From assembly GCA_027943245.1 (NCBI GenBank), contig JANDJZ010000228.1, forward strand, positions 1 to 64,000: a stretch of DNA of 64,000 nucleotides. Reading direction: 5' to 3'. Below are positions 1 to 64,000 of this stretch, piece by piece. A model generated the notes under the pieces. That model searched no databases and was not told where the DNA came from. It worked only from the letters and a program-made list of their open reading frames with translations. The position numbers were made by a program, and so were the translations under genes. Source of the stretch: Acanthamoeba sp. SK_2022b. Lineage: Eukaryota; Discosea; Longamoebia; Acanthamoebidae. How positions within the stretch are numbered: the first letter of the stretch is position 1; each line of letters begins with the position of its first letter.

Positions 1-23
1 CGTGAGAGTGAATGGTGCCGTAC

Positions 24-318
24 CGGTGGGCACGTACTCGGAGGGAAACTCGTCCTTGCTGTATGTGGCCAGCAAGCAAGTCTTGCCTGTACCACATTAC
101 CATAACGGGGGATGACGTCATAAACAGGATTAAAGGGAGGATTGACAAATAATTGTTATTTATTTTATTGATTTAATAATAAATAAATGTAGATGTGTAC
201 GTGTAAAAAAGAAAGAAGAGAAAAAAGCGGCTACCACAGAACTTTTGGGGAAAGAGAGAAGGTACGAACCTACGGCACCGTCGCCCACGACCACGCACTT
301 TGCAGATTGGGCTTGCAT
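24..318 (-). CDS. Rho/Rac-family small GTPase (5' part; rest lies outside the window)
   Basis: Minus strand. Exon 1 is 318..270 and exon 2 is 86..24, with a 183-bp GT-AG intron between them. The start ATG at 318 gives a very short lead followed by the P-loop KCVVVGDGAVGKTCLL, typical of Rac/Cdc42-like GTPases. Exon 2 continues with a switch-I-like FPSEYVPT, which in Rac carries the effector-loop threonine. The next donor (GTACGG) begins at 23, so the remaining G2-G5 motifs and any CAAX box are beyond base 1. Rho GTPases cycle between GDP and GTP at membranes and drive actin assembly through effectors such as the WAVE/Scar complex. The gene is head-to-head with an Abi-like gene. Assignment to the Rho/Rac class is strong; the exact subtype cannot be told from this fragment. 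Confidence 0.9.
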
Positions 319-711
319 TTGAATCTGGGGCTGCGAATGGGAATCCTGGTACAGCTGAAGCCCACAAAGCACGGCCGACCAAGGGCTTGGACTGATATTA
401 TGGCGTGTGATACGTTGCACGGGCGGATGCACACCCAGACGGGCAGACGAGGTTCAACCTTCTCGGCCGTGTGTGCTATGGGCACCTTTTCGGGTCTTCC
501 CTGTCGCGTGCGCCAACAAACCGGCGGGAAGCGGAAATGAATTGCTCTCAATTTCCTAAGTTTCAAACTTGTTTCGAAAATGTTTCGCAAATGGTTTCGT
601 AAAATTAACAGATCATTGCCGTTGTTTCTGCCCAACAACAAAAAGAGCCGAGATTTGTAGATTAGAAGGACGAAGAGCAAGGGGGCGTTCGATTAGTGAC
701 AGAAACAGAAG
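319..711. promoter_or_regulatory. Shared divergent intergenic region between Rho GTPase and Abi
   Basis: 393 bp between two start codons that point away from each other. It must hold the 5' UTRs and promoters of both genes. I see no clear TATA box or repeated operator-like site; overlapping small ORFs here are shadows. Confidence 0.5.
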
Positions 712-1843
712 ATGGAGATGCCCAGCGACTTGGCGACGTGCATGGAGACAATCCCACCGGCCCTTGAAGAGCTGGCGAAGAGCCAGGGCACGGTCCAACA
801 AATCGCCCTCTACTGCAAGGCCGCCTACCAGGAGGGCTCCGACGTCAACGCCGTCTTTGAACAGACCAAGAATTATATCAACGATGCTCTCCAAAATGTA
901 GTCTATCATGTACACAACGTCGGCCTCCAGGTACCCCCCCCCCACACATCTAAATCTAATGCATTTGGATATTTAATCCCTCATTTCTTGCCTCTTTGTA
1001 GATCACCAACTTCTTGGAGGTTCAAATGAAGGAGATTGAGAAGATCGATCTTCAGGTTCGGCTGCTGAGCGAGGTACGCACGTGTCACTTCTATTCAACT
1101 TCTCTTCCTCTCCTTTTCTCTCCACCTCACTCCTCGGCACCCGGCGTGTTGCCTCTCTCGCCCGAACGCCGGCTGAGTGACCTCTGCTCACACATTTGGG
1201 TTCTTGTGTGATACCAACAGCGCATGCGGGCATGTCACGAGGCGTCGGGTGCGCCGGACAAGCAGCTCATGGAAGCGCATCACCCCTACACCAGCGCCCT
1301 CCCGGCCCGCAAGCTCGCCGGTACGCCTGCTTGACCTTTCTTCCGTGTCTGTATCGTGTGTGTGTATGTTACTTGCGTGTACGCCACTCCCCGTTCGGTG
1401 TTGATGACGGCCTGGTGACGTTTACGGTGGTGTCCCGCGCGTGTAACGGAGCAGGCCACGAGCTGCCCTGGTCGGCCCAGCCCCTCCAGCCGCTACCGCG
1501 CACCATCATCGACCTCAACGCCCTGGACGGCGTGGGCAACGGCGATTCGTCCATCACCTCGTCCCGCAGCGCCGCGTCCCCTCGCTCCCACCCCTCTGAC
1601 TTTTCCTCACTCGGTTCGCGCTCGCTCTCTCCCCCAATCCCATCTCACTGCTGCGCCCTGACCTGTTCTCTCTCTCTCTGCTGCTGCTGGTTGTGTTGCG
1701 TGCGTTTGGGGGGGGGGGTAACAGCATCGGCTCACTCAAGCTACGCTGGTGGCCCGCCTCCGCCTCCGCCGGGCATGGGCAGCGTCGGGCTTCCGCCTCC
1801 GCCGCCCGACGCCGGCTTCGCGCCACCCCCTCCGCCCTACTAA
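712..1843 (+). CDS. ABI: Abl-interactor (Abi)-like subunit of the WAVE/Scar complex
   Basis: Exons 712-930, 1002-1073, 1221-1320, 1455-1613 and 1725-1843 give 222 residues. The N-terminal ~100 residues are helical and match the Abi homology region: an early IPPALEELAKS, then YCKAAYQEG, then ITNFLEVQMKEIEKIDLQ leading into a basic segment. The C terminus is a short proline-rich tail with two PPPPP runs ending in PPPPPY. Animal Abi proteins have a C-terminal SH3 domain; none is present here, so this is a short form. Abi bridges WAVE/Scar, Nap1 and Sra1 and passes Rac activation to Arp2/3. The neighbouring divergent gene is a Rho/Rac GTPase, which activates this complex. The last intron (1614-1724) stays open if read through, so a retained-intron form is possible. 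Confidence 0.82.
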
Positions 1844-1984
1844 TCCCCTCCACGGCCGTGTGACGAAGAAGAAATAATGCAAAAAAATATCCGTAAATCT
1901 TTATTTCCATATTTCAGTTATCATCGTGCGGTCCAGGCGACCAATGGGCTTGGTTGGCTGCTGGTTTAAAATGGGTGCTAGGGG

Positions 1985-4945
1985 ATGGTTAACGAGGTGT
2001 CGCCCGCAGCGAACAGCGCTGAGCCCGGCTCGGCGGAGCCCGAACTAGTACACATCAGCTCCGCCGAACCGTACACACCACGCAGGCGCACTAGAAGCAG
2101 CACCAGCAGGATGATTCACACCACCAACACACGAACGGTACGGGCGAGGAGCTACGGGTGGAGCAGCATCCGCGACCTCCTCCCCTTCGTGGCGGTGGTG
2201 TTGCTGCTGGCCTGCGCGCAGCTACCAGTGGGTCGGGGCCAGGCCTGCTCGACGAGCGGCGGCTCGGCCACCCTCGACTCGAATGCCCCAAGCGGGGCAA
2301 CCCAAACGATGGCTCAGGGATTCCAAGTGAACGCCCACATCACCATCTCCGCCTTCGATGCTCTGCTCGTGTCAACCCTAGGTACCCCCCTCGAACCCGT
2401 TCTCCTCCTCCGCAACGCCGGTTCTCCTTTCTCGTCGCTTCTTGTCCGGCGCACGCCCTACCGTTGTCGTCGACGGTTTCCGCTTCGTCTCATTGGGTGA
2501 ACCCTCCCGCTCACGATCGCGGTGTGTCGGAACAGGGGTGGCCTCGGTGGGATCGGCCCAGCTATACTACGACGCCAACGGCGTGCCGGGCGAGGCAGTG
2601 GGCTCGGGCAGCTTCAACGTGGCGGAGGTGAGCTTGGCCGAGGGCGACACGGGCGGGCAGACCTTCACCACCGACGCGTCGGAGGGGATCACCCTCGAGC
2701 CGGGCCTCTATTGGCTGGTCCTGGAGCTGCCAACCACGGTGGCATGGCCCTACGGCAGCTCGTCGGGCGCGGGGCGACGGTCGGCCTCCATTAACTTCGC
2801 GGGCCTCATGCGGCAGACCAGTGGCGGCAACTGGGCCGACGCCACGTTTGGCAACGAACCATCAGCCGTCGCCTACGTCTACTTCGAGGGCTGCATCGTT
2901 CCGTCGCCCTCTCCGTCGCCCTCGGCATCGCCCTCTCCGTCGTCCTCGCCTTCCGCCTCTCCCTCTCCCTCTCCCTCCCCGTCGCCCTCGCCATCGCCTT
3001 CGGAGTCGCCCTCCCCTTCGCCGTCGCCATCATCGTCACCTTCGCCTTCTGAGTCGCCGTCGCCATCATCGTCGCCCTCCCCTTCGGAGTCGCCTTCCCC
3101 TTCGCCGTCGCCATCGCCATCATCGTCGCCTTCGCCGTCGCCGTCGTCTTCTGAGTCACCTTCCCCTTCGCCGTCGCCATCGCCTTCGCCATCATCGTCG
3201 CCTTCGCCGTCTGAGTCGCCCTCCTCCTCGCCGTCGCCGTCGCCATCATCGTCGCCTTCGCCTTCGGAGTCGCCCTCCCCTTCGCCGTCGCCTTCGCCTT
3301 CAGAGTCGCCGTCTCCCTCGCCCTCTGCGTCGCCGTCGCCTTCGGCTTCGCCCTCGCCGTCCGCCTCGCCCTCGGCGTCGCCGTCGCCCTCTGGGTCCCC
3401 GTCGAATTCACCCTCGCCTTCTTCCTCTCCCTCCTCCTCCCCCTCGCCATCCGCCTCTCCCTCATCGTCGCCTTCTCCCTCTTCGTCGTCCTCGCCCTCT
3501 TCCTCGCCCTCCATGTCTCCCTCGTCGTCCGCCTCTCCCTCCGAGAGCCCTTCGCCCTCGCCCTCGCCGTCCAATTCCCCATCTCCCTCCGCCACCCCTT
3601 CGGCGTCGCCCTCGGCGTCGGCCACACCGTCCAACTCCCCTTCGCCGTCGGCCACTCCTTCGGCGTCGCCCTCGCCGTCGGTCACACCGTCCAACTCGCC
3701 GTCGCCGTCGGTGACCCCGTCCACCTCGGTGACGCCTTCGGTGACACCATCGATCTCGGTCACGCCTTCAGTAACGGCGTCGGTCTCGGCCTCGCCGTCC
3801 GTGACGCCCTCGCCGGCCTTCCTCCCGCTCGACGCCACAATCACCGCCAGCTTCGACGAGGGGAAGCCCAGCGTAACTATGGCCGCCAATGGTACGCTGA
3901 CCGCCACTCCAAGTCCTCATCCGCACCCGGAATTCATTTTAATATTAATTTATCATTTTCGTAATTGTAATTCCAATTCCCATTAATTGACCAATGGCCG
4001 CATGTCTCCTGTGTTTCCAGGCTTTTCTCTTCTTGGGCTCGAGTTCGTTCGCATGTCTGCAGACAACGTGACCGTCGCCCTCGCAGGTAAACGCTCCGCC
4101 CACCCTCTCACTCACCCCCGAGTGCTCACCTCACCGGCCGGTGTGTCGCTTGTGTGGTACCAGATTACGACGTGAGCCAATCGCCGCAGACAGACTCCAA
4201 CGGAAAGGACCTCACTCTGTACGGCTACGTGAGCGACGCCTCGAGTGCCAACTCCAGCCTCACGCAGGGCTTCACCTTCCACGACCTGGCGGCCACAGGC
4301 CAGTTCGAGGACGTGGTGTTCGCCATCGACCCCATGGACCTCAAGTGGACCGTCAACCTGACCAGGCCCAGCGCCACCGCCGACTCCGCGCCTGTCGGGC
4401 CGTTCGTGCTGCACTACCTGCTGCGAGGCACGGCCGACTCGCCCGAGCCGGTGCTGGGCAGCGTGGCCCTCCAGTCCAACACGCCCCAGGTGGGCATGTC
4501 GACCTACAGCGTGCCCGTGTCGACCTCGATCGTCAACGCGACCACCACCCGCACGGTCGTAGCCCTCCTCGAGTTCTTCGACCAGGCCAAGGTCGACGGC
4601 GAGTGGGTCGACGTCGCGCATTCGATCGTGCGCCAGTCGGCCGCGGGCTCGCGTCGGCCAGTCTATGCGGTGGAGATCCGCATGCCGGCCTTCAGGCAGT
4701 CCCTCCACTATGATCCGTCGCTCAGCTTCGGCGTCCTGCTGGGCGCCTCGAGCCACGGCTCAGGCGGTGGCAGCGGCGGGGACAACACGGCCCTGATCAT
4801 CGCGGTAGCCGTGGCGATTCCGATCGCCGTGCTGCTGGTCCTCGCCGTCATCGCCGTCATTGTCGCCCTCACGTGGCATCGCAAACGCAAGGCCAAGCAG
4901 GAGAGCCGCAAGCGACGAAGCGTGATCAACTTCAACGATCTCTAA
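1985..4945 (+). CDS. Type I membrane protein with a long Ser-Pro repeat stalk
   Basis: Exons 1985-2381, 2536-3891, 4021-4086 and 4164-4945 give 866 residues. A hydrophobic stretch at about residues 62-80 (FVAVVLLLACA) looks like a signal peptide preceded by an unusually long basic N terminus; an in-frame ATG at about 2111 would shorten that lead. A folded ~180-residue region follows (VASVGSAQLYYDANG..., LEPGLYWLVLELP), then about 300 residues of SPSPS/SPSE/SPSA repeats, a second extracellular region of ~250 residues, and a single TM helix (LIIAVAVAIPIAVLLVLAVI) with a short Arg/Lys tail. I do not recognise the globular parts. A rigid, probably O-glycosylated cell-surface stalk is the likely role, for adhesion or coat formation; that is inference. 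Confidence 0.75.
2899..3815 (+). repeat. Coding Ser-Pro repeat array
   Basis: About 0.9 kb of imperfect 6-bp units (TCG/TCC plus CCC/CCG/CCT) coding alternating Ser and Pro with scattered Glu, Ala, Asn and Thr. The late part (after about 3590) shifts to SVTPS-type units. The antisense frames are open through the array only because of its composition. Confidence 0.9.
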
Positions 4946-5068
4946 ACTGTACATATAAAAGAAATCTACGTTATAAAACGACAAGATACATCCCAAAAGG
5001 TAACGCAAATGGGAAAAAAAAAAAAAAAAAACATGAAGGGAAAGATAACGGCATAATAAGAATAAAAG

Positions 5069-6931
5069 ATGGAAGAGGATGTGGCAGACAAGGTGGTGAG
5101 CTTGTCTGCCAAGCGAAAGCGAGACGACGAGCTGCCGGAAGAGGAAGTGCAGGACCGGCAGGAGGCAAAGCCGAAGAAGAAGCTGACCAAGCGAGAACGC
5201 CGCGAGCAGCGCCGGAAGCACCAAACACAGCACACGGCCCGCCCCAACGATGCGGCTGCCCGTGCAGCCGAACCCGCAGAGGAGGAGCGAGATCAACCTC
5301 CCTACATTATCGACTCCGATAAAGGTACCGCTTTTTAAAATATAAATATAAATATAAAAATATTGCTATTTAATAAAATACACAAAAATGATTTGTCAAG
5401 GTCTGCGGAGGGTGGGGCTGTACCACTACGAGTTCAAGACGCACGCCAAGGGGCGGTGGGTGGGCCGCACCGTGCTCGACGTCTTTGCCAAGGAGTTCTC
5501 TGCCCACTCCCTGGCCTACTACGTGCGCCACTCCCCCCCCTCCTCCCATTGGCGCTTGCTTGTGGGCCTGACCTCCCCCCCCCCCGATATCGCCACTACG
5601 CGCAGCACGAGGCGCTCAAGGACGGCCGCATCAGGCTCAACGGGCGCGTCGTGGACGCGGAGGCGGTGGTGCGGGAGCACGACCTGCTGTCCCACCTCAT
5701 CCACCGCCACGAGCCGCCCGTCACGTCGGCGCCCGTCAAGATCGTCCACCAGTCGGACGAGCTCGTGGTCATCGACAAGCCGGCCAGCATCCCCGTACCC
5801 CCCACTGCCCTCCCAGCTGACTCCCCACTCGACCCACGCCCATCATCGATTGCTGACGTGTCACTGGTGGCTTGGTTTGGTGGGGGGGAGAGACAGGTCC
5901 ACCCGTGCGGGCGCTACCGACACAACACGATCGTCTTCCTGCTGGCCAGAGAGTATGGCCTGCCGGACCTCCACTGTGCGTCGCCATATGTGGGAGGAGA
6001 GGAGAGGAGAGGAGAGGAGAGGAGAGGAGAGGGGAGGAGAGGGGGGGGGGGCTGCCCATCGAATCGAGGAGGCGTAGGCGCTCTCACCCAACACGTGGCC
6101 GTGCGGTGGTTTGGGGGGGGGGGTGACGGTCAGCCGTGCATCGGCTGGACCGGCTGACGTCGGGCGTGCTGCTGCTCGCGCGATCCTCGAGCGTGGCGGC
6201 GAAGCTGATGCGACAGATCCAGAACTACGAGGTCAATAAGACCTACGTCGCCCGAGTGCGCGGTCGATTCCCCGAGTGCGACTCTCGCTCCACGCATGCT
6301 TCGCCGAGGCTGCGGCAGCCGAGCTCACCTCGACGCGCGTTCGTGTGTGTTGTGTGTTGTGTGGTGTATGGTGTGTGGTGTGTGGACAGGGGCAAGCTCA
6401 CGGTGGATGAGCCGTTGACGGTGGTGAGCCATAAGACGGGACAGCGCAGGATTGCCGACGACGCCGACGCCGACGCCGAGGAGGCGTCCAGCGCGGCGAG
6501 CAGCACGGGTGACGCGGCGCCTCCGGGCCATAAGGTCAAGAGCGCCACGACCGTCTTCGAGCGGTTCAGGTACGACGAGGCGAGCGACACCTCGTTGGTC
6601 TGGTGCGTCCCCGAGACCGGCCGCACGCACCAGATCCGTGTCCACCTCCAGTCCCTCGGCCACCCCATCCCCAACGACCCCCTCTACGCCGGGTAACCCC
6701 CCCCCTCGCTCTCCTCTGGTCTCGCCTTCGCGCGCTGACGCCGTGGGTGGGGGGGACAGGGGGAGGGAGGAGGGGAGGCGGGAGGAGGGGGAGTGCGGGG
6801 AGTGCCACCAGCGGGGCGTGTTTGCGGACCCGGGCGAGGACGAGATGTGCATCTGGCTCCACGCCTACTCCTATGAATGCGTGGGCCACTGGGCCTACAA
6901 GACGGAACTGCCCTCGTGGGCACACATCTGA
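5069..6931 (+). CDS. RluA-family RNA pseudouridine synthase (RPUSD2/RIB2-like)
   Basis: Exons 5069-5324, 5401-5522, 5606-5794, 5897-5975, 6134-6275, 6390-6692 and 6760-6931 give 420 residues. A Lys/Arg-rich N terminus (~85 residues, nuclear-type basic clusters) precedes the enzyme. The catalytic motif SVHRLDRLTSG with its aspartate is rebuilt exactly across the exon 4/5 junction. Other family signatures are IDKPASIPVHPCGRYRHN and ETGRTHQIRVHLQSLGHPI. The C-terminal segment carries Cys pairs (ECGECH) and WLHAYSYE, as in the RPUSD2/RIB2 branch. The enzyme isomerises uridine in RNA. A GGAGA-repeat tract lies in intron 4. A run of 18 A's just upstream (about 5014-5031) lies in the 5' flank. Confidence 0.9.
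5996..6047. repeat. GGAGA pentamer repeat in intron
   Basis: Tandem purine-rich units (GGAGA), about nine copies ending in a G run, entirely inside intron 4 of the pseudouridine synthase gene. Confidence 0.85.
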
Positions 6932-7183
6932 TAAAGAAACACCACGTGATGACCCAGTTCAAGCATAGTGACCATTAAAGTGTGTGTGGCCAGTAGCATT
7001 TCAAGCTCCTGCCTGGCGGCAAAGAATGTTTATTCTGGAGTGGCAATAGAAAGAAGGGCCAGGTGAGCTGTCTGCGTAGAGAAAGAACGAAAGCTAAAGG
7101 AAAACGAAGGGAAGCCGTGTGTTCATGGAGGCCAACTTGATGGCCGCATGCGACAAGGCCTTGAGAGAGAGGAGAGATCGAGG

Positions 7184-7347
7184 TCAGGCCGAAGCGGGGA
7201 AGTAGCAGGCGGAGAAGGCCTTGCGGTCGATCAGCAGCAGCGAACCGCCGTTGGGATTCCACACTACGTCCCGCACCTGCAGCTTCGTGTCTGGAAACAC
7301 ACAACAAACTTAGTGGAGCCTCTCTCTCTCTCTCTCTCTCCACACAC

Positions 7348-7418
<71 letters not shown>

Positions 7419-8107
7419 ACAACACACACACGTGAACGACTCACCTTGCGGCAGATCGCAAGAGAGACAAGACGAGGGCGACCAGAGGTAGACCACGCGG
7501 CTGGACGTGCAGAGCGCGAGGCGGGTCTGCGTCGGGTGCCACCGGGCGGACCTGATGGGCTGCTTCTGGACGAGCAGCGCTACCAGGGACATCTTCACGG
7601 CGTCCCACACCCACAGCATGTTGGGCACGCTATCTACGCACGCACACAAGCACACAAGCACACAAGCACACAAGCACACAAGCACACAAGCACACAAGCA
7701 CACAAGCACACGCACACGCACACGCGCCGATGAGAACGTGTTGCGTCGTGTGAGCGGGTGACACGCGCGTACCGCTTCGGGAGAAGAAGTGGGAGCTGTC
7801 GTGGCTCCAGCTGAGCATGCCGATCCCCTGCTCGGGGTTGGCCTTGAGCGGATCGACCCGCACGCCCTTGAACTCCACCGGATCGTCGTTGACCCCGTCT
7901 GCTCTCGAAGCACGCAGAGGGAGCGGCCGATTAGTCATCATCATTAATTCATTTATGAAAATAAAATATAAATAATTAATAATTAAAAGGAAAAGAGTGA
8001 TGACAGCGTACAGACGGTGCTCCGCGTTGCATGCCTGTCTTGCTCGAGGAGCTCTTCGCCTTCGTCGATCCATCGCCTGTCGACCTCGCGGAACACGGTC
8101 TGATAGG

Positions 8108-8177
<70 letters not shown>

Positions 8178-9524
8178 TCGTGACACGCCTGCTGCATGCG
8201 ATGATGTCACAGCGTGTGTGTGGCTTGTACCGTTTCTTTGCTCCTGGTGGCTGCGGGAGTGTGCCTGCACTCCATCTCTACCTTCCACGTGCGCGAGTTG
8301 ATCAGCCGCACCGTCTGATCGTAGCTCCCCACCGCTATGTACTGCGTGTCGGGCGACCTGCCAACAGTTCAAATAATAATAAGTGTATATAAAAATAATA
8401 AATTAAAATAAATACACACGAGGCACGAAACGTACCAGGAGACCGTCTTGACCGAAAGTTGGTCTTTGTAGGCAGAGAAGGACCGCTTCTGAGGTGCGGC
8501 CCCTGACGAAGCGGTGCTGCTGCTCGCGGAGAGAGGATAGAGCATCACCTTGTACTACACGCGCGCACACGTACACGCACGACCGCATGTCAGTTGCAAG
8601 AGGAAGGGATCGCTCGAGGAGGAAGGGAGGAGGAGGAGCATACCGGCATGTAGGACGCCTCCCACACGCAGATGGACCGGTCATCGGCCGACCACGCAAA
8701 GTCGCTCAGGTCCTGAGTCTCCACGGCAATCCTCTGCAACGCGTGGATACGTGCGTGCGTGCGTGTCAGGGAAAGAGCGTGCGTAAGGGCGGTCCAGATC
8801 GAGATGTGGTGGTACTACCTTGGCCAACACCCACTGCTTGACGCAGTCATAGATGGCGATGTAGTCCTTGCAGCCCTCGCGCTGGGCGACGGCCATGTAC
8901 CGGCCGCGGTGGCTGAAGTGCAGGCCCCGCATGCCCGTGGCGTCGTCCTCCTGCCGCCTGGCGTCGGCCTCCTCCCTGCCCTCGTGCTCGGGCGTGTCCA
9001 GCACCGAGGCCCACGAGAACTTGGGGTGCTTCACGTGTTGGACTTCGCTGCCCGCCGCCAACGACCACACCAAGACGAACAGCTGACCGGCAAGCGCAGA
9101 CGAAGTTGAAGCTCTCGATTAATAGAATGACCTGCGAGGAGAGATTGGGAGAGAGGGGGGCAACGTTGCGGACCTGATAGTCGCTCAGAATGATGAGATG
9201 TTTGGAATCGGGCGCCCAGCGCACGGCCGTGATGCCAGGCAGCAGGCTCTCCTCGTCGATGGTGGCGCGCCATTGCGTGTCGAGCAGCGAGAAGACCTCA
9301 ATGGCGTTCTTGCTCAATGAAGGGCACATGAGGGACTGAGAGTCGGGCGCCCAATGCATCTCCTCGATGAGGTGCTGGCAGGCAAAGATGTGCAAAATTT
9401 CAAGATTCTCATCGCGCACGATGAGCTGATACTTGGAGGCTGAAGCCAAGTAACGGCCGTTTGGTGACCATTTGCAATGTAGGGCCGAGGTGTGGGCAAA
9501 GCACTTGCTGAATTCCAGATCCAT
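7184..9524 (-). CDS. WRAP73: WD-repeat protein WRAP73/WDR8
   Basis: Nine exons on the minus strand: 9524-9174, 9082-8819, 8733-8644, 8554-8436, 8357-8231, 8099-8012, 7898-7773, 7633-7445 and 7290-7184, giving 486 residues. The start EFSKCFAHTSALHCKWSPNG, the middle REGCKDYIAIYDC and WSADDRSICVWEASY, then GIGMLSWSHDSSHFF and PNMLWVWDAVK follow the WRAP73 family order through the whole length. WRAP73 is a WD40 propeller protein of centrosomes/spindle poles, working with SSX2IP in animals and with a minus-end kinesin in yeast. Acanthamoebae have no canonical centrioles, so its presence bears on microtubule-organising-centre function. Three introns carry long CA/GT or CACACAAG repeats. Confidence 0.9.
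7320..7417. repeat. TC and CA microsatellite in intron
   Basis: A (TC)n tract runs into a long (CA)n tract, inside the last intron (7291-7444) of the WRAP73 gene. Confidence 0.95.
7643..7712. repeat. CACACAAG octamer tandem repeat in intron
   Basis: About eight copies of the 8-bp unit CACACAAG, then degenerate CGCACA units, inside the WRAP73 intron 7634-7772. It looks like a CA microsatellite expanded as a higher-order unit. Confidence 0.9.
8110..8176. repeat. CA microsatellite in intron
   Basis: Pure (CA)n of about 67 bp inside the WRAP73 intron 8100-8230. Confidence 0.95.
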
Positions 9525-9729
9525 CTCAATGTAAACGTTTCTCTTTGCTCTTTTTGCTGTAATTTTTGGCGGGAAACGGGCTACACACCGCACCAGAGGC
9601 AAGCCCAGCTGGAAAGAATGCCACCTGCGGCGACACCCACCAGGAAGCCAACCTTGTAGCAGGTCCTCCTTTGATCTTCGTTTGCGGGCATCTGGATGAG
9701 AAGTTGGCAAGATTAGCCTGACCAGGCAG

Positions 9730-10007
9730 TTACAAAGGGGAAACTGAACGTGCCATCTTTTCGATTTCTGTAGCCATCATGTAGATGGCGTGTTCGAATT
9801 CAGCCCTGGCCAAGTCGATTCCTTGGGAAGCGAGTTCAATCTCCGCCTTGGACTTCCACATTGAATCCAGGAGGGCAGCCAGTTCTGCATCCATCTCGAC
9901 ATCTTCGGGCACCAGCGACACCCAACACCAGAACGGCAAGTCCTAAACAGTTGAGCAAGCTCACACCGACGTGGTACCTTCAGGAGAGGTCGTACCATGC
10001 TGCTCAT
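9730..10007 (-). CDS. Small helical protein of unknown function (about 80 residues)
   Basis: Two proposed exons, 10007-9978 and 9942-9730, joined in phase 0 by a 35-bp intron, which is short for this locus. The product has MDAELAALLDSMWKSKAEIE followed by an amphipathic helix (LARAEFEHAIYMMATEIEKM). I do not recognise the family. It lies between WRAP73 and the diacylglycerol kinase gene on the same strand. The start is uncertain; the second exon alone with the internal Met (EDVEM) is a possible alternative, as is a further upstream exon. Confidence 0.42.
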
Positions 10008-10234
10008 TAGACCCTGCGACGGCAACAGGAGGAGCTATGGGCAGTGAGAGCTTCATGACGTGCAAGAGTAGTAAGACATGAGCCAACACCGCCGCCTCCT
10101 CTACATGCTCACGAAGGCATTCTCCTTTCCTTTCTTGGAGCCTAAGCATACTTGGAAAGTTGCGCGTGGCACGCATACCACGCAAAAAGGTAACGTCGTT
10201 CACTCGGTAGTAGAATACACAAAAAGAGGGAGCG

Positions 10235-13200
10235 TCAGAGAATCCTGTTGCGATCAGGATGGACGAGAAGGCGAGACTGGTTGAGGATCTCGATGGTGAT
10301 GCGGCACGGCCGAAGCACCCAGGGCTCGCCGTCGACGTGGGCCGGAAACTCCTTCTTGGTCACGATCTCCACACGCGTGCCCTGGGCCAGCTTGACCGCC
10401 TCGCTCACTCCTGTGATCGGGAAGGGACGCCACGGTCAACAAGGCGCAGATGTCTACAAAAAAGGCACCAATGGCGAGCAGGGGCGCCCTACCTGTCACG
10501 ATGGCCCCCAGGTGAGCGACGCCGCGCATGCCCACTACCTCGAGCATGCCGTCGCCGACCGCGGGCGTGACGAAGCTGAAGGCCGACGCCCGCTTGTGCG
10601 CGATGTGATAGAGGTTGCTATGCAGCGAGTCGTCTCGCCCCTGCAGTCCACGCGCACATATGTGTGAGCTGCAGCGCCACGCACAAGTGTTCGAACACGC
10701 GTGCACGCACCCAGCACCGAGCGCCGCCGTAGGTCGTGATGTTCATGACGATGAGGCTCTTGATCTTCTTGTCGTTGATTCGGAGCACCTCCTCCTCTTC
10801 CCCGTGCCACACCTTGAGCTGAATGAAGTCCCTGAAGTTCTTGAAATGCTTCCGTTCGTTCTTGGCTGTCCGCGCCGACATCCCGTAGTACCAGCCCTAT
10901 CGTTCATTGCGTGCGCGTGTTCCATGTGCGCGCGTCAGTGGGTGACTTGTAAGTAACGGCGCATGGGGGTAAGTGGGTCGAACCTTGTTCACAAGCACGT
11001 TGCGGAAGAGCTCCTTGTGATGCTCGCGCATGCGATGAAACCGAAGCACGATCTCGGCGTCGACCCCGATGGAGAAGTAGTTGTTCATGATGTACTCCAT
11101 CTCGCCCGGCTCGGCTCGCATGCCCTCGCGCAGCATCTGCTCGTCTTGTCCGATCTCGGACCGATCGGCGGCGGCGCCGCGGCCGCCCCCTTCCTTCTTA
11201 GCTCGGCGCAGAGTGATCGCTTCGGACGCGTTCTCGCCTTCCCCCGCCTCCTCTTCGTAGACGTCGCCGTCCTCCGTTTCCTCTTCGCTGGGGGCCTCCA
11301 CGTGCTCGAGCCCGCTTCGCTCTTCGTTCTTTGGGCCGGCAGCGTTGACGTGTGGCGGCAGCCCGTGTCCGTGAGATGCGTAGAGCGGGGGGGACGAGTC
11401 GTGCTCCTCTTCGTAGTCCTCACGACTGCCGTCCTTGTCCAGCTCCTTCTCCCTCTGCTCCGCTTCTTCTTCCAGCAACGTGACGGACAGCTGCCACCTG
11501 TACACACATGCCAGGCACACAGGCACTCAACGGACGATGAGCATCTGCTGCGACACGCGAGTGTATCGGCGGAGGAAACGCACCTGTCAAAGGGAGCGCA
11601 GGGCGCCCCGCTCATCTTGCGCATCACCTTGAGCAGCTTCTCGCAGCGCGTGAACGACGAGCCCCACCCACAGGCCCGCGACAGATCGTTTCCAGTGCCT
11701 GGAATGCGCGGAATGGTGAGCTAAGCGAGCCAATGGTGGGGAGAGTTGAGCGAGGGGGGGAGGAGCGAGACGGTACCGAGGGGGATGATCCCCATAGGTG
11801 GCTTTTGGGTGAGCGCGTGCTCGGCAGCGAGCTTGTCTAGAGCGGTGAGCACCCAATTGGCCGTGCCATCGCCGCCGCACACCACCAGCCGGTAGTGCGG
11901 AGTCTTCAGCCACCGCTGAAACCTGGAAGCCAATTCAACGAGCGTCAACTCCATCGAGACACACGCAGGGCTGATTGGTATGTGCGTGTGCGTTGAAAAG
12001 CTACCCGCGGTCAGGGCCTTTGTCGTCGATGAGGCTGTAGACCTGGTCCTGGGGCAGCAGTTCGAGGAATCGGTTCAAGACGCGCTGGCCCAGCTTGCCT
12101 CCGCTGTTGCGATTGACGAACACGATCCAGTCCTGGTCCTCGAGCCGCTCGGTCGCCGCGCTCTTCCCCACGTCGACACCGGGCACCGGATTCGAGCCCC
12201 ACAGGTCGTCCGACGAGATCTCACCGCTTCGTCGCTTTCGTTCTTCTTTGCGTGTTCTTCGCTCTTTGACCTTTTGCTTGAGCAGCTTTTTGGTGGCCAG
12301 CACGGTCACGCCAAGCGAGTGCAGCATGTCGTGCCACTCTTCCTCTTCTTCCTCGTCTCCCTCGGTGTCAGTCCCGCTGGCCGCGCTGCCGAGACTGCCT
12401 CGGCGTCGCCGCAGTCCCAGCCTAAAGCCGCCGCTCCGCGTGCTGGCCTCGTTGCTGCTGACACTGTGGTCCTCTATGCTACTGTCGTCATCGTCCGTTG
12501 TGGTGCCGACACTAGCGACCAGCATGGCGCCGTCGGTGTTGCGTCGGCGCCTGCGCCCCTTTGTTCAGCACGAGGTTGCCGTCACTGGCGCGCCTGGCAT
12601 CCGTCAGCCTGCCGCCGATCCGCTCCATATGTCGCCGCCACAGGCCGGCGTCATCCGCGATCGCCCCGCGCTCGCCGCTGTCATCGCTCTTCGTTCTTTG
12701 GAAAGCGCTCGATGCCGCTTCGTTTTTTCGCTCGGAAGCCGAGGAGCGGTCGATCATCGCGTCAGCGCTTCCACTGCGTTCCATACCCTTGCCTTCGCCG
12801 AACAGCGGGTCGACCTCACCTTCGCCCTCGGCTTCGGCTTGTTGGCGTCTTCCCGGCTGCGGGCTGAACAGGTGGACCACCTCTTCGCTCTCCGAGTCCC
12901 TGTCGCTCATCGTACCCAGTAGCGAGCGGTTGCTTCGCTTACGGGTCATCCACTTCTTGATGGTCACCGGCTCCACCACTGTCGTGTGGTCGTCGCTGCA
13001 GCCTCCCTCCGGCCCGAGCACGGGTATATTGATCTCGCCGTCGCTGTCCGCTGCCGACGACTGCTTCGCCTTCCCCCCTCCCTGATAGCGGTCGCTCTTC
13101 GCTCTTTGCAGCTTTACTTCGCTTTCGTTCTTCCAGGCCGCCGCTTCGCCCCGTGGTGAGAGCGGGCTCAGCTGCTCGCCCGGTGGGCCGAGTTGCGGCA

Positions 13201-13681
13201 GCGCGAGACGCTTTCTTGGGCCTGGACTCACCGGCCGCGGTCCAACACAGTTCCATCGTTGCAGCTTCTTCTCCAGCATCTTCATCTCCTCTTCTTCGCT
13301 CTTCCTGCTGCCTCCTTCCACTTCGCTGGTTACCGTAGAGGCGGGAGGGCCGCCAACTCGGGCAGCCTCGAGCTCGGCTGGGCTGGAGAGGCAGAGCGTT
13401 GGGACGGCCTTCATCATCATCAAAGATGAAGAATAAGATTGGGGGGTTGAGGATGAAGAGGAGGATGCGGCATTGTAGCGTTCCATGAAGCGAAGGAGGG
13501 CGTCCATCTTGCGGTTGATGTCGTTGTTGATTTCCCTCATCTCGGCTTCGTCCAGCTCCACATCATCGTCGGCACTGGCCAGGAGGAGGTCCTCCTGCAT
13601 CCGTCGCAGCTTGGCCACCTCATCTTGCACTCGCCGCCAGTCGAGTGTTCGCTGCCGGCGGCCTTCCTCCTCGCCGTTCAT
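10235..13681 (-). CDS. Diacylglycerol kinase, with long charged N-terminal region (junction near 12512-12560 unresolved)
   Basis: Catalytic exons: 12525-12005, 11922-11777, 11698-11584, 11497-10984, 10896-10711, 10640-10493 and 10410-10235. The DAGK catalytic core shows VFVNRNSGGKLGQRVL, VVCGGDGTANWVLTALD (nucleotide-binding GGDGT) and IPLGTGNDLSRACGWG; the accessory domain shows NYFSIGVDAEIVLRFH and VGDGMLEVVGMRG. A ~120-residue acidic insert splits the catalytic and accessory halves. The enzyme phosphorylates diacylglycerol to phosphatidic acid at membranes. Upstream, 13681-12514 is open in another frame and codes a coiled-coil (RRMQEDLLLASADDDVE...) plus Ser/Glu-rich linker; it ends 14 bp inside the DAGK frame. 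I infer one gene with a missed intron or a frameshift, but two overlapping genes cannot be excluded. No C1 domain is visible. Confidence 0.82.
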
Positions 13682-14111
13682 TACGACACTGCCCAAATAG
13701 AACTTAAACTAAAAATAAATAAATATTTCCCACCGCGGTGTTCCGTCTCTCGGATATATAGATAAAAGAATAATAAAGAAAGAGACAGAACAACCCGACA
13801 CCAACAGGTCCGTCTCCTTTTCGTCGGCTTGCTCCTCTATGAATGCACGTGAAAAGCGGACGGCGCGGCGGTCAAGATGAAAACAACCGACGCCGGAGCT
13901 CCAGCCCAAGAACTCTCCCCACTAAGGAGATAATTTTTCCGGCCAAGAACAAAAACGACGCAACAAACTTGTGTGTTACTTGTGTGTTTTGCTTCTTCTT
14001 ATTCTTCTTTCGTGTTTATCAAAACGCGGCAAATGGCGGCCTTCCCCCTCCGCCCAAGGGCTCGCGTCCCTCTCTTTCGTTTTCTCACAAGAAGGTGAAC
14101 GTCGTCGGTAT
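13682..14111. other. Intergenic region, DAGK 5' side / SDR 3' side
   Basis: About 430 bp, AT-richer than its surroundings, between two minus-strand genes. I see only short shadow ORFs and no recognisable gene or repeat. Confidence 0.5.
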
Positions 14112-15993
14112 TTAGATGATCTTGGGGAAGAGGTTCTGGTCGATGAAGTACTGGGCCTGCTCCCTGAGAAGCTCCTCGGTGACCTGAGGCACATCGTAGG
14201 TGAAGCTGCGCACACACAAGAAGAGGAGACAGCCCTGTCAGCGACACACAACCAAGCGGCGTGGAGCAGGAGTAAAGTATAAACTGGAGAGTGAACGTTA
14301 CCCCGTCGACTCGATCTTGCTGCCATCAACGGAGAGAGAGTTATTGTACAGCAGCTCCTGATCCAGGTAGGGAGTCAGGGGCGTGTTGGTGATGTTGTGA
14401 GCCTGCATCGACGAGAAAGGGCAAACGTAGTGAGCGAGTGGCAACCACAGTGTGTCCCAGCTTGGGGCGGGGGGGAAGGGTAGCAGACCTTGCAGAGCTC
14501 GGACCAGGGCTTCAGGTGCTTGTCGTTGATTTCCTCGGTGACGTTCTTCATGTTAAGCTTGGCCATGTTGGACACGACGGAGCCCAGGAAGCCGGTCTTA
14601 ATGTGGAAGAGCTTCTCCAGGAAGTCGTTGATGGTGCCCTGGCCTGGTAGGGCGCAGCAGCGTTAGCGCCGCCGGAGAATCCAGTGTCAGGAAAGAGGAG
14701 GTGGAAGTGGGTGTGAGGCGGCGCGCGTACTGGTGTCGCCCTTGTCGGCCAAGTTGAAGACGGAACCGACGGGGCACTTGGTGGCCACGTGCCACAGAGC
14801 CTTGCAGACGTCGTTCACGTGGACAGTGTTAAGCCTGAGGTCGGCGCCCCACAGGAACTTCATCTTCTCGTCGAGGTGCTTGTAGACGGCACCGCAGATG
14901 AGGCGAGGCGCTGTGTTACACGACGCATACGAATCGCAAGGAGTTAAAGGAGGAAGGGGAAGGTGTGACGAGTGCATGGGAAGTGCGTACAGATGCCGCT
15001 GACGTCGCCAGGGCCGTAGATGACGGCGGGGCGCACGATGCTCAGGTTGAGGCTGTGGCGCAAGAGAGAAGCAGGTTGGTGTCAGTGGACATTGACACTA
15101 AACACACAACACGGGTACATGGTGCGGCAGGTGCGCACCCAGCCATGCCCTGCAGCTCCTTCTCGGCCTCAAGGCTGAACTCGGCAATGCCGGTCCAGGG
15201 CTTCACAGATGATTCCTCCTTGCTGGCTTTCTAATGAATGGCAGTAGGAATTGAACAAATCAGACTTCGAGAAAAGACATAAATCGCTATTGCGCGAGGT
15301 TTGTTGTCTTCTCAAGATACTGAAGTAAGTGTTGCAAATTGATGCGAACCTTGCCGGCCTCGTAGATCTGCGCGGTGGAGACATCGACGAACCTCTCAAC
15401 GCCCTGCTTGACAGCCTCGGCGGCAAGCTTCTTCTTAAGATCAAGGATCTTCTCCCTGTAGACCTGTGTCAAGGAAAGTCGACACATTCAGTACACAGCC
15501 CATAGACACATGTTCTCACAGCCCCGCACTTAACCTCAACAGGGGGTCTCAACGCAAAAAGCAAATGGCCTAATCGCGTACCTCCACAGTCTGGGAGTAC
15601 TTGGTCTCGCAGGCCAAGTTGAAGACGTAGTTGAACTTGCTGCCCTCAACAGTGAAGCACTTGGCGATGGAGGCTGTAATGTGTGTGCAAGATGTGAGAA
15701 GTTGTCGTTGGTTGAGTACCGAGCGCCATAGATAAAATAGCTTATCGAAACAAAATCTGGTAAATGCGGTGAAGGGCAGACTTACCGGGGTTGGTCAAGT
15801 TGCCCTGCATGAACTCGACGCGCGAGTCATCGAAGGCGGCCTGGTGGACCTTGCCGAGGAAGGCCGTGGGGGGAAGGACCTTGTCGACAACGCGAATGTA
15901 CGAGGCCAAGTTGTTGTCAACGAGGTACTTGACGAAGTTGCGACCAACGAAACCCACGCCGCCCAGAACCAACACCTTAGGCTTATCTTCCAT
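14112..15993 (-). CDS. NAD(P)-dependent epimerase/dehydratase-like (extended SDR) enzyme
   Basis: Nine exons: 15993-15786, 15673-15582, 15463-15350, 15230-15139, 15052-14991, 14910-14731, 14643-14489, 14402-14302 and 14205-14112, giving 365 residues. The Rossmann start VLVLGGVGFVGRNFVKYLVD carries the SDR glycine motif (GGVGFVG). FVDVSTAQIYEAGK holds the Ser/Tyr region, SIVRPAVIYGPGDVSG the downstream SDR motif, and VHVNDVCKALWHV a further epimerase-type block. The canonical YxxxK appears as YEAGK, so Tyr and Lys are both present. Substrate unknown: a nucleotide-sugar or sterol-like ketone/alcohol is possible. The model is well supported because all nine exons join in phase. Confidence 0.85.
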
Positions 15994-16180
15994 CTCTATC
16001 TATTATAACACTCTCGCTACGCAGCTGTTGCTGAATGGATTCGAATGAAGAAGGGATTTGTGCTGCGACAACGACCGACACCTCATTTTGGGCGCGTCGA
16101 CAAAATTTGCCGGTTCGCACAAGCCGGAAATTGCATCGGGCCTGATTGGCCCTTGGTAGTAGCGCCACCTTAACGGACAG

Positions 16181-18713
16181 CTAAATGTCGTAGTTGGACA
16201 TGGTCACCTCGGCGTAGCCCCCCGACACCTGCAGGTGACACGCACGAAATAAAGCGATCCAGCCACGCGTATGTGAGATATAGTGCTGCAAAACCCAGCG
16301 TCGAAGGTTGCCGGTGGACACCGCACCAGCAGATGATCGTTGAACTTGAAGCTGTTGATGCCGTCGGTGGAGATGGCCGCTGGCGCTTCGATCGCGTAAG
16401 TGCGCGACCTCAACCAGTCTGTCCTTACCCACGTCATCGAGCTCACCTATGTCGTTCCGAACCGATCAGGCGCCAAAGCGACACTCGAACTACTACGCGC
16501 TTTGTGCGCGCGCGAGGTAGAGAATACCAGCATGTCGCGCATCGGGTCGTACTGGACGCACCACACCCGACCGTGACGGTTGCCCAGGTTCAGTGCGCGT
16601 AAGGAGGGAAAGTCGTAGAGGTGGACCTCGCCAGCATACGTTCCCAGGGCCTAGTTGCCGGCCCAACCGAGCAGATTTGAGTAGCGGCACACAAACACAA
16701 GGCCTTGCCCTTGCGCGACATCACAAGCACGGGCGCCGGTGGGTTGAAGGGAAGGAGGGGAGGGGCAGTACCACATAGGAGTCGACCAGATGAAGGCACG
16801 ATACCGGCCCCTTGAACTCGAGCGTATGGTGAGCGATGCCTGTCCTACGGTCCCAGATCTTGAGCGTCTTATCGTAGGAACCGGATATGATGGTGTTGCC
16901 ATCGTCCGACAGACTCAATCCACGCACGCTGTGTGCGCAATCGCGGGCACGCGCGTAAGCAACGAACGCGCGCACGCGGATAAAAGCAAACAGAGAAATG
17001 TCAAATGGGGGGGGGGGGCGATACCCGTCGGAATGCCGTCGCAAACGCTGTACGGGCTGCTTCGTTTCCACGTCCCAACCTGGCGCGGGAGAGGGTTGGA
17101 TCAACTTAAGCTCTCACGCGAAGCGCAGAGGCGTTGCGCGCGCGTGTGTATGTGGCTTGTGATGCGCAGACGTCATACATATCACTGATCTGTCGGCACT
17201 GCATGAGGCCATGATCCCGTTTTTCGTTTGTAATCGCACGTTGAGCACCGCCCCGGTGTGCCCGAGGAGGGTCTGAGCGGGAAACGGAGCAGAGAGCGAG
17301 TCGTCAGCTGTCGCATGAAGAATAAATGGATTAAGCAGAGCAAACCACGTACGAGCGCTGTATCTTCAATTGTCGCCGATGACTCCGACGAATCGGCGAT
17401 GTTCCACAAGCGAATGGCCATGTCATCTGCGCCGCTCTGGAGAAAGAGTAGAGAGGGATGTGTGAATCGCAAGGCGAGGGAGGCGCTGCGACCCACGCCA
17501 GGGCGAACGAGGCAGGCGGGGACGGCGCACGTACTGCGAGCCACTTGTTGTCCAGCTGAACGCAGTTGACCCACCTGTGATGTCCGTGCAGTATCCTCTC
17601 TTTGGAGGCACTGGTCTCTCCCCTCTCCATTGCCAAATCCCACACTATGTAGCACGAAAGAACCAAAAGTGAGAATAAACATAATAAGAATAATACAACA
17701 ACGCGATTATCGCAAGAACAAGTGATTTAAAATAATAATAATAATAATAATCATGACTCGAAAAAAGCAAGCAAACAAACGAAGCCCCTAGATGCTTGGC
17801 GCCGTACGTCGCACGGTTCCGTCTTCGGAGGCAGAGGCCAGGTGCTGGTCGTTGAAGTCGACCATCATCACCTTGCCACTGAGCTCACAGTAACAGCATG
17901 ATGGCACAGGCAAAGCCAGCAGTCAGCACTCCGAAGCCGAGGGGAGAAACTGGCCTCCCTATTGGAATCCCAAGGGTGGTGCGCACCATCTGATCTTGAG
18001 CACCGTTTGCTTCTTACGCTTGTTGACCCAGTTGGTCTCGATGTTGAGCACTCGCCTGAAACGAGCCTTCCAAGTCGCTAAAGAACGCAAACACACGCGC
18101 ATATGGGGGAATGGCGTTTGGTCAATGGATCGCGCAAGCGAGTGGCGTCTCACGGAAGGCAAGCGAGCGGGAGTGAATAAACGCACGGGTGCCGGGACCC
18201 TCAGATGCGTTTGAGGGCAGACGCCACCTGCGCTGAAAGGCACCGCGCCAGGGCGCGTTGGAGTTGGCGAGGTGATACCAGTCCCTGGGACCCAGCGAAG
18301 TGACGTTAGCGCGCGTGGCAGTTCAGTGTGGTGACGTCACGGACAAAGGTGCAGCGTTGCCGGCGCAACCATAGAGTAAATGCTGCAGCTGATTTAGTGT
18401 TCCGAACGACGTGAAAACAAAAATGTTGCAAAGCTGAGCCCTGATTAATTGATTTTATTTTATGGGCTAAGAAATGGGAAGGGGCATACCAGCAAACGAG
18501 GCTTACGATGTGGCATAGGGCAATGTGGTCGAGGTGGGAGAACACCTGTTGCCACAGCTCGGCGGGCATTTCCACGCCGCCGCACACCACTGAGCCCCTC
18601 CGTTCCTCCACCTTAATCAATCCTTCCTCCTCCGCGCCCTCCACCTCCGCCTCCTGCATTTTTCTCTCCCATTCATCATTTTCACGCTCCATTTGGGCCC
18701 ACAAGGCGTACAT
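16181..18713 (-). CDS. F-box/WD40-repeat protein
   Basis: Twelve exons, approx. 18713-18490, 18284-18199, 18077-17987, 17878-17808, 17644-17535, 17436-17353, 17272-17179, 17079-17025, 16928-16772, 16650-16526, 16446-16327 and 16228-16181. An F-box (MPAELWQQVFSHLDHIALCH) follows an acidic N terminus; then come WD40 repeats: LASASEDGTVRLWDL, HHRWVNCVQLDNKWLASGAD, MAIRLWNIADS, LLGHTGAVLNVRLQTK, NTIISGSYDKTLKIWD. F-box/WD proteins are substrate receptors of SCF ubiquitin ligases; the propeller binds the substrate. An alternative start is the ATG at 18692. The segment 16446-16327 is the least certain as a WD blade. Exon borders split several blades. Confidence 0.85.
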
Positions 18714-19108
18714 AAACCACAGGTCGAACGATTTGGAGAGAATTAACAAAAAGATTCGCCGCTACGCGCCCATTTTATTTGTTTTGTTGTTGCAGTGGAT
18801 ACACGTTTTAGCTCTGTGGTCGCTGGCCATTGGTCCCCACGCAGACAAGAAAAGGAGAATATCTAGGGCTTCAGTGTTGCTGGCATCTTTCCTCCAGTTC
18901 AGTGTGCAAATTTTTGATGGTTTTCCTGCGCGCACCTTTAGTGTCTCTGAACCAGCCAACCACAGCCGAGTTGCTTACACATTGGCTCGTTGGTTTCTCA
19001 TCATATTCCTATAACTGCCTGAGAATATCTACGCCACGTGTTTGTTCACAAAACCAAAAGGAAATGGATAATATATAAATTTTCATTTGTGCTCTTTTTC
19101 CTGCCGCC
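18714..19108. other. Divergent intergenic region
   Basis: 395 bp between the F-box/WD gene (minus) and the nucleotidase-fusion gene (plus). It must hold both promoters; no further gene seen. Confidence 0.5.
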
Positions 19109-22192
<3,084 letters not shown>

Positions 22193-22874
22193 GCCCTTGG
22201 ATGACGCACGTGAATAAAAACCCTCTGGGGCTGTAGCTTATCGATGTGGCTGTGCCACCCAGCTGCACTTGATGCAGTGTGGTGCTGCGGTGGAGTTCGT
22301 GCCCGCAGCCAGGGTTGGCTCGGCAGAATTTCCGTAAAATACGCCGATGTCGGCCACCGAGGCAAGGCACCGCAGATTTCGTAGGGGAGGGCTCGGAACG
22401 GCTGCTGCGAGCCAGGCCTGGGTCGGCACAGCAGAGTTCGCGGGCCGATTGCTGCTTGTTTTCTCGTTCTTCTTCGGGGTTGGTGTATAATCTCCAAAGC
22501 CAGGTGTTATACGCGGACTGATTGGAGCATTTCAGTTTGCCAGGTGCCTGTACTGCAGGCCTTCTCCGCAACAGCGCGGCCCAAGAAACAAAGCACCTCT
22601 TACAGCGCCCAATCACCCTCACAACCAAATCGCTCTCCACACCACCGAAACGCAGCAGTCATTGTCAGCCACGAAGCCAAAACGCCAGAAGAACGAAAGC
22701 GAAGCAGTAACGAAAGCGACACGGACAGAATATGAAAACGGTCAGGAAGCTAATAGATGGCTTCAAATCCGTACGTATTCACTTGTGATGCTCGCAATGT
22801 TATGTGTAAGCGTGTTCTCAAGTTCAGGTGTATAGAACAAACCCGACAAGGTGGACGTGCGCACAGCCACCACC
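22193..22874. other. Intergenic region; AATAAA at about 22213
   Basis: About 680 bp without a supported gene. An AATAAA about 20 bp after the nucleotidase-fusion stop is a plausible poly(A) signal. Overlapping ORFs on both strands show no family resemblance. Confidence 0.5.
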
Positions 22875-24111
22875 ATGTTTCACGCTCTGCCCACCGAACT
22901 TTGGCTCCACCTCTGCTCCTTCCTCGACGTGCGTGATTTCCTGAGTCTGTGCTCCACCAGCCGCGACATGCACGCTGCAGGTCAGGACGAGTGGGTTTGG
23001 CGCACATTCCTTCTTCGTGACTGTCCATCGGTTGCGTATGTTCCCGTCCTTCTCTGGACCTTTTGTTCTTTTCTTCACATTGCCTCCCCTGACCAACAAT
23101 GTTGGTCGACGCCCACAGCTCACATCAACTGGTCCCAATGATCATCGACAATATCTTTGGGAAACACAACGTAAGAGACCTCTTCGGCCGATCGTGGATG
23201 TGGATCTATCGCAGCAAGATGGTAAATTGTCCATGTCTCACGTCCACGTCCCGAACTCATACGGCGTGTCTCGTGCGTTCGGATCAGATTGACATCCACC
23301 AGGACAAGGGAGACATGATTGGTCGAAAGTTCGTAGTGGGACATCGCACCACAAAAGGAGGGCGCTATGAAGGTACCACCTCCCGCCAAGTTGTATCGGC
23401 GGCACTCACGATGCGCCAAAAAAAAGGTGAGTGGAAGCTGGGGAAGCTGGACGGCGTGGGCACGCTGATGAACTCTACCGGCGACATGGTCTACATAGGC
23501 AACTTCAAACAAAGCGAAGGTAAGATGGCCGCACATAGCTTCGAGCTCATCTCCGAATTACTAACCGGATGGCGCGTCAGTGCACGGGAAGGGCGTGTGT
23601 CTATTTAGTGATGGAACTCGGTATGAGGGCGAGTGGCGAGGCAGCGAGGCGCACGGCAAGGGAGTGTGCTGGTACCTCGATGGTAAGCGCTACCATGGCA
23701 AGTGGAAGCAGGGGAAGCGATGCGGTATGTGCCACGCAAGTTCTCTTCTGCTACAAAGCCGCTGACGCTCGACTATTTTTTTCTGTTCGTGGCAAAGGCA
23801 AGGGGACCTTCTATTGGAGCAACGGCAGCTACTACTCGGGCAAGTGGCGGGATGACAAGCCCGTGGGCCATGGTGTCCATTGGTGCGCCGCCACCAAGTC
23901 CAAGTCCAAGCGCCTTTGGAGCAACGAATTTCTCTGTTGCTGTGCCACGGCTACGCTGACCCCGATGAAGGAGACCACCACGGGTACCCTCCCACTCGCT
24001 CGTTGCTGTACCGCTCTGTTAGTGGCTCACACAAGCGCGGCTGTAGTGGCGGGCAGGGACACGAGCGTGGGCAACCCATATCAGGTGTCCAAGTCCGGCC
24101 TCTTCGTGTGA
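22875..24111 (+). CDS. F-box protein with MORN repeats
   Basis: Exons 22875-23035, 23119-23221, 23288-23372, 23427-23519, 23581-23724 and 23798-24111. The F-box is MFHALPTELWLHLCSFLDVR at the very N terminus. After a linker ending GRSWMWIYRSK come about five MORN repeats: YEGEWKLGKLDGVGTL, YIGNFKQSEGVHGKG, YEGEWRGSEAHGKGVC, YHGKWKQGKRCGKGKG and YYSGKWRDDKPVGHG. MORN strands bind membranes or partner proteins; the F-box would link to Skp1/SCF. The last exon stops looking like MORN after GHGVHW (about 23885) and runs through low-similarity sequence to a stop at 24111, so an extra intron and a different C terminus are likely. Confidence 0.78.
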
Positions 24112-24545
24112 AGCGCTTGCCCGACCAAACCTCGCGGACTGGAGAGATCTCCAGCTGAACACACTCCTCCACCCTTTTGTACTCTTTTCTTGGCACCAAT
24201 TCCTCATCACCTTCACGGCAGAACATCTTCTCGCCCGGGCCTTTGGTCGGGTGTGGTGGAGCCCGATAGCGCGGACCTAAGATAGTTACCCCTCGTTCGA
24301 TTTGGTCTGAGAAAGAGAAACTGCACGACAATGACCCGAAGACGCACGAGTTCCTCCAATGGCGTAACGTCTGATCCCGATACAATGACCTTTATATCCT
24401 GGATTCAACAGTTTGGTCCTTGTGGCACCTGCCCTCTGCACACTCGCTCCGGGTGTAAGTAGTACTGTCGCGGCGCTCGCTCACTCTCCCCTAGCCACAC
24501 CACTGCCCTCGGCTCTCTTTTCCTCTTCACCAAGGGTTTCGAGAC
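24112..24545. other. Intergenic region upstream of the ZIP transporter
   Basis: About 430 bp. It should carry the promoter of the zinc transporter; I see no obvious metal-response element or other gene. Confidence 0.4.
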
Positions 24546-24726
24546 ATGTTGTTCAAGCGTAAGCTCTCACTCGCGCTGTTCGCGCTGGTGCTCTTACTGG
24601 TCGTGCTAGTTCCCGTCAATTCGGGAGCGGCCGAGGACACCCCCGACCTCGACGACTACGACTACAGCTACGCGCCCAACTCCTATAAGTGGGGGCAGCG
24701 AGACCACGAAGCCGACCACACGGATG

Positions 24727-24757
<31 letters not shown>

Positions 24758-26640
24758 TGACCACGACCACGACCACGACCACGGGAACGGGACCGAGCAC
24801 CACCACGAAGAGGAGGCGCTTCATGAAATCTTTGCTATGTTCGACCAGGACAACGACACCCTCTTGAGCGAAAGAGAGTTTGAACTTCTCCACGCCACGA
24901 TGTTCCCCGACTTCGGTGCGACCTCATTCCGCGATTGAATAAGTTCTGCCCATTGGACTATTTTCAGTGGCATCTAATTTAGTTATCATTGTGGGCTTCT
25001 GTACAGAGCACGACCATGACCATGACCACGACCACGACCACGACCACGACCATGACCATGACCACGACCACGGGGACGCTCACTCAGATGACGAGGAAGA
25101 TCACGACCACGCCCACAACAAGCGCCACCGCATCGGTGCCATGATCAGGCGACAAACTTCGGCGTCATCCAGCGGTAACTCCGGCGGCTCGTTGGCCGTT
25201 ACTATCCTTGGCGAAGACCCTTTCGAGCGCGTGCTCGGGGGGGTGGGTGGGGAGGGGAGCTGGGGGGCGGACTCCAGCAATACGGGGGGACGTGTGTGGA
25301 CGAACAAGCGCGAGCTCACAGAGGCTGAGTTTGATCTGTATTGCCTCTCCCCCGAGGCTCTCTTCGTCATTTACGACGCCGACGCTGTACGTCTGACTCC
25401 ACGGTGGGGGCTTGGGCTCGTCCGGGCAGGCTAACAGTCGCTTTGCCTTGTTCATCATAGGACGGGTTCTTGAGCGAGGAGGAATTTGTCACGATGGCGC
25501 CCGCGCTGGTGTTGATGGTGTTGAAGGGCTGCAATGAGGCGCATGACCACGCGAGCGAGGTACTCTTCACTCCAGACATTTTGAGTCGCCGCAAAGGAGC
25601 GCTCCAACCGTTGTCTTCGACGCAGGAATGTGTACCGCCGGAGGAGTGGAAGTCGTGGTTGGCTGGACTGGGCTCCGTCGCCTTGATCTGGTGCCTCTAG
25701 CTGTCCCAGTTTGTGCGTCGCGTGGGCTCACTTGTCCTTACCCTCTTGCGCTCAGCCTTGTGTCTCTCATCGGCATTGCCATCATCCCCTTCACCGTGAG
25801 CCAGAAGCACAGGGTCATGAGGGAGGTACGCTTCTCTCCACTCACTATCCACCGGTGTACTTCTCACTCTCTGACTTACACTTGCCAGATCCATTCGCTG
25901 GTGGTGATGCTCATGATCTCGTTCGCCGTTGGCGCTCTCATCGGAGATGCCGGTACCGCCCACTCACAGGCAACGCTCTCAACGAATGTAAATGAACAGT
26001 TATCTCAACCCTCACTGTCACACTTATGCAGTGCTGCACTTGCTACCGGAGGTGCTTGAAGTCCACAGCCACTCTGGTGGACACGACGAACACGCACACG
26101 ACGACCATGCGGAGGAGGACGACCACGACGTGCGTTCAGCTCGCCTCTACTTCGTGTCTCACTGTCTCACCGTTCGCACATTATCAGGACAAGAGCTATC
26201 TCGAGCCGTTGGCCCTCGTGCTGGTGGGCGTCTTCTTTTTCTTCTTCATCGAGAAAGTCTTGCTGCTCATTCTCGGCAAGGAGAGTGCGTTTGTCCCCGT
26301 CCAAATCACCCATCAACCGACTTTTGGCTGATGTGTTGTTGTGGTGGGTTGAACAGTACAACACGGGCACGGGCTGCACCATGATAACAGCAGCGAAGAT
26401 GAGATGGAGATGGATGACCAGAAGGAGAAGCCCAAGGACGCCGAGAACGGCGACTCCGAGGAGAGCGACGACGACTTCCGCAAGAGAGCCGGATTCCAGG
26501 GTCGGCTCCGCCGCTTCGGCTCCAACCAGGTCCAACTCATGAAGACCGTCAAGACCTACGGCTGGCTCAACCTCATCTCCGATGGTTCGTACCCGTGTGT
26601 TGCTACTGTGGGCGTGCGTGAATGAGTGCGTGCATATGTG

Positions 26641-26706
<66 letters not shown>

Positions 26707-27300
26707 CGTTGTGCGCATGCGGTAGATGTGATGAATGCACACTAAATCGCATGTGTGCAGTATTCCACAATTTCGTGGACGGTCTGGCGATCGGGTCGGC
26801 GTACACCCAGAGCCTGAGCATGGGCCTGAGCACGAGTCTCGCGGTGGCGTTCCACGAGATCCCGCAGGAGCTGGGCGACTACGGCGTGCTCATCAAGGCC
26901 GGCTTCACCAAGTCGTGGGCGCTGATCTTCAACTTCATCACCGCCTGCACGGCCTTCCTGGGCGTCATCATCGGTCTCGGCGTGGGCGGTCAGGTGAACG
27001 ACGCCAACAAGTGGATCCTGGGATTCACGGCCGGTGGCTTCTTCTACATCGCCCTCGCCGACCTCTTGCCGGAGCTCAACTCTCACGTACCGCCCCTCTA
27101 CTCTCTGTGTGGCTCGTGTGACAGCTTGACTGATCCACTTCCGTCTACTCTCGCTCTCGCCCTTGTTCTTGCCCGGCGTGCTGCAGCCGCGCAAGGGGTG
27201 GATGGGCTTGCTCGACGTCGGGGTCCAGTTCTTTGGCGTGCTGCTGGGCTTCGGCGTCATGGCCATCATCGCCGTGACAGAGTCCGAAAGCGATTGCTAA
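24546..27300 (+). CDS. LIV-1-type ZIP zinc transporter with His-Asp tracts and two EF-hand loops
   Basis: Eleven exons: 24546-24915, 25007-25386, 25461-25559, 25626-25690, 25756-25825, 25889-25952, 26032-26129, 26188-26284, 26357-26584, 26761-27086 and 27187-27300, giving 636 residues. A signal peptide (LALFALVLLLVVLVPVNSG) leads into a luminal/extracellular domain with two (HD)n tracts. Two canonical EF-hand loops are DQDNDTLLSERE and DADADGFLSEEE. About eight TM helices follow; a His/Asp/Glu-rich cytoplasmic loop lies between TM3 and TM4. Metal-site motifs are HNFVDGLAIG and HEIPQELGDYGVL. ZIPs bring Zn2+ or other divalent metals into the cytosol. The family motif is usually HExPHExGD; here the second His is Gln. 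A GT microsatellite fills intron 9. Confidence 0.93.
24733..24782 (+). repeat. Coding His-Asp repeat (first tract)
   Basis: Tandem GACCAC/GACCAT units coding alternating Asp and His in exon 1 of the ZIP transporter; likely a metal-sensing or metal-collecting segment. Confidence 0.9.
25008..25071 (+). repeat. Coding His-Asp repeat (second tract)
   Basis: A second, separate GACCAC/GACCAT array right after the intron in exon 2. The two arrays flank EF-hand 1. Confidence 0.9.
26640..26704. repeat. GT microsatellite in intron
   Basis: Pure (GT)n inside ZIP intron 26585-26760. Confidence 0.95.
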
Positions 27301-27411
27301 GTTGTCTTATTGGGCTTAACAGAGAGCTCATGCGGTGGCCACCTGCCAGTTCTTCCGCGTTCCTGCACCACACCAACATAAATTAAAAAAAATTAAAATT
27401 AAAATAAAATA

Positions 27412-27717
27412 TCAACACAAATTGTGACTAAGAACGTATTTACCGTCGGTGGACGGTAGGTCAGGTGCAGGGCCAATGGCAGATACTGCTGGCCTCGACG
27501 ACGGGTGGAAGTTGGGGCCGTGGTGGTGGACCATGGCCTGCCTCCGCTTGCGCAGGTAATCCGCCGTGTTGCGGTAGGCAGCCACGGCGCGCACCCACCG
27601 GTCGTCAAGGGCCAACCGCCGCAGGAATGTGCTCGTCAGCCGCAGCCGCACGAGCGTGAGCGCGTCCACGAAGCCGAGTATCGTCATCCATACCTCCTCG
27701 GGCAGGTCCTCCATCAT
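27412..27717 (-). CDS. Short F-box protein
   Basis: A single open exon of 101 codons that starts with an F-box: MMEDLPEEVWMTILGFVDAL followed by RLRLTSTFLRRLALDDRW. No partner domain follows. The frame contains a possible donor (GACG|GTAAAT at about 27446), so the C-terminal ~12 residues could be intron, but little space remains before the convergent ZIP gene at 27300. It may be a truncated F-box copy or a genuine short adaptor. Confidence 0.6.
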   Translation of the reverse strand: MMEDLPEEVWMTILGFVDALTLVRLRLTSTFLRRLALDDRWVRAVAAYRNTADYLRKRRQAMVHHHGPNFHPSSRPAVSAIGPAPDLPSTDGKYVLSHNLC

Positions 27718-27820
27718 GGTCTATGCTTCTCTGGCCGACTTGCCGCCACAATAAAATATGTTTTAATTTCACGTGGTATTCTTGCTTTCACCCAAAACGT
27801 CGGACCGCGAGAGGCCCGTG

Positions 27821-28140
27821 CTACCACAAGAAGAGGTAGACGTAGAGGAGACAGAGGAGGCCGAACACGTTGAGGGCGAGATAGATGTCGAAGGCAAGCA
27901 TGGTCTTGTTGAAGGCGTTGAAGGAGTAATGGTTGGGCAGCCACGTGCGCTCGATGTTCTTGATCGCTTCCTCGCGCACCTTGCCTCCCTCCTCCACCCT
28001 GTAGATGTGCGCGCTCCACGGCGCGCTGATGATCGTCCACCACCTGCGTGTGCCCCCCCCCCGCGTGTGCATGCATGCGCGAGTGTCACCAATGTGCCCG
28101 CGGCAGTGTGTGTGTGTGTGTGCGCGCGCGCGCGTGCGTG

Positions 28141-28172
<32 letters not shown>

Positions 28173-28474
28173 TATGTGTGGTGTCCCTGGCTTACCGGAA
28201 GGGATTGCGGAAGAACCAACGGACGAGGTTGGGCTTAGCCCCGAAGTAGGCGGCGATCTCGTCCGAGTACTCCCAGTGGTTGACCAGCTGCGGCAGATGG
28301 TGGTCGTCGGCGGGGAAGACGCGCCTGTGCCTCTCTTTGTCGGCCTCCATCTCCGCCAGCATGGTGGGCGTGGAGGGCAGCGACACCTGGCCCGTGTATA
28401 CCTTTGTCGCCCAGCGCGCCTGCAGCTCTCCCAATGCCGGAATCGAACCTGATCGTACACCAACACATGAGTGC

Positions 28475-28565
<91 letters not shown>

Positions 28566-30151
28566 CACAGTCAAGATACCAATCATGGGCCTGGCGGTGC
28601 CGATGTAGCACAGCGTGGGGTCGTTGGGGTCGAAGACCAGCTTGTAGGCGTTGTAGCGGAAGTTGTGGCCGGGGAGAAGGAAGGGCAGGTTCGAGAGGTA
28701 GCCCGTGGCGAAGATGATGAGGTCGACGTCCTCCGGCTTGGGCTCGTCGGTGAACCACACCCGCTTGCCCTCGATCTTGGCGATGCCGCGACGCGGCACC
28801 ACCTTGCCCAACGCGGCCTTGTCGACAACGTCGCGGCTCTTGTTGAGAAAGCCGTGGAAGTAGGCGCACGACGGCTGCCACTGCTGGATGCCGCTGCCTC
28901 CCTTGCCCCACATCATCTCGATGATCGAATATCGCCCTGTTTAAAAATCAATAAATAAAGACGAAATAAAATAAAATATAATATAATATAATATAATAAA
29001 ATAAAATAAGGTGATTTATCTTTATCAATATGATTCATAAAAATTTGGGCAGCAGACCGTACCGATCCAGACGAGCCAACTCTGGTAGTCGGAGAAGCCC
29101 AGCAGGCGCTGATGCTTGGTGAAGACCATGTCGGCCGGCTGCTCGGCGCCGACGGTACGGTCCTGGAACCACGTGCCTGACCTGTTCCGCTGCGTCAGCG
29201 AGCAAGGCGCGTGCGCGCATGCGTTGAATAGAACCCGATACCTGATGGCGAGGATGGTGCGTGAGGCCTTCTCGCACACTTCGGTGGCCACATCGCTGGC
29301 GCTTTCACCACCGCCCACAATGAGCACAGTCTTGCCCTTCATCGCCTTCGTCGGGTACTTGTACTGATGGCTGTGCATCATCTCGCCTTCACGCAACAGA
29401 GCGTGAGCCAAGCGGGGGGAGCAGTGCGATCGGAAAGAGAGCACGGTTGGTACCGGTGAAGTGGACAAAGGGCTCCTCGAGATGGGTCTCACGGGGCACC
29501 TGGTGCTGTCCCGAGCAGCAGACCAGGATGTCGAAGTGGTGCACCTCCCGCTCGGCCTTGCCGCCCTTCTCCTCCTCCTGGTTGGGCATGACGACGACCT
29601 TCCACTGCTGGCCGTCCTTGGTCTTGCGGGCCTTGTGGACCTTGTGCCGCAGCTTGATGTAGGGATACAGGTCAAAGTGCTTCGCGTAGTCCTGGCGATG
29701 TGTTCGCTTCAGCACACAACAACCCCACAACAACCGTACGCAATACAGGACCGGTGGTGCACCTGGAGAAAGCTGAGAACTTCGGTGTGGGCGGGGAAGT
29801 GGCCCAACTCGTCGGCCATGGGGAAGTCGCTGGCGTGAAGGTATGACTTTGAGGCCGTCGTCCTCGTGTTCTTGAAGCAGCCGCCTGTCCACATAAACAC
29901 ACAACATGCGGGTCAACACTAGTAAGCGTCGCTCCGGAGAGCTCTTTGCGGAGGGGGGTACCTGGCTTGTCTTCAGTGTAGACCCACACGCCGCCAACGG
30001 AATTGGTCTGCTCGAAGAGGACCACGTCGTCGAGCCCCTCCTCGACGAACCACTTGAGCGCGTAGAGGCCGCTCCATCCGCCGCCCACGATGCAGACACG
30101 AGGCTTGCGCGTGAGCAACTTTGCAATCTCCGGGTGCGTGGGTGTCTGCAT
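27821..30151 (-). CDS. Flavin-containing monooxygenase (FMO)
   Basis: Eight exons: 30151-29962, 29884-29763, 29691-29454, 29386-29242, 29181-29063, 28936-28580, 28448-28196 and 28043-27821, giving 548 residues. The FAD Rossmann motif is CIVGGGWSGLYALKWF, the NADPH motif VLIVGGGESASDVATE, and the FMO signature FTGEMMHSHQYKYP is intact across an exon junction. DLIIFATGYLSNLPFL and GTARPMIGSIPALGELQARW are further family blocks. A hydrophobic C-terminal tail (LALNVFGLLCLLYVYLFLW) suggests membrane anchoring, as in animal microsomal FMOs. It oxygenates soft nucleophiles (N, S) using NADPH and O2. The gene is divergent from aspartyl-tRNA synthetase. A GT microsatellite fills intron 6. Confidence 0.93.
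28476..28563. repeat. GT microsatellite in intron
   Basis: Pure (GT)n of about 87 bp inside FMO intron 28449-28579; the longest pure dinucleotide run I noted in the window. Confidence 0.95.
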
Positions 30152-30387
30152 CTTCTGGTGATCTTGGCGGCCAATTCAAGCACTCTCGAATCTGTCGTTA
30201 ATCCGAGCTAGGATGCTGACACGACACCACGTCAGCTCCGCGGTCAATTTGCGGCTTTTTGTTTCAGAGCACACAATGGAGCAAGAAGGGGCTCCTCTGC
30301 CACGACCTACCTCGGTAAACGATATCTTCTCCTGTGCAGCATGCTCTGCAATGCTATGTGGACCTCATGGAAACACACTGACGGTCA
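30152..30387. promoter_or_regulatory. Shared divergent region, FMO / aspartyl-tRNA synthetase
   Basis: 236 bp between two outward-facing start codons; it must contain both promoters. No clear motif seen. Confidence 0.5.
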
Positions 30388-32528
30388 ATGAGCGTGCTCC
30401 AGGACGCGTCCTTTGAAGTCCGTCGACATGCGGTCGGCGAGCTGGACAGCAGCCTAGTGGGACACACCGTGCTCGTGCGGGCACGCATACACCACTTGCG
30501 CTCCAGTGGTAGGTTCTACCTCTATCCCGTTCATCCATTGCTTTTGCTCATAGAGCAATGTCGCAGGCAACAACCTAGTGTTCCTGGTGCTGCGGGAGGG
30601 CACACGCACCATTCAGGCGGTGCTGGTCCGCCGCAACATCTCCGTAGAGACCATCAGACTTGTACGAAAGTAACAGCCCTCTCCGCTCCCGTGGCACCCA
30701 ATGCATTCTCGAGGTGGCCCATTCGCACAGTCTCACCGTCTTGCGCAGAACGGGCCAGGAGTCGCTGGTCGAAGTGGAGGGCAAAGTGGTAGAAGGCCAG
30801 ATCAAGTCGTGCACGCAGACCGACGTGGAGATAGACGTGCTTCGAATCGTGATCATCAGCCAGCCCGTCCAGCGCCTGCCCTTCACCATTAGCGATGCCT
30901 CGCACCCGTACAGCGATGCGATGGCCTGGGAAACGCAGGCTGAGCTCATCGAAGCTCGGGTCGCCGCCGCGGAGGACGCGCTCGACCAGTCTCGCAGTAC
31001 GCCTTGCCGCTTTGTCCGAGAGGTTCATGAACATAGACTCAACGCGAGCCCTTGCCCTGAAACGTCGCAGAGGCGGAATCGCACAATCTAGCCGATGTTC
31101 AGGAACGCCTGGAACGCCTCCATCTCGAGCGCCAGCGCTTGGCCACAACCGTTATCCTCTCCAACAACGTGCGATTTGACAACCGTGTGCTCGACCTCAG
31201 GGTGAGTAGGGGCTCTCGCGTCGTGGTGGCGGTGACTGGCGTCCCACTAAGCGCAGTAAAACCGTGTGATGACAGACGCCAGCCAAGCACGCCCTGTTCA
31301 AGATCAACTCGGGCGTGTGCCAGCTGTTTCGAGAGTTTCTCCTCGAAAAAGGCTTCATCGAGGTTCACACTCCCAAGATACGTTCGGCTACCCAGGCCAC
31401 TGGCTTCCAAGACCAGTTCAAGCTGCGCTACTTTGACAGTGCGTGTCCCTTGCGCACTTTATCTCCCTCTGCCCCCCCTCCCGTGCGCTCGAAAATCGAC
31501 CCGGCGTGTGCGCACTTGGGCAGGAGAGGCGGTTCTGGCCAGCTCGCCTCTCCACTTGCAGAGCGCGGTCTGCGCCGACTTGGAGCGCGTGTTTGAGATC
31601 GGTCCGGTATTCCGTGCACACGCGGCCACAACCCACCGCCACCTGACCGAGTACACTCGCCTCGGTATCGAGATGGCCCTCTCTGAACATTACCATGAAG
31701 TGACGTGCCCCTCTTCAACCGCCAAACCATCACCTGCTCTGATACGTCGCCCTCACACCACACTCATCCAAAGCTGCTGGATTTGGTGGACGAGCTGTTC
31801 GTGTGGATCTTGGACGGGCTCAGCTCGCGCCACGCCGACGACGTGGCGGCGGTCCGACTCCAGTACCCGACCGAGGACGTCTCCTACGCGCGCCCCTCGC
31901 TTCGTCTCACCTATGGCGAGGCTGTCGCCCTGCTCAACGCCGACACCAACAACCCCTACCCCTTCAACCTGGCCCAATTCGACGATTTGAGCGTCGTCGA
32001 CGAGCGGCGCCTGATGAAGCTGGTGAAGCGGAAGTACGGCGTCGATTTCTTCATCGTCGACCAGTACCCGAGCTCCTGCACGCCCTTTTACAACACGCCC
32101 TGTCCTCGCGAACCCGTACGAAACCCTTTGGACTCGCGACAGGTCTGCCGGCGGCCGCTGCTCATTTTAAGACTCTCCCGCGTGATTGGACAGCGATTGG
32201 CGAATGCCTTTCGGGCTTACCTGCGCAGCGACCAAGTGTGCTCGGGAGCGCAACGCGTGCACGACGTGCAGGTGCTGGCTCGGCGCGCCCAGCAGTGCGG
32301 TGCCAGCCCTTCCTCCACGCAGGTAAGCGAGCTCCTCTCTGAGCGCGCGTCTTGCTTACCCTGACTGACCGCGGTGCTCAGGCTCTGGCGGAGGTCCTAC
32401 AGTTCGGTGCGCCGCCTCACGGAGGCTGTGGTATCGGCCTCGAGCGCCTGTTGATGGCCCACCTCGGCCTTCACAACGTTCGACACGCCTCCCTCTTTCC
32501 TCGCGGCCCCGAGCGAATGAAGCCATGA
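30388..32528 (+). CDS. DARS1: Aspartyl-tRNA synthetase (eukaryotic cytosolic type)
   Basis: Nine exons: 30388-30508, 30567-30661, 30714-30996, 31071-31201, 31276-31438, 31524-31699, 31774-32115, 32194-32322 and 32382-32528, giving 528 residues. An N-terminal OB-fold (VRARIHHLRSSG, then LREGTRTIQAVL) precedes the class II core. Class II motif 2 is VFEIGPVFRAHAATTHRHLT with EYTRLGIEMA; SGAQRVHD is the aspartate-specific block; motif 3 is GCGIGLERLLM. It attaches aspartate to tRNA(Asp) in the cytosol. The core is diverged at places (for instance YPSSCTPFYN where YPL..RPFY is usual). The exon 2/3 junction (intron 30662-30713, 52 bp) is inferred from frame. Confidence 0.9.
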
Positions 32529-32589
32529 GTTCACATGTACATGCACATTCCATTCATTCTCCCAAACGCACGCACAATAGGTAGTGTTT

Positions 32590-33274
32590 CTACGGTTGTG
32601 TGAGGAGGAAGGGAGATGCGTTGCCGTCGACCAACATGTGCTCGCCATAGGGGTCGTCCACACACGACACCGTCGCGGCGTCCCCCAGCCCAGCCGATCC
32701 GGCTGTGAGGTAGTCGTCGACGTCCAGTTCCACACGACCGCCGTCGCCGTCGGTCGTTGCCACCTCCAATGCGGGATTCGGCGACTCGACCTCGCGCGGG
32801 TCGATCAGGCGCCAGCTCTGGGCTGCTGAGACGCCGTATCGAGCCTGGACGCCACTCGCGGCCATTGCACGGAGTCAGCCAAAGCCCGCGCAGTGGGCGG
32901 TGGGGCGAGATATGGGCGGCACCTTGCCGCGGTTGTCGAAGAAGAACTGGAGGACGAACGAGGCCCGGAGGGTGAAGCCGTTCGTGCTTCGGATGATGGG
33001 CTCGGCGGAGAGGAACTCGCTCACGTACATCGGCGGCCTGCATCGGGCAGGACGATGTCTTGCGTAAGTTCACGCTCTCGCATGGTGCGCGCGTGTGCGA
33101 TGTGTGTGAGGTGAGCGCTCACTTTTCCTCGGCGAGCACGCGTGTGGCCTCGTGGCAGTCTCCGCTCTCGGCCCACAGTTGCATGAGGGGATAGCCGACC
33201 AGCTCGCTCTGTCGCGTGTGCCCCCCCCAAAACCAAATCACGCATCAGCAATCTCTCGCCGCTTGGAAGACGGG

Positions 33275-33354
<80 letters not shown>

Positions 33355-34591
33355 CGCCGATCACCTGTGGAATGCCGACGAGTTGAGAGAAGGCCAGATT
33401 GGCGTATGTGAGCACGGGCGGGTTCAGGTCGATGATCCTGAACGCCAGGAACGGCAGCCTGCCGTAGTGTGCCGTGTACACCATGTGTTGTGTTGTGTTG
33501 TGTTGTGTTGTGTTGTGTTGTGTTGTGTTGTGTTGTGTTGTGTTGTGTGTGTCAGTGTGTGCGTGTGCGTGCGTGCGTTAGCCACATGTGGCAGGCTCGA
33601 GCGCGCGGGTGTCGTGAGCGGTACCGTAGGTCTTGTACGACAAAGTCGCGTGGAGAAAAGACGTAGCTCGAGAGGAATGGGATGTGCTGGTGAACGTGCT
33701 GCATGATGGCGAGCGGAGACGCGTACAGCGCCGAGTAGCTCGACACCGGCAACGGCGAATGCGGCGACAGCGACGCCTCTGGCGGTGACGACATGTACGA
33801 ATTCGACGAAGACGAAGAGGGTGAGGTCGCCTTCATGCTCGCCGACGTGGCGCTGATCCTTGGCTGGACGGCGAGGCGCGCCTTGTCCTCCACCTCGCGC
33901 TCGAGCGCGTGCCGGAGCTGCTTGGCCTCGGCCCGCTGGTGTTTGAGCTTGGCCTTGGTCTTCCTGAGCTTGGCCCGCAGCTTCTCGTTCTCATGGCGCG
34001 TGCACTGCAGCTCCTCCGACACCATGTCCAGAGCGCTCCTGAGCAGCGCGTTGGCCGAAGGCTCGGCTTGTGACGGCGATGGCGACGGGTGGTGCGCGAG
34101 CGGCGTGCGCGGGGAGATGGCGAGGAAGGGCAGCGAATCGAGGCCCGCATGCACTGGGAGCTTCTGGCCCGCGTCGGCAAGGACAACGCCGTTGCCGGTA
34201 GCAGTGGCAGTGGTGGAGAGCGGCTGCTGGGGCTGGGAACGCAACTGACTCTGTTGGCGCGACTTGTCCTTGGGCGCCTTGGGCGCCTTGGGGTCGGCAG
34301 CGTCGCTTCGTCGCGGTCGGCCGCGCTTGCGTAGTGGCACGTCCGCGCACAGGTGGGCCCGCCCGGCCTTCTCACATCGGTCACAGGGCCTCTTCCTGTA
34401 ATTGATTATTATTATTATTATTTGATTTTATAATCAAATAAAACGTAAATAAGCGCAAAGGAGGTGTACGTCTCGCACAGTGCGTGTGCACGACGACAGA
34501 AGTTGCAGGCCAGGCCGACCCCAGGTCGAGCCTCCGCGGGCTCGCCTTCCCCATTGACCACAGCGTCGCCAGGTCTGTGTATTCGCTCCAT
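32590..34591 (-). CDS. Zn2Cys6 - AT-hook - PAS transcription factor, paralog A
   Basis: Six exons: 34591-34470, 34395-33625, 33458-33365, 33208-33123, 33037-32923 and 32844-32590, giving 480 residues. The binuclear cluster ACNFCRRAHALCETKRPCDR then CEKAGRAHLC spans the exon 1/2 junction with spacing CX2CX6CX5CX2CX8C. Right after it, PLRKRGRPRR is AT-hook-like. A basic coiled coil (ENEKLRAKLRKTKAKLKHQR) and a Ser/Pro-rich linker precede a PAS domain (PPVLTYANLAFSQLVG, LRASFVLQFFFDNRGK). The architecture recalls fungal ERT1/AcuK regulators, which pair Zn2Cys6 with PAS. A nuclear DNA-binding sensor is likely; ligand and targets unknown. It is the shortest of four paralogs. Confidence 0.85.
33279..33352. 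repeat. GT microsatellite in intron
   Basis: (GT)n inside intron 3 (33209-33364) of paralog A. Confidence 0.95.
33484..33548. repeat. TGTTG pentamer tandem repeat in intron
   Basis: About twelve perfect copies of TGTTG in intron 2 (33459-33624) of paralog A; read on the gene strand it is CAACA. Confidence 0.95.
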
Positions 34592-34756
34592 GCGTTGTGT
34601 TGGGCTATGCTGTTCTTGTTCCCACCAGCGACGATTGTCCAGCCCAACCTTGAACCTGCTCGCTAATCTCAAGAATGGCCACCCAAACTTACGGCGAAAT
34701 TTTATAAATTCCGCAACCGCTGGATTTTGTTCATGTCGGCGCTTCGGTCTTGTGCT

Positions 34757-37700
34757 TCACTCCTCGAGGGGCGCCGTAGCCTCGGCCTGTTGTCGCAGTT
34801 GCTGCTGTTGCATGTCCTGGAACCAGGCCTGATCCTTCACGAACGCAAAGTCGGCCAACTGCGATTCCTTTGCCTTCATTCAAATGACAACACGTTGGAG
34901 CCAGTCAGTCAAGAAGTGCAGCCAATGGATGCTCATCCCGCCTCGCGAGACTACCCCGCGTACCTTGGTAAGGTATCGCTTGGACGCGCATTTGGCCATC
35001 CATTCCCGACATTCCTCCACCTCGTTTGCCGCTGATTGTTGCCATTGACAAAGCTGTCAGTGTGTCCATCGAGGAGAAGGCAAGCGCGATCAAGTGGTGA
35101 AGAGGAAGAGAGGGGAGGGAGAAAAGGGGGGGAGCTAGAACCAGCACAGAGACGAGCCATGCAGAAGTAGGTCCACAGGTCCTCCTGCGCTATTCCGTAC
35201 TCGAGCTTGGCCTTCCCCGTCGCCAGCAACCGCCAGTAGTCGCCCTCGGCCTGCGCGGCGTCGGCCTCCTTTTGCTTCACCTCTTGCTCGAGGGCTTTCC
35301 TCTTGTCCTGCGTGGCTTCATCGTCGCCCTCGCTATCGACACACGACACACGGAGACAGGTGAGGTCACTGTGCGGCTGTGCTGCGTGGGGAGGAGAGAG
35401 CCTGAGCGCAACCAGCTGAGGATCTGCTCTCGACACCGGTCGATGTCTGCGCGCAGGGCTTGCCCGCGGGCGTGGCACGTGCGTGCTCGCAGGCAGTAGA
35501 GCATCGCCCAGTTGCACAGCGTTAGGCAATCGAGATCGTCCAGCCCGAACGACAGCTGCGCGTCGTTCCAACCAAGCCAAAGCCAAGGTCAAACGGTTGG
35601 CCGCACAACACAAGGCTCCACCATCGAGAGAAGGGGGGGCACCTTGTACTTGATGTGGGCCAGCTTGAAGAGCCTGTCCCTTTCAGGCCCGTCTTCTATC
35701 TCTGCTTTCTCGCGAAGAGCGTCTGCACGTACATAACAGAGAGTGTGCGCATCGGATTGGCCTCGAGAACTGCGCGCGGGCTCCGGGGGTGGGGAGAACA
35801 AGAAGCAAGCCACATACCGGCCCAGTTGCTGAGCACGACGGAGTCGCAGTGCAGCGCGTTGCATTCCTCGTACTTCATGAAGCACTCGTCGAAGAGTCGC
35901 CTGGCCTCCTATGTATTCATACAACAATGATTTAAACATTTAATTTAGTATTTAAATTCCAATTTAGAAATTTGCGCTGAGGGGATGGGGAGGGCGCACG
36001 GCGTGGTTGTTGATGCGGACGTTGAAGTTGGCATGCTCGCGTATGGCGTAGGCCCAGTTCTCGAGGAGGAGGTAGTCTGGCCGCTTACGTCCGTACAACA
36101 TCACCGCTTCCTGTCACGCCCGTGCTTGTGAGAGTGAGATCAACGCTTGAGCGCTGGGATCGGAGGCGGGACATGGCGACCTGGTACTTGTCGTAGGCCA
36201 GTTGGAAGAGCCGGCCAGTCTGCTCCTCTCCGCCCACTCCGCTGTTGGCGAAGTCTCGTATGACGCCTGCACGAGGCTGCCCGTTAAAATCGCCGCACGA
36301 AAAAATATAATAAAACAATAAATAAAATAATTAAAAAAAATATTCTTCGCATTGATGCACAACGCACCAGCCCAAGCGCACAGGGTGCCGCTCTTGTCCC
36401 GGACCGAAAGGGCGGTGGCCGAAAAGCACTTCTCGAACGCCTCGCACGCCCCCTCGTACCACTCACGCAAGTCTGTGCATGCGTTGCGTTGCGTGCGTGC
36501 GCGAGTTGTGTGATGTCACGCCATCTCTGTTGCGTCTCCCCTCCATCAGACGTGATGCGGGTGTACCAGCAGGCTTGTGCGGGAAGTGGCGTTGGTAGAT
36601 GGTGAACTCGTGCGTGACGTCGCCCAGCGCAAAGTAGATCTCGAACTGCTCCTTGGGCGCCTGCGCCACGACTCGAATCGTCAGCCAGGTGCACATGGGG
36701 GAGTGGCGCGCACGTCGGCTACGCATTGGTGCGCGGGAGAGCGGAGGTCGGCCGCGTACGGGTCCGTAGGAGAGGGCGGAGAGGTATTCCTCGCGGCAGA
36801 TGAGGTACAGCAGACGCATCTCCATGGTGTCTCTGTCCTCCTTCAGCTGCACCGGGTCGTCCTCATCCTACACGCACACAGCACACAGCACACAGCACAC
36901 AACACACAACACACAACACACAACACACTATCAGTGATGCCTTGGCCGATGGGGGGACACTGGCGAGCCACGGTACCGTGGTGACCTTGGGTAGCTTTTG
37001 GCGGAGGCGTTCGCCCCACACCCAGTAGGTGCTCATGTTCCGCTTCCCGCGGCTGCTGCATACGTCGTCCTGCGACGGCTCCGCCTCTCCGCCATTGCTG
37101 CCATGAACGCCGTGGTCGGCATCGGCGTCGGCGTCGGCGTCGACGCCGCTGGCGCTCGTGCTAGTGCTGGTGCTGGTGCCGCCAGTCTCTGCGGCCATCA
37201 TGGCCTGGCTCAAGAGCAGCAGGAGAGGCTCCGATGCGGAGTTGAGTGAGCGCAGCGCGGCGTGTAGCGGCGTCGACGAAGGTGAGGCGGGAGCCGATGC
37301 CGGGGACGACGCTGTATCCTCATCCACGTCCTCCTCGTCTTCTTCGTCATGGGGGTGGAGGTGGAGAGGAAGGGCATGAGCATCACCATGCTCGTGGTCG
37401 CGATCGTGGTCGCCTTTAGGCTGACGGAAGTGGGCGCGTTCGGTTTGGAGGCGCAGACGGAAGAGCTGCTTCCACGACACGATGCCCCTCACCTTGGGCA
37501 GCGGCCGGCGCTCCCACGCCAGCCCGTTGGGTGCCTCACTTCCCTCTTTGAACCACTCCCGCGCGTACAATCGCCGCCACTGCCTAAAAAACAAGAAAAA
37601 ATGATACCGTGTTACAAAATATTTAAAATAAACAAGAGAACAATTAAATTATTCGAAAGAAGAACATTAAAAACATAAAAAATATAAAAATTAGGAGAAG

Positions 37701-37934
37701 AAAGGAGGGGTGGGCAGAGGGGCAGGCGCACAGGTCGTCGTCGGCGAGGGCGCGAAAGGGACGAGAGACGAGACAGAGCGAGACACGATCCCGTGCATCG
37801 AGGAAGGACAGCACGTGTATCGTCAGCTCCAACGGCAGAGGTTCACCGCCCACCTCAAGTCTGGGGAGATAGTCCATCACCGCTCCCTCATCACCAGAGC
37901 GTTGCGCAGATCCTTCCGTCTCTTCGCAATCCAT
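34757..37934 (-). CDS. F-box protein with TPR-like helical repeats
   Basis: Thirteen exons: 37934-37732, 37583-36977, 36867-36760, 36660-36567, 36472-36368, 36266-36145, 36110-36000, 35908-35818, 35722-35643, 35555-35413, 35332-35142, 35031-34964 and 34873-34757, giving 679 residues. The F-box is PLPLELTIHVLSFLDARDRV. A His/Asp and (DA)n-containing low-complexity stretch follows (about residues 120-240). The remaining ~400 residues are helical pairs with a recurring pattern: an LF(D/Q/K)LA..KY helix followed by an NWA helix (LFQLAYDKYQVAM, LLLENWAYAIREHA, LFDECFMKYEE, VVLSNWAG, LFKLAHIKYK, LCNWAMLYCL), which I read as TPR-like. SCF substrate recruitment is the likely role. It sits between Zn2Cys6 paralogs A and B. 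Confidence 0.8.
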
Positions 37935-38525
37935 CGCTTCTCCTTTAAAAAAATAGACATAAAATATTTTTTCTTTGTCATGGTTTCCTGAAGAAGAAAA
38001 AAATGATGGCACAAACATGGCGGTGAGCAGAAGGCGCCAGGCATTGCAAGTGCAAGCGAAAAAACAAAATAACGCTTTTCTTTGATCAAGCTATTGCTAT
38101 CTTGTTCTCTTTTATCTGTGTACCAAAGTACAGCCCTATACAAACCAGATCAACTCACTACCACAGGAGACGTGTGAACAGCTGGGCATCCCACAAGGGA
38201 GTTCAAGGAACTTGTTGCCTACTCCGGCCAAGCACAACCACCACCAGAACAGCCTGCCCACCCTGTTGTTATCATCACAATGTGCTGACCTCTACACCAT
38301 CAGGTCTGGACCGTTGTCTCTGTCCTTGTTAATTTCAGCACGTCTCTCACTTTTGGAGTGAATAAATGGTCACCTTCAGTTACAACCCACATCAAGTGTT
38401 TCACGTGACACCGCGGCTCTCGTCTGGCTTGGTACCTTTCCTCGTATCTGTCCAGTGTCTCCGTCCAGGAGTCCAGGTTATAAATGGCACTTGCTTTAAA
38501 GAACGTGGCTTTACTTGACAAGACA
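37935..38525. other. Intergenic region
   Basis: About 590 bp between the F-box/TPR start and the 3' end of Zn2Cys6 paralog B. No supported ORF, repeat or RNA gene seen. Confidence 0.45.
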
Positions 38526-39957
38526 CTAAGCGTGGTCTTGCCAGGACGTGGCAAAGGGAGGAGTAAAGGAGAACTCCCCACCGAGCGACGGTGAGTCCAG
38601 AGATATCGGGTGATACGATTCCTGATGGTGGGCCGGGTAGTGGTGTGTTGGTGGCGCGTTGGCCGATGTGTGCGGGTGGGGCGCAGCGTGCTGGATTGGA
38701 GCCTCCCCGCTGTTGGAGTTCCATGCCTCCGGAGCGTACAGGAGGTCCAGGCTGTTCGATCGATTGTTGGCCGACGACGACGACGACGACGACGTTGTAG
38801 AGGGAGAGGAAGACGAGGCATCGGCCGGAGAGGAAGAGGGAGGAGGCAAGAACTCGCACAGCGGTACCCAGGGCTCCAGCACCTCGCCCTCTCGGAAGTT
38901 GTCTTCGCGCCAATCGGAATGGGTGGCCAGCCCATACTTGACCTGTCATACATGGTGAGCGTCAGAAGTGAGCAGCAGGCCTTCTCTCTCTCTCTCTCTC
39001 TCTGAGAACGAACACACGAAAGACCGGGCGGGGGGCACGTGCATGTCCCAGCGCATCGTAAAAGAGTTGCAATCTCTGGTGCGTGCGCAACAGGCGCCCG
39101 TCCTTGCACATGTAGAGCGGCGTCATGAAGAGCACCGAGCTGGCCGACATTGGCTTCCTGTGTGCGCAGAACCCAGCCACCATTGAGTAAATTCAAATAA
39201 ATAAGACATATTTACAATGTGGTGCCCCTGGGCAAGGCGATAGGACGGCGCGTACTGGTTGAAACACAGGAAAGCAAACTGTTGGATCAATCTACGGTTG
39301 GTCACACAGAAGCGTTCTACGCTCGATCCCACCACCTCGCTCTGCTCGACGTCCGCCGTTTCCGTCAGCAGCAGACTGGGCCAACAACAGTCGAGGCTAG
39401 AGCAAGTCAACGTACGCGAGTGTAGCCGAGCATGTGGGCGAACGTTGCATTGGCGTAGAGCACGACCGGCGCTGTTCGTTCGTACACCGACTGGAACACG
39501 ACCGCCCAGATCGGTTGGCTGACAGGCCGCGCCGGTAAGTCGACAAACACGGGACACGTGCGGGGAGGAATGGGCGTGGGGCAGTCACCTGAGGTCGCGT
39601 ATGACGAACGAGTGCTGCGAGATGTCGTACTGGGCGAGGAACGGCATGAAGCGGGTGGCCTCCTCCACGAGCGACCGCGAGTGCATGGGCACCAGCGGCA
39701 GCGCCACCAGTGTCGAGTAGTCGTAGTCCGGCTGACTCGTGCCGCTGCTGCTGCTGCCGTCGCCGCCTCTCTGCTCCGCCACCGCGCCGGCGTGTTCCTG
39801 CTGGCGCTGGTGCTGTTGCACATCCTCCCCGTCATGCGCGAGGCGTTGGCGCTTGTGGGGCAGCGGCGCCGTCCTCTCCCACTCGTAGTACTCATGTTGG
39901 CTGCCGCTGCCGCTGCCGCTGATGCCGCTGCCCATGTTGTTGCGGTAGTGGTTCTGG

Positions 39958-39989
<32 letters not shown>

Positions 39990-40841
39990 ATGCTGCTGGA
40001 GTTGTGCGAAGGCGAGGGACGAGCGGAGATCGGCCTGAATCTGCCTGGTCTTCATCTCCTTCATCTTGAGGGCCACCTTGTGCATCTTGGCCTTGAGCCT
40101 GTCGTTGTCGCGGCGTATCTCCCGCATCTCCCCGGCCATCATCTCCACCATGCTCGTGAGCAGGTTGACCTTGCTCAGCACCTCCCGCCCCGTCAGGTCG
40201 CTGTCGTTGTCGTCGCCACTGCTGTTCGTGCTCTGCTCCACCTCGTCATCGCCTCCCGTGTGTACCGCTGCCAGCTTTGGCTCCCTGTATCCGCTCCGAG
40301 TCGTTGCAGTGGACCGCGTCGACGTCGACGACGTCGTGGTCGCTTGTGGTGTGGGCAGGATGGGCCTGCTGTAGGCTTCGGCTGGCATCCATGGCTCTAC
40401 ACGCGCACGATGCGCCATTGGGAGGCCAGTTTCGGCTGGAGCAGGAGCACGGACAGGGACAGGGACAGGGACAGAGCCAGTCTTACGTTGTTTGGGCCTG
40501 GGCTTGGGCTTGGGTTTTGGTGTGGCGTCGACTGCGCCGGTGTCCCGCTGTGGCAAAGCTGTGTCTTGGTCCCTGCGCGGGCGGCCGCGCTTGCGTAGTG
40601 GCACATCCGAGCAAAGGTGGGCCCGCCCCGTCTTCTGGCACCTCTTGCAAGGCCTCTGCCTGCACCCGGGCAAAGAATCGATTCATTAAATCGGTGTGGA
40701 GGGGGGGGGGCTAAATGGAAATGACAAATGCGCATACGCTTCGCAGGCAGTGTGAGAGAGTCGGCAGAAGTTGCATGCCAGTCCTATGACCGGCCCCACA
40801 GAGTTGCCTGAGTTTGGCTTCCCCTCGACCAACGGCTCCAT
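38526..40841 (-). CDS. Zn2Cys6 - AT-hook - PAS transcription factor, paralog B
   Basis: Six exons: 40841-40738, 40659-39589, 39518-39416, 39341-39256, 39157-39043 and 38942-38526, giving 631 residues. Cluster: ACNFCRLSHTACEAQRPCKR then CQKTGRAHLC, same spacing as paralog A, followed by PLRKRGRPRR. The linker has a poly-Gln/His run ([12 protein letters not shown]) and a coiled coil (DNDRLKAKMHKVALKMKEMK). PAS core: APVVLYANATFAHMLGYT and CKDGRLLRTHQRLQLFYD. The exon 5 length of 115 nt conserved in the other paralogs can be kept here only if the intron starts with GC (GCACGTGCC), so this intron seems to be GC-AG. The C-terminal exon is Ser/His/Pro-rich after a conserved WREDNFREGEVLEPWVPL block. 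Confidence 0.83.
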
Positions 40842-40907
40842 CTTGTTGGATTGAGAAATTTATCACAAACGTTTTCACTCCTCGTTAATAACACGGCCAC
40901 AAAGCTC

Positions 40908-41993
40908 TCACCAGGAGGGCAAGTGGTTGGTGGAGAGCAGGGCTTCGAGCTCGGGCGTCTGCGGCGCCCCGTGAGTGGCCAGGCTGTCATCGCCGCCATT
41001 GCTGTTGCTGTGGATGTCGTTGCCCAGATGATGCCCAAGTGACGAGGACGACAACGATGACGGCCTCACCGCAGAAGAGGAGAACGGTGGATGTGAGGAG
41101 GAAGATGAGGTGGAAACTGGCATGACCGACGGCGAAGATGATGAGGATGAAGATGAGAAGGAAGACGGTGAAGGATTGGAGGAGTTCCTGAGGTGCGCCG
41201 TCGTCTCGTCGAAAGAGTGGGAGCGGCTGCTGGGCGGCCGCGCGTCCTCGATCTGAGGCGACAGCACCTTGACCAGCGGCACCCAGTGGTCGAACCCGTA
41301 GGTCTCGCCCTCCTCCAGCCACCCCTCCTCCCAGTCGAGTATGCACATGACCGAATAGCGCGTCTACACGCGGGCAATGCCACACACGCACGCGTTCAGT
41401 TGCATAGAGGCGGCGAGTTGGGAAGCAGGACGGTCGCGCGTACGTTGCCCTGCTGGTCGTAGAAGAACTGGACGTTTTCGTTCACTCGAAGAAGCGAGCC
41501 GTCCTTGCACCGGATGAGCGTGCGCACGCGGTACATGTCACTCACGGTCATCGGCGGACTGGGGTAACGGCCGACAACGATAGCGCGCGCGCACGCACGC
41601 AACACAGGTTGAGTTGCAGTGAAACAAACCCGTACACGCGGTCTTGCAATTTGCACCCGGGCCGGGTCGTTACCGGTTGATCATGATCGGTGCCAGCGCC
41701 CTGTACTGCTGTTCGTGGACAGCAAAGATCATCGCGTATGGCGCGTCCATGAGATCGCCCTGTCGACGCGCGCGCACGCATGAGTCGCTGTTTGTATTGC
41801 GACACGGGCTGTGGACCCCCGAAGAAGCCGAGATCTGGTCTGGCAGCACGCACCCAGGAGTACTTGGTGAGGCGCATGAAGGCGGGGTTGACGTAGCAGA
41901 CGGTCGGCGGCGTATCCGCGAATATCGAAGCCGTCAAGAACGAACACACCGGGAAGCTTACGGTGAAAGCCACGTCAGCATTGTTGCTCATCC

Positions 41994-42076
<83 letters not shown>

Positions 42077-42493
42077 GTGCAGTGTAACCTGAAATCGGGT
42101 ACGGCAAAGGGGTAGGGAATGTCGTAGGAGCAGAGGTAGGGCATCTGATGCCGGGCCTCCATGATGACCGGGAACGGCCGTCCGCCGTGGAGCACCGACA
42201 GCTCGTAGGAGAAAGGAGAGGTCGCGGCAGGCAAGGGCGGCGACGACCCGGTGGGCGACGAGCTCGAGACCGGGCTCGAACTATACGCGGGCGGCCCCGC
42301 CGTGGTCGTCGTCATCTTCAACGACGACGGCGACGACAGCGACGATGACGACGACGACGACGACCATGCCTGCGACAGCGCGTTGGTGGACGCATCAGTC
42401 ATCGAGGGAGCTCTCTCCTTCGGCAGCGAAGTCGTCGATGCATTCTCGCCCAACATTTGGAGCAGCTGCTGCTGGTATTGCTGGAGATATTGA

Positions 42494-42552
<59 letters not shown>

Positions 42553-43590
42553 GTCGTTGCTGCTGCTGCTGGCCTCACGGCGCCGCTTGGCTTCATCCGC
42601 CTCGTGCTGCGCGCGACGTCGTTCGGTGGCGAGGAGGCCTGCGACGTGTGTCTTGGTCTCCTGTTGCACCACCTTGAGTCGCTTGACCTTGGCCCGAAGC
42701 TTCTCGTTGTCGCGCCTCACGTCGCGCAGCTCGCTGGACATCATCTCGACGAGCCGGGTCAGCAGTCCCAGCTGGCCCTCGTCCTCCCTCGCCGTCTTCT
42801 GTCTCTTTCGCTTCTCTTCCGAGAGGTCTTCGCGCTGCTGATGCCCTTCTATGCGCGAGCTGGGGGTCGTGGTGGTGCTCGTGCTGGACGGCTGGGCTCC
42901 GCCGTCTGTCGACCCGCCGCCAACGATATGCAGTTGTTGCTGCTGTTGCTGCCGCTGTTGCTGAGACTCGCGCTTGACGTCGCGATGCTGGTCCGACAGT
43001 TCTGGCGGGCCATCCACGACCTTGGGCGGGCGGCCTCGCTTGCGTAAAGGCACATCCGAGCACAGGCTGCCTCTCCCCACACGCACACACCTGCTGCAAG
43101 GTCGTTCTCTGCACAGGAAAAGGATTAAAATATGTGTTCATTATATATATACATTGGTTTTATTTATTTAATTATTTATTTCATTTGAGTGTATATACAC
43201 TGGGAGGGGAGAGTACGAGTCGCAGGCGGTGTGGGCGACGCGACAGAAGTTGCAGGCGCGCACATGGCCCAGCTGACCGCCAAGGTGGTGCTGGATCTGT
43301 GGCCCGCCCCCTCCCGCGCTCCCGGGCGGCGCTTGTTGCGGCGGTCGGTGGAGCGGTGGCTGCGGCGGCAGAGGGAGGCGGGGCAGGGGAGCAGGCGGCG
43401 GACGATGGAGCGGGAGCTGTGTGGGCAGCGGTGGCTGTTGCTGCTGGAGATGGTGAAAGGGCGCGAGCCCGCCTATGCCTGGCAGCGGCGGCGGTCCTCC
43501 TCTCGGCTGCACGACCTGGAAATCCATCTTCTCTTCTCCCCACGCCGCGGGGTTGCCTGCCGCCCCTCCACTACTTCTACCCCGCTCCAT
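40908..43590 (-). CDS. Zn2Cys6 - AT-hook - PAS transcription factor, paralog C
   Basis: Six exons: 43590-43217, 43108-42089, 41956-41854, 41759-41674, 41558-41444 and 41363-40908, giving 717 residues, the longest paralog. A Pro/Gln-rich N-terminal extension of ~110 residues precedes the cluster (ACNFCRVAHTACDSERPCSR then CVRVGRGSLC) and PLRKRGRPPK. The linker has a coiled coil (DNEKLRAKVKRLKVVQQETK) and a long poly-Ser run coded by AGC triplets. PAS core: PPTVCYVNPAFMRLTKYSW, then APYAMIFAVHEQQYRALAPI, then CKDGSLLRVNENVQFFYDQQ. The conserved WEEGWLEEGETYGFDHWVPL block follows, then a Ser-rich tail. A CA/GA microsatellite lies in intron 2. Start chosen at the first ATG in frame. Confidence 0.87.
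41996..42077. repeat. CA and GA microsatellite in intron
   Basis: (CA)n running into (GA)n inside intron 2 (41957-42088) of paralog C. Confidence 0.95.
42494..42552. repeat. Coding CTG/AGC trinucleotide run (poly-Ser)
   Basis: About 19 perfect CTG units on the plus strand, read as AGC (Ser) by the minus-strand paralog C. Pure triplet runs of this kind are prone to length change. Confidence 0.92.
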
Positions 43591-43734
43591 GACAACACAA
43601 CTGGTGGTCTCTCGCGACTTCCCAATCCTGGCCAAACTTGTTCAACTACGCGTTGCTGACGTCATACGCCCGATCGTTGCGCGATTTTAATTGACGCCTA
43701 TGTTCATAGAATCTTCCTGCGCAAGAAGGGCCTG

Positions 43735-46063
43735 TCAAGGCCATTGGGCTCTCGTTGAGGGAAGAACAGGCGAAGAAGTGGAAGTGGCGGGCAGGGAAGC
43801 ATAGCTGGCCTGGTGATGATGTTGCTGGTGCGGTTGGGCGGTGTTGTGATGGAGAGGGAGCGGCACAGATGCGCTGGGATGTACACTCAAGGAAGTAGTG
43901 GAACGAGGAAAGTAGTCGGAGGAGGAGGGCGAGGGCGACAGTGAGGTCGAAGGCCACGCCGACGTGGTGTGGCTGGGGCTGGGCTTGGCCCCGAGAAGGG
44001 TGCGCAGGGGTATCCAATGGCCCAAGACCTCGCCCTCCTCTAGCTCGCCCTCTCGCCAGTTGAGAACGCAAACCAGCGTTTCCTTCAGCTGCAACACACG
44101 ACCGATAACCATTAATGTCAGCCCATGTACGTGCGTGCTACATGTTGTGTGTTTGTTGTGGTTTCCACTCACCGTCCCGTTCGTGCCGTAGAAGAACTGA
44201 ACGTTCTCGGTGATGCGCAAGAGCCTGCCGCCACTGCAACGCATCAGCGCTGTGAAGGTGAACACGTCGCTCGACGTCAATGGTGGCCTGCGCACGCACA
44301 AGAGTCAGCACACTCTCTCTCTCTCTCTCTCTCGCCAGGAGAGATGCCATACCGATTCAAGATCAGGTGGGCGACCTTCTTGTAGTTGGGCTGGTGGACG
44401 GCGAAGATCTCATGAAACGGCGCGCCCGCGATTTCTTCCTGTGGCGTCGAGAGTTGTTTCGTGTTGTGGTGAGTGGAGAAGTTGGTGAGCCACAGTGAGA
44501 TCGCGCAATGTGTGGCCACGGTGGCGAGAAGAAACCGACGAGATCGATGCACATACCCATGGCCTACCGATGAGCTGCGTGAAGGCGGCGTTGGCGTAGG
44601 ACATGGTGGGTGGACCGTCGCCCAGCGCCGACGTGAGCGAACACACCGGGTAACTGAACCACACGCACACGCACATGCACACACGTCAGCGTTAGCGTTG
44701 GTTCAGTTGGGCCGCCTGCGAGCCCAAACGGCATGCACGGGGAGGCCGTACGCGAAGTCGATGACGGCGAAGCGCGTGGGCATGGCGTAGTGGCGGAGGA
44801 AGGGCAGCATCATCCGAGCCTCCATCTGCAGACCCGGCGGCGCGTGGGTGTGCAGCAGCGCGATCTCCGACGAGAACGAGCCGAGCCGACGACTGGCGAG
44901 CGCAGTCGACGCCGACGCTTGGGTGGTCGTGGACAGGGCGTAGTCGGATGGAGTGGGAGATGAGGACGAGGACGAGGAGGGGGAGGGCTGCTTGTCCGTC
45001 TCGGTCATCGCCAGCAGCTGGGCCAGTTCGCTGGCTGCGTCGTCGCTGAGCTCCATCATCGCGCTGAGCGAAGCCGGCGAGAGCGCGAGCCCGCTGCTCG
45101 CTGTAGGCATGATGTGCCCAGCCACGGGATGGCGCTGCTGGCTGTGGCGCTGCGGGTGGGCCCCGGGGCTCGTCACCGAGGCCGCGGCGGCGAATTCGGA
45201 CGCGTGGTCGAATCGGCCCAGCTGTTGTTGCTGTTGCTGGATCATCGACTGTTGCAGCTGCTGTTGCCGTAGCCGCTTTCGCTGCTTGGCCTCTTGCCGC
45301 CGCCGCTCGACGGCGACGAGCTCGCCGATGGAGTGGTCGGACTCCACCTGCCTGGCCTTGAGTCGCTTGAACTTCTTGACCAGCTTCTCGTTGGCGCTCC
45401 TCAGCTCGCGCATCTCGCCGCCCAGCATCTCCATGAGCTGGGTCAGCCGGTCTAACTTGCCTCCATCGGAGCCCGAGCCGCGCTCCGCGTTGTCAAGCCG
45501 CGATTCCGTCGCGGCCAGCGCCTGCGAGTTGCCGCCATTCGCATCTGCGGCTGGCTGCTCAACTACCGGGGCCGGCCTGTCTGTCTCGACTCGAGTGGAT
45601 GGCATGCTCGAGCGTGTGGAGTCCTCCTCGCTCGTGGTGGTGGTGGTGGGTAGAGGTGGGGCGGCGGCCGTGCCATCAGTTGCTGCGGGCGTCGGGCGCT
45701 GGGGGAAGTAGTGCTCAGCGTTGCGAGGAGGTCTGCCCCTCTTGCGTGGCGGGACCTCGGAGCATTGCTGCGCGCGTCCGGTTCTCACGCATCGACCACA
45801 GGGCCTTTCCCTGTGATCACAGCTTCAGCGGCGTGTTTTATTTATTTATTTATTTATTTATTTATTCAAATAAATAATTCGGTAGTTATTTATTTGAATA
45901 AGAAAAAGGATTTAAAAGGACAGGAAGGCCCGTACGGGTCGCAGGCGGAGTGCGATATCCGGCAAAAGTTGCAGGCGCGCACCCCCTCCGGCTGGCCCTT
46001 CTCTGGGGGTCGGGCCGACGGATCGCCTCCTTGGTAGAAGTGCAGATTTTGCAGCGAGTACAT
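43735..46063 (-). CDS. Zn2Cys6 - AT-hook - PAS transcription factor, paralog D
   Basis: Six exons: 46063-45936, 45810-44752, 44653-44557, 44438-44353, 44287-44173 and 44088-43735, giving 612 residues. Cluster: ACNFCRISHSACDPERPCGR then CVRTGRAQQC, followed by PPRKRGRPPR. Linker with coiled coil (ANEKLVKKFKRLKARQVESD) and Gln runs (IQQQQQQLG). PAS core: PPTMSYANAAFTQLIGRPW, PFHEIFAVHQPNYKKVAHLI, RCSGGRLLRITENVQFFYGT. The block LVCVLNWREGELEEGEVLGH precedes a Ser/Pro/His-rich tail. Introns and phases line up with the other paralogs, except that exon 3 is 97 nt against 103 in B and C. Start at ATG 46063; longer upstream open frame exists but has no better ATG. Confidence 0.87.
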
Positions 46064-46236
46064 CCTCACCCTCTTGCGCCGGCAGTTTTTCGGGATGTGC
46101 AAAAGGAGTAAAACCCGGCCCGCACAGCACAAGAGAGGTGGAGGAGCTCCTCCCGCTCGTCTCTCCGTCAAACCCCTCCCAAAAAAAGTCAATTATTCGA
46201 ACATTTTTTCTATTTGTCGACGGGGACAGCCCGGGG

Positions 46237-46677
46237 TCACTCAGGAGCTGTCGTGAGCGTGACGATCGCGTCGTCGTCGTCTTGCCCGATAGGGCCCGCC
46301 GGCAGCGCGCTCGCCGTGTCGGTGGCCCCCGCGAAGGAGCGGAAGTCGACTTGGCCCAACCGTCGCGAAGGAGAGGGAGCCAAGTCCGAGACCGCGCAGT
46401 TCTCCTCCTTCTTCGCCTCCCTCTCCCGAGCTGTGGTCGTGAGGATGACGTCGTCGTCGCTCTCCGCGCTCGTCGTAGGTGTTGGTAGCAGTGATGTTAG
46501 TGTTGGCTGTTGGCCGGGCGGCGGCAGCGACTCTCGGGAAGCCGGAACCTGCTGCTGCTGGCCTTGCACGTCGTCCCAGTCGGCGATTCGGTTTACCATG
46601 TCCGCCTTGCGCCGTTTCTTGTGGACGCGACGACCACTACTCTGTCAGTGGCCTTCGCACATTTTGCACTCGCACGT

Positions 46678-46732
<55 letters not shown>

Positions 46733-49700
46733 ACGGCGAGGCTCAAGTACCTGTGTAGGGAGGCCGCGCATCTTGCTCTGTAAGATGAGCAGTTTCGTGG
46801 GCAGCTTCACCAGCTTATCGCGCCCGTAGACCAGCTCCATCTCCTCCAGCTCCATCTCCATCTCCTCCTCCTCCTCCTCTTCCTCCTGCTCCTCTTCCTC
46901 CTCCTCTTTCTTGACCTCCCCTATGCTCTTCTTTCTCTTCCCCCGGCCCGTGCCCTTGGTCGCTCCCGCCTCGCCGCCCGTCGACAGTTCGTCCTCGGCT
47001 CCGCTCTGTCCGGCGAGGTCATCGTCCATGCCGTCGAGGGCGTCGACCACTCGGCTGTGCGGCGACTGCTCTTCCGTCGTCGTCGCCGTCGCCTGCTCTT
47101 CCGCCGTATCGGCGTTCACCGCCGCAGCAGCAGCAGCCGTCGTTGTCGTTGTCGTGGCGAGCGAAACCATCATGACGCGCTTCTGGATGATCTCCTCCTC
47201 GCGGCGCAGTCGGTCGGCCTCGCGCCGCTTCATCCGCTCCTCGGCCCGTCGCTGCCGCTCCTCCTCCCTCCGCTTCTTGAGCTCCCGCTCCCGGGCCTCG
47301 GCCTTCTCGTCGCGTGCGCCGCCGCGCGGCGCGGTCGTGGTCGCGCTGCCGAACGAGGCCTCCTCCGCGGCCCGCGCCTTCTTCTGCTTCTTTGCCCGCT
47401 GCTTGTGCTGGCTCCCAGTGCGCGCGCCGTCGCCCTCGTCTTCTTCGAGCGAGTCGCTGGCGTACACAGTACCGCCGCCACTGCTGCTGTTCCGCCTCTT
47501 GCCGCGCTGGCCCTTCTCCTTGGCCTCGCGCATGAGGTTCTCGATCTCGGCCTCAATGTCCTCCTGCTCCGCCTCCTCGTCGCCCTCTCCATGCTCGCCC
47601 TTCTCCTCGTCCGCCTCCACCGTCCGTTCTGGCTTGACATCGCTGCTGCGGTTGCTGCTGTCGTTGTTGTTATTGTTATTGCTGTTGCTGCTCTCGCTCT
47701 CGCTTCTGTGTTTCTTCTTTCTGTCGGCGTTGTCGCCATCCTCCGCGTCGCCGTGGCTCGCGCGTCGCCGCTTCACCAGGGGAGTGGCCGCCTTGGCCTT
47801 CTCCGCCTGCGGAGCGGGCTCCTCGCCTGCGGCAGCCGGCCGTGGGGAGGTGGCAAACCCCGTGTTCACCAAGGCCGCCGCCCACGCGATGCCCTTCTGC
47901 AGCCTCTGTCGCAGCTTTGCGATCGGCCCCGTGCTCTGTTTACGCGACACGCGCACTCCTCAGCATACCGCGGGGGAGAGGAGAGGGAGGAGGGGGCGCG
48001 TACATCGAAGCCTCGCTTGGTGAGGGCGGTCACCAGCTGGTCCTTGGTGAGGAGTTCGCACTCGTCGGGTGGGATGGCCAGCGGGTCCTCTTCGCCTCGC
48101 TCCACCGCCATGACGTAGGCGAGCCGTCGCACCAGCGCGTTTCTCGCGCCATTGCTCTGAGCAACCAACAATGTGACATTCGACCACACTCAGCAAGCAA
48201 TGAAGAAATTAAAAAAATTAAATATGAGGAAATGAACAAAACTTAAAAACACAAATTGTAATAATAATAATAATAATAAAAATATTAATAAATAGCATTG
48301 AAATGAGGAGCGGTGTACGGGGTAGTTTCGTTTCTTGAGCTCGATCGCGATCTCGTCGCGTGTGAGCTCCTCCGGATCGCTCCACGCACGCGTGGCCGGC
48401 TGGTTGCTCCTTAGCCTCCGCCTCTCGTTCTGCTCCATCTTCTTCCTGTGCTTGCTCAACCGCGACTCGTCCCGATGGGCCATGTCGTCCTCCGCTTCCG
48501 CTTCCATCTCCCTCTTCCTCCTTGTTCGCGGCGTCATTGTTGTGGTCGCAGTCGTAGTTGTGTCCTTCTTATCATTGTCTTCCTCTTCTTCTTCTTCCTC
48601 CTCCTCCTCTTCCATCTCGTGCGACAATCGCTTGCCCCGTTTCGTCGGCGCTGCGCTGTCGCTGTCTTCGTTCGTCTTGGTTTCCCCGCTCTGATCGGCG
48701 TCGTGGGCCCGAGCCGGCTCGAGCTGCGGAGGCGACTGCGGCTGCTCGGCGTCTCCCCGCGCACGGTCAGCCGATGACTCCTCGACGCCGGCCGCCTCGT
48801 CCTGCGCCTGCTCACTGGCTCGGACCCCGCCATCCGCCTCATCGACGTTGGGCGCCGCACGCGCGGCAAGGGCGGCCTTCAAGCGATTCAATATTTGTGG
48901 CTTCTTTCCCCGGCACTGCCACACCACATAAATATAATCAATTCACTGAGCAATAAGATTTTTTATTAAAATATTAATTTAAAAATGAGGCGATGACACG
49001 TACCGGTAGGCCGAGCTTTTGGAGTTCGAGCACAATCTCGTCCCTCTTGAGCGAGTCCAGATATTGGAACGGCTCTTCGGCTTCCCCTTCCTCTTCGGGC
49101 TCCTCTCTGGTGGCCTTCTCTTCCGCTTCCACGGCCCTGGCCTCCTCTTTTGCCGCAACATCGGCCTTGGTCTCAGTCGTTCCGCTCTCGCCGCCGCCGT
49201 CGCTCGCCCGTGTCTCCGCCGTCTGGACCGCCGTCGCCATCTCTCCCCGTCGAGTCTCGACGCCCTCTGCCTCACCTCCCTCCGCTTCGCTGTGCCGCTG
49301 CTCGGGGCCCGTCTGCTCCGCGGCGACATCGTCGGGGAAGCCCTGGTGGGTCAGCCCAGCCGCGACGATCTTATCGAGCTCAGCCCCGACATCGGCCAGG
49401 ATCGTCGCTGCGGCGTCCGCGACGCTCTCCACGCCCATGCCGGCGTCGGTTTCGGCCAGCCGGCCAGCGCCGCCTTCAGTGGCGGACGGCAGCGTGTCCG
49501 AGCCGTCAAGCCGGAACGCCACGTCGGCAGGAATGATCGAAATCTGGGCCACGCTCGACAGCCAAAAGGCGGCCTCGTTGCCGACGGGAGCGGCGTCCTC
49601 CGATGAGCCGGGCACCGAGGGACCGACGGGCGACATGGGCGAGCGCGATGGCGGAGAGGGTGACATGGGCGAGCGCGGCGGAGAGGGCGATAGGCAGGGC

Positions 49701-51806
49701 GACGACGACGAGAGCTCGAGCGTGGGCGAGTCGAAGTGTGGCGGCGGCGCCGGGGTCGACGTGGCTTGGATCGTCACGTCGTCAGTTTCCGGAGCCGTCT
49801 CGGGCGCGGTCGCTGTTCGCTCCTCCACTTCCATCATCGCGCCCTCCGCCCTTGGCTGCTGCTCGTTCCTGGCTACGTTATCGTCACTTTGCGGGAGAGC
49901 CACGTCGAGCGGCGATTGCGGCCTCCGTGATGACTCGGCGACACGAAGGCCTTCATCGCCGCCCTGGCTGGCCTCCTTGCTCGGCGGTTCCTCCGGGCTC
50001 TGCTGCTGCTGCTGCACCTGCTCGGGTGGCAACAACGGGTCGTCTGAAGTCGTGTCCGGCTGCTGGGGCTGCTCGCCGATGTCGCTGCTGGCAACGGCCG
50101 AAGAAGCGGGAGCCTCTCGCTGCTCCTCGGACGATGGGGCAGCGACGACGGCCTCGGCCCCTTCCTCCATCGCGACCGGTGGCGCCGGTGCGTAGTCGGC
50201 CGACTTGGTCGACGCGGCCTTGGCGTCGCGCTGGGGCTGAGGCGGAGGGTGGAGCTGGGCAGTCTCCGCCACCACGAGCCGCTCGAGCATCGCCGCCAGC
50301 TGACCTCTCGTCCCGCTCGCTTTCTGTCAAGTGGACGACGACGACAAGTGCAGAGCTGTCAGGAAAAAGCGACGCGCCCGCAACGTGACCAGAAGCAGGG
50401 ACAGGGAGCGGTGCCTTCTTGCCTCGGGCCCGTAGGCCTTTGAGGATCTCGATTCGGGTCATGTCGGCGATGACCTTCCCGTCGAGCAACACCTGCTCTG
50501 CGCCGGCGTTCTCCTCCTCGCCCCCCGCGGGCTCCTCCGCCTTCCTCTTCTTCGCCACCGTCGTCTGCGCTCTGCTGCCCTGACCCTTGTCTGCTGTCGC
50601 CGATGATGAATCGTCATGCGAAATCTTCACACGCGCTCCACGCGAGCCACCAGCACTCGCCTTGCCCTCCTGCTTTGCCTTTGCTCGCGGTTTTCGCTCT
50701 GCGCTGGTATCGGCCGTCGTCGACGTCGTCGTCGTTACCGTCGGCGAGCTCTCCCCCTGTGCGGAGGTCACCTCCATGGAGAGGTTGGGATCGCTTCGGC
50801 TCGCCTGATCCCTGCCGTTGGTCGTCTGCGGTCCAACCGCAAGGCCGTTGTTGGCCTGTTGTTGAAGCGCGGCCGCGGCTGCGGCGGTCATGACCTTGCG
50901 CTTCTGGTCGACCATCTGAAGCAGGCCCTTCCAGTTGTGAGGGAAGCCCGACCTGAACTGGTCCAAGATCTCCGGCACGAAGCCACGCGCGTCTGTGTCA
51001 CGAGCAAGCCACGCGTGAGATTGGGAAAGGAATGTCAAGTATGCTGAGTGGACGTACGCAACGCCGAGAGAATGAGTGGATTCTTCGTCATTGGTCCGCT
51101 CAGCTCGTAGACATTGCCGCTGTGTGTCTAGAGCGTATCGGCGAGTCACTCTATGTTGCTTCATTGTGGCGTGGCGTGGTCACGCGTACCTGGACCAGAT
51201 GAGGATTATCCTGATACCGTCCGTCGATGTTGGAGGAGTGCCACAATTGGCCTCGGTGAACTGGAGAAAACGCAGAGGTGTGGTGATGATTGCGATGAGT
51301 GAAGTGGCCTGGTGCACAGGGAAAGCGCAAGGCTTGCGTGGGGGGCAGCCGTTTGGCCGTACCACCAGCGGCCGAGTCGCAGCGGATGCCCTCCACGGCG
51401 AGGCACAGCGCGCCCTGTAGCAGGACGGGCTGCCCGGCGCATTCGGGAATGGTAAGCGCACAGGACACAGAAAATGAAATAGATGTAATACAGAAAGTAA
51501 GAAAATTATCTCGAGTGCTGTAAGCACACAAGTTGTTGTGATAAGTTTATAAATAATTATTAAATTAAATTATTATTTATACACCGGAGAGGTACCGGGG
51601 AAGTAGTACCTTGAGATACCACTCGCTCAACGCTACGGCCGGTTTGGCGTCGGCCTAGGAGAAAAAAGGGAAATGAATAACTCACATCGGGATAGAATAG
51701 AGCAAGTACGTCAAAGAACGATTTAGAGAGAAAAGATCAATTGAAATTGGGTAGGATTGCCTCATACCGCTGTACGACTGGCCCGCGCGGCCTGGTTTCG
51801 CTTCAT
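46237..51806 (-). CDS. SANTA-domain protein with five SAP-like motifs (KNL2/M18BP1-like)
   Basis: Eleven exons: 51806-51768, 51654-51610, 51429-51363, 51260-51190, 51127-51058, 50992-50403, 50323-49004, 48915-48319, 48156-48004, 47935-46751 and 46641-46237, summing to 1513 residues. The N-terminal ~110 residues fit a SANTA domain: VALSEWYLK, VLLQGALCLAVEG, LWHSSNIDGRYQ, THSGNVYELSG, and ARGFVPEILDQFRSGFPHNW. SANTA is the hallmark of KNL2/M18BP1, which licenses centromeres for CENP-A loading. Then come five SAP-like motifs (for example LKRDEIVLELQKLGLPCRGK with KPQILNRLKAAL) separated by long acidic, Ser/Pro-rich linkers. SAP motifs bind DNA. I see no Myb/SANT domain and no CENP-C motif. Short first exons were placed by phase and SANTA similarity and are the least certain. 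Confidence 0.75.
46680..46730. repeat. GT microsatellite in intron
   Basis: (GT)n inside the last intron (46642-46750) of the SANTA-SAP gene. Confidence 0.95.
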
Positions 51807-52016
51807 CAATTCCTTGCTCTTTTCCGTTGTGTATAGATGGACGGGAATCTGTATCTCTATTTTGTATATATTGGTGTATGATTTCGAATTTCGAATCGGC
51901 AAGCGGCTGATCCTTATGATCCAAAAAAAACTAATCTGAAAAACTGTGCCAATTATTGCGGACAACCAAAAAGAAACGATTTTTCTTTGTTTTCTTGTTT
52001 TGCACGAAGTTCAACG

Positions 52017-53637
52017 ATGAGAAGGCTGAGCTCCCGCTCGGCACAACCTTTGCCGCTGGCGCCGCTCCTTCAACGTCATACGAAACGCAACCGCGTGGCC
52101 GCGTACGATCACGCTCCTCCAATATCGCGACGGCAGCAATCCTCCGTTTCCGCTACCTCTACCGCCTCGCTGCAGGAGCGTATCGTGTCACTATGTAAGC
52201 GCCGAGGCTTTGTCTTCCCCAACTCCGAGATCTACGGCGGCCTCACTGGTTCCTTCGATTTTGGACCCTTAGGTGCCCTTCCTTTTCTTTTTCTTTTACA
52301 AAATTGAATTTCTATTCATACATAATAACAAAATGCATATTTATACACCAGGTGCGCAGCTGAAGAAGAACATTCGTGACCTGTGGTGGCGAGACTTTGT
52401 GCAACATCGAAAGGACTGTGTGGGCATCGACACGCCCATCATTATCAATACCGAAGGTGCACACCTTCCCTCTCCTCTCCGGATGCGTCCAGCCCGATTG
52501 TCGCTGCCTTTGTGCTCAACGCGGCGCATCATGTCCAGTGTGGAAGGCGGCGGGCCACATCGAGAACTTCCACGACCTCCTGGTCGAATGCAAGACCTGC
52601 CACCAGCGCTTCCGGTAACTCATGCCGAGCCCTGCCAGACTCACACACTCTCACGCATGGAACGACGTCCGCAGAGCGGACAAGCTTGTGGAGGAGCATG
52701 GGGTCGAGGGAGCCGGATCGCTCTCCGCCATTCAGCTCGAGCAGACAATTAAGGAGCGCGACCTCAAATCTTCCCAGTGCGTTCAGAAGGGCAAGCCATG
52801 CACCTACACTGGTACCTCTTCTCACCAGGCACTGCCCGTAAATGATTATTATTAAATGATTTTTATTATTAATCGATTTATTTACCAAAAATCTTGCTGC
52901 ATGTCCTGGTCAGATGTGCGAGCGTTCAATCTGATGTTCAAGACGAGCGTGGGCGCCACGACGGTCGGTAACGACGTATACCTGCGTCCAGAGACAGCGC
53001 AGGGCATCTTTGTCAACTTTCAGCAGGTCTACAACTCAATGAGGCGGCGCCTGCCCTTCGGTATGATCTTCTTTTTTCTTTTTTAAACCACCACACCACT
53101 GTCTGTCCGTGCGCCCGTGCGCCGGTTGCACTCCTCACACGACGCGCATGCACACCGGGTCGGGCCCATGGACGCTGGCAGGGATCGGGCAGTTTGGCAA
53201 ATCGTTCAGGAACGAGGTGTCGCCCGGCAACTTCCTATTCCGCCAGAGGGAGTTTGAACAGATGGAGCTCGAGTACTTTTGCGATCCGGCCGATGCCGAC
53301 CAGTGGTTCGGGTACTGGGTCGACTACTGCCACGCGTGGCTGCTCAAGTACGGCATCAGGCCCGAGAACCTGCATCTGCGCCAACACGACCCCAAGGAGC
53401 TGGCCCACTACGCCAAGGCCACCACCGACATCGAGTATCGCTTCCCGTTTGGCTGGGGTGAGTGCCTCGTTATTCCTCCTCCTTCCATGCGCGCGCACGA
53501 GGGCTAACGCACGATTCGGTGACACCGAAGGGGAGATATGGGGCATTGCCAACCGAGGCGATTTCGATCTCCAGCAGCACATGAAGCACTCACAGAAGGA
53601 TCTGAGACACAAGGTGCGACCCTCGACCGTGGCTTTG

Positions 53638-53699
<62 letters not shown>

Positions 53700-54012
53700 C
53701 ACAAACCGCACATCGCATACGCAGCAATGGTGCGTGTCCTGCCCTCTCACTGCGTGCGCGATGCAGGACATCGTCACGGGCAAGGTGACGATGCCCTATG
53801 TGATCGAGCCGGCGGTCGGGCTGGACAGAATACTGCTGGCCTTCCTCACCGACGCCTACGCCGAGGAGACGAACGTGCCCACGGCCAAGGACAAAGCCAA
53901 GCAGGGCGACGCCGAGGGCGACACCCGCGTGGTGCTTCGACTGCACGAGGACCTGGCACCGTACAAGTTCGCCGTCCTTCCGCTGATGAAGAAGGTACCA
54001 CGCCGCGGACGC

Positions 54013-54071
<59 letters not shown>

Positions 54072-54577
54072 CCGCAAAAGCTCGTCTCACCACTTTCATA
54101 ACATCACTCACTTCCTCCTCCACCAGGAACAACTGGCATCGGTAGCAAAGGGCGTGTACGAGGAGCTCGTTACCAAGGCCGCGACTGACTACGACGACAC
54201 GGCCACGATAGGTAGACTATCACATTCCGAAAAGCCGTTACCGCGCTGACGCAACACTTCAAACCCAACCTAACCCAACCCAACCAGGTAAGCGCTACCG
54301 AAGGCAGGATGAGATCGGAACGCCCTTCTGCGTCACCATCGACTACGACACCCTCCAGGATAAGGTACCCACGGGCACCGGTCATCAATCCATTCGAGTT
54401 GATGTGGCCGGTTGGTCTCACTTTGGGTGGTTTGGGGGGGGGGGCGCAAAGACGGTGACGCTGCGGTGGCGCGACTCGATGAAGCAAAGGCGTGTGGAAA
54501 TCGCCCAGCTCCTTGACCGGTGTCACGACCTACAGTGGCTTCGCCAGCTGGAGCACGCTACCGGCGACGATGCTTAA
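52017..54577 (+). CDS. GARS1: Glycyl-tRNA synthetase (dimeric type) with basic N-terminal presequence
   Basis: Eleven exons: 52017-52272, 52352-52456, 52539-52614, 52675-52811, 52914-53060, 53182-53457, 53531-53613, 53767-53994, 54127-54211, 54288-54364 and 54452-54577, giving 531 residues. Core blocks: [62 protein letters not shown] (class II), [40 protein letters not shown] (motif 3). It charges tRNA(Gly). The first ~55 residues are rich in Arg, Ser and Ala with no acids near the start, which fits a mitochondrial presequence. No WHEP domain is present, and the C-terminal anticodon-binding region is short. CA and AAC repeats lie in introns 7 and 8. Confidence 0.92.
53641..53699. repeat. CA microsatellite in intron
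   Basis: (CA)n inside GlyRS intron 53614-53766. Confidence 0.95.
54013..54071. repeat. AAC trinucleotide repeat in intron
   Basis: About 19 AAC units inside GlyRS intron 53995-54126. Confidence 0.95.
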
Positions 54578-54819
54578 CAGGTCTGCGCCACGAGTCCGCC
54601 TCGACACTTTCTTTTTCGTGGTCGTGTTACCGCGCGACACCCTAAATGGTCTTCGTTCATTATTACTCACCCAATCACCACCGCTATCTTTCTTGTCGAC
54701 CTTCGTTGCTTCTTGCTGGAATTTTATGCGCCGCTCGTGATCATGATCACTCACACGCCCACGTGTTACGGTCACCCGGTTCTTTTCGACAACATGTACA
54801 AGTGGCCACCTTTTATGGT

Positions 54820-55357
54820 TCAGAAGGTCGAGGCCGGGACGCTCTGCCGCTGGCCTTGCTCAACTTCTTCGTGGCGTCTACGCTTGGTCGGTCGTGTGTG
54901 CGCACTTTCTTCTCGATTGCCTTCACGGGCGAGCATCCGCTCGTTCGTAGCAACGCGCCTGCGCTTCTTTGACTCCAATAGCGGGAGGCCAGCTGGAATG
55001 GTGGTCGTCTCTGTTTCGCTCACCTCTTCTGTGGCTAGAAGCGTGGGCGTGGTGGATGTGGTGCTTGGTGCCGGGCCGTAGGTGATGTAGTGGTAGTTTT
55101 CTGCGTCAGGAATACTCTTCCACTCCTGCAGCTCATCTTGCATCATCTCCAGCAGCTCCAAGAACTCGTCCATCAATCTGCAACATCATGGGGAGTGAGT
55201 CGTTCCTTTCGATAAAGTGTCAAAGATTGTTGGATTGAGAAAGTCGAGAGAGGTACCGGTGGCGAAGCTCGTTGGAAGACAGCTGTGTGTAGGAAGGGGT
55301 GGGCGACGTCGGCGCACGCTGATGGTGGTGTGTTGTGTGTGCATGGAGGGTCATCAT
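54820..55357 (-). CDS. Small basic/acidic protein of unknown function, likely nuclear
   Basis: Two exons, 55357-55257 and 55177-54820, join in phase to give 152 residues. A His/Thr-rich start leads to a helix (NELRHRLMDEFLELLEMMQD then ELQEWKSIPDAENYHY), then Thr-rich sequence and two basic clusters (KKRRR, KRRRH) that look like nuclear localisation signals. The frame stays open upstream of the chosen ATG, so another 5' exon is possible. It is convergent with GlyRS. I do not recognise a family. Confidence 0.45.
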
Positions 55358-55773
55358 CTTTGTCGAGCTTCTTTCGCGGCTGTGCGTTGTGCTCAGCTCT
55401 GAGTTTGTGGCAAATGTGCCGGAGGCAAGGGGGCAAGTCCAATGACGTCGATACACGAAGCTTTGCTCCCTATCGGCCGGTGCTAAAGCCACCTAAGCCT
55501 AGGTGACCGCGATCAGGGGCATCAAAACCCAGGCGGATCCGCGTTCTGCGTGCTTTTCGCCCGTGATCGATCACCGCAATCAAGGGGCAGGTGCGGAATT
55601 AGAGAAATGTTACGTTTTCTTAGCGGACATTCTTAAAAAGTCATTTCATACGTCACTCGTACTCGCGCTCTACACCTCTTCGGAGCTCATCAACACGCAG
55701 GATCAGAGGACGTGGGTAAAGTGAAAAATGTCCTTGTAAGGGCGGAAGCGGGACCTAGTGGTTTACGCTCCCT
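55358..55773. other. Intergenic stretch
   Basis: About 415 bp with only weak ORFs on both strands. I see nothing else before the inverted repeat at 55774. Confidence 0.4.
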
Positions 55774-55856
55774 GTTGGTCTGTCTCGCGCATCTCCACAA
55801 CACGAGATGATGCCCGCAGCCGATCCTTGTTGTGGAGATGCGCGAGACAGACCAAC
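55774..55856. repeat. Perfect 28-bp inverted repeat with 27-nt loop
   Basis: Left arm 55774-55801 and right arm 55829-55856 are exact reverse complements over 28 bp (left arm begins GTTGGTCTGTCTCGCG), separated by 27 nt. It lies in the 3' flank of the minus-strand peptidase gene. In RNA it would form a strong hairpin. No target-site duplication or transposase is nearby. Confidence 0.92.
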
Positions 55857-55915
55857 ACATCAACACGCTTCAACTCTTGCTTTTATTATTGTTGTTATTT
55901 TCATCATTATTCCTG

Positions 55916-56572
55916 TCATCGCACCTCCTTCTCCTTCTTGCCCTTGTTGCGTTGAAGCCGTTCTCGTGGCACGCTGTCCAGCTTGTGCAGGCGCCACCCC
56001 TTGCCCAATCGGTACAGCGCGCGACTCTCCACCAAGCCCACGGGAACCTGCCGGCAGCGCAATACGCGTCACCCTCGGAGACAACGAGCGAGCAAAGCGA
56101 AACATCGGGGGTAAGTGTACGGCGCCAAAGACGTTGCTGTCCAGGCTCACGCTGGCGTTGTCGCCCTCGACCCAGCAGTAGCCCCGCGGCACCGTCACGA
56201 GCTTGTCGTCATCCGTGTGGATGAGGTCCTCCGGCAGGCCGGTCACTCGCTTGACCATCCGCTCCTTGGGCTCCTTCACCGACCTTGACCGATCCCGGGA
56301 ATCGCACGTACACAGGGTGAGGGACAACAACAACAAACCGAGTAGACCGCGGAGCAGCGTACTGGAGGACTACGATGTCGCCGCGATGAAGGCCGTTTCT
56401 TCGTCGGCTGGTCAGGACCCAGTCGTTCTTCTCCAGCGTGGGGTACATGGACTCACCCTGAATCCGCGGCATGAGTGAGGGCAGCCAGCAGCCAGGGCTG
56501 AGCGGGGGAGAGCAGGCGCGTAGGTGGCACCTCAACGCGGTACGCCCCGTAGGGGAAGGTGTCGGCGAGCAT
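55916..56572 (-). CDS. S26 signal peptidase, mitochondrial inner membrane protease (IMP2-like)
   Basis: Exons 56572-56531, 56457-56363, 56283-56121 and 56047-55916 give 143 residues from the first in-frame ATG (MLADTFPYGAYRVE). The catalytic serine sits in GESMYPTLEKND and the catalytic lysine in ERMVKRVTG; GYCWVEGDNASVSLDSN and GAVPVGLVESRALY are S26 family blocks in order. IMP peptidases remove sorting signals from proteins of the mitochondrial intermembrane space. The frame stays open upstream as GVQYGLGVGVGYCFGY, which would supply the expected N-terminal TM helix, but no ATG lies there before a stop. An upstream exon is probably missing from this model. Confidence 0.8.
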
Positions 56573-56918
56573 GTAGCCGAAGCAATACCCCACGCCCACG
56601 CCGAGCCCATACTGCACCCCGCGCTGCCCTCCCAGATGATTAATGCGTAATAAATCAATTAATAAATCAATATATAATTATCTGTTATTAGAACAACAGA
56701 TCATTTAACGCCGCTTTGTGAGCACATGAAGAAGAAGAAGTCTTGTTTTCTTCGTACACGCAGGAATCGAATCGAATTGCTTTCCATCTCAATCTCTCGC
56801 GGGGCCGCGTCAACAACTCTTCAATAAAATTCGAAGAAGTGAAGCGCCCCAGCTCAACGGCTCCGCCGCAACAGACTACAACTGCTTGGTCTCGCACGAG
56901 ACAGGCCTTAACAAATCC
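56573..56918. other. Region likely to hold a missing 5' exon of the peptidase
   Basis: About 345 bp between the peptidase and the P450 3' end. The part next to 56573 reads in frame as a hydrophobic segment; the rest has no supported ORF. Confidence 0.4.
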
Positions 56919-57602
56919 TCAGAGAAGCTTGAAGCACTTCTTCCTTTCATCGGGCCGACGCGGGAGGAGCTGCATCATCAGCCCCGCTGGCCGGAGCGTG
57001 ATGCTCAGCTGCGGTTTCATCTCTGCGCCCGGTCCCAATCGTAGCCTGGCGAGAGAACACATACAACACACACCGGTGAGCATTGCCGCTCTTCTACAGC
57101 GCAGTGGCACCATGGTACCTGTAGTGCTGGTAGATCATGACGAGGACGACCTTGGACTCCATCAACGCCAAATTTTGGCCAATGCAGTTCCTCGGCCCTT
57201 CACCGAACGGCGTGTACCTGGACAGGAGGAGAGCGGTGAGGTGGGTCTCGCGCGTGCGCGCGTGCGTGTGGGGTAGAGGGGGGGAACGCACTTGTAACTG
57301 TAGCTCGCGCCGGAGGCGAATCTTTGGGGATTGAAGGTGAGGGGATCGTCCCACAGATCATCAGCCCGATGCAGCAGCCACGGCCACACCTCGACATAGG
57401 TCTGGCCAAACAACAACGAAAACGGTTGGGCACGGTCCTCCTTCTCCAGCGAGAACGAGAGAGAGAGAGAGAGAGGGAGGGAGGAGCGGTACCCCTTTGG
57501 GCAAGCGGTAGACTTGGCCGTCCTTCTCGAGCGAAGTATCCTGGTTGGTGATGCGCGTCGTTTGCATGGACACCGATGGGAAAAGTCTACCCAACAGCAC
57601 GC

Positions 57603-57673
<71 letters not shown>

Positions 57674-58217
57674 CAAAGAGAGATGAGTGAAGTGGGCTCG
57701 CCACCGTTGTGCTGGGTGGAGACGGTGTGTACCGCATGCTTTCCTTCATGACCATCGGGAGGTACTTGAGCTTCTGAATGTCGTCATAGGTCGGCTCGGC
57801 TTTACCGATGACCTCGTCAATCTAATGGAAAAGGCAAGACAACAGCCCACACACGAGGTTCCACGTCGCATTAGCCAACGAGAAGGCCCACCACCAAGCT
57901 GGTCAACGGCAGTTGCGTTACCTCATCGATGACCTTCTGTTCGACGTCGGGGTGCTGGGAAAGGAGGTAGCAGGTGAACGCCAGCGAGGCGGCGGTCGTC
58001 TCTGCGCAGGACACAGAGTTGGCGAAGAAGACAGAAGAGAGCGGCGGCGGCGGCGGCGGCGGCGACATGAGGTACCATGGCCGGCGATGAGGAAGGTGAT
58101 CAGTTCGTCTGCCAATTGGTTCTCGTCGAGTCGTTCGTGTGTGTCCGGATCTATGGGAGGAAAGGTGTGCGACAGGCAAGAAGGCGGGTCAAGACACGCC
58201 TTGTCTTCAATTCGTCA

Positions 58218-58271
<54 letters not shown>

Positions 58272-59634
58272 TGGTGGTGGTGGTGGTGGTGTGACGGGGG
58301 ACAACCTTCAGCCGCAAGTAGCCTGCCCAGAAGATCTTTCGCGTTTTCGAGATCCTCGCCACTCTCCTTTCTCATCTTGATCATGGCTCGAATTTCGTCC
58401 AGCAGCACCGCCTTGGCGTGAGCTGCGTTCACACGAGCGAACGTCAACAACACCAAACGGCCAATTCGTTATATAAAAAAAAGCAATAAAAATCGAACCG
58501 AAGCGCTTGGAGGACGGGAGGAAGGGAATCTTCCACCACGACGCGGTTTGGAAAATGCGCTCCTCGGTCTGTTGGAGGATGGTCGAGACCGCGGTCGGCA
58601 GCAGTCCCTGGCTGTCCCCCAGCGAATTGAACGCATAGCCAAAGCCCGAGATTCCTGCCAATCGGGCGCACACTCGGCGAGTTAACCACAAGTCCCTTGC
58701 GAGAGCACTCGTTGAAGGCGTCGCGTGGCGCGTGGCGCGTGGCGCGTGGCGCGGCGTGGCGTGGCGTGCTAGTATACAGTACCAATGACGTCGAGCGTGA
58801 CCTTGGTCATGTATGTGTGGAGGTTGATGGGCTCGGGAGGCAAGTCCTTCCAAATGTTGAGCAAGGTGGTGGTCACCTCCACGAAGCAAGGCACCATCCG
58901 TTTCAGATACGTGTTACCGAAGCTCGGATTCTGCGTGGCGTGGCCAAAGTGTGTGCATGCGCGGTGAGATCAGGCACCAGTTGGCAGCAACGAAGGTCTG
59001 GGCGGACCATGATCTTGCGCTGTCGCTTCCAGGGCTCACCGTTGGCGAGAAGCAGACCATGGCCGATGACGGCGGTGATGACCGGGTCGCGTTCCTTGTC
59101 AAAGTGGCTGCTGTTGGTGTTCAGCACCGTCTTGACGAACGCCGGGTCGGAGATCACCACGACAGGGTCTGCACGTGGCCACAGCCCAACATCAACCGCA
59201 AGAAGAAGACGTGGAGGTGATGGCGATGATGATGAAGTGGCAACACAGCGTACCTGTGAAGTAGTAGTACTTGAAGATAGGACCGTACTTCTTGCGATAC
59301 TGGGCGAAGGCGACGAGAGGGTCGCCCATCATCTCCAACACGTTGCCAAACACGGGTCTGGGCGGGGGACCGGGAATGTTCTCCAGCAGTGTCCTCTTGG
59401 GCGACAGGTACTGCCAGACACACCGTCGCCACACCACAACAATTCCCAAACACAACTGTCAACAGGTGCCGCCGTCTATGATTGTTGGGTAGTTGCGCTT
59501 GGAAACTAATCAGATATTCCCTTTCTTGAATTTGCTCATAAAATCGTGGAGGGAGGCACAGGTACCGCGTTGAGAAGTATGACACAAAGCCAGGAGAAAC
59601 CCAGGCCGAGTAGCAAATCGATGAGCAGCAGCAT
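56919..59634 (-). CDS. Cytochrome P450 monooxygenase
   Basis: Thirteen exons: 59634-59566, 59410-59254, 59168-59008, 58930-58783, 58654-58499, 58422-58306, 58150-58076, 58001-57922, 57821-57733, 57586-57493, 57401-57292, 57217-57119 and 57045-56919, giving 493 residues. An N-terminal membrane anchor (MLLLIDLLLGLGFSWLCVIL) is followed by a Pro hinge (NIPGPPPRPVFGN). The I-helix is ELITFLIAGHETTAASL, the K-helix ExxR is KESMR, and the heme loop is FGEGPRNCIGQNLALME with its cysteine. It is a microsomal-type P450; substrate unknown. An upstream in-frame ATG at 59760 would add a basic 42-residue lead; the anchor argues for 59634. GT/CA and GTG repeats occur in two introns. Confidence 0.93.
57603..57673. 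repeat. CA microsatellite in intron
   Basis: (CA)n inside P450 intron 57587-57732. Confidence 0.95.
58220..58292. repeat. GT then GTG repeats in intron
   Basis: (GT)n changing into (GTG)n inside P450 intron 58151-58305. Confidence 0.92.
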
Positions 59635-59990
59635 TTTTTCTTCTTCTTTGGTCGCCGGCCCGATGAGCTCCGGTGTGGTGTCTGAAAAAGAAGGGGGAGG
59701 CCTCCGTTTACACCCCCAGCGGCGTGGCACGCCACCAACAAGCGAATTACGATACTTCATTTCTTCACCATTTTTTTCAGTTCAGCCGCTCAGGTATACC
59801 TTACATACCATAGAAGTGCATACCCGACATACCATGGATACCTTACATACCGCGGATCTGAGCTCGTCGCCAATTGGCTGATACCATCAGTTGGGCGACA
59901 AGAACTGGAAACAGCTAATCACTTTCTTTTGGTGATCGGCGCAGGCTCTCGGCCAAGTCTGAACTAACGGAACAGAACCAAAATTATACT

Positions 59991-62900
59991 ATGCCGCCGC
60001 TCAACGGACCGCCGCTCATCGTTCTGTGGGCACTTGCAATTGTCGCCCTCTCCAGCCTTTCTGCTGCCAAACTGGTGGCTTACTACAACTTTGATGGTTC
60101 GTTTCCGTTAGCGCCTTCTCCAAGCGCGTTCTCATTCAATGACACTTGCAGACACTATGTACAGCGGCTCCTCCGGCTATTGCGGCCTTGCAGTTCCAAG
60201 TGCGCCCTCTCCTTGTCAATACGGAGTTACGAAACATGTTCCCTTATCGCCCGTTGAACTAAGCCTGTCTGTTTCCTGCAAGACGGCAAACCCTCAGCAG
60301 CAACCTCCTTCTCGAACATGGAGGGCAGGTTTAATGGCAGCTTGGCTCTGCTATCGCCGTCCTCGGTCTTGCGTACGTAAATTGATCAGGCTTTAGAGAG
60401 CGTTGGAGTTGACGTGTTGCTTTGAGCGCAGAGTTGCCCGACTTGAACCTGTTCCCGGGACTCTCGGCCTCACAGTGGTCCATCTCGGTGTGGGTCAAGT
60501 TCAACACGAGTACTCCCGAGCAAGCAAACCGCGTCATTCTGCACAAAAGTACCAGTCTACGTCTACAGCTCTCCGCGGCTAGCAGCGACAATTGGCAGTA
60601 TCGGGTACGTCCACGCTTGCCTATGGCGCAAGAGCCCAACTACACGCTCTCACTTCGCACAATCACTTTCAGTTGTTGTGTAAAGTGGTCTTCACTACCT
60701 CGGTGGTCACAACTGCCCAGACCAACTACAACTTCTTCAACAAGACCACAATCTACTGGAATCATCTGGCGTGCATTTACAATACCACCCACGTGTGCCT
60801 CGCGAGTAATGGCACTGTCGTGAATTGCAGAGTTGGTGCGCATGACATTCACGCGCGCACTAAATTGACAAGACACCTCACGCTGACCATGGCGAGCAGC
60901 TGCTGCGAGCCAGATCACCCCAAACTCGAACGTACTGACAGTTTCAGCGAGCGGCCAATCGCTTCGTGGTTGGGTCGATGAGCTCAAGTTCTACGACCAC
61001 GCACTCACAGCGCAGGAGCTGCAGCTCCTCTACGGCGCGATTGACAGCAACGACGCGCCCGTTGCTTTCATTGGTTCGACCTGTACCTTCACCCGGCTCG
61101 CGCTTACCTGTTGTCTGATCGACATTCGGCGCAGCCAACACGACGGAGGTGTCCCTGCCTGCGCCTTCGCAGATTCGGTTCAATGGGACGGGCCTCGACC
61201 AACGGCGGGCCTACTCTGGCGAACCCAATCCACAACTGACCTACCAGTGGACGACCCTGAGCAGCTCATGCTCCATTGTGAGCCTCTCCAACTCGTCGGC
61301 CCAGCAGCCCATGGTCAACCTCAACAGTCTTGGCTCCTTTCAGGTTCGTAATACTAGAAAACATCGAGCCTTGATCGAGCAGCTCATACCTAACTCCGCG
61401 CGTGTTGTGCGTGTGTGGTGTGTGGTGTGTGGTGTGTGGTGTGTGGTGTGTGGTGTGTGGTGTGTGGTGTGTGGTGTGTGTGTGTGTGTTGTGTGCGTGT
61501 ATGTGCGTGCGTGCGTTTGTGTTGTGTGTGTTGTGTGTGCGTGCGTGTGTGGTGTGTGTGCGTGCTTCCGTGCGTGGTCGTGTGCAGTTGACGCTTTGCG
61601 TCAGCGATGGCGAGCTGGTATCGAGCACGACCATCAACGCCAAGACTGTCCCCAGCCAACCGGTCATCAGCTTCCAATCGTCCGGCCCGCTGGTGCTGGT
61701 CCCCAGCGGCTCGGTTAACTTCGCCCTCACTGTCGTCGCGACGTCTATGACTGTGCCGGGCTACCAGTGGCAGTACATGATGTTAGTGCCAGCCAACTCC
61801 ACCGCCAACGACACTCTTGAATCCTTCAGCACTGGCTCTCACGACAGCCGATGGTATGACGGCCTCGACGAGATTCACGACGACCTCCTTCCCCGCAGCG
61901 GCAATCAGAGTCTAGAGCCGGTACACCTCCACACGCACATGCGTGCGCGGGCTAGCAAGCTAAGATCGATCTGGATCGTTTGTCAGGCGTGGTTCAATAT
62001 CGAGGGGGCCACCGACAGTTCATTGTTGATCAATGGCACGGAGGAGTTTAACAACCAAACCTATCGCTGCGTGATCAGCAACACTGTTTCCTACATCACA
62101 ACCGATGAGTTCGTCGTGACCATCGTGGCTGCCTCCCCCTCCCCCTCTGCCGATCACTATCCAGAAACCTCTGGGTAAGACCTTTACCCAGCTCTCTTAC
62201 AGTTGGGCGCACTGACTGGCTGACCAGTGCGTTGTCTTGTGCAGCGGAGCTAACATAGGCGCCATCATCGGAGGAGTGATTGGCGGCATGGGCGGCCTGT
62301 GCATGTTACTGCTGCTTCTGCTCGCGCTGCTCCTGGCGCTGAAGCGGAAGAGCAACCGCCAAAAGAGGCTCACGCAGCCCGACTACGAAGAGTTGGCGTA
62401 CGCTGATGTTGAACCAGTTGCGATGACCAAGAAGATGCAGGAGGTACACATGCACCTCCCCTCCATAATGGATTGGGCATCCGCAACGCGCAGCATGGGC
62501 GTGGTCTCACCCGTATACGCCCAATAGTATTACTCGCAGCTGGAGCGGCTCATGTTCGTCGAGGATGGACGCCTTGCGAGCGCCATCTTTGCCATCACTT
62601 CGACTACCGACGTCGACAAGGTGGCAAAGGCGCTGATGCGCGTCTACGAGTTCCAGCATCGAGGCTACGAGCTGCTGGAACGACGCGTCACCCAAGAAGT
62701 AGCGGTGGCGTCCGACGAAGGCACGCTATTCCGAGCCAACAGTCTGGCGGCAAAGCTCTTTGGCGTCTACGTGCGCATGACCGCGTTGCCGTGGATCTGG
62801 TTCACGCTCGTCACGTCGGTTAACTCCATCAACGACAACGCCATCGATTCATTTGGTGAAGAAGGTGTGTCCTCTGTCATGGTGATGTGCTGCTGGCCAA

Positions 62901-63831
62901 GCATAACGTCACTCGCACTCACATCACCAAAGGCGCAGAAGGAGGTTCGTCGTCGAATAAGCGAGCACGCTATCTGGTCGAGGCAGACGATGATGACCCA
63001 TACAGCGGCCACACTCCGATGGACGTGTTCCGGGTGTCGTCTATGGAGCTCGACCCGCACAAGATGGGCGATGCGGCCGATGCCACCATCAACAGCCTCG
63101 AGCTGTGGCTCGTGGCGCAGAAGCTCTATAAGTGCATCATTGACAGCGAGAAGATGATGCCCACGCAGATCAAGCAGCTCATGCGCCACCTCGATGCCGA
63201 GGTAAACGCCAAGTTCGGGGCGGCCTCACAACAGGCACAGTTCCGGGCCATCGGCGGCTTCCTATTCCTGCGCATGGTCTGCCCCGCCCTTATGGCCCCA
63301 CAGGTGTTCGGCCTGCTCGACCGCCCTCCGCACCCAGTACGTGCCCACTCGTGTGGCATTGTTCTTAGTTCTCCCCCTAACGTGTCGCTTCGTTCTTTCA
63401 CAAACAGGTGGCACAGAGGCAGCTTATACTGGTGTCGAAGGTACTGCAGAATCTGGCTAACGATACCCTGCCGGGCACGAAGGAGGTACACCTGCGTAGC
63501 CCTTGTCTATAATCTAAGAAAAATGTAAGCTCAATTTTGATCGTATACTGTTCAGGCGTACATGGAGCAGCTAAACAACTTCATCGTGTCCAACAAGCCC
63601 AGCCTGGAACAGTTCTACGCAGCCATCCTCACCGGCGCCGACAACGGCAAGGCAGCCGAGAGCGAGGTGCCCCAGAAGGCGCGCCTGAGTGGACTGGCGG
63701 TGCTCCACCAGTTCGTCTCAGCCAATCTCGGCGCGCTGGAGCAACAGCTGGACCGTGATGAGGCCAGTGCTGATGAGCTTCTCGAAGAGCTTAAGAGCGT
63801 GTTGGCTGAGCTCAATGAGGATAACGTCTGA
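59991..63831 (+). CDS. Receptor-like protein: LamG/Ig-like ectodomain, one TM helix, cytoplasmic RasGAP domain
   Basis: Fourteen exons: 59991-60096, 60152-60199, 60283-60372, 60432-60604, 60673-60831, 60914-61073, 61135-61343, 61588-61920, 61987-62174, 62245-62443, 62528-62864, 62939-63336, 63408-63485 and 63556-63831, giving 917 residues. Signal peptide: LIVLWALAIVALSSLSA. A LamG/concanavalin-like domain follows (LVAYYNFDG, QWSISVWVKFNT, GWVDELKFYDHALTAQELQL), then Ig-like segments (LTYQWTT, NNQTYRCVISNT). TM helix: IGAIIGGVIGGMGGLCMLLL and on. The cytoplasmic part is a RasGAP: TLFRANSLAAKLFGVYVRM contains the arginine-finger loop, and GGFLFLRMVCPALMAPQVFG matches the FLR block. RasGAPs switch Ras off by speeding GTP hydrolysis. 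Domain types are clear; the exact number of Ig-like folds is not. Confidence 0.87.
61412..61490. repeat. TGTGTGG heptamer repeat in intron
   Basis: About nine copies of a 7-bp unit (TGTGTGG) running into (GT)n, inside intron 61344-61587 of the RasGAP receptor gene. Confidence 0.9.
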
Positions 63832-64000
63832 TGAAACTAACCTACTCTCATAAAACTGTCCTCTCCCACTCTAAAAAAAACTGTTTGATGCATGAATGGG
63901 GAACGCGGATGTTCTGACCGCATGTCAATGAGGTAAATCGGTAGAAACAAACTACACCGCGGCAGCGTTCCTCCGACTGGCCCCACGATCCGCAGTGATG
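63832..64000. other. 3' flank of the RasGAP gene
   Basis: 169 bp after the stop codon; nothing recognisable apart from an A-rich stretch near 63873. Confidence 0.5.

Follow-up and report, generated by a model that had tools for sequence, protein, structure and literature searches.

Four neighboring Acanthamoeba genes for proteins with a zinc-cluster motif and a PAS-like domain belong to a genome-wide zinc-cluster family

Fungal and amoebal relatives

Zinc-cluster regulators are usually termed fungal, and the AcuK/AcuM (Ert1/Rds2) pair among them is recognized by CCGN7CCG binding together with control of gluconeogenesis. As described in two reports (PMC12719309, PMC8092316), AcuK/AcuM (Ert1/Rds2, Aod5/Aod2) and Cryptococcus Pas2/Rds2 resemble the amoebal family presented here in that a zinc cluster near the N-terminus, compatible in spacing, precedes a PAS domain, and they are known for sensor-type control of metabolism or the hypoxia response. 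According to the same reports, AcuK/AcuM function is reduced when PAS is mutated, Pas2, which combines a zinc cluster with PAS, binds Rds2 as its partner, a role for PAS in AcuK-AcuM complex formation has been hypothesized, and the AcuK/AcuM PAS motif is G-X1-I-X3-N-X7-G.

Among amoebae, 22 zinc-cluster transcription factors were reported for Acanthamoeba castellanii in 2013, with their expansion noted, and 3 for Dictyostelium (PMC4053784). The A. castellanii set is of the same protein class and comes from the same genus as our genome or a closely related one; PAS is not mentioned in that paper's main text. Its 22 genes compare, by counts alone, with 54 loci found here by spliced search and characterized by hook, coil, PAS and an intron held in common. 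For zinc clusters outside fungi, acquisition from a fungal source has been suggested, and there is no generally agreed answer on their origin (PMC5415576).

Gene models and domain architecture

The window is a stretch of 64,000 nucleotides from Acanthamoeba sp. SK_2022b (contig JANDJZ010000228.1), in which we rebuilt four gene models from the minus-strand sequence of positions 32590-46063. Gene A (46063-43735, 612 aa) has exons 46063-45936, 45810-44752, 44653-44557, 44438-44353, 44287-44173 and 44088-43735; gene B (43590-40908, 717 aa) has exons 43590-43217, 43108-42089, 41956-41854, 41759-41674, 41558-41444 and 41363-40908. Gene C (40841-38526, 631 aa) comprises 40841-40738, 40659-39589, 39518-39416, 39341-39256, 39157-39043 and 38942-38526, and gene D (34591-32590, 480 aa) comprises 34591-34470, 34395-33625, 33458-33365, 33208-33123, 33037-32923 and 32844-32590. 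An F-box-containing gene region separates C from D, interrupting the array. Introns are GT-AG throughout, the sole exception being the fifth intron of C, where a GC donor is required after exon 39157-39043.

All four genes have six exons with phases 0/2/2/0/2/0, an exon 4 of 86 nt and an exon 5 of 115 nt, and in all four CX2CX6CX5CX2CX8C is followed by RKRGRP, then by a stretch of coiled-coil type, and lastly by a PAS-like domain. Both the architecture and the exon pattern described in the earlier note were thereby reproduced in every rebuilt model. The exon joins, on which that note had staked its models, agree with those of two relatives that are probably transcripts: the joins of A are those of P0002, and joins 2-6 of B are those of P0001 in a BLAST alignment, with join 1-2 of B also read by eye in the P0001 sequence. 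Elsewhere in the genome, on contig C237, one uninterrupted frame spans the cluster, RKRGRPP and the PAS-like region.

Intron 1 splits the segment coding for the zinc cluster and RKRGRP in each gene, with the minus-strand parts and Pfam Zn_clus (PF00172) scores being 45979-45936 + 45810-45726 in A (20.4 bits), 43260-43217 + 43108-43024 in B (24.2 bits), 40781-40738 + 40659-40575 in C (21.7 bits) and 34513-34470 + 34395-34311 in D (18.3 bits). The gathering score is 21. The earlier expectation that the Cys6 region would score as Zn_clus was thus confirmed for B and C but fell short for A and D when the window proteins were scanned singly; the relatives P0001 (22) and P0002 (21.2) exceed the cut-off. 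The cysteine spacing of all four genes agrees with the PF00172 class formula CX2CX6CX5-12CX2CX6-8C, and the exact spacing CX2CX6CX5CX2CX8C recurs in 47 of the 50 other family loci. Zinc binding by these clusters is predicted. The AT-hook model (PF02178) gave 13.8 bits for P0001 against a Pfam cut-off of 17.4 and was not listed for A-D in the Pfam scan at E<=1.

Compared with solved structures, the gene B cluster has its best and only clear match in the fungal regulator Pho7 (E 0.0006), which has Asn rather than His four residues after Cys2. Hap1, Put3 and Gal4 of yeasts match at E 0.03-1, beside noise, and Hap1 has Lys instead of His at that position in the alignment with gene B. Likeness is also seen in P0006, an uncharacterized protein of Apophysomyces ossiformis, and in P0005, presumably also of fungal origin: both have the same cluster spacing and the His four residues after Cys2, followed by HKKRGRP. 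P0006 has a weak PAS match (PAS_3, E 0.07), and none is listed for P0005.

The coiled-coil stretches lie on the minus strand at approximately 45249..45461 in A and 42547..42765 in B, as read from the sequence, and at approximately 40010..40180 in C and 33870..34045 in D, by alignment with B. The counterpart of the A and B stretches in the P0001 model is a helix at 239-317 with block pLDDT of 81-94 over residues 241-310, and a coiled coil in the family is predicted from this confident helix.

The PAS-like domain is encoded by exons 3-5 and the start of exon 6, at minus-strand positions 44000..44653 in A, 38855..39518 in C and 32770..33458 in D, each with an approximate end, and at 41262..41956 in B, where the model of an 84% identical P0001 segment adds to the evidence. 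A W-P-L motif is present in the tail of A, B and C, and D is without it. Pfam PAS models match A-D below their cut-offs throughout, the best match being to C (22.1 vs 22.6) and the weakest to A (E 0.16). Among 22 C-terminal domains of the family, PAS_9 and PAS each match 18 at E<=0.1, and a profile search against solved structures returned 3ewk at the top (E 2.2e-7), with the best 60 of 162 matches all being PAS/LOV-type sensor, phototropin, phytochrome, aerotaxis or hERG chains. The assignment of exons 3-5 to PAS is upheld at the level of the family profile, but none of the four window proteins exceeds a cut-off singly. A middling model of the P0001 segment has PAS topology, and all 50 Foldseek matches listed for it are LOV/PAS entries or their fusions; the PAS part of the full-length P0001 model was too poor for use. 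Profiles and segment model together predict a PAS fold. Seven columns are invariant across the 22 rows of the PAS-like alignment, and when single-exon pieces were aligned, those of exon 5 and exon 6 alone were retained.

LOV photosensors are marked by an NCRFLQ-type flavin-cysteine motif, which occurs in 0 of the 22 domains, and that identity was rejected. A less probable reading, though one of some weight, would make the domain a degenerate, non-sensing PAS fold that serves paralogue pairing alone, giving the family its combinations. The weak PAS scores of A-D, the missing LOV cysteine motif, the strong divergence of paralogues and the hypothesized part of PAS in AcuK-AcuM complex formation are in keeping with this, set against the seven invariant columns, which are equally compatible with pairing. 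We prefer a PAS domain that switches its protein.

Like AcuK/AcuM, the family has a cluster near the N-terminus and one PAS domain. The published motif fails in the 22 domains, however: the Asn is retained in all, yet the Gly six residues before it is found in none (Pro in 20), the Ile four before it in 3 and the Gly eight after it in 11. AcuK/ERT1 membership was rejected on this ground, and the kinship with ERT1/AcuK raised by the earlier note is not established. That A-D are amoebal orthologues of AcuK/ERT1 and AcuM/RDS2, obligate heterodimers controlling gluconeogenesis and respiration, is improbable; while the shared order of cluster then PAS, a cluster spacing that fits the published formula, the conserved Asn and tandem paralogues that could be pairs would agree with orthology, the failing Gly positions and the contrast between one fungal pair and more than 50 amoebal loci speak against it.

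Genome-wide family, descent and origin

A spliced search, with every row at or over a score threshold of 100 counted, detected 54 zinc-cluster loci on 29 contigs, corresponding to 52 distinct sequences once C574 is merged with C800 and C300 with C874, each pair being identical. Matches on C728, taken as copies of those on C388, and on C448/C719 were left out of the 54; the C719 piece has no cluster scoring 90 or more. As one best match was kept per strand and stretch, neighbors such as C221:76012 may be missed, and 54 is a lower bound. Family members score far higher in the spliced profile search than reversed DNA does. Between Cys3 and Cys4, one codon and two bases past Cys3, 38 of the 50 other loci and all four window genes carry an intron in the identical codon. 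A PF00172 scan of raw genome DNA gave 12 matches, none of them a window gene. Such scans overlook family members because the intron sits inside the cluster, a trap for surveys of this kind. Among the protein matches listed (a capped 7991 candidates scored) there were no named amoebal homologues, which does not imply their absence; a zinc-cluster region used as protein query yielded no candidates, and a protein search with the PAS region returned P0001 plus one match at E 1.3. The genome also contains an actophorin-like exon, in which 72 of 76 residues match chain 1ahq, a protein from Acanthamoeba, in support of an amoebal host.

The earlier note had supposed that local duplication made the family, and this was not borne out. 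The family is genome-wide, and the AU test rejects (p 0.0011) a tree in which A-D, P0001 and P0002 form one clade. The sister of D is a gene on contig C761 (support 100/100), and A and B group with two genes of C783 (86/93), so that the tree rules out a tandem array born of one duplication. A clade of A+B is neither shown nor rejected (p 0.26); one of A+B+C is rejected at p 0.017, this group having been named after the tree was seen.

With more than 50 loci in this genome, a regulator type familiar mainly from fungi forms a large amoebal branch as well. One route to it, which we regard as a real but lesser possibility, is lateral transfer of a zinc-cluster gene from a fungus to amoebae and later multiplication. 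This would accord with the 28 identities that the amoebal clusters of C865 and C221:30703 share with fungal P0006, versus 17 with Pho7, with the extensive lateral transfer reported for the Acanthamoeba genome (PMC4053784) and with the transfer already proposed for non-fungal clusters (PMC5415576). Large divergence, the intron position shared by 38/50 and 4/4 loci, and the 3 Dictyostelium factors (PMC4053784) count against transfer, and these same features suggest the age of the amoebal family. Rather doubtful as a whole is a bolder proposal: that the more than 50 zinc-cluster regulators of amoebae, many with cluster, hook, coil and PAS, arose in a radiation of their own as old as the fungal one, that PAS was already coupled to the cluster in the ancestor which fungi and amoebae share, and that these proteins are a main set of environment-to-gene sensors in Acanthamoeba. 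The zinc-cluster tree, with 30 of its 50 inner branches unresolved, does not decide the origin. A large, intron-marked amoebal family with PAS provides material for testing descent against transfer.

Proposed mode of action

We consider it quite probable that A-D, as cluster, RKRGRP and PAS-like proteins of the 54-locus family, are dimeric DNA-binding regulators switched via PAS, and members at large likely act as dimeric, signal-sensing regulators of this kind. Two chains would pair via the coil, with the PAS domain perhaps contributing; the zinc cluster may read a short site of the CGG/CCG type, with KRGRP gripping the adjoining minor groove. If PAS bound a small ligand or a fellow member of the family, pairing or activity could change, as in the AcuK/AcuM hypothesis. 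A site count in the spacers gave nothing for CCGN7CCG; CCGG, with 0 occurrences elsewhere, is found twice upstream of A, against 0.79 expected from mononucleotide shuffles. For studies of DNA recognition, the family offers many natural pairs of sensor and switch whose clusters diverge.

Structure of the four genes and support for their exon joins

Rebuilt from the minus-strand sequence, the zinc-cluster genes A (46063-43735), B (43590-40908), C (40841-38526), and D (34591-32590) each have six exons with phases 0/2/2/0/2/0, an 86-nt exon 4, and a 115-nt exon 5. The encoded proteins share one order of parts, in which the cluster CX2CX6CX5CX2CX8C is followed by RKRGRP, a coiled-coil-like stretch, and a PAS-like domain. 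Both the exon structure and the order of parts described in the earlier note are borne out in all four models. In every gene, the first intron interrupts the zinc cluster one codon plus two bases past its third cysteine. Introns are GT-AG throughout, with the sole exception of the fifth intron of C, which requires a GC donor (39041-39042, minus strand), as no GT donor preserves both the frame and the 115-nt exon.

The joins were compared with two proteins, P0001 (657 aa, from a contig of 2056 nt), a close relative of B, and P0002 (835 aa, 2564 nt), a close relative of A. As these contigs scarcely exceed the coding sequence, they are, judging from length, probably spliced transcripts. P0001 matches B at 78% over B residues 422-625, covering joins 2/3 to 5/6, with all gaps after the last join, and its sequence also matches the cluster join of B when compared by eye. 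The alignment of P0002 with A covers all five joins and has a gap at none. In A and B, the exon joins therefore agree with these probable transcripts. In a family member on contig C237, one uninterrupted frame joins the cluster and RKRGRPP with a coil-like stretch and a PAS-like region; Pfam recovers from it Zn_clus alone, below cut-off.

A dispersed family across the assembly

One exon of the assembly shares 72 of 76 residues with actophorin (1ahq), an Acanthamoeba protein, which identifies the organism as Acanthamoeba or a near relative. A PF00172 scan of the 45-Mb assembly (1129 contigs) gave 12 matches, none of them in the window, and protein searches indicated many more places, a subset of which we aligned with a spliced profile built from A-D. 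Outside the window, this yielded at least 50 cluster loci at score 100 or more and at least 29 PAS blocks at score 60 or more; on reversed DNA, cluster scores peaked at 72.2 in a set of 50 windows and at 65.5 in a set of 33, and PAS-block scores at 39.0 and 31.8, respectively. With A-D, the family comprises at least 54 loci (52 distinct sequences, 29 contigs), 33 of which sit on eight contigs holding two or more each; all of these counts are lower bounds. Identical or matching family matches occur between C574 (L004/L020) and C800 (L005), between C300 (L031/L076) and C874 (L077), and between C388 and C728, and such contig pairs suggest uncollapsed haplotypes.

The exact cysteine spacing recurs in 47 of the 50 outside loci. 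The cluster is split at the A-D codon in 38, split elsewhere in 3, and recorded unsplit in 9, two being second halves only. A PAS block of their own lies within 1.4 kb in 27 loci; in 3 the block is farther off and may belong to a neighbor, and 20 are without one, only 4 of these having at least 2.4 kb downstream covered (C1063, C221:74300, C574, C658). Among 12 five-part PAS blocks, exon 4 is 86 nt in six and 80, 83, or 95 nt in the rest; ten have an exon 5 of 115 nt, and in the other two it measures 112 and 118 nt. A PAS block on C783 (L044, plus strand, ~1288-1895; score 146) has no same-strand zinc cluster recorded alongside. In the zinc-cluster tree, a divergent subfamily with unsplit clusters (L011 on C237, L016 on C491, L017 on C209) comes together as a single group with support of 97/90.

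No report of a PAS-linked zinc-cluster family in amoebae is among the matches listed in the open-licence literature; the main text of PMC4053784 does not contain "PAS domain," and that of an encystment atlas (PMC9283445) contains neither "zinc" nor "PAS domain." The fungal AcuK/AcuM and Pas2/Rds2 are treated in PMC12719309 and PMC8092316.

History of the array and of the family

In a tree of 22 C-terminal domains, the sister of D is a gene on C761 (100/100). P0002 is the partner of A and P0001 that of B (100/99 each), these four group with two C783 genes (86/93), and C has a place of its own. A single clade of A-D with P0001 and P0002 was rejected (p-AU 0.0011), and a clade of A and B with P0001 and P0002 was not (p-AU 0.26). 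The single local duplication proposed earlier as the source of A-D is contradicted by the rejection of one clade, by the sister of D on C761, and by the dispersal of the family. Instead, the placements and the AU result argue that the array consists of old and divergent genes from a dispersed family, and that A and B had already parted when the lineage split from that in which P0001 and P0002 arose.

Zinc clusters are described as restricted to fungi and amoeba (PMC4025492), with a patchy distribution outside fungi that lacks an accepted account (PMC5415576). Our zinc-cluster tree (55 rows, including the unnamed P0005, P0006 from the fungus Apophysomyces ossiformis, and yeast Pho7) leaves 30 of its 50 inner branches open and therefore gives no decision between descent and transfer. 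PMC4053784 counts 22 zinc-cluster factors in A. castellanii and three in Dictyostelium; the presence of the latter leans mildly toward age of the family.

Predicted DNA reading and surroundings of the array

The cluster would bind short CGG/CCG-type sites, KRGRP would contribute minor-groove contacts, the coil would pair two chains, and the PAS domain would sense a ligand or partner. His lies four residues past Cys2 in 47 of the 52 family clusters with a readable first half, as it does in P0005 and P0006, whereas Pho7 has Asn and Hap1 Lys. Because Lys residues within the stretch after Cys2 contact CGG in Gal4, DNA recognition by the amoebal clusters may follow rules of its own.

Only 66 nt (40842-40907) separate the B stop from the C ATG, and 144 nt (43591-43734) lie between A and B, leaving little space for separate promoters or terminators. 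Between C and D is an F-box-led region of one or more genes (~37934-34757, minus strand; F-box-like, 49.7 bits). A class II aminoacyl-tRNA synthetase gene (~31060-32530, plus strand; tRNA-synt_2, 25.9 bits in one frame piece) is convergent with D and ends close to it. Long CA/GT dinucleotide runs occupy introns of D (~33277-33349) and B (~41996-42072), and another lies in the gene upstream of A (~46679-46729).
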